This document shows, one piece after another, positions 1 to 21,399 of a stretch of DNA of 21,399 nt. Position numbers and translations under genes: made by a program. The stretch spans positions 1-21,399 of the IMG/VR virus record IMGVR_UViG_3300042328_001227, one strand, 5' to 3'. A model generated the notes under the pieces. It made no database searches. It saw nothing but the letters and a program-made list of their open reading frames with translations, and was not told the origin of the DNA. The stretch comes from a virus. Positions within the stretch are counted from its first letter, which is position 1. The number at the start of each line of letters is the position of its first letter.

Positions 1-13
1 AAACAATGAAGTA

Positions 14-336
14 ATGAAAATGCCTGTTTATATTGCTTATCCTGTTTCCGCTTTTTTTTTGAACAAATTGCAAGTTTCAGTGCAAAAACAGCGGGAGGAA
101 ATGAAAGTTACTCCGAGCTTGAAACCCGCGCTGGAATTAAAGAGCTGGAAAAGTTTGGTAAGTTCGGCACGGTTTATTCGCTCTCAGAGGGCAATCCGCT
201 AATGTATAGCGCTGTTTTAGACTTATCAATGTATGAAGTTAATTTAACTTTTAAAATGCGCTCAGAGCTAAGGAAATTTAATAAGCGGTATGAAAAATTA
301 ATTATGTCTGAACACGAACGTAAACACAAAAAATAA
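14..336 (+). CDS. Small phage protein of unknown function, readable only through a -1 frameshift
   Basis: I do not recognise this family. From ATG at 14 the frame reads MKMPVYIAYPVSAFF and reaches a run of nine T (52-60). Staying in frame gives an implausible basic tail ending near 202. Slipping back one base gives 92 more codons ending at TAA 334-336, for about 107 residues in total; the join reads AFFFEQIASF. The second part is charged and mostly helical-looking (ELEKFGKFG, SELRKFNKRYEKL) with a Lys/His-rich end. The start at 14 forms a TAATG overlap with a stop of a gene cut off at the window edge, the same junction used at 3258 and 20870. The stop lies one base before the next gene. Either this is a programmed -1 frameshift on U UUU UUU, or one T is missing from the sequence. 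A tail-assembly chaperone is conceivable but not shown. Confidence 0.6.
52..60 (+). other. Candidate -1 ribosomal frameshift slippery site (T9 run)
   Basis: In the frame of the ATG at 14, bases 52-58 read T TTT TTT, a perfect X XXY YYZ slippery heptamer. A one-base backward slip here joins the upstream frame to the long open frame ending at 336. A homopolymer length error (9 instead of 10 T) would have the same effect, so the site is a candidate only. Confidence 0.4.
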
Positions 337-337
337 A

Positions 338-1084
338 ATGAGAATAATTGAAATATTAAAAAGTTGTTCAAACCCAATTATGGGTGCAGGTTACTTTTAC
401 TCGGGCCCAAAATGGTTGCAAAATGTTCAAGCTGATAAGGTTAATTTGCCTTGCGTCTTTATGGATCAGCCAATAGATTTTAAATTTATTCGGGATTCAA
501 GATTTGCTCAGATTAAAGAACAATATTCCCCTATTATTTTATTTTGTGATAAATCACAGCCAGAATTTACACAGGAGCAGCACAATGAAATAATTGAAAC
601 AAGGAGATTAATTGCAAATCAATTTATAACTAATTTAATTTCCCATCCAGAAGTTTTTGAAGTTTATGAAGTTTCTTTAAATGACACTTTTAATTTCTTA
701 GATCAAAATTTAACGGGGGTTATTTTGCAATTTCAAGTTAAATTAAAAGCTGAGGAGGGAATTTGCGCACAGGCTCCATTTTATTATTCGAATCCGGTAA
801 TTGAATCGGTTAGTAGCGATACTTTTATTCAGGGCGAAACAACGGAATTTCAGATTTTGGGAAGTGGTTTTGTTGACGGGGCAAATGTTTTAATTAACGG
901 CGAATTAATTACAATTAATTTAATTCAATTTAATTCGGAAACAGATATTTTATTAAATATAACAATTGATAATGCAGCCTTAACCGGAACGCGCTCAATA
1001 ACAATTATTAACCCCGATTCGATGCAATTTACTTTAGAAAATTGTTTAACTATTAGAACCGCTTCAAATGAGTTTATCCCTTGA
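338..1084 (+). CDS. Tail-completion-like structural protein with C-terminal IPT/TIG domain
   Basis: This 248-residue protein has two parts. Residues 1 to about 145 form an alpha/beta domain with no motif I can name firmly; its position just before an HK97-gp10-like gene is typical of head-tail joining or tail-terminator proteins. Residues about 152-243 look like an IPT/TIG immunoglobulin-like fold: they open with NPVIESVSS, contain the hallmark ILGSGFVDGANVLING, and close with a TRSITIINPDS strand. IPT/TIG domains in phage virions usually decorate exposed proteins and may bind surface glycans. The ATG is one base after the preceding stop, and the 3' end overlaps the next gene by 17 bases, so it belongs to the tail operon. 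The IPT/TIG call is good; the role of the N-terminal half is inferred from position. Confidence 0.75.
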   Translation: MRIIEILKSCSNPIMGAGYFYSGPKWLQNVQADKVNLPCVFMDQPIDFKFIRDSRFAQIKEQYSPIILFCDKSQPEFTQEQHNEIIETRRLIANQFITNLISHPEVFEVYEVSLNDTFNFLDQNLTGVILQFQVKLKAEEGICAQAPFYYSNPVIESVSSDTFIQGETTEFQILGSGFVDGANVLINGELITINLIQFNSETDILLNITIDNAALTGTRSITIINPDSMQFTLENCLTIRTASNEFIP

Positions 1085-1568
1085 CAAAAAAACATTAGAG
1101 GAATTTGATAAAAAGTTAATTCAGGACTTACGTGAAAGTTTAGATGCTGCTGGAACAACTGCAAGCGGAAAAACAAAAAAAAGTTTGTATTCAGTAACGG
1201 GCCCGGATTCTTATAAACTTTGGGGCCGGCCTTTTATTTATGGGCTTGAATATGGACGGAAGCCTACAGAGGGAGGGGGTAATGGAAGTTTAAAAGGAAT
1301 TATTTTAAAATGGATAAATGATAAGGGAATTATTCCAAGAGATAAAATTTCAAAGAAAACTTTGGCATTTTTAATTGCGCGTAAAATTCATCAGGAGGGG
1401 GATTTATTACACAGAACAAATCAAAACTTTAGAAAAATGAATAAACCTACAGGGATAATTAATTCAGTTATCAATGATGGGAGAATTAAGCAATTAAGTA
1501 AAAGGTTAATTTTGGATTTTGTAAAGAGCGCAAAAACAGAAATCTATGGCAACGGAAATAACAAATAA
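1068..1568 (+). CDS. HK97 gp10-like tail/head-tail component
   Basis: The product is 166 residues. The pattern GRPFIYGLEYGRKPTEGG, then LKGIILKWINDKGI, then LAFLIARKIHQEGD matches the arrangement common in HK97-gp10-like and related virion morphogenesis proteins of Bacteroidota phages: a G-R-P loop, a helix with WI..KGI, then an IARKI helix. These proteins sit at the head-tail interface or help complete the tail. The start overlaps the upstream gene by 17 bases and the 3' end overlaps the next gene by 23 bases, which implies translational coupling. The family assignment is from motif memory rather than a search, and the exact structural role cannot be fixed. Confidence 0.6.
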   Translation: MSLSLDKKTLEEFDKKLIQDLRESLDAAGTTASGKTKKSLYSVTGPDSYKLWGRPFIYGLEYGRKPTEGGGNGSLKGIILKWINDKGIIPRDKISKKTLAFLIARKIHQEGDLLHRTNQNFRKMNKPTGIINSVINDGRIKQLSKRLILDFVKSAKTEIYGNGNNK

Positions 1569-3258
1569 TATAAAATCTTATTTTTATCAAAAAGGATTTA
1601 GGGTTTCGGTTGATTTTGTTCAATCAACATTTAACCCCGCTTTTTATCAATTTATTTTTGAGGGGGATGCAGTTTTAAATGAGGGGGATAAAATTGTTTT
1701 AATTTATGGAACAACCGTTATTAGCGGTTTTATAATTAATATTTCGGGAACTAATTTTACTATTAATACAATACCTTTTAATATATTTTTGCCCCCTACA
1801 TTTTCAAGTTTAATTGTTTTGCCACCATCGGCGGGAGGCCTTGAATTAGAGTGCAATCACGTTGCCGCTTTTAATCCTGTGGTAATTGATATTCAAAGAC
1901 AAGATTTTGTTTTTAATTTATACGTTCCGGGTGGAGCAAATTATTATGTTTTTGATGCGGGTGCGGATGCTTCTCAATTTGTTGTTAATACTTTTATTCA
2001 AATAACTTATTTTCAAGACGTGCCAAATTGGTTTCCAAGGGTAAATATTGTTTCGAAAGTTGGAACTATTATTCGTTTACAACTAAATGAAATTCCTGGC
2101 TTACCTACCCCGGCAATTGGTTTTAATCTTGAATCTCGATTAAACTTTTATGCAGTTTTAAGAATTACTGAAAATGTTACAAATTCAATTTATAGAGATT
2201 TAAGATTTACTCCAAATCAATACGGAAATATTCGAGCTGAAATTTCGGGAGCTTTAAGAAGTTTTTTAAATTTAAATTATACTGAGCCAACATCAGAAAC
2301 TGAAATATTAACTAACGAAACAAATTTATCAATTGGATTTTATTTTTCTATTCTTGAAGTTTGGATAGGAAGCTCAAATAGCTTTCCTCCGGGCGGCGAA
2401 ATTAATTATTGCATCGGTGGGGCATTTCAGATAGGTGATCCAAACAATGGTTACTATAATAAATATTTAGGAAATACAGAGGGAAGTTTTGTTTATCCTG
2501 AAGATATGCCGCAATGGTTGACGCAATTTGAAAAACCAACGTACTTTCCGGGCTTTCCTTTTACCATTTCTTTTTTAGGAAATGAGTATATGAATGCAGG
2601 ATATGAAGATTACTTTGTTAGATATAAAATAACTCAAGCAAACGGGAATATTGTTCAATATGACTCACCTAATTTTGTTTATAGTGATTTTGTTTGCGTA
2701 GCAAAATTAAATGTTTTTGAAATAGTTCAATCCGCTTTCGAATCGGGTGAACTTGAAAAGGCAAAAACAATTTTATTTAGATTCGGTAGAATTGAAAGCG
2801 GTTTGTTTTTGGATGCTTTTGCGCCTATTACATTTAACGTTAAGCGCCCTTTAGAGCAATCCTGTAACACTTTTTACGTTCGGTGGCTTAATACCTTAGG
2901 CGGTTGGGATTATTGGTTATTTGAGCACAAAATCTATGAAGCATTAAAAGTTGAAAATGGAAATAATTATGAAAGTTATTTTGATAGCATTTCGGGGATT
3001 TCTGATTTTGAAAATGTAACTTTTAAAAATGTTTCTCCCGCTGTTCAGGTTGGATCAAATACACTTACAAAAAATGAGGCCGAGGGTTTAAAGATTTTAG
3101 CAACGTCTCCAAAAGTTTATTGGTATAATGAGGAAATTTCCAAATGGATAGGGGTTATTGTTGAGCCTGGTACATTTAATATCCGTTCAACAAAAGAGGA
3201 ATATTTTAATGTTGAATTAACTATTGTTAAACCGAAATACTTTAATCAATTTGCCTAA
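1546..3258 (+). CDS. Large putative tail-tip/baseplate protein, unknown family
   Basis: This 570-residue protein is rich in aromatic residues, Asn, Gly and Pro, and its strand pattern is like that of beta-rich virion proteins. It has no signal peptide, membrane segment or catalytic motif that I can recognise. It opens with short beta strands (GFRVSVDFVQSTFNPAFYQF), and the middle carries glycine/proline loops such as PPGGEINYCIGG. It lies between the gp10-like gene and another large tail gene, ahead of the tape measure gene, and joins the next gene through a TAATG stop/start overlap, so the two are probably made in equal amounts. Tail-tip or adsorption-apparatus protein is the best guess from context; the sequence alone does not prove it. 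Confidence 0.6.
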   Translation: MATEITNNIKSYFYQKGFRVSVDFVQSTFNPAFYQFIFEGDAVLNEGDKIVLIYGTTVISGFIINISGTNFTINTIPFNIFLPPTFSSLIVLPPSAGGLELECNHVAAFNPVVIDIQRQDFVFNLYVPGGANYYVFDAGADASQFVVNTFIQITYFQDVPNWFPRVNIVSKVGTIIRLQLNEIPGLPTPAIGFNLESRLNFYAVLRITENVTNSIYRDLRFTPNQYGNIRAEISGALRSFLNLNYTEPTSETEILTNETNLSIGFYFSILEVWIGSSNSFPPGGEINYCIGGAFQIGDPNNGYYNKYLGNTEGSFVYPEDMPQWLTQFEKPTYFPGFPFTISFLGNEYMNAGYEDYFVRYKITQANGNIVQYDSPNFVYSDFVCVAKLNVFEIVQSAFESGELEKAKTILFRFGRIESGLFLDAFAPITFNVKRPLEQSCNTFYVRWLNTLGGWDYWLFEHKIYEALKVENGNNYESYFDSISGISDFENVTFKNVSPAVQVGSNTLTKNEAEGLKILATSPKVYWYNEEISKWIGVIVEPGTFNIRSTKEEYFNVELTIVKPKYFNQFA

Positions 3259-5237
3259 TGAATCAAAACATTAAAATAGGCGAAACGCCTTTAGATTTAG
3301 ATTCGGGAACAGTTATTTCGACTACAAAACGCGTTGCAAATATTGGAACTTTAGAGCGGCAAAGTAGTTTTACAAATAAACTTAATTTACCTGCAACGGC
3401 TAAAAATTTAGCTGCAATTGGAATGGTTCAGGGTAATGATAATTCCACAAAAAAATATGTTAAACAATTAGGCTCAGTTTTATCAAATGGAATTGAGGTA
3501 ATGAATACCGCACAATTTAGTTTTGAAAGTTTGTCGGATCGCTTAGAAGTTTTAATTAATTCCGATAATGCTATTTTCTATGATGCTATAAATAAATTAA
3601 ATCTTCGTGAATTAGATTTAAGTGTATTGGATCATAAATGGAATAAAACTGAAATTGTAAATTCAATAGGAAATGTTTTTTCAGATGGTTTTATTTATAC
3701 AATTTTAAACACAGGAAATCAAAGCATTTCTAATAATTCAGTTCAATGTGAGGGGTTAATTCCTTTAGTTTTTGCAAAGTATTTATTTGATAAAATTGGG
3801 CTTTATTTTGGCTATACTTTCACAGGCACTTTTTGGAATAATTCATTTTTTGAAAAACTTTTAATTCCTGTAATTGGGTGCAATGTTGGCGGGAGAAATA
3901 TTTATGAATTGCAATTACAAGCAATTAAAAACACTAATCAAAGTTTAGGAGGGGTTTATAATACTTTTACGCGCGTAACTCCTTATGACACTCTATTAGA
4001 CCCGTATTATTCAACTTTTACAGATAAATGGGGATGCTGGAGTACAAACAAATATGTTATTTTAATTCCGGGCGAATATGTTTTTAAATTAGATTTTCAG
4101 AGTGATATAGTAAAAGCAAATCCGGGTGATGCAAACAATTTAGTTCAGGCAAGCTTCCGGGCTCGATGCGTTCAAATTATAGGAGGGGTTTCAACTATTT
4201 TAGCAGAGCAAACAATTACACAAACTACGGTTGGGCCTTTTGACAATTCAATTACTTTGAATGTTTCTTTTGACCAATTTTTAACTCAAACTCAAGCTCC
4301 AGAAGTTTTTGTTTATTTAGAAATGTCTCAGCGCCTTGATTCCTCATTACCGCCCCCGACTTATTACAATACTTTGCTTACTTTAGATTCTGCAAAAATA
4401 ACGGTTGTTAGTATTAATAACGCCCCTGTTTCTCATTTTAACCGCTTATTTAATATTCAGGAAAGTTTACCCGAATGGACGTGCGGCAAGTTATTTAAAG
4501 AGGTTTGTAATTTAGCGGGTGTTATTCCAATTGTGGATGAGGGGAAAAAAGAAATTCGTTTAATGATGATAAATGAATTAAATGATAATAAACCAATTGC
4601 AAAAAATTGGCAAAGTAAAATTGATTTAGCAAACGACGTTGTTTATACTTTTAAAATTCCGGGATACGCGCAAAAAATGAATTTCCAATATTTGCCAGAT
4701 ACCCTTTATGGATATTCAATTAATGTTTTAAATCAAAGCTTGCCAAAAGAAATTAGCTATATTAAATCAGAATTTAATTACACTTTTTATTCTCGGATTT
4801 TAGGCAAAACATTTAATACTGTTTTAATTAATATTTGGAATAGTGAAATTTCAAGAATTGAATTTGATGATAAACCAAGGATTTTATTTTTATTTACTGA
4901 AAACACTCCTGTTATTTATACCGCGCCAAATGAGGGAAATACAACGCAAACAACAGGAATTCCATTTGCTGGATTTCACAAACAAACTTTTTTAAGTATT
5001 AATTTAGAGTGGAAATATTTATACGAAACATTTTACAGAAGTTTAATTCAAGGAATAACAAATAATATTTTAAAAATTGAATTAGATTTTCGCCTAACAG
5101 AATTTGATATTCAGGATTTTGATTTTTCTATTCCTGTTTATTTGGAAAATCCCTCGGGGTATTATTACGTTCAGGAAATAAAAGATTTTACAAGCTCTAA
5201 AGAAAGCACCTCTGTTGAATTATTGCGAATTGGATAA
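3258..5237 (+). CDS. Large putative tail protein (distal tail/hub-like, Bacteroidota phage type)
   Basis: The product is 659 residues. Its N-terminus reads IGETPLDLDSGTVI and then RQSSFTNKLNLPATAKN. This resembles the opening of many Bacteroidota phage tail proteins, in which a short 'target value' strand is followed by an R..S.(S/T)..(I/L).(L/I)P.T..N segment. The rest alternates beta-rich segments with loops; the region near residues 405-435 (LPEWTCGKLFKEVCNLAGVIP) looks helical and resembles hub or tail-lysin scaffold domains that locate a small folded domain in tail hubs. No catalytic motif is seen. It shares one base (TAATG) with the preceding gene and ends 22 bases before the tape measure gene. 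Distal-tail or hub identity is inferred. Confidence 0.55.
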   Translation: MNQNIKIGETPLDLDSGTVISTTKRVANIGTLERQSSFTNKLNLPATAKNLAAIGMVQGNDNSTKKYVKQLGSVLSNGIEVMNTAQFSFESLSDRLEVLINSDNAIFYDAINKLNLRELDLSVLDHKWNKTEIVNSIGNVFSDGFIYTILNTGNQSISNNSVQCEGLIPLVFAKYLFDKIGLYFGYTFTGTFWNNSFFEKLLIPVIGCNVGGRNIYELQLQAIKNTNQSLGGVYNTFTRVTPYDTLLDPYYSTFTDKWGCWSTNKYVILIPGEYVFKLDFQSDIVKANPGDANNLVQASFRARCVQIIGGVSTILAEQTITQTTVGPFDNSITLNVSFDQFLTQTQAPEVFVYLEMSQRLDSSLPPPTYYNTLLTLDSAKITVVSINNAPVSHFNRLFNIQESLPEWTCGKLFKEVCNLAGVIPIVDEGKKEIRLMMINELNDNKPIAKNWQSKIDLANDVVYTFKIPGYAQKMNFQYLPDTLYGYSINVLNQSLPKEISYIKSEFNYTFYSRILGKTFNTVLINIWNSEISRIEFDDKPRILFLFTENTPVIYTAPNEGNTTQTTGIPFAGFHKQTFLSINLEWKYLYETFYRSLIQGITNNILKIELDFRLTEFDIQDFDFSIPVYLENPSGYYYVQEIKDFTSSKESTSVELLRIG

Positions 5238-5259
5238 TTAAAAAAAACATTTAGAAATC

Positions 5260-8184
5260 ATGGCAGAAACTCAAACTTTAATTTTAGATATTCAATTTAA
5301 ATCAGAGGACGTAATTAAAAAAACCGCTGAATTAAAAAATCAGGTTGAGGGGTTAAAAAAACAAAATAAGGATTTATTAGCGGATGAAAAGTTTATTTCA
5401 GAGGCCTATATTAAAACTGCTACAGATATTAAATTTTTAACAAAAGAAATTGCAAATAATGAAAGGCAATTATTAGTTCAAGCTCAAGCCGTAAATGCAA
5501 ATAAGGGAAGCTATGAGCAGTTGTTAAGAAACTTTCAATTAGCCGAAGTTGAATTAAAAAACTTGACAGGAACTATGCAGCAAAATGCTGATGGAACGTT
5601 TCAAGTTACTGAGGCATATTTTGAAGCGCGGAAACAAGTTGAAGCCGCTAAAAAGGGGATATTAGATTTTAATGCCGGGATACTTGTTGGAAATCAAAAT
5701 GTCGGTAATTATGGAAATACAATTGAGGAGATGCGCAGAAATTTATCTGATCTCCAAAAAGTAATTCAAACAACCGATGTTAACTCAGTTCAGTTTAAGG
5801 AGGCAAAGGATCAAGCGGATAATTTAGGTTTAGCAATTGGGCAGCTTGAGGGGAAGCTTGACGAGTTTGGAAATAAGGAGCCAAAAAATCCAGCAAAAAG
5901 AACTTTCGAGGATACTATTGCAACGGCAGGTGCGGCGGCTTCCGCCTCTGAATTAGTTACTTTGGCTTTCGGGGAAAATAAAAACGTTACTGAGGCCATG
6001 GCAGCAAGTGTAAAATCACTTGCAATAGGGCAACAGATAGCAAATATTGTTAAGGAAAAGGGAGCAATTATCGATACCTTTTCAATGATCTCACAAAAAA
6101 GTTTAATTGCGGGAAATGCTATTTTAAGTTTTGGTACAACTGTTTTAACCGGAATTACAACCGCTTTTGGAGTTGCCTCAGGGGTTGCGTGGACCATTGC
6201 AACGCTTGGAGTTGCTGCTTTAATTGCTGGAATTGTTGCCTTAATTGTTTATTTTGATGATATTAAAAATGCGGTAACCGATTTTTTAGGATTAACAAGC
6301 GAGCAAGAAAGGGCAGCAGCAGCAGCAGCGGAACAATACAAAAAACAAGGGGATGCAATCAACTTTGCCCGGGATGCCTATGAAAGATATTCAACAATTG
6401 TTGGGGCTTCCTATGACAGAGAAATTAAATTAGCAACGGCAGCGGGAAAAAATACAGTTGAACTTGAAAAAGCAAAAGCAAAAAGTTTTGAGGATTCAAC
6501 AAATAAATTAATTCTGCAATTACAAGCTCAATTAAAATTAGCTGTTGCTGCAAAAGCAAGTGCTAAGGATCAAATTGCTTTAAGCCGTGAAATTCAGGAT
6601 TTACAAGGAAAAGTTTTAGATTCAAAAACTGAAACCGCTGCAAAAGAAATTGAAAAAGAAAGAGAAAAAAACGAAAAGATTGCCGAAGAAAATAAAAAGG
6701 CGGGAGAAAAAGCGGCAGCGGATAGGAAAAAATATAATGAAACTTTAAAATCTTTAGATGCCGAATTTAATTTAAGTGAGCGCGAAAAGTTAGCGAAAAG
6801 TTTTGAAGATAAAGCAGCCGTTTTAATTGGTAATGGAACGAAAGAAGTTCAGCTAAGGGAAAAAATTGAGGCGGATAAGCAAAAGGCACTTTTAAAATTT
6901 GATGCTGATCTTAAAAAAATTGAAGATGAAAAAACTCAAACTCGAATTGATAACGAGTTAAATGTTCAGGCTCAATTATTAGCAATTGAAAAAGATACAT
7001 TAAACAATCGATTAGCAATATTTGAAAATTCATTTGCAGCGCGTAAGGAGGCATTAATAAAAGCGGGTGCAACGGAGGCGGAAATAGAAAGAATTAAACA
7101 AGCGGAAATTAAAAAAATAAAAGACGGGTATACTGCCGAGGAATTTAATAATCAAATTGCATCTATAAACGCGCAATTAAAATTAGACCAAGATGCAGTA
7201 GATTTAAGTACAAAAACCGAAGCGGAAAAACAAAAAGCAAAATTAGATATTCAAATTGCAAGTTTAGAAAAACAATTAGCGCTAACTAAACAATTTTTAG
7301 GTGTTGACGGGATAATTACTGCAGAGGAATTACAAGGGATTCAAGCAATTGAAAACGCTTTAGCGGGTGCAAGAAAAAGTGCTGGAGAATTAAAACCTGA
7401 ACAAAAAACATTTGGGCAAAGTTTAGGGCTTTCTGATGAAGATATTGCAAAAGCATCTGAGGCCGTTGATGCAATTTCCTCAGGTGTAAACAAAGCTCAG
7501 GAAATTGTTAATTTAGGTTTTGAAACCCGATTAAATAATATTGATAAGGCAGCACAGGCAGAAATAGAGGCAATTAATAATTCAACTTTAAGTGAGGAGG
7601 AAAAAGCGCAAAGGATAAAAAATATTGATAAGAAAGCGGCGCGTGAAAAATATGAAGTTGAAAAGAAACAATTTGAAACCAATAAGGCATTTTCAATAGT
7701 TCAGGCATTAATAGGGGCCGCTGAGGCAATTATTCAAGGCTTTGCTCAGTTAGGGCCAATTGGTGGGGCAATTGCTGCAGTAACTACAGGTATTGCAACG
7801 GCGGCTCAAATTGCAGCGATCCAATCACAGAAACCACCAGCGGCACCGGGATTTGCAAGGGGTGTTATTGGGTTAAATGGGCCCGGAACGGAAACAAGTG
7901 ATTCAATCCCGGCACGCCTTTCAAGGGGTGAATCTGTAATAACAGCAAGCGGGACAGATTTTGCTCAAAGCAATTACCCGGGCTTGCTTGAATTTCTAAA
8001 TACTCGAAATCGCTTTGCTACAGGCGTTATTAATTTTGGAGGGGGAAATGTACCCTTAACAGTAAATGATTCAACTGAGAGGCTTATTTCGGCTATTTCG
8101 GGCATTTCTCCTGTGGTTAAGGTTACAGACATAAACAAAAAACAATCTGATTATTCAGAGGTGCGCGTAAATGGAACAATTTAA
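5260..8184 (+). CDS. Tail tape measure protein
   Basis: This 974-residue protein sets tail length and is likely ejected with the DNA. Residues 1-230 are charged heptad-like helices. Residues about 285-332 form a long hydrophobic stretch (GVAWTIATLGVAALIAG, then IVALIVYF), the membrane-like segment typical of siphovirus tape measures. From residue 350 onward come long Lys/Glu/Ala coiled coils, including a six-Ala run at 352-357. The C-terminus carries GFARGVIGLNGPGTETSD followed by SIPARLSRGESVI near residues 863-895, a motif widely found at the ends of Bacteroidota phage tape measures. Family scaling of about 0.15 nm per residue would predict a tail near 145 nm. The 3' end overlaps the next gene by 14 bases. 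No contractile sheath gene is visible. Confidence 0.92.
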   Translation: MAETQTLILDIQFKSEDVIKKTAELKNQVEGLKKQNKDLLADEKFISEAYIKTATDIKFLTKEIANNERQLLVQAQAVNANKGSYEQLLRNFQLAEVELKNLTGTMQQNADGTFQVTEAYFEARKQVEAAKKGILDFNAGILVGNQNVGNYGNTIEEMRRNLSDLQKVIQTTDVNSVQFKEAKDQADNLGLAIGQLEGKLDEFGNKEPKNPAKRTFEDTIATAGAAASASELVTLAFGENKNVTEAMAASVKSLAIGQQIANIVKEKGAIIDTFSMISQKSLIAGNAILSFGTTVLTGITTAFGVASGVAWTIATLGVAALIAGIVALIVYFDDIKNAVTDFLGLTSEQERAAAAAAEQYKKQGDAINFARDAYERYSTIVGASYDREIKLATAAGKNTVELEKAKAKSFEDSTNKLILQLQAQLKLAVAAKASAKDQIALSREIQDLQGKVLDSKTETAAKEIEKEREKNEKIAEENKKAGEKAAADRKKYNETLKSLDAEFNLSEREKLAKSFEDKAAVLIGNGTKEVQLREKIEADKQKALLKFDADLKKIEDEKTQTRIDNELNVQAQLLAIEKDTLNNRLAIFENSFAARKEALIKAGATEAEIERIKQAEIKKIKDGYTAEEFNNQIASINAQLKLDQDAVDLSTKTEAEKQKAKLDIQIASLEKQLALTKQFLGVDGIITAEELQGIQAIENALAGARKSAGELKPEQKTFGQSLGLSDEDIAKASEAVDAISSGVNKAQEIVNLGFETRLNNIDKAAQAEIEAINNSTLSEEEKAQRIKNIDKKAAREKYEVEKKQFETNKAFSIVQALIGAAEAIIQGFAQLGPIGGAIAAVTTGIATAAQIAAIQSQKPPAAPGFARGVIGLNGPGTETSDSIPARLSRGESVITASGTDFAQSNYPGLLEFLNTRNRFATGVINFGGGNVPLTVNDSTERLISAISGISPVVKVTDINKKQSDYSEVRVNGTI

Positions 8185-8422
8185 AAAAGAAACTCGATTA
8201 GAGATTATTAAGCGCCTAAGTGAAACAGGCGAAATAATTTCCCTCTATAAGGCGGGATTAATTGAACCATTTGCAATTAAATATCGAAACATTTATTTTG
8301 ATGTTGATACTTTCCAGAAGATCGGACAGAGCCGAATGGATGCAATTTATAATGCTGCAAATAAATATAATTGCGGAATTCAAACAATTTACAGAGCAAT
8401 TAAATGGATGGATGAAAAATGA
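8171..8422 (+). CDS. Small HTH-like protein of unknown function
   Basis: The protein has 83 residues. The N-terminal half is amphipathic (LEIIKRLSETGEIISLYKAG). The C-terminal half, DAIYNAANKYNCGIQTIYRAIKWM, has the spacing of a helix-turn-helix with a glycine at the turn, as in small DNA-binding domains that read recurrent phage sites. It begins inside the last codons of the tape measure gene (14-base overlap) and is followed by a 53-base gap before the protease gene. A late-gene regulator or a small packaging protein are both possible. I do not recognise a named family. Confidence 0.6.
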   Translation: MEQFKKETRLEIIKRLSETGEIISLYKAGLIEPFAIKYRNIYFDVDTFQKIGQSRMDAIYNAANKYNCGIQTIYRAIKWMDEK

Positions 8423-8442
8423 TTTACCATTTAAATGATAAA
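8423..8442 (+). repeat. Imperfect 20-bp palindrome before the protease gene
   Basis: The sequence TTTAC CATTTAAATG ATAAA pairs with its own reverse complement at nine of ten positions, with a perfect 10-bp core at 8428-8437. It fills most of the gap between the HTH-like gene and the protease gene. It could be an operator or simply AT-rich chance; no T-tract follows, so it is not a convincing terminator. Confidence 0.4.
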
Positions 8443-8475
8443 CTTTTAACTTAACTAACTAAATACTTTTACCAA

Positions 8476-9543
8476 ATGAATCATCATATTTATTTGTACG
8501 GGGTTATTGGGCAAGACGTTTTTCTAAAAAATGTTATTGAACAATTGGGCTCAGTACACTCAGGGGAAACAGTAACAGCGCATATTCATTCCCCGGGCGG
8601 TTTTGTTTCAGAGGGATATGCAATTTATGATTACTTAGTATCACAGGCTAAGCAAATTGGATTTAATCTGGAAACAATTGCAGAGGGTGAATGCAAATCA
8701 ATTGCAACGGTTATTTTTTTAGCAGCACCTGTTAGAAAGATAACAAGCAATTCTGAATTTATGATCCATAATCCTTGGGGGGCAAATGAGGGGGATGCGG
8801 CAAGCATGCAAAAATATGCGTCAATGCTAAAGGAGGAGGAGAAAATGTTAGCAAAGTTTTATTCAAAAAAAATAGGAATTGAAATTTCCGACATTTTAAA
8901 TTGGATGAAAATTGAAACTTATTATTCCGCAAGTGAAGCGGTTAAAATGGGTTTTGCTACAGAGGTAATTGATACAATGAAAGCAGTTGCCCTATACAAA
9001 GAAAACAATTCAAACAATAATTTAATTAATCCAAAAATGAACAAGCCACAATTTAATTTACAAAACTTTAAGGCAATTGCGCAAAGAGCGTTAAAAGCCC
9101 TTTCAGGTGAAGCGGTTAAAAATCTCGATGCAATGCTTGAGGATGGTACCGCAATTTTTATTTCAACAGAAGCATCTGAGCCAGCTATTGGTGATGAGGT
9201 TTATTTGACTGAAACAGGTGAATATGCACCAGACGGAACGCATACTTTAGACACAGGAATGGTAATTGTTACTGTTGGGGGTTTAATTACAGAAATTAAC
9301 CCGGTAGCAGCTCAATCTGTTGAGGAATTACAAGCAAGGATTTCAGAACTTGAAACAGCACTTGCTGAAGTTCAACCAATCATTGCAAATTTATCTTCAA
9401 TTACAGGTGAATTTTCCCCAAGTGCAAAAGCTCAAAGAACTGTTCAAACAGGCCCGGGGCGTGCTGAGGGTGCAAGCAAAACAAAAGCGGTTTCAAGCTT
9501 TGATAAATCGCAAATTAAACCAAATCAAAGAGCAAAAAACTAA
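8476..9543 (+). CDS. ClpP-type prohead protease fused to a scaffold-like C-terminal region
   Basis: Residues 1 to about 180 form a ClpP/S49-fold serine protease. It has the oxyanion-region SPGG at 39-42, the nucleophile Ser75 in ECKSIATVIFLAAP, and His98 in MIHNPWG, followed by the usual MLAKFYSKKIG helix. The motif is the phage variant of the bacterial GxSAS box. Residues about 188-355 are a separate region: a basic helix (LQNFKAIAQRALKAL), a beta-rich segment (PAIGDEVYLTETGEY), a coiled coil near 283-305 (VEELQARISELETALAEV) and a flexible, basic tail. In phages this layout usually means protease and scaffold in one polypeptide that builds and then matures the procapsid. The capsid gene follows 34 bases later. 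Confidence 0.9.
   Translation: MNHHIYLYGVIGQDVFLKNVIEQLGSVHSGETVTAHIHSPGGFVSEGYAIYDYLVSQAKQIGFNLETIAEGECKSIATVIFLAAPVRKITSNSEFMIHNPWGANEGDAASMQKYASMLKEEEKMLAKFYSKKIGIEISDILNWMKIETYYSASEAVKMGFATEVIDTMKAVALYKENNSNNNLINPKMNKPQFNLQNFKAIAQRALKALSGEAVKNLDAMLEDGTAIFISTEASEPAIGDEVYLTETGEYAPDGTHTLDTGMVIVTVGGLITEINPVAAQSVEELQARISELETALAEVQPIIANLSSITGEFSPSAKAQRTVQTGPGRAEGASKTKAVSSFDKSQIKPNQRAKN
9037..9543 (+). other. Possible internal start for a separate scaffold protein
   Basis: An in-frame ATG at 9037 (residue 188 of the protease) lies exactly between the protease domain and the scaffold-like region. It is preceded by a run with no G (9005-9036, AATTCAAACAATAATTTAAT and so on) that resembles the A/T-rich leaders before the true starts at 9578 and 10692. 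Starting there would give a 168-residue scaffold protein, as in the lambda C/Nu3 arrangement. This is inference from context. Confidence 0.35.
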
Positions 9544-9577
9544 TTCAATTTTTAATTAACATTTAATAAATAAAGAA

Positions 9578-10630
9578 ATGATTTTAAATCCTTCAGATTT
9601 GACATTTAATGGTCAAGAGGCAAAAGACATAGGCGAGGCGGTAATTGAAAGTATTTTTGAGAATCCTGCCGTTGCCGATTTAATGACGGTTTATGATGGA
9701 ATTGTTACAAAAAAACAAATTCCTTTTTTAGGTACTCTTTCAAAAATTACTAAAAAAGATGCTGGCTGTGGATCGGGTGTAAGCTCAAACAATATTCCAA
9801 TGACTGAAAAGTTTTGGGAGCCTGAAAATCTTAAAATTTGGTTACAACTTTGTGCCGAAGATTTAATTAATTCTTTTTGGGTTTATGCTCAGAAATTGGG
9901 AATGGATCGCAGTGATGTAACCGGAACAACAATTGCAAGTTTTGTAGTTGAAAGAATGACTGCTGCAGCTCAGGAAGATTTATTACGCATTATTTGGTTT
10001 AATGATAAATCAGCGGAATGGGTTGATGATGGTGGAGTAATTACAGATGGAGTTCCTCTTGCTGATTACAATATTATTGATGGTTTGTGGAAACAAATTT
10101 TTGCAGTTGTTACAGGAGACGCGGCACGTAGAGTTGCAATTTCTGAAAATGCGGGAGTTTCTAAAGTTGCTCAATTAAACTTAGCAGCAAACAAAGCATT
10201 TTTAACTTTCCAAGCATTAATGACAAAAGCGGATTCACGTTTAAAAAGTGCTCCAGATAAAATCATTATTTGTACAACAACTTTGTTAGAAAATTACGCT
10301 ACTTACCTTGAATCCCAAGGCAATGATGCGTCTTTTATTCGCATTGAAAATGGTTATTCAACACTCCGTTACAGAAATGTTACAATTTATGGAATGGATT
10401 TTTGGGATCGTACAATTCAAGCAGATTTTGACAATGGAACAACCTATGATTTGCCTCACCGCGCACTATTAACAACCAAGATGAATCTTGCTGTTGGTAG
10501 TGATAAACTTGCTGATGCAGAAAGTTTCAAAGTTTATTATTCAGAGGATACTGAACTAAATAATTTCAAAGGAAAGTATCGTGTTGATGCAAAACTTTTG
10601 CAAGATTATTTAATTCAAGTAGCTTACTAA
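9578..10630 (+). CDS. Major capsid protein
   Basis: This 350-residue protein has the length and layout of Bacteroidota phage HK97-fold capsid proteins. It directly follows the prohead protease/scaffold gene, is preceded by an A-rich leader (AATAAATAAAGAAATG) and is followed by a strong intrinsic terminator. Visible features are an N-terminal helical segment (EAVIESIFENPAVADLM), a P-domain-like helix with AAQEDLLRIIWFND, a conserved stretch around PDKIIICTTTLLENYATYLE, and a C-terminal FKVYYSEDTELNNFKGKYRVD strand/loop. Note that the Glu-rich delta region expected in HK97 itself is not evident, so any scaffold function probably resides in the protease fusion. The capsid call rests on position and pattern rather than a profile match. 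Confidence 0.85.
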   Translation: MILNPSDLTFNGQEAKDIGEAVIESIFENPAVADLMTVYDGIVTKKQIPFLGTLSKITKKDAGCGSGVSSNNIPMTEKFWEPENLKIWLQLCAEDLINSFWVYAQKLGMDRSDVTGTTIASFVVERMTAAAQEDLLRIIWFNDKSAEWVDDGGVITDGVPLADYNIIDGLWKQIFAVVTGDAARRVAISENAGVSKVAQLNLAANKAFLTFQALMTKADSRLKSAPDKIIICTTTLLENYATYLESQGNDASFIRIENGYSTLRYRNVTIYGMDFWDRTIQADFDNGTTYDLPHRALLTTKMNLAVGSDKLADAESFKVYYSEDTELNNFKGKYRVDAKLLQDYLIQVAY

Positions 10631-10638
10631 ATTAATAT

Positions 10639-10669
10639 GCGGGGGAATTAATTTTTCCCCGCTTTTTTT
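10639..10669 (+). terminator. Intrinsic terminator after the capsid gene
   Basis: The stem GCGGGG (10639-10644) pairs with CCCCGC (10657-10662) and is extended by a G-T and two A-T pairs around a TTAATT loop. Seven T (10663-10669) follow directly. This is a textbook rho-independent terminator in the 61-base gap between the capsid gene and the next gene. Confidence 0.9.
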
Positions 10670-10691
10670 CACTAATTAAAAAAATAAAACT

Positions 10692-11282
10692 ATGCCAACA
10701 GTAAGTTGTCCCGGTATAAACGCCGATGTTTTTCTTGATTGCACCAAGCCCATTTCGGCAGGTGTAAAAGATATGTTGTATTTGGTAAATTTTGCAGATA
10801 TAGCTTCAATTGTAGAGGATATTTCAAACCCAAATTTAATTGAAAGTTTTACTCTTTCAGCTGGTGCATTTTTGTATCAATTTGAGGGAAAAAATAATTC
10901 AATTGATCCCAAAAGTTCTTTGGTAAAAGCGCGTTATTCAAACACGTTTAACCATGAATGTATGTTTAAAATATTTGATAATGCAAGCAATATTAAGCAG
11001 CAATTAGAGTACATGACAAATGTAAAAGTTGTTGCAATTGTTGAGAATAATTACAAAGGATCAACAGGTGAGGTTCCGTTTGAGATTTATGGCTTGCGCT
11101 CTGGACTTACAATTAGCGTTCTTGAAAGAATTGTTAACGACCAAGAAACACAGGGAGCTTATAATATTACTTTAAGCAGTTCAGAACAGATTAAGGAGCC
11201 TTATTTACCAGCTACTTTATTTGATACTGATTACGCTACTACAAAAGCGTTTATTGAAAGTTTATTTTTCTCTACTCCGTGA
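10692..11282 (+). CDS. Probable major tail protein
   Basis: The product is 196 residues. The second half has the pattern GEVPFEIYGLRSGLTISVLE, then NDQETQGAYNITLSSSE, KEPYLPATLFDTDYATT and a final IESL helix. I associate this with tail-tube proteins of Bacteroidota siphoviruses: a compact beta domain with a YG..SGL strand and a closing LP..(L/F)..TD motif. The first half is a beta barrel-like stretch with no recognisable motif. It is the first gene after the capsid terminator, so it needs readthrough or its own promoter, which I do not see. The stop TGA overlaps the next gene's GTG start. An alternative is a head decoration or adaptor protein. Confidence 0.5.
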   Translation: MPTVSCPGINADVFLDCTKPISAGVKDMLYLVNFADIASIVEDISNPNLIESFTLSAGAFLYQFEGKNNSIDPKSSLVKARYSNTFNHECMFKIFDNASNIKQQLEYMTNVKVVAIVENNYKGSTGEVPFEIYGLRSGLTISVLERIVNDQETQGAYNITLSSSEQIKEPYLPATLFDTDYATTKAFIESLFFSTP

Positions 11283-11827
11283 TTTTAAGCGACTTAAAAA
11301 TCGCGCTTGATGAATTAAAAAGCCCTTTGCTGCAGTCTCGGAAACAGGATGCAATGCAAAGGGTTTTTGCAATTTATACGGCAGTTACCGGGAGGGAGCC
11401 ACGCGGCAAAAGATGCTTTCAATGTGCTGTTGATTCTTATTTTGAATTAAAGAAAATTTCAATATCGGGCGAGGGTTGGGATAATTCCGTAAATTTGATT
11501 CCAGAATTAAAACAATTTAATAAAAAAGAAATGGGAAATTTAAAGAAATATAAAATGCTTGTTTCAAGGTTTCGAATGTTTGGAAGCCCCGACACAATTA
11601 CACCCGAAAATGCTACGGATGAAAAGATTGAAAGTATTTTAAAATTAAATCCGCAATTATCAAAGTTTTTTCAATTAATTGAAAAACCAACAAAAAAAGA
11701 AATAGTTTCTGAAACTTTGCCTGAATTAATAGAGGAAACAAATTTAGAAACAAAAAATTTTGAAGCTCCAAAACTTGAAAAGATTACAAAAAAAAGAGGC
11801 GGGCGTTATTCAAAAAAAACAATTTAA
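11279..11827 (+). CDS. Small CxxC protein of unknown function in the head module
   Basis: The start is GTG at 11279, overlapping the upstream TGA stop (GTGA) in the style of phage translational coupling; the first in-frame ATG (11349) would remove a good N-terminal helix. The protein has 182 residues. Residues 29-60 contain YTAVTGREPRGKRCFQCAVD, with Cys46 and Cys49 in a C-x2-C that could bind metal or be structural. The C-terminus is Lys/Arg-rich (KITKKRGGRYSKK), which suggests nucleic acid or virion contact. Similar short 'TG....C..C.D' proteins occur in Bacteroidota phage head clusters, but I cannot attach a function. It sits between the probable tail protein and the portal. Confidence 0.6.
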   Translation: MILSDLKIALDELKSPLLQSRKQDAMQRVFAIYTAVTGREPRGKRCFQCAVDSYFELKKISISGEGWDNSVNLIPELKQFNKKEMGNLKKYKMLVSRFRMFGSPDTITPENATDEKIESILKLNPQLSKFFQLIEKPTKKEIVSETLPELIEETNLETKNFEAPKLEKITKKRGGRYSKKTI

Positions 11828-11846
11828 TTAAATTATTCTTTTTAAA

Positions 11847-13184
11847 ATGGAACATGGCAGCCGAATAACAATTCCGCGTACTAATAAGCGGTTAATAATT
11901 ACCTCTTTAAAACAGGAAAAAATCCTTGGTTGGGATTCGGACAATGCCTATCCTCAAAGGATGGTTGATTTAATTGCATGCTCAGGGGTTGCAACAAGGT
12001 GCGTAAACCGTTTTAAAAGATTTATTGTTGGCAGAGGTTTTTCTGATCCATTAATTTATAAATCCATTACTAATAAAAATGGGGTTACAATGGATAAACT
12101 TTTAAATTTATGCGCTAATGATTACGCTGCCCTGTATGGTTTTGCTGTTCATGTTAAATATAATGGGCTTGGGCAAATAATTGAGAGAAATTACATGCCC
12201 TTTCAGGACACTCGATTAGCTTTAAACGGTCAAATAGCTTATTATAATAATTGGGATGGATCAAGCCAAACAAGCAAGTTTAATAGAAATGATATTGTTT
12301 ACTTAAACCGCTTTGATCCATCAAAAGTAATTGAGGAAATTAATGAGCTTGAGGGGATAAGTTATGCAGAAAAAGTTTCTAAGTACCCCGGGCAAGTTCT
12401 TTGGTACTCACAAGCGGGCTTTAATGCTTATCCTGTTGGCTTGGCTGATCCTGTCGCTGAAGATATTGAAACCGACTACCAAGCAAAACTCTATAAAAAT
12501 AAAAACATTCGAACCTCTTTTACAAGCTCTGGAATGTACATTGATTATGGGGTTTCAGAATCTGAAAATATAAGATTTGAAAAGCAAAGAGTTTTAACAG
12601 AGTTTCAAGGCGCGGATGGTGCTGGAAATATAATGTATATTGAAGTTGAACCGGGGCAACAACCCCCAACTTTTACACCTTTTAATGCGGGCTCAGGTGT
12701 TGATAATCGCTTTGAATATCATGAAAAATCTGTTGAACAAGCAATTGTAAAATGCTTTGCAATTCCTAACATTTTAGCGGGAGTTTTGCAGCCTGGAAGC
12801 TTAGCCACAAGTTCAGAATTAATTGAGGCCTATATTATTTACAATTCAGAAACAGAACCGGATCGAATTGTTTTTGAGGAACAGTTTACAAGATTAATAG
12901 GAAAGCGGGTTTCAATTTTGCCTTTAGAACTTAGCACAGGGCAAAAAGCCGATACAGAGGTTTTAACAACTCCAAATGTTTTAGACGCGCCAATAGTAGA
13001 TGAAACGGTAAATGTTGCAGCAACGGCCCTTAATGGAGCTCAAATTGCCTCATTAAATGAAATCATTGCTAACATAACGGCGGGAATTTATCCGGCAGAA
13101 ACAGGGCGCGCTATTATTGGGGCCTCTTTTCCTTTCTTAACAAGTGCTCAAATTGATTCAATGCTTAATCCTTTAAGAAAATGA
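11847..13184 (+). CDS. Portal protein
   Basis: This 445-residue protein fits phage portals, the dodecameric ring at one capsid vertex through which DNA is packaged and ejected. Features typical of portals are the N-terminal YPQRMVDLIACSGVATRCVNRFKRFIVGRGF segment (split here by a helical ACSGVATRCVNRF stretch), the LNLCANDYAALYGFAVHV helix, the RNDIVYLNRF strand that in portals often precedes a conserved 'GISY'-type motif (here LEGISYAEK), and a C-terminal helix-rich region with AIVKCFAIPNILAGVLQPG, where portals commonly carry a P..L.G motif. The C-terminus from residue 385 is Ala/Glu-rich. It lies 20 bases after the CxxC gene, and its last codon overlaps the next start (ATGA). It comes after the capsid gene, which is unusual. 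Confidence 0.8.
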   Translation: MEHGSRITIPRTNKRLIITSLKQEKILGWDSDNAYPQRMVDLIACSGVATRCVNRFKRFIVGRGFSDPLIYKSITNKNGVTMDKLLNLCANDYAALYGFAVHVKYNGLGQIIERNYMPFQDTRLALNGQIAYYNNWDGSSQTSKFNRNDIVYLNRFDPSKVIEEINELEGISYAEKVSKYPGQVLWYSQAGFNAYPVGLADPVAEDIETDYQAKLYKNKNIRTSFTSSGMYIDYGVSESENIRFEKQRVLTEFQGADGAGNIMYIEVEPGQQPPTFTPFNAGSGVDNRFEYHEKSVEQAIVKCFAIPNILAGVLQPGSLATSSELIEAYIIYNSETEPDRIVFEEQFTRLIGKRVSILPLELSTGQKADTEVLTTPNVLDAPIVDETVNVAATALNGAQIASLNEIIANITAGIYPAETGRAIIGASFPFLTSAQIDSMLNPLRK

Positions 13185-13723
13185 CACAAACAATTAAATT
13201 AATTTCAATAACAGACATTCAATTGTTTCGAGCAATATCTGAAAATGTTCCAGAATCCCGTCTTGATCCCTATATTTTAGAAGCTCAGGAAATGGATTTA
13301 TATGAATTGCTTGGAAAGGATTTATATTTAAAACTTTTTACAGAGGTTGCCCCGCCAACATTTCCAGCAACTTATTTTTACCCGGAATTAAAAGAACAAT
13401 ATTCAGGGTTTCTTTGTTATTCGGCTTATGCCCGATTACTTTCTCAAAACCAAACAACAATTACCGCTTACGGAGTTGTTTCAAAAAAAACAGATTTCTC
13501 AGATTTAGTTCCGGAGCCAACTTTACAAAGGACAATTCAAGCGGCCAGAGCTTCCGCTCAGGAATATGCAAAAAGATTAATTACTTTTTTAAATGATAAT
13601 TTAGAAACTTATCCTGAGTGGAAAGGAAGCTGCAATTTTCGTGGTAAAATAAACCATACAGGAACGGCTTATTTAGGTTCTGTTCGTGGTAATAAAAGTA
13701 TTTTTAAAAGAAATAACTTTTAA
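13181..13723 (+). CDS. Head-tail connector-like protein (DUF6712-like)
   Basis: The protein has 180 residues. It opens with SITDIQLFRAISENVPESRL and then EAQEMDLYELLGKDLYLKL, the pattern of a Bacteroidota phage family in which a 'ITDI..(F/I).AI..N' helix is followed by 'I.EAQ..DL..LLG..LY..L'. Position immediately after the portal (ATGA overlap) matches head-tail adaptor proteins that plug or extend the portal ring. The centre (FLCYSAYARLLSQNQTTITA) looks helical, and the C-terminus ends in a basic, Asn-rich tail. The family name comes from pattern memory and the adaptor role from context. The last base directly abuts the next ATG. Confidence 0.55.
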   Translation: MTQTIKLISITDIQLFRAISENVPESRLDPYILEAQEMDLYELLGKDLYLKLFTEVAPPTFPATYFYPELKEQYSGFLCYSAYARLLSQNQTTITAYGVVSKKTDFSDLVPEPTLQRTIQAARASAQEYAKRLITFLNDNLETYPEWKGSCNFRGKINHTGTAYLGSVRGNKSIFKRNNF

Positions 13724-15571
13724 ATGGACGTTACAATAACTAACTCAGGCGGGAGAATTGAAATAGTTGATCTAAGAAATGATTTAACTAATAATTACAA
13801 TGTTTTAAAAGACGGTTTGCGCCTTTTAACTATTGGTAATTTAGTTCGAATTACTTTTATTGATAATTCAGTAATTGAAATTAATTATTTTGAGGTTGAA
13901 TTAATTAATGGTGGCGTTTCTGTTTTACCACGTAATGGATCAGAATTTTTTGATGAATTAAATATTTTATTAGGGGATTACGGAACAGGCGGTTTAGGAA
14001 CTATTCCAACCTTAGAACAGGTAACTGATGCGGGCAATACAACTAATAATAATATTTCTTTTACAGATGCCGGGTTACTATTTGATAATGGAGCAAAGTT
14101 TAAAAAAGGAACAACTGATGGAGGCCTTGGAGGTGCTAAAGGGGTTGCTCAAATTTGCTCAATTGATTATGAGTTAAAATGGGAGGCGGGGCGGCTTTAT
14201 GTAATGGAGCAGGACGGTTTTACCATTCGTGAGGTGCGCTATACATTCGGAAATATTCCAAATGAATTTGATGATATTGGAAAGGGATATGTTATTAATT
14301 CGCGCTGGGTTTTAGATAATGGAAATGTTTATAAATGCACTGATAATACTGATGATAACGCTGTTTGGGAATTAGAAACTTTAGGCGGCGGCGACATGTA
14401 CAAATCTGTTTATGATACTGACAATGATGGCAGTGTAGATAAATCAGAAACAGTACAAATAATTGTTAGAAATTCAACAGGATCAACATTAACAAAGGGG
14501 CAAATTGTTTATTTATCAGGGGCAACAGGAAACCGCCCAAATGCCTTGCTATCAAAGGCAGATTCAGAAGCAACAAGCTCAAAAACTATTGGATGGGTAA
14601 TTTCTAATATTGCTAATAATTCAGATGGTTGGGTAGGGGTTTCAGGTTCGCAGCATAATTTAGATACGTCAGCTTTAACAGATGGGGCCGCTTTGTGGCT
14701 TTCCGCCTCTGTTGCCGGGGGGATTACAGAAACTATTCCTGTACAGCCAAACCATACTGTTTTTATTGGTTATTGCGCTCGATCCCATCCAACCCAAGGG
14801 AGAATTGTTTTTAAAATACAAAACGGTTTTGAATTACAAGAGCTCCATAATGTTTTAATTAATTCCGTTGCAAATAATAATGTTTTAACCTATGAAAGCT
14901 CTTCGGGTTTATGGAAAAATAAAACAATTGATACGGCTTTAGGATTTACCCCGGTAACGGATGCGCGAACAATTACAACGAATGCGCCTTTAAGCGGTGG
15001 CGGATCATTAAATGGAAATTTAACTTTCACAATTTCCGAAGCAACTTATTCGCAAAGCGGTTATTTAAATTCAACAGATTGGAATATTTTTAATAATAAG
15101 GCATTAAATTATAAATCAACTTTAGATACTGCGGGTTATTCGGGAATTACTAATACTGCGGTTTATACGCAATTAATCCCGGCAAATAAATTTGCGAACG
15201 GGGATATAATTAGAGTTACTTATCGAACAAAAAAAACGGGTGGAAATGGAACGCAAACATTAAGAATTTATGTTAATTCTGCAGCAAGTTTAAGTGGCTC
15301 TCCTATTTTAATTGCAACTTATACGAATGCGGGTGCAATTACATTTTTAACAAATCAAATTCAACGGCATTTAGTAATTAAAAGTAATACAAATAATACT
15401 GAAATGTTTTTATCCGCGGGTGCTGCGCTTGCATCTGATTTTGGTTTATATAATTCATTAACGAACGCGGTAATAGATTGGACTTTAAATAGATATTTTG
15501 TTTTTGCAATCCAACAAACAAGCGCAACTGATGTTAATTATGGATCAATGTTTTTAATTGAAAGATTATGA
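13724..15571 (+). CDS. Tail fibre/receptor-binding-like protein
   Basis: This 615-residue protein begins right after the connector stop. Residues 1-90 are beta-rich and may form the virion attachment domain. The middle reads YELKWEAGRLYVMEQDGF and then RWVLDNGNVYKCTDNTDD, patterns common in phage fibre shafts. Further on, SGATGNRPNALLSKADSEA and KTIGWVISN form a known 'fibre collar' stretch. Near residue 425, APLSGGGSLNGNLTFTISEA and then SGYLNSTDWNIFNN is a motif very common in Bacteroidota phage fibres. The last 150 residues look like a distal beta-sandwich for receptor binding. The ATG of the next gene overlaps the stop. Its position between head and lysis genes suits a late host-recognition protein. 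Confidence 0.8.
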   Translation: MDVTITNSGGRIEIVDLRNDLTNNYNVLKDGLRLLTIGNLVRITFIDNSVIEINYFEVELINGGVSVLPRNGSEFFDELNILLGDYGTGGLGTIPTLEQVTDAGNTTNNNISFTDAGLLFDNGAKFKKGTTDGGLGGAKGVAQICSIDYELKWEAGRLYVMEQDGFTIREVRYTFGNIPNEFDDIGKGYVINSRWVLDNGNVYKCTDNTDDNAVWELETLGGGDMYKSVYDTDNDGSVDKSETVQIIVRNSTGSTLTKGQIVYLSGATGNRPNALLSKADSEATSSKTIGWVISNIANNSDGWVGVSGSQHNLDTSALTDGAALWLSASVAGGITETIPVQPNHTVFIGYCARSHPTQGRIVFKIQNGFELQELHNVLINSVANNNVLTYESSSGLWKNKTIDTALGFTPVTDARTITTNAPLSGGGSLNGNLTFTISEATYSQSGYLNSTDWNIFNNKALNYKSTLDTAGYSGITNTAVYTQLIPANKFANGDIIRVTYRTKKTGGNGTQTLRIYVNSAASLSGSPILIATYTNAGAITFLTNQIQRHLVIKSNTNNTEMFLSAGAALASDFGLYNSLTNAVIDWTLNRYFVFAIQQTSATDVNYGSMFLIERL

Positions 15572-15780
15572 GAAATATTGAAATTGAAAATAATATAATT
15601 AGGATTTATTCAGATGAATTAATTATTTCTGAATTAATTAATGTCGAAAATGTGGATGAAATTTCAGTTCACGTTAACACGCTTTCGGGAACTTATTTAA
15701 TCCAATTAAATGAATTTACTTTTAACGGAATTACATTTAATAATTTTAACGAATTAAACTTTTATTTAAATGAAAATTAG
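15568..15780 (+). CDS. Small beta-rich protein of unknown function
   Basis: The protein has 70 residues and starts with the ATGA overlap at the fibre stop. It is acidic, Asn/Ile-rich and predicted to be mostly strands (IRIYSDELIISELINVENVD, then THE VHVNTLSGTYLIQLNEFTF stretch). It has no signal peptide or membrane segment. Tight coupling to the fibre gene suggests a fibre-associated chaperone or tip protein, but no family is recognised. It overlaps the lysozyme gene by 11 bases. Confidence 0.6.
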   Translation: MRNIEIENNIIRIYSDELIISELINVENVDEISVHVNTLSGTYLIQLNEFTFNGITFNNFNELNFYLNEN

Positions 15781-16219
15781 CCAAACAGGAATTGATTTAA
15801 TTAAGGGTTTTGAGGGATTAAAATTAGAAGCATATTTATGCAGTTCAAAAATTGCAACAATTGGTTTTGGAAGCACTTTTTATCCTGATAAAACCCCGGT
15901 TAAAATGGGAGATAAATTAAAAGATATTAAGCAAGCCGAAGAACTTTTTAAAATTACTTTGCAAACTTTTGAAAGCAGCGTTAATGGATTGTTTTATAAT
16001 GTAGTTTTAAAACAAAATCAATTTGATGCGCTTGTTTCCTTTGCTTATAATGTCGGGCCAAGTGCTTTGGCAAGTTCAACATTATTTAAAAAAGCAAAAG
16101 TAAATCCAAATGATAAAACAATTGCTTTAGAATTTGCAAAATGGAATCTTTCAGGAGGGAAAAAATCAAAGGGATTAATACGCCGCAGAAAAGCTGAAAG
16201 TGATTTGTATTTTATGTAA
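15770..16219 (+). CDS. GH24 phage lysozyme (endolysin)
   Basis: This 149-residue muramidase cleaves the glycan backbone of peptidoglycan. The catalytic region is GFEGLKLEAY followed by LCSSKIATIGFGST. Glu15, Cys24 and Thr30 have the same spacing as Glu11, Asp20 and Thr26 of T4 lysozyme; Cys in the second position is frequent in GH24 relatives. The conserved QFDALVSFAYNVG helix (residues about 83-95) and the closing KGLIRRRKAESDLY motif (near 136-149) are present, so the enzyme looks complete at a normal family length. It has no signal peptide and so needs a holin to reach the wall. The start overlaps the preceding gene by 11 bases, and a holin candidate follows two genes later. Confidence 0.95.
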   Translation: MKISQTGIDLIKGFEGLKLEAYLCSSKIATIGFGSTFYPDKTPVKMGDKLKDIKQAEELFKITLQTFESSVNGLFYNVVLKQNQFDALVSFAYNVGPSALASSTLFKKAKVNPNDKTIALEFAKWNLSGGKKSKGLIRRRKAESDLYFM

Positions 16220-16247
16220 TTAAAAATGCAAAAAGTAATAAACCCAA

Positions 16248-16264
16248 TTGCGATTTAATCGTAA
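16248..16264 (+). repeat. Short imperfect palindrome before the secreted-protein gene
   Basis: TTG CGATT T AATCG TAA contains perfect 5-bp arms (16251-16255 and 16257-16261), extended outward by a G-T and two T-A pairs. It lies in the 53-base gap between the lysozyme and secreted-protein genes, 9 bases before the ATG. It may be an operator or chance. Confidence 0.3.
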
Positions 16265-16272
16265 ATGGATTT

Positions 16273-17049
16273 ATGAAAAACTTAATTTTATTATTTGCTA
16301 TTTTAACTTTTGCAAGCTCCGCAATTGCTCAGTGTGATTCAGCCAAGGCTGTTAAATCATTTTGGGGATTTCCCTCTTTTAATTCATTAAATAATACTGG
16401 ACAGTGTATTTCAGCTAATATTACTGATACAACTATTTGCGTAAAAGTTAAAAAGATTTTAGCCACTCAGCAGGCCCGCTTTAGTTACTCAAGCCCGTTT
16501 GGCAGTCCTTTAATTGTAAATGAGATCAGGCAATATAATTCCGATTGTATTTTTATTGGATATGGAAATTTAATTGATGCTGGAATTGATTCGGTTGTAA
16601 TTTGTTATGATATTTCGTCAGAATTAATTGATAATTTTTGCCCTTACGCATTAATTATTTCTCCTTTAGCGGTTGAATTTTGTGGGCTTTCTGCTGTAAT
16701 GGGTGCAGAGTTTTTAAATGTTGAGTTTAAAACCTGTTCAAATACCAATACGGATCGATTTGAGCTTATAATTTCAAAGGATTTAATCCAATGGAATATT
16801 GCAGAAACAATTCAACCACAAATCGAAAACAATTCCAACGAAAGCATCTACAGGATTAATACAAATAATTTTGAAAATGGAATTAATTACTTAGCAATAA
16901 GGGAAATTGATTTAAACGGAAATGAAACCATTTCTGAAATTGCATACTTTGAATGCAGGAACAAAAAAGAAACAATTAAAAGCTATTTTGATTTATTAGG
17001 CCGCTCTGTTTCCGGGGATTCACCTTTTAAAATAGTTAGAAATGATTGA
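16273..17049 (+). CDS. Secreted beta-sandwich protein resembling host T9SS-type proteins
   Basis: The protein has 258 residues. It begins with a clear Sec signal peptide (MKNLILLFAILTFASSAIAQ), with likely cleavage after Ala19. The mature first half has several Cys residues that could form disulfides in the periplasm. Residues about 145-225 follow the pattern FELIISKDLIQWNIAETIQ, then YLAIREIDLNGNETIS. This closely resembles the fibronectin-like module 'FE(V/L)..S.D...W..I..(V/I).....YYR..(Q/E)(V/I)D.(D/N)G' that precedes sorting signals of Bacteroidota secreted proteins. The end reads SYFDLLGRSVSGDSPFKIV, similar to the start of a type A type IX sorting domain (DLLGR.V), but short and lacking the usual last strands. 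It lies between lysozyme and holin candidate, overlapping the latter by 8 bases. The function is unknown. Confidence 0.75.
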   Translation: MKNLILLFAILTFASSAIAQCDSAKAVKSFWGFPSFNSLNNTGQCISANITDTTICVKVKKILATQQARFSYSSPFGSPLIVNEIRQYNSDCIFIGYGNLIDAGIDSVVICYDISSELIDNFCPYALIISPLAVEFCGLSAVMGAEFLNVEFKTCSNTNTDRFELIISKDLIQWNIAETIQPQIENNSNESIYRINTNNFENGINYLAIREIDLNGNETISEIAYFECRNKKETIKSYFDLLGRSVSGDSPFKIVRND

Positions 17050-17248
17050 GCCACGAAAAGTTAGGAATATTTTAAATATTGTTTTTGAATATTGGAATTA
17101 TTGTGTTGGCTCTATGGCAATAATTACAGGGTTTTGGCTATTCTTTTTAAAACAAATAGACAAAGAAACATTTGCTTATATTATTGGCGCTGTAATAACT
17201 TTAAAATGGGTATGGAAGCCAAAGGAAAAGGAGGCTAAAAATGATTAA
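17042..17248 (+). CDS. Small two-helix membrane protein, holin candidate
   Basis: The protein has 68 residues with two hydrophobic segments, at about 18-36 (WNYCVGSMAIITGFWLFFL) and 43-58 (TFAYIIGAVITLKWVW). A basic N-terminus and a Lys-rich tail (KPKEKEAKND) favour both ends in the cytoplasm. This is the shape of a class II holin, which would let the signal-less lysozyme through the inner membrane. The second segment is short. The gene overlaps both neighbours by 8 bases. Holin is inferred from topology and position; no family motif is seen. Confidence 0.6.
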   Translation: MIEPRKVRNILNIVFEYWNYCVGSMAIITGFWLFFLKQIDKETFAYIIGAVITLKWVWKPKEKEAKND

Positions 17249-17750
17249 TAATAATTTAGATACACTGGTTACTTATTCGCTTGATCCAGTTTGCGTAATA
17301 GGAGAATTTTGTAAAATTCATAAATACAAGCACATTGAAATAATAAGCAAATATGGAAAAGTAACTGAAATGCAAACTAATTACTTAAATGAAAATTTTG
17401 ATTTAAAAAATAATTACTTTATTTCGGAATCGGGGCAAATCTTTTTTGCTGAAAAAGAAACAACCGCTATTAATTATAATTTTGTAATCCCAAAAGCCGT
17501 TATTCGCTTTTCAGATACTTTAAAATTAAATGATTTGCAATACTTAAAACAAGGCGATACAAGAAGCGCAAATGAATTAATAGTATTACACCCACAAAAA
17601 CAAAAGATAGTTCAGCAGAGCTGCTTAAATGAGGTTGTTTACGGCTTTGAATTTACTTTTATGCTCCTTTGCAGTTTAGTTTATTTAATTAATTCTTTTG
17701 GAAGATGGTTTTCAATGGTTTCAAAAATTAAGTTTGCATTAAAATCGTAA
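17241..17750 (+). CDS. Tail-anchored membrane protein of unknown function
   Basis: The protein has 169 residues. There is no signal peptide. A single hydrophobic segment at about 136-153 (FEFTFMLLCSLVYLINSF) is followed by a short basic tail, so the first 135 residues probably face the cytoplasm or are anchored from it. The soluble part is strand-rich with an N-terminal VTYSLDPVCVIGEFCKIH stretch and a QKQKIVQQSCLNEV stretch just before the membrane segment. It overlaps the holin candidate by 8 bases and sits before the PAS-DHp gene, in a block with other membrane and signalling genes. An antiholin, superinfection-exclusion or other membrane role is possible; I do not recognise the family. 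Confidence 0.6.
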   Translation: MINNNLDTLVTYSLDPVCVIGEFCKIHKYKHIEIISKYGKVTEMQTNYLNENFDLKNNYFISESGQIFFAEKETTAINYNFVIPKAVIRFSDTLKLNDLQYLKQGDTRSANELIVLHPQKQKIVQQSCLNEVVYGFEFTFMLLCSLVYLINSFGRWFSMVSKIKFALKS

Positions 17751-17797
17751 ACAAACAATCCTTAATTAATTTATTTTGCGGCTTTATTTTCGGGTAA

Positions 17798-18367
17798 ATG
17801 TCAACAAGGTATATTCTTAAAAATTCAATTGATTTGTTTTATTTAGTAACTGATGAAAATGGAGTTATTATTGGGAGCAATGATTTATTCAAAGAATATT
17901 CAAGCCACATTAAACCCAAAAATGTTTCTGAAATTGTTTCAGATAGTTCTGATCTAAGTGAATTTGTTGATTCGGTTAATTTAGCAAAAGAGCGGGGCCC
18001 GCTTCCAGTTAGATTTTACGCAAAAACAAAACAAAAAAATGGATCAATGCGCTGGAATTTATGGAACATTTATTTTATTCTAAATTCTTTGCATTTTGTT
18101 GGGCTTCCTATTACTGACGTTACCTCTATAACCTCACATGAATATGAAAAGCAAAAACAACTTTTGGAGGATTTCAGATTTATGCTAAGCCATGAATTAA
18201 GACAGCCCTTAACAAGTATTGCGGGCCTTGTTAAAATGTTAATTGAAAAAGACTTTTCAAATACTGAGGAGGAGGATATTAAATTGCTTGAAATGCTTAA
18301 TTTATCTGTTGAGCAACTTGACAAAAGTATTTTTAATTTAGTAAAAAAAGCAACAAGGCAAATTTGA
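17798..18367 (+). CDS. PAS-DHp (HisKA) protein without an ATPase domain
   Basis: The protein has 189 residues. Residues 10-110 form a PAS-like sensor domain: FYLVTDENGVIIGSND, the RWNLWNIYF strand, and an exit at LPITDVTS. Residues 117-189 form a complete two-helix HisKA/DHp domain with the H box FRFMLSHELRQPLTSIAG (phosphoacceptor His132), then a second helix of about 35 residues (KLLEMLNLSVEQLDKSIF). The reading frame stops exactly where the HATPase domain would start, and no N, G1 or G2 box lies downstream. It could accept or donate phosphate from host kinases or regulators, or sequester a host kinase as a heterodimer. It is 47 bases after the tail-anchored protein gene and 4 bases before the next gene. 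The domain calls are firm; the role is inference. Confidence 0.88.
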   Translation: MSTRYILKNSIDLFYLVTDENGVIIGSNDLFKEYSSHIKPKNVSEIVSDSSDLSEFVDSVNLAKERGPLPVRFYAKTKQKNGSMRWNLWNIYFILNSLHFVGLPITDVTSITSHEYEKQKQLLEDFRFMLSHELRQPLTSIAGLVKMLIEKDFSNTEEEDIKLLEMLNLSVEQLDKSIFNLVKKATRQI

Positions 18368-18371
18368 CAAA

Positions 18372-18569
18372 ATGAATACAGAAACATTTCTACCAAAAAC
18401 TGATGCTGAGGCTGATGAGAGATTAATAAAAGTAATTTCAAATTATGTTTTAGAAAAGGAAATGCCACTTAGTTTTGCTAAAAATGTTTTAGAAAATAAT
18501 CTTAGAAACAAAGCTGAGTTTTCTAAATTTTGGATTCAACTGTTATTAATAACTCAAGCAAATGTTTAA
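18372..18569 (+). CDS. Small protein of unknown function
   Basis: The 65-residue product is helical and charged (AEADERLIKVISNYVLEKE, then LSFAKNVLENNLRN). It has no membrane segment or signal peptide. It begins 4 bases after the PAS-DHp stop and overlaps the next gene by 8 bases, so it is probably co-translated with both. Direct partner or accessory of the PAS-DHp protein is possible but unproven. Confidence 0.6.
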   Translation: MNTETFLPKTDAEADERLIKVISNYVLEKEMPLSFAKNVLENNLRNKAEFSKFWIQLLLITQANV

Positions 18570-19236
18570 AGGAATAAATTTTATTTTAGTTTTTATAATT
18601 GTTTGTCTGGTTATTATTTTATTTCGCAGTTGTGATTTAAATAGGGAATATATTTTAGAACTAAAAAAACAGGATTCTGAAATTAAATATTTTAAAACTT
18701 CAAAGCTTCAGGATTCAAGTTTTATTTATACTCAAAATTTAAATATTAAAATAAAGGATGCCGAGTTAATAAAAAACGAGCAAGAAATTTTTGCGCTCCG
18801 GGTAATGAATATAAAAAAGCCTAAAGAGATTATTCAATTTAAAACCCGCTATATTTTAAAAACCGAAATACCGATCTCAGAAATTAAGCAAATAGATTCA
18901 ACAAAATATCTTCGGGTTCCGGTTGCATTTTCAAAATCAGAAAGATGGTTTTCTATAGATGGGCAAATAAACGCCTCAGGAGCTCTTTTAATAGATTCAT
19001 TAATAAGTAATGGGCAATTTACCTATTCATTAGGAGATACCCTTAGAAAAGGCTTTATTAATAAAATGCTTAGAAAATCGGATCAGGTTGTAAGGCTTCA
19101 TATTGACAATCCAAACATCCAGCTTGAGGGAATGAGCAATATTTATATTAAGGATCGCAAAAAATGGTTTGAAACAACGGCCTTTAAAATTGCTTTCGGG
19201 GCTTTCCTTGGATTTGGCATTGCTTCGGCAAAATAA
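18562..19236 (+). CDS. Membrane-anchored periplasmic-type protein, possibly spanin-like
   Basis: The protein has 224 residues. It begins with a hydrophobic anchor (residues 5-22, INFILVFIIVCLVIILFR) followed by a charged, helical stalk (REYILELKKQDSEIKYF), so most of it faces the periplasm. The centre (IKQIDSTKYLRVPVAFSKS) is beta-rich. The end carries a second, glycine-rich hydrophobic segment (FKIAFGAFLGFGIASAK). Bacteroidota phages often have such proteins near lysis genes, with an inner-membrane anchor and a periplasmic domain, like an i-spanin; I also recall this central pattern from unnamed Bacteroidota families. No lipobox partner is visible. It ends the lysis block; a 114-base gap and a promoter follow. 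Confidence 0.6.
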   Translation: MFKGINFILVFIIVCLVIILFRSCDLNREYILELKKQDSEIKYFKTSKLQDSSFIYTQNLNIKIKDAELIKNEQEIFALRVMNIKKPKEIIQFKTRYILKTEIPISEIKQIDSTKYLRVPVAFSKSERWFSIDGQINASGALLIDSLISNGQFTYSLGDTLRKGFINKMLRKSDQVVRLHIDNPNIQLEGMSNIYIKDRKKWFETTAFKIAFGAFLGFGIASAK

Positions 19237-19265
19237 TTTTCTCAGTATTTATAGGGGTTTTAAAA

Positions 19266-19284
19266 GAAAATAAAAAATATTTTC
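19266..19284 (+). repeat. Inverted repeat upstream of the early promoter
   Basis: GAAAATA and TATTTTC are perfect 7-bp arms (19266-19272 and 19278-19284) around AAAAA. It abuts a second inverted repeat. It is AT-only except for the terminal G/C and may be an UP-like element, an operator half or part of a weak terminator of the lysis block. Confidence 0.4.
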
Positions 19285-19297
19285 AATGCTTTGCATT
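19285..19297 (+). repeat. Inverted repeat overlapping the -33 box, operator candidate
   Basis: AATGC TTT GCATT has perfect 5-bp arms around TTT. It starts immediately after the preceding repeat and covers the TTTG proposed as the -33 element, so a protein bound here would block the promoter. The nearest candidate regulator is the XRE protein at 20670. Confidence 0.4.
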
Positions 19298-19324
19298 TCG
19301 TATGGTAGAAAAACTCTATCTTTG
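19290..19324 (+). promoter_or_regulatory. Predicted Bacteroidota-type promoter for the second transcription unit
   Basis: TATCTTTG at 19317-19324 matches the -7 consensus TAnnTTTG exactly. TTTG at 19290-19293 may be the -33 element, but the 23-base spacing is at the long edge of the reported range. Transcription would begin near 19330, giving a leader of about 20 bases to the ATG at 19351. No equally good match was noticed in the other intergenic gaps. Confidence 0.6.
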
Positions 19325-19350
19325 ACAAACAAAAGAAAACCACTACAGAA

Positions 19351-19545
19351 ATGAACACTATAAAAAACTCTTTAGGATTAAGAAACAGCGTTGATATTTT
19401 TAATAATAGAGAAAATGCTTTTGGATGGGCAAGTATGTCAATTAAACTTCAGGTTGTAATGCTTGGGGATAACGGAAAATTTTGGGTAGTTTGTTTTTCA
19501 GATGCTCAGAAATTATCTAAAATAGGATACGAAATTGCACAATAA
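19351..19545 (+). CDS. Small early protein of unknown function
   Basis: The 64-residue product is the first gene after the predicted promoter, with leader CACTACAGAAATG. Two strands (SIKLQVVMLGDNG and FWVVCFSDA) are followed by a helix (AQKLSKIGYEIA). The layout resembles the next small protein (19603-19782), suggesting an old duplication. No named family is recognised. Confidence 0.6.
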   Translation: MNTIKNSLGLRNSVDIFNNRENAFGWASMSIKLQVVMLGDNGKFWVVCFSDAQKLSKIGYEIAQ

Positions 19546-19602
19546 TATAATTCAATTTTTTAAATAAATAAACTAAAAACAACCCCTTTAAACAAAACCA
19601 AA

Positions 19603-19782
19603 ATGAGAAAATTCCCAAAGTACACGCAAAACTTAGCTCACGATTTTCAATTTATTTACTCTTATAATACAAAGGTTGCTGAAATAACCTCTGATGGAGT
19701 TATTAAATTAGGCTATTGGAGCCAAACAACCTCTAAGCATATTAATTATGCTGCAAGACAATTAAATTTATCTGTAAAATAA
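19603..19782 (+). CDS. 59-residue protein of unknown function
   Basis: ATG at 19603 opens a frame of 59 codons ending at TAA 19780-19782: MRKFPKYTQNLAHDF at the start and LGYWSQTTSKHINYAARQL near the end. A beta hairpin followed by a helix with a W-S-x-T-T-S-K-H motif is a recurrent shape among short Bacteroidota phage proteins. The leader is A-rich (AACAAAACCAAAATG), as for accepted starts here. It is preceded by a 57-base gap and followed by a GC-rich hairpin. Confidence 0.65.
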   Translation: MRKFPKYTQNLAHDFQFIYSYNTKVAEITSDGVIKLGYWSQTTSKHINYAARQLNLSVK

Positions 19783-19789
19783 TTAATTA

Positions 19790-19807
19790 GGGCGGGTAAA
19801 ACCGCCC
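19790..19807 (+). terminator. GC-rich hairpin without T-tract
   Basis: GGGCGG (19790-19795) pairs perfectly with CCGCCC (19802-19807) around GTAAAA. It is striking in such AT-rich sequence. ATAAAACCC follows rather than a T-run, so on the + strand it is more likely an attenuator or an RNA-stability element than a full intrinsic terminator. It lies 8 bases after the stop of the 59-residue gene and 16 before the next ATG. Confidence 0.5.
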
Positions 19808-19823
19808 ATAAAACCCTGATCTA

Positions 19824-20066
19824 ATGAAAAAATTAAATTTAGAAAGGCATGAAACTATTATGTTTTTACTTTCTAACTATTGCGAAAGAAATATAAAAGG
19901 ATTAGAGATTGCTGAGGAGTTGAAAATGCTTCTAATGATTATTGAAACAGAGCAAACTAAAAATAATTTAGATTTTCAATACGTAAATTCAAAGGAGTTT
20001 ATTGAAATGGCTTCTTTAATTGATAGCATAAAAATTAATTTAATAAAATTTATAACAGCTCTTTAA
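19824..20066 (+). CDS. Small helical protein of unknown function
   Basis: The protein has 80 residues and is almost wholly helical (RHETIMFLLSNYCERNIKG, then IAEELKMLLMIIETEQTK). No membrane segment is convincing because the hydrophobic stretches are interrupted by charges. It follows the GC-rich hairpin and is separated by 3 bases from the next start. Confidence 0.6.
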   Translation: MKKLNLERHETIMFLLSNYCERNIKGLEIAEELKMLLMIIETEQTKNNLDFQYVNSKEFIEMASLIDSIKINLIKFITAL

Positions 20067-20069
20067 GAA

Positions 20070-20246
20070 ATGAAAAACAAAACTCTAAATCTAATAATTG
20101 AAAACTATAAGGAGCAATTATTTGAATTAATGAAATTTGACTTTTTAACAAGGGAACAGGAAAGCGAAAAACAAAATCTAATTAAGGCCCTTGAAGATTT
20201 AATAAATGCACGCGTAATATTTGAGCACTTTTATGAATCCAATTAA
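20070..20246 (+). CDS. 58-residue helical protein of unknown function
   Basis: ATG at 20070 (leader TTTAAGAAATG) opens 58 codons ending at TAA 20244-20246. The product is highly charged and helical: LNLIIENYKEQLFELMKF, then TREQESEKQNLIKALEDL. It overlaps the next gene by 14 bases. It fills what would otherwise be a gap between two clear genes, and its start context is like its neighbours'. Confidence 0.6.
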   Translation: MKNKTLNLIIENYKEQLFELMKFDFLTREQESEKQNLIKALEDLINARVIFEHFYESN

Positions 20247-20673
20247 ATACGATCTTAAAAAATTAAATGAGGCGGTTAAGTATTATTTTAGAAAGCAAGG
20301 AGCAGAAACAGTTGTTAATATTTCTGAAATTTTCCGCGTTCCTGTTGGAACATTAAATGTTTACATTTCAAAAGAACTTAAAAGAAAACAATTTTTAAAA
20401 ATGAAAAATAGAAGCATAATTTTTTTAGGGCGAATGGTAACTGTTAATTATCATTATGAATTTTTCCCCGGTTTAATGTCGCATCCAGATTCTTTTGAAT
20501 TTGAATTTGGATCAGTAATTTATAAAGGGCGAAACATTACCTATTTACTTTCAATTGAAAGCTTAAATGAAATTGAAACAATGATTTTAGAGCTTGAGGA
20601 TTACGACGGGTCGGAGGATGATGGCCCCGATCCTGATAGGTATTATGACATGAGGAGGGATAACGAAATATGA
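20233..20673 (+). CDS. Protein of unknown function with acidic C-terminal tail
   Basis: The protein has 146 residues from ATG 20233. A TTG at 20221 would add four residues, but it lies deeper in the upstream gene and is a less likely start. Residues 24-44 (VVNISEIFRVPVGTLNVYI) could form an HTH-like turn, followed by basic residues (KELKRKQFLKMKNR). The middle is beta-rich (FEFEFGSVIYKGRNITYLL). The end is very acidic (DYDGSEDDGPDPDRYYDM), a tail style I have seen in Bacteroidota phage proteins of unknown role. It joins the XRE gene through ATGA. DNA binding is possible but unproven. Confidence 0.6.
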   Translation: MNPIKYDLKKLNEAVKYYFRKQGAETVVNISEIFRVPVGTLNVYISKELKRKQFLKMKNRSIIFLGRMVTVNYHYEFFPGLMSHPDSFEFEFGSVIYKGRNITYLLSIESLNEIETMILELEDYDGSEDDGPDPDRYYDMRRDNEI

Positions 20674-20870
20674 AAACAGAAAACGGAATGCGGATAAGAA
20701 AGTTAAGGAGGAAATTAGATATTACACAGGATGAAATAGGAAAGGCAATTGGCTTGCAAAGTGGAAAATATATTTCCCACATTGAAAGCGGGTTTCGGAA
20801 CTGCTCTAATGATTATGCTGAGGTAATAATTAATGCCTTAAATAAACTTAAATCTAAAAAATCAAAGTAA
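20670..20870 (+). CDS. XRE-family helix-turn-helix regulator
   Basis: The 66-residue product is a single HTH_3 domain. RIRKLRRKLDITQDEIGKAI carries helices 1 and 2, and GLQSGKYISHIESGFRN carries the recognition helix and the usual (I/V)..(I/V)E.G motif. The length is that of Cro-like repressors with no extra domain. It overlaps its upstream neighbour (ATGA) and downstream neighbour (TAATG). It could act on the inverted repeats at 19266-19297, but no direct evidence links them. Confidence 0.9.
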   Translation: MKTENGMRIRKLRRKLDITQDEIGKAIGLQSGKYISHIESGFRNCSNDYAEVIINALNKLKSKKSK

Positions 20871-21271
20871 TGGACGCAATTAATATTTTAATCTATTCAG
20901 GAGCGGCAATTACAATTGCAGTTCAGTCAATTCAAAACAATTACCTCAACAAAAAAAATTCAAAACTTAAAACAATGGAATCAAATCTATTTTTAGAAAA
21001 TGCCGAGCTAAAGAGGCACAGGGCGCATTTAAACAATGTAATTAGCGAACAAGCGGAAACAATTTCAGATTTGCGGGCACAGGTAGAAAACCAATTTATT
21101 AATGTAGATTATTTAAAATTGATCTTAGCAAAATATCAAAAATTAAATAATGAGCTCTGCGATAAAATTGATACTTTAATTGACAAGAGGAAATTTAACG
21201 GTAAGCAAAAAAAAGAAAGTACAAACAAAGCACAAAAACCAATTTACGAATTCAAAACTAAAACAAACTAA
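20870..21271 (+). CDS. Membrane-anchored coiled-coil protein of unknown function
   Basis: The protein has 133 residues. Residues 5-21 (NILIYSGAAITIAVQSI) are a likely N-terminal membrane anchor. Residues about 30-105 are long, charged heptads (LKTMESNLFLENAELKRH, then LNNVISEQAETISDLRAQ), a coiled coil. The end is Lys/Thr-rich and disordered. It shares one base with the XRE gene and is 2 bases from the DUF3127-like gene. It might tether a replication or regulatory complex to the membrane; the family is unknown. Confidence 0.6.
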   Translation: MDAINILIYSGAAITIAVQSIQNNYLNKKNSKLKTMESNLFLENAELKRHRAHLNNVISEQAETISDLRAQVENQFINVDYLKLILAKYQKLNNELCDKIDTLIDKRKFNGKQKKESTNKAQKPIYEFKTKTN

Positions 21272-21273
21272 AA

Positions 21274-21399
21274 ATGGAAATTCAAGGAACTTTGATTAAG
21301 ATTCAAGCAATTGAATCAGGACAGAAAAACGGCGGCGGGGAATGGAGCAGCCAAACAATTATTGTTGAACAGGAGGGGCAATATCCAAAGCCCGTAGCA
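21274..21399 (+). CDS. DUF3127-like protein, cut by the window end
   Basis: Forty-two codons are visible from ATG 21274 and the frame is open at the edge. MEIQGTLIKIQAIESGQKNG, then EWSSQTIIVEQEGQYPKPV matches the start of DUF3127: an OB-fold-like beta barrel with the (E/K)W..Q.(I/F)(I/V)(I/V)E...QYPK motif found in Bacteroidota phages, often next to replication and recombination genes and thought to bind single-stranded DNA. It suggests the replication module begins here. Confidence 0.75.
   Translation, partial: MEIQGTLIKIQAIESGQKNGGGEWSSQTIIVEQEGQYPKPVA

Follow-up and report, generated by a model that had tools for sequence, protein, structure and literature searches.

A predicted secreted protein with a host-type FN3 module and a truncated type IX sorting tail is encoded in a phage lysis cassette

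The window, by which we mean the whole stretch of DNA analysed, is a 21.4 kb IMG/VR virus record (IMGVR_UViG_3300042328_001227, 21,399 nucleotides). It carries a lysis cassette in the gene order lysozyme, c0, c3, c5, c1, c6, c7 (Table 1), and the protein encoded by c0 is the subject of this report. The c0 gene is real and under strong purifying selection. An initial search of IMG/VR returned 17 loci with relatives at 80-98% identity, and profile-based scans extended the family to its present size, including a second clade; the two clades are about 40-45% identical to each other. When 16 loci (80-91% protein identity) were compared with c0 of the window, 77-99 synonymous and 24-51 non-synonymous codon changes were found; pN/pS for the whole gene is 0.14. 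By part of the protein, pN/pS rises from 0.067 in domain 1 to 0.14 in the FN3 module, 0.26 in the linker and 0.35 in the tail. Two scans of genome_contigs recovered no c0 relative from sequenced bacterial genomes and so revealed no prophage or chromosomal homologue. A tblastn search of the INPHARED phages with the whole protein gave no match, the FN3-tail piece searched against plasmids and phages gave only matches with E above 1, and comparison with Pfam, PHROGs, NCBIfam and PDB sequences gave no usable match. A CGTAAA/CGTATA box, a possible expression signal, precedes the c0 start codon by about 8-20 nt in most members of the two clades (position 16260 in the window).

Table 1. Coordinates of c0, its parts and the neighbouring cassette genes in the window (a slash marks the predicted cleavage site).
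Feature	Position	Strand	Evidence
c0, predicted secreted two-domain protein with truncated sorting tail	16273..17049	+	258 aa ORF; 39 related viral loci; purifying selection
c0 signal peptide, residues 1-19	16273..16329	+	predicted SPI cleavage A/QC (Bacteroidota Q-rule); Q20 and C21 invariant in 27 members
c0 domain 1, residues 20-130, Cys-rich beta-sandwich	16330..16662	+	AF2 pLDDT 86.5, pTM 0.76; pN/pS 0.067
c0 domain 2, FN3 module, residues 131-228	16663..16956	+	VIA Z ~10-11 to FN3-type domains; host FN3 HMM 23.8 bits; reciprocal HMM
c0 variable linker, residues 229-238	16957..16986	+	0/10 consensus residues common to both clades
c0 CTD stub FDLLGRSV (residues 239-246, ~ motif L-beta3-beta4) and 12 residues	16987..17046	+	no beta1-2, no beta5-7
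Endolysin, GH24 phage lysozyme	15770..16219	+	Pfam PF00959, 2.8e-36; Amidase_2 or CHAP instead in relatives
c3, 68 aa, holin-like, two TM segments	17042..17248	+	conserved neighbour; 8 nt overlap with c0
c5/c19, 169 aa, C-terminal TM segment	17241..17750	+	conserved neighbour
c1, PAS-like and HisKA protein, 189 aa, no HATPase domain	17798..18367	+	HisKA 5.2e-9
c6, small conserved cassette protein	18372..18569	+	conserved neighbour
c7, N-terminal TM segment and hydrophobic C-terminus	18562..19236	+	spanin-like by position only

Every complete c0 member starts with a predicted short signal peptide followed by Q-C. Read by eye, the N-terminus consists of a KN n-region, a hydrophobic core and a cleavage site of the form AIA/QC or GNA/QC, which makes a signal peptide plausible; the cysteine comes after the glutamine (A-Q-C), and the sequence reads as having no standard lipobox. 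In Bacteroidota, signal peptidase I (SPI) exposes an N-terminal Gln that becomes pyroglutamate, a regularity known as the Q-rule (PMC5837995, PMC10653852), and about 71% of the signal peptidase I substrates of this phylum obey it (PMC10653852). Relatives of the portal protein of this phage occur in Bacteroides, Cellulophaga and Tenacibaculum phages, and judged from these relatives and from the Q-rule the host group is Bacteroidota. Eight cysteines are invariant in c0 (C21, C45, C56, C92, C111, C123, C137 and C155), which suggests a disulfide-stabilised protein of two beta-sandwiches. An AlphaFold2 (AF2) model of the full protein (mean pLDDT 79, pTM 0.48) contains two beta-sandwiches; its tail is poorly predicted. 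Domain 1, the most conserved part of the protein, is predicted as a confident beta-sandwich when modelled alone. Foldseek and VIA searches with this domain returned background matches only (best Z 7.2), and no family was assigned: jelly-roll, collagen-binding, GOLD and CUB-like matches were rejected at Z values of at most 7.2, and the toxin-binding-domain matches, also of background Z, were not taken as a relationship.

The initial annotation had described c0 as a secreted protein mimicking cargo of the host type IX secretion system (T9SS), with a module derived from Bacteroidota secreted proteins and a sorting region cut short. The residues on which it drew, FELIISKDLIQW, REIDLNGNE and, near the end, SYFDLLGRSV, are indeed present in the ORF. 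The second domain has an FN3 fold, with VIA Z up to 11.4 and rmsd of 2-3 A over 84-97 residues (model residues 112-213). To assess its origin, we used an HMM built from the FN3 modules of four host proteins that end in a T9SS sorting domain (CTD), from Hymenobacter and Flammeovirgaceae plasmids, with zero phage sequences. This host-only FN3 HMM recovered 27/27 c0 proteins at 16.9-32.4 bits, whereas 3000 shuffled c0 sequences scored at most 7.6 bits and 334 other phage ORFs at most 4.2. In the reverse test, with an HMM made from the c0 FN3 module and the tail left off, three proteins outranked all 2000 shuffles: L246 from a phage, the T9SS protein L143 from a host, and L205, again from a phage. 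By tblastn, the L246 module in turn matches 19 Bacteroidota plasmids, with many of the matches annotated as T9SS type A proteins, and also three uncultured phages of 635-642 kb. The HMM scores in both directions, together with the L246 matches, indicate that domain 2 of c0 is homologous to the module that precedes the CTDs in host T9SS cargo.

The sorting region is a different matter. At the curated cut-off, the TIGR04183 profile matches neither the window protein nor any of 27 members, nor any of the family's 17 phage records, and the positive controls, host L143 and phage L145 (LR745206), both pass. The latter control comes from a 634 kb phage (LR745206.1), whose record holds two TIGR04183 matches above cut-off; L145 itself is an unannotated protein with a full T9SS CTD scoring 39 bits. 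The annotation is supported as regards a secreted-type protein with a homologous module, and is not supported as regards mimicry of a complete T9SS substrate. The observation that the sorting region is cut short was accurate, since a type A CTD is represented by its FDLLGRxV piece alone, followed by 12 residues. The seven-stranded CTD sandwich is absent from the c0 C-terminus, where just about 20 residues follow the linker, and the last 30 residues of the AF2 model have block-mean pLDDT values of 53-64 and two 2-residue strands. In most members the tail has neither the G-x-Y element nor the terminal lysine strand.

The DxxGR-region motif (L-beta3-beta4) is present in c0 as FDLLGRSV. Consensus residues are common to both clades at 7/8 positions of this stub and at 1/12 of the segment that follows, and inside the FDLLGR motif clade 1 shows an L -> S variation. 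A CTD HMM made from 12 proteins aligns to c0 solely around FDLLGR, over about 14-20 residues and with about 1 bit, which is not significant; hence the stub is not callable as a CTD from a sequence score alone. It is credible because it is conserved between clades that are about 42% identical and because it recurs in unrelated secreted phage proteins. In P. gingivalis, cargo stays periplasmic when the L-beta3-beta4 motif of its CTD is mutated; a C-terminal strand bearing a conserved lysine is required as well, and loss of the last residues again leads to periplasmic retention (PMC11285876). The conserved-lysine strand is missing from c0. The CTD is thus reduced beyond what known T9SS export tolerates, which makes periplasmic retention likelier than surface display. 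Moreover, domain 1 is more constrained than the tail, an argument against the tail as the chief functional part of the protein.

Stub-tailed proteins are not confined to the c0 family. We scanned viral contigs with one AT-rich codon version of [YF]DLLG[RS], a small sample that is biased by codon choice; since the loose signal-peptide filter let false positives through, we kept just those proteins whose sequence, on inspection by eye, follows the Q-rule. The scan returned further Q-rule secreted proteins that have DLLGR close to the C-terminus and no PNP start (L153, L220, L204, L163, L188, L195, L169, L205 and L246). Among these, L153, L220 and L204 are related (L204 being cut at its start), as are L163, L188 and L195. 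A GC-rich codon version of the same scan returned mostly unrelated proteins. The L205 protein stops two residues past YDLLGR; L246, L153, L163 and L169 have slightly longer stubs, with a Y-I/Y-L element and a basic end that resemble the end of a CTD. Several of the genes have lysis-type neighbours. In L163, L188 and L195 the stub-tailed gene overlaps an M15 peptidase gene, and the next gene encodes TM segments; L153 and L220 have a DUF5675 gene and small TM proteins nearby; in L205/L358, an unrelated phage, the FN3-YDLLGR secreted protein is flanked by a PAS protein on one side and by an N-acetylmuramoyl-L-alanine amidase-like gene on the other, the latter named by sequence motif and not by profile. 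No lysis gene is visible adjoining the stub-tailed gene in L246 or L169. Given the small, codon-biased sample, the enrichment of stub proteins near lysis genes is a lead and not a statistic.

Two of these neighbourhoods contain further features. In the phage group of L205, the lysis region encodes a membrane-anchored PAS protein (L205 7549-8124; L371 371-943) that adjoins the FN3-YDLLGR protein or its remnant. The remnant, at L371 943-1064 in a relative of L205, lies between the PAS protein and the amidase and results from a clean deletion inside the secreted gene; the signal peptide start and the last residues are left, and the flanking genes are intact. Near the stub-tailed protein of L163 there are an exported thioredoxin-like protein (7174-7545; Pfam Thioredoxin 2.3e-6) and a second Q-rule protein of 341-364 aa (5803-6897).

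The placement of c0 between a lysozyme and a holin candidate, as initially annotated, turned out to be that of a conserved lysis cassette in which c0 stands between the endolysin and the holin-like gene. It lies directly upstream of c3 and/or c5-c1 in all contexts examined, and most members of both clades show an overlap of 4-17 nt between c0 and the holin-like gene. Downstream, c3-c5-c1 are found in both clades; upstream, the endolysin is of the GH24, Amidase_2 or CHAP type, and two loci (L037, L052) have no lysozyme visible adjoining c0. Neither c3 nor c7 had a match in profile searches. The PAS-HisKA gene c1 was found in no fewer than 134 viral loci, most of which lack c0: the cassette is without c0 in 68 of the best 80 of these loci, and in L069-L136 the lysozyme is followed by c3/c5/c1, with c0 absent. 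So many cassettes without it mark c0 as an optional insert in a conserved lysis cassette. These cassettes, together with the gene remnant in the L205 relative, indicate that c0 is probably not required for lysis.

A constant member of the cassette is c1, arguably a more striking finding than c0 itself. In L057-L136 its H-box histidine is kept in most, and the surroundings vary (SHELRQP, SHKVRKP, AHDLRQP). The protein may interfere with, or tap, host two-component signalling; searches of the literature gave no relevant report of phage PAS/histidine kinase proteins with a tie to lysis. Some c0 cassettes, though not all, also contain c45 (L041 8524-9042, L044, L046), with a lipoprotein-type signal and a C-terminal TM segment, which looks like a unimolecular spanin.

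What could a predicted exported protein of this kind be doing among lysis genes? Our preferred reading, to which we give about an even chance, is that c0 is a late, Sec-exported envelope accessory of lysis and not T9SS cargo, the role in lysis being read from the position of the gene only. The protein would be made late and pass through the host Sec translocon, whereupon signal peptidase I would bare its N-terminal Gln. Its FN3 domain and FDLLGR stub would stem from the C-terminal portion of a T9SS cargo protein of host type, with the sorting domain worn down until it was no longer a normal export signal. Most likely, c0 would then stay periplasmic or sit on the inner side of the outer membrane, and would probably help or tune the final lysis step by binding an envelope component or its neighbours, the holin-like c3 and c5. 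We count in favour of this reading that c0 keeps its cassette position despite the switches of endolysin, and that the stub proteins of L205/L358 and L163/L188/L195 adjoin lysis-type genes. Against it, a place in a late operon would equally fit a moron gene with another envelope task, many cassettes do without c0, and the stub proteins of L246 and L169 have no visible lysis neighbour.

We consider it unlikely that the short tail is a genuine minimal sorting signal, with c0 displayed on the surface or released, either to counter superinfection or to serve as an adhesin. The longer-stub relatives L246, L153, L163 and L169, which retain the Y-I/Y-L element and the CTD-like basic end, speak for such a signal, as do the existence of phages with a full CTD (L145; PMC7468147) and the mapping of the HBP35 signal to the last 22 residues, as cited in PMC11285876. 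Yet that HBP35 segment comes from another region of the CTD, most c0 tails have no G-x-Y and no terminal lysine strand, TIGR04183 is not matched, and late co-expression with lysis genes would leave little time for exclusion. Slightly less likely is a periplasmic lysis timer of the T4 RI type, in which c0 would bind the periplasmic side of c3 or c5 and delay lysis. RI is likewise exported with a cleavable signal peptide (PMC8385771) and c0 overlaps the holin-like gene, but c3 offers short loops only between its two TM segments, and c0 is absent from many cassettes.

An inhibitory function of the stub appears improbable. According to this proposal c0 is a decoy that has the recognition motif and not the export motif, occupies the T9SS translocon and blocks host surface display. 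It would account for the fact that the recognition-type motif alone is kept between the clades and that stub tails recur across several phage families, and it agrees with the periplasmic retention of P. gingivalis cargo that has lost the L-beta3-beta4 motif or the last residues (PMC11285876). The tail, however, has a pN/pS of 0.35 against 0.067 for domain 1, clade 1 carries L -> S within the motif, and CTD recognition is species-specific (PMC11285876). Finally, it is very improbable that c0 is a virion component decorating the head or tail: phage structural proteins often contain Ig-like and FN3 domains, but all complete members have a predicted signal peptide, eight cysteines are invariant and the gene lies downstream of the endolysin.

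It is tempting to speculate further, although we hold it quite improbable, that Bacteroidota phages acquired the FN3-CTD end of host T9SS cargo on several occasions, trimmed its sorting domain to a DLLGR stub and put the resulting protein in their lysis cassettes, where the stub would touch the T9SS and stop host surface display or couple it to lysis, as a phage type IX secretion inhibitor. Should c0, as in our preferred reading, act in the envelope, it would be a new exported lysis factor in a phylum with little-studied phage lysis; should the stub engage the translocon, phages would thereby have a grip on type IX secretion.

How does c0 compare with known systems? With T9SS type A cargo (TIGR04183, Por_Secre_tail) it shares the Q-rule signal peptide, predicted in c0, an FN3 domain before the C-terminus and the DxxGR motif. 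Unlike such cargo, it has no PNP beta1-beta2 start, no G-x-Y and no terminal lysine strand, it does not match TIGR04183, and among IMG/VR, INPHARED and the sequenced bacterial genomes searched it was found only in phages. T4 antiholin RI (PMC8385771) is, as predicted for c0, an exported phage protein with a cleavable signal peptide, and is tied to lysis; c0 is larger and beta-rich. Both phage-encoded T9SS cargo (PMC7468147) and Q-rule secreted phage proteins (PMC10367356) are already known, and in the literature searched we did not find a truncated T9SS-cargo-type protein in a lysis cassette. The P. gingivalis phage proteins likewise expose Gln after the signal peptide and have no assigned function; unlike for c0, the available text of PMC10367356 describes neither an FN3/CTD stub nor a linkage to lysis. 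In gut phages, T9SS domains adjoin BACON proteins (PMC6949934). A related case is the cargo of a cryoconite phage, called unique when it was reported in that one phage (PMC7468147): like c0, these Cryophage proteins are phage-encoded, host-style secreted proteins related to T9SS cargo, but they are recognised type A CTD proteins (endoglucanase, GH39, PA14) located in variable islands. The c0 family represents a different outcome, in which the module has been kept, the sorting domain has become a stub and the gene resides in the lysis cassette of many uncultured Bacteroidota phages.

Follow-up and report, generated by a model that had tools for sequence, protein, structure and literature searches.

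A conserved phage-encoded PAS-DHp protein without a kinase ATPase domain

A PAS domain followed by a two-helix, phosphoaccepting DHp domain of the histidine kinase type, with nothing beyond it, makes up a small protein encoded in the 21,399-nucleotide stretch of viral DNA analysed here (the window). It is a genuine phage protein, unusually well conserved and of unexpected architecture. Judged from its sequence, it most likely serves as a partner of host kinases, or as a phosphoacceptor for them, late in infection. Few conserved phage genes are documented as acting on host two-component signalling, and none of this kind was found in the open-access literature.

Domains and predicted structure

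The initial annotation described a stand-alone PAS-DHp protein, with H132 in the H-box of a two-helix DHp domain and a clean end free of any HATPase remnant, and on each of these points, as well as in its coordinates, it was borne out. The Pfam HisKA profile (PF00512) matches the window protein at E 5.2e-9, with a score of 36.5 bits where the cut-off is 26.9, and is matched by 34 of 34 diverse relatives. In the AlphaFold2 model, which is of a monomer (mean pLDDT 73.7), a PAS fold is followed by two long helices, residues 113-150 and 157-187, so that both DHp helices are predicted there. The H-E/D-x-x-x-P box of the HisKA family is present, its H132, E133 and P137 being invariant, and the C-terminus lies about 57 residues past H132, where DHp helix 2 finishes. 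Where a complete kinase has a C-terminal CA/HATPase domain in the same polypeptide, the PAS-DHp protein stops after DHp; without a CA/ATPase domain, it cannot phosphorylate itself.

Profile searches recovered only one of the two domains. HisKA was found as described, while the Pfam search of the window protein gave no PAS model above threshold and the evidence for PAS came instead from fold comparison. The alignment of residues 11-106 with solved PAS domains has a VIA-align Z of about 14 and an rmsd of about 1.9 A; compared as a whole by Foldseek, the protein matches the PAS/LOV histidine kinase 4gcz best (E 1.2e-6). As modelled, the PAS domain is clear by fold.

Table 1. Features of the window in the region of the PAS-DHp gene
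Feature	Position	Strand	Basis or remark
Endolysin (phage lysozyme)	15770..16219	+	Pfam PF00959, E 2.8e-36; PHROG 7
-2 gene, 68 aa, holin-like	17042..17248	+	clade-3 homologue matches PHROG 565 holin, E 0.0034
-1 gene, 169 aa, C-terminal TM	17241..17750	+	fast evolving
TAnTTTGC motif, 26 nt before ATG	17772..17779	+	may be a variant -7 element of the Bacteroidota type
PAS-DHp protein, 189 aa, without CA/ATPase domain	17798..18367	+	ATG start, TGA stop
PAS domain, residues about 6-107	17813..18118	+	AlphaFold2 and PDB fold matches
DHp two-helix domain, residues 113-189	18134..18364	+	HisKA residues 129-178; AlphaFold2 model
H-box S131-H132-E133-L134-R135-Q136-P137	18188..18208	+	alignment of relatives
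Phosphoacceptor His codon (H132)	18191-18193	+	within H-box
+1 gene, 65 aa, three-helix protein	18372..18569	+	adjacent in 153/154 loci
+2 gene, 224 aa, N-terminal TM, invariant Cys24	18562..19236	+	spanin-like by position only

Conservation in related viruses

Scans of IMG/VR returned 134, 267 and 414 matching stretches, according to the query used; at most the best 80 matches per query were available for inspection, the distant ones in part. All complete relatives that were aligned are 188 or 189 residues long, with the same start and a common stop point, and the more divergent relatives range from 186 to 190 residues; some clade-3 genes have an in-frame ATG upstream that would lengthen the protein by about 20 residues. 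H132, E133, Q136 and P137 are invariant among the aligned relatives, even at 35-44% identity. On the evidence of these sequences, the shared length, the shared stop and the invariant H-box exclude a chance origin of the layout.

The PAS-DHp gene is under strong purifying selection, at the level of the portal gene. Median dN/dS values (Nei-Gojobori) for the three clades are 0.060, 0.083 and 0.078, as compared by the same method with 0.067 for portal, 0.10-0.20 for endolysin, 0.13-0.16 for the +2 gene, 0.19-0.32 for the -1 gene and 0.16-0.40 for a tail gene. It ranks among the most conserved genes of the block, which rules out a passing acquisition. A reverse search that started from the +2 gene found PAS-DHp in 68 of 71 newly fetched loci; the other three start less than 300 bases upstream of the +2 gene, so that the remaining loci are positive without exception (68/68), and no true absence was seen among the 71.

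That the gene is a decaying, truncated or frameshifted kinase, or an artefact of sequencing, is scarcely credible in view of the stop point common to complete members from many metagenomes, a dN/dS below 0.1, and the lack of any ATPase remnant downstream. The two tests of the gene's standing that had been proposed at the outset, for a recent frameshift and for presence in related phages, came out in its favour: the stop is constant at dN/dS 0.06-0.08, and the gene is kept in the IMG/VR relatives, with absence not found.

Gene neighbourhood and phage relationships

The order endolysin, holin-like gene, gene with a C-terminal TM segment, PAS-DHp, 65-aa gene and gene with an N-terminal TM segment is found across the 154 fetched loci, a few contigs being counted twice. 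The "lysis block" of the initial annotation stands firmly on one member, the endolysin, whose identity is certain, and more loosely on the -2 gene, a putative holin by a weak profile match (Table 1). One might guess, from position and topology, that the +2 gene encodes a spanin. The N-terminal TM segment of the +2 protein ends in the invariant Cys, and its C-terminus is glycine-rich and hydrophobic. The 65-aa +1 protein is modelled as three helices (pLDDT 88) and carries the invariant pattern LP...E.D.RL..V...Y; it gave no family match and no fold match at E<=0.001. The -1 gene is the fastest-evolving gene of the block, yet occupies this spot in nearly all loci.

Between the endolysin and the holin-like gene of the window, a gene for a 258-aa protein (16273-17049) is inserted; the protein has a signal-peptide-like N-terminus and occurs only in the window's clade. 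A T9SS-like sorting tail read by eye at its end (SYFDLLGRSV...FKIV) found no family or profile support and was set aside.

The portal and a 350-aa protein (9578-10630) relate these viruses to phages of Bacteroidota, and their hosts are probably Bacteroidota, an assignment that resolves to phylum. Among isolated phages, there was no relative of the window protein at E<=0.01, and a clade-3 member used as query gave only partial, weak matches to DHp (E>=0.05). Occurrence as a prophage in sequenced genomes was considered and rejected, as the genome scan yielded cellular proteins only, with no phage copy, and no integrase was found in 19 PAS-DHp records. A search of the anti-phage defence library gave no match.

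A split kinase, with its ATPase encoded elsewhere in the phage, was likewise considered. HATPase_c (PF02518) and Response_reg (PF00072) gave no match at E<=1 in 39 PAS-DHp records of 21-62 kb, and HATPase_c_2 (PF13581) gave none in 20; many of the records searched for these domains may be incomplete. Within the window's own record, neither HATPase domain (HATPase_c, HATPase_c_2) nor a response regulator was matched. The split-kinase possibility was rejected on these results and, since no phage-encoded ATPase or receiver is present in the records examined, the partners of the PAS-DHp protein would have to be host proteins.

A predicted promoter upstream of the PAS-DHp gene

In the clade of 188-aa proteins (clade 3), the motif TAHHTTTG precedes the PAS-DHp start codon by exactly 4 nt in every one of 108 loci, which comprise 24 distinct upstream sequences and, being related, are not independent events. 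The same motif precedes the -1 gene in 0/107 loci and the endolysin gene in 0/105, most other genes of the contigs are without it, and where structural or upstream genes have it, the distance to the start codon is usually 14-16 nt or greater. A clade-3 example of the 4-nt spacing is seen in locus L064, upstream of position 7279. In Bacteroidota, the housekeeping sigma factor recognizes TANNTTTG as its -7 element, the last G of which lies at -5 (PMC6847099). Given this position of the G and the 4 nt to the ATG, the predicted transcription start is the A of the ATG itself, and the clade-3 PAS-DHp gene is predicted to have its own promoter and a leaderless mRNA.

In the window's clade, the motif TAnTTTGC is present in 13/13 loci, likewise related to one another, as compared with 0/316 other genes of the same loci, though its spacing departs from the TAnnTTTG consensus. 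No such promoter motif was found in 32 of 33 loci of the 65%-identity clade, nor in several divergent PAS-DHp groups, and a separate promoter is therefore not universal.

ATPase-less relatives in Bacteroidota chromosomes

ATPase-less PAS-DHp proteins exist in Bacteroidota chromosomes, and the architecture is not a phage invention. The best cellular match to the phage profile (E 2.8e-11) is a 389-aa protein of Filimonas zeae (L157:9125-10294), which has two TM segments and PAS-like domains and ends 53 residues past its His. With its DHp domain as query, 20 matches were obtained in 17 of 349 genomes of that order; those that were inspected all end 1-19 residues past DHp and keep the His, while positions H+1 and H+4 vary. 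Two more host proteins, of 216 and 217 aa (L254:1069-1719 and L262:1453-2106), have the phage-like PAS-DHp layout. No match was obtained when 395 Bacteroidota genomes were searched with a profile at E<=1e-12.

Descent of the phage family from these host proteins was suggested by an 86-column tree, in which phage and host ATPase-less proteins are set apart from full kinases (support 98/92). The suggestion was not upheld when the columns past H+48 were removed: the same grouping then appeared in 19% of bootstrap trees, and an alternative had an AU p of 0.26. The notion of a previously "undescribed system" has to be limited, since Bacteroidota chromosomes encode proteins with the same ATPase-less architecture. 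No published function for the chromosomal proteins was found in the open-access literature.

Proposed function and alternatives

The residues at H+1 and H+4 bear on what the DHp domain might do. In CrdS and HK853, the acid at H+1 is needed for phosphorylation only and Thr/Asn at H+4 for phosphatase activity only, and the N375Q form of CrdS (Asn to Gln at H+4) has no measurable phosphatase activity (PMC3510030). Bifunctional HisKA proteins carry Thr or Asn at H+4; in every aligned PAS-DHp member this residue is Gln. By this mutant series, which ties the acid at H+1 to phosphorylation and Gln at H+4 to the loss of phosphatase activity, "phosphorylatable, phosphatase-poor" would be the description that fits best; Gln at H+4 in another DHp context is not proof against phosphatase activity.

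We tentatively favor, as a reading that is plausible but short of probable, a core phage protein in which a PAS sensor is joined to a DHp phosphoacceptor and which is phosphorylated in trans by a host CA domain and keeps the phosphate or passes it on. The protein would contact one or more host histidine kinases through a DHp-DHp interaction, or else dock a host CA domain or response regulator, and H132 would be phosphorylated by the host CA domain, most simply within a mixed dimer. For a foreign DHp taking the place of half a kinase dimer, RetS-GacS provides a precedent (PMC12148439). With Gln at H+4 making the protein phosphatase-poor, the phosphate would be held or handed on and the regulator would not be switched off. 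Host two-component signalling of the envelope or stress type might in this way be diverted late in infection, the diversion being gated by whatever the PAS domain senses. More doubtful is the stronger form of the proposal, a core module of lytic phages that contributes only sensing and phosphoacceptance and takes its ATPase from a host kinase, phage and host proteins together constituting a hybrid signalling enzyme during infection.

A DHp domain could also act with no phosphoryl transfer at all, by entering host kinase dimers and silencing them. The RetS DHp can replace one half of the GacS kinase dimer, and the DHp-DHp interface of this heterodimer prevents trans-autophosphorylation (PMC12148439); the phage protein, as modelled by AlphaFold2, has both DHp helices. 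A mere blocker, however, needs no strict invariance of H132 and E133, and the E is often lost in the host ATPase-less relatives; silencing of this kind appears unlikely. A phosphate sink or a phosphatase acting on a host response regulator, both among the roles offered in the initial annotation, is quite improbable. Isolated DHp domains of EnvZ and NtrB suffice for phosphatase activity in vivo (PMC3510030), and a sink would require the His alone, but the invariant Gln at H+4, read against the lack of measurable phosphatase activity in CrdS N375Q (PMC3510030), leaves the phosphatase role disfavored.

It is rather unlikely, too, that the protein works wholly within the phage as a sensor for lysis timing, its PAS domain sensing the state of the cell and its DHp domain serving as a dimeric scaffold for the 65-aa or membrane neighbors. 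The gene order fixed in about 150 loci and the close company of the +1 gene (adjacent in 153 of 154) favor such an arrangement, but few parts of the protein are as conserved as the catalytic H-box, and the -1 neighbor falls to as little as 14% identity in the same loci in which PAS-DHp keeps at least 55%. Two points tell against the favored reading of a phosphorylated host-kinase partner: the acid at H+1 is often missing from the ATPase-less proteins of the hosts, so that something besides phosphorylation can preserve the domain, and the strict conservation of PAS-DHp could stem from interaction with a phage protein.

Comparison with known systems

Literature searches on phage DHp proteins, split kinases and ATPase-less kinases returned nothing on the PAS-DHp family among open-access papers. 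The protein allows a clean test of phosphorylation in trans for a DHp domain lacking an ATPase, and it draws attention to the set of ATPase-less PAS-DHp proteins in Bacteroidota.

With full HisKA-type PAS kinases (PhoR, WalK and the like), the phage protein has in common a PAS domain followed by a HisKA DHp domain with S-H-E-L-R-x-P; it differs in having no CA/ATPase domain and in the residue at H+4, which is Gln in the phage family and Ala, Ser, Thr or Gly in 18 sampled full host kinases. The Spo0B-type phosphotransferase provides a precedent for a DHp-like protein as a phosphate relay. Spo0B lacks PAS, however, and its C-terminal part is a degenerate ATPase-like domain, while no sequence follows the phage DHp domain. 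RetS, in its action on GacS, resembles the phage protein as a DHp domain that could act by heterodimerizing with another kinase, but RetS, a sensor kinase of large size set in the membrane, carries receivers of its own, whereas the phage protein is PAS-DHp only and its partner is hypothetical.

There is also a likeness with the ATPase-less proteins of Bacteroidota (L157/L163 in Filimonas zeae, L254, L262 and L356-L375), which combine PAS and DHp as the phage family does, end within about 20 residues of DHp and often finish in LDxxIxxIVxK. Host members often have TM segments or extra PAS domains, whereas the phage protein consists of PAS-DHp only; and H+1 and H+4 drift in the host proteins, the E being often lost, whereas E and Q are invariant in the phage family.
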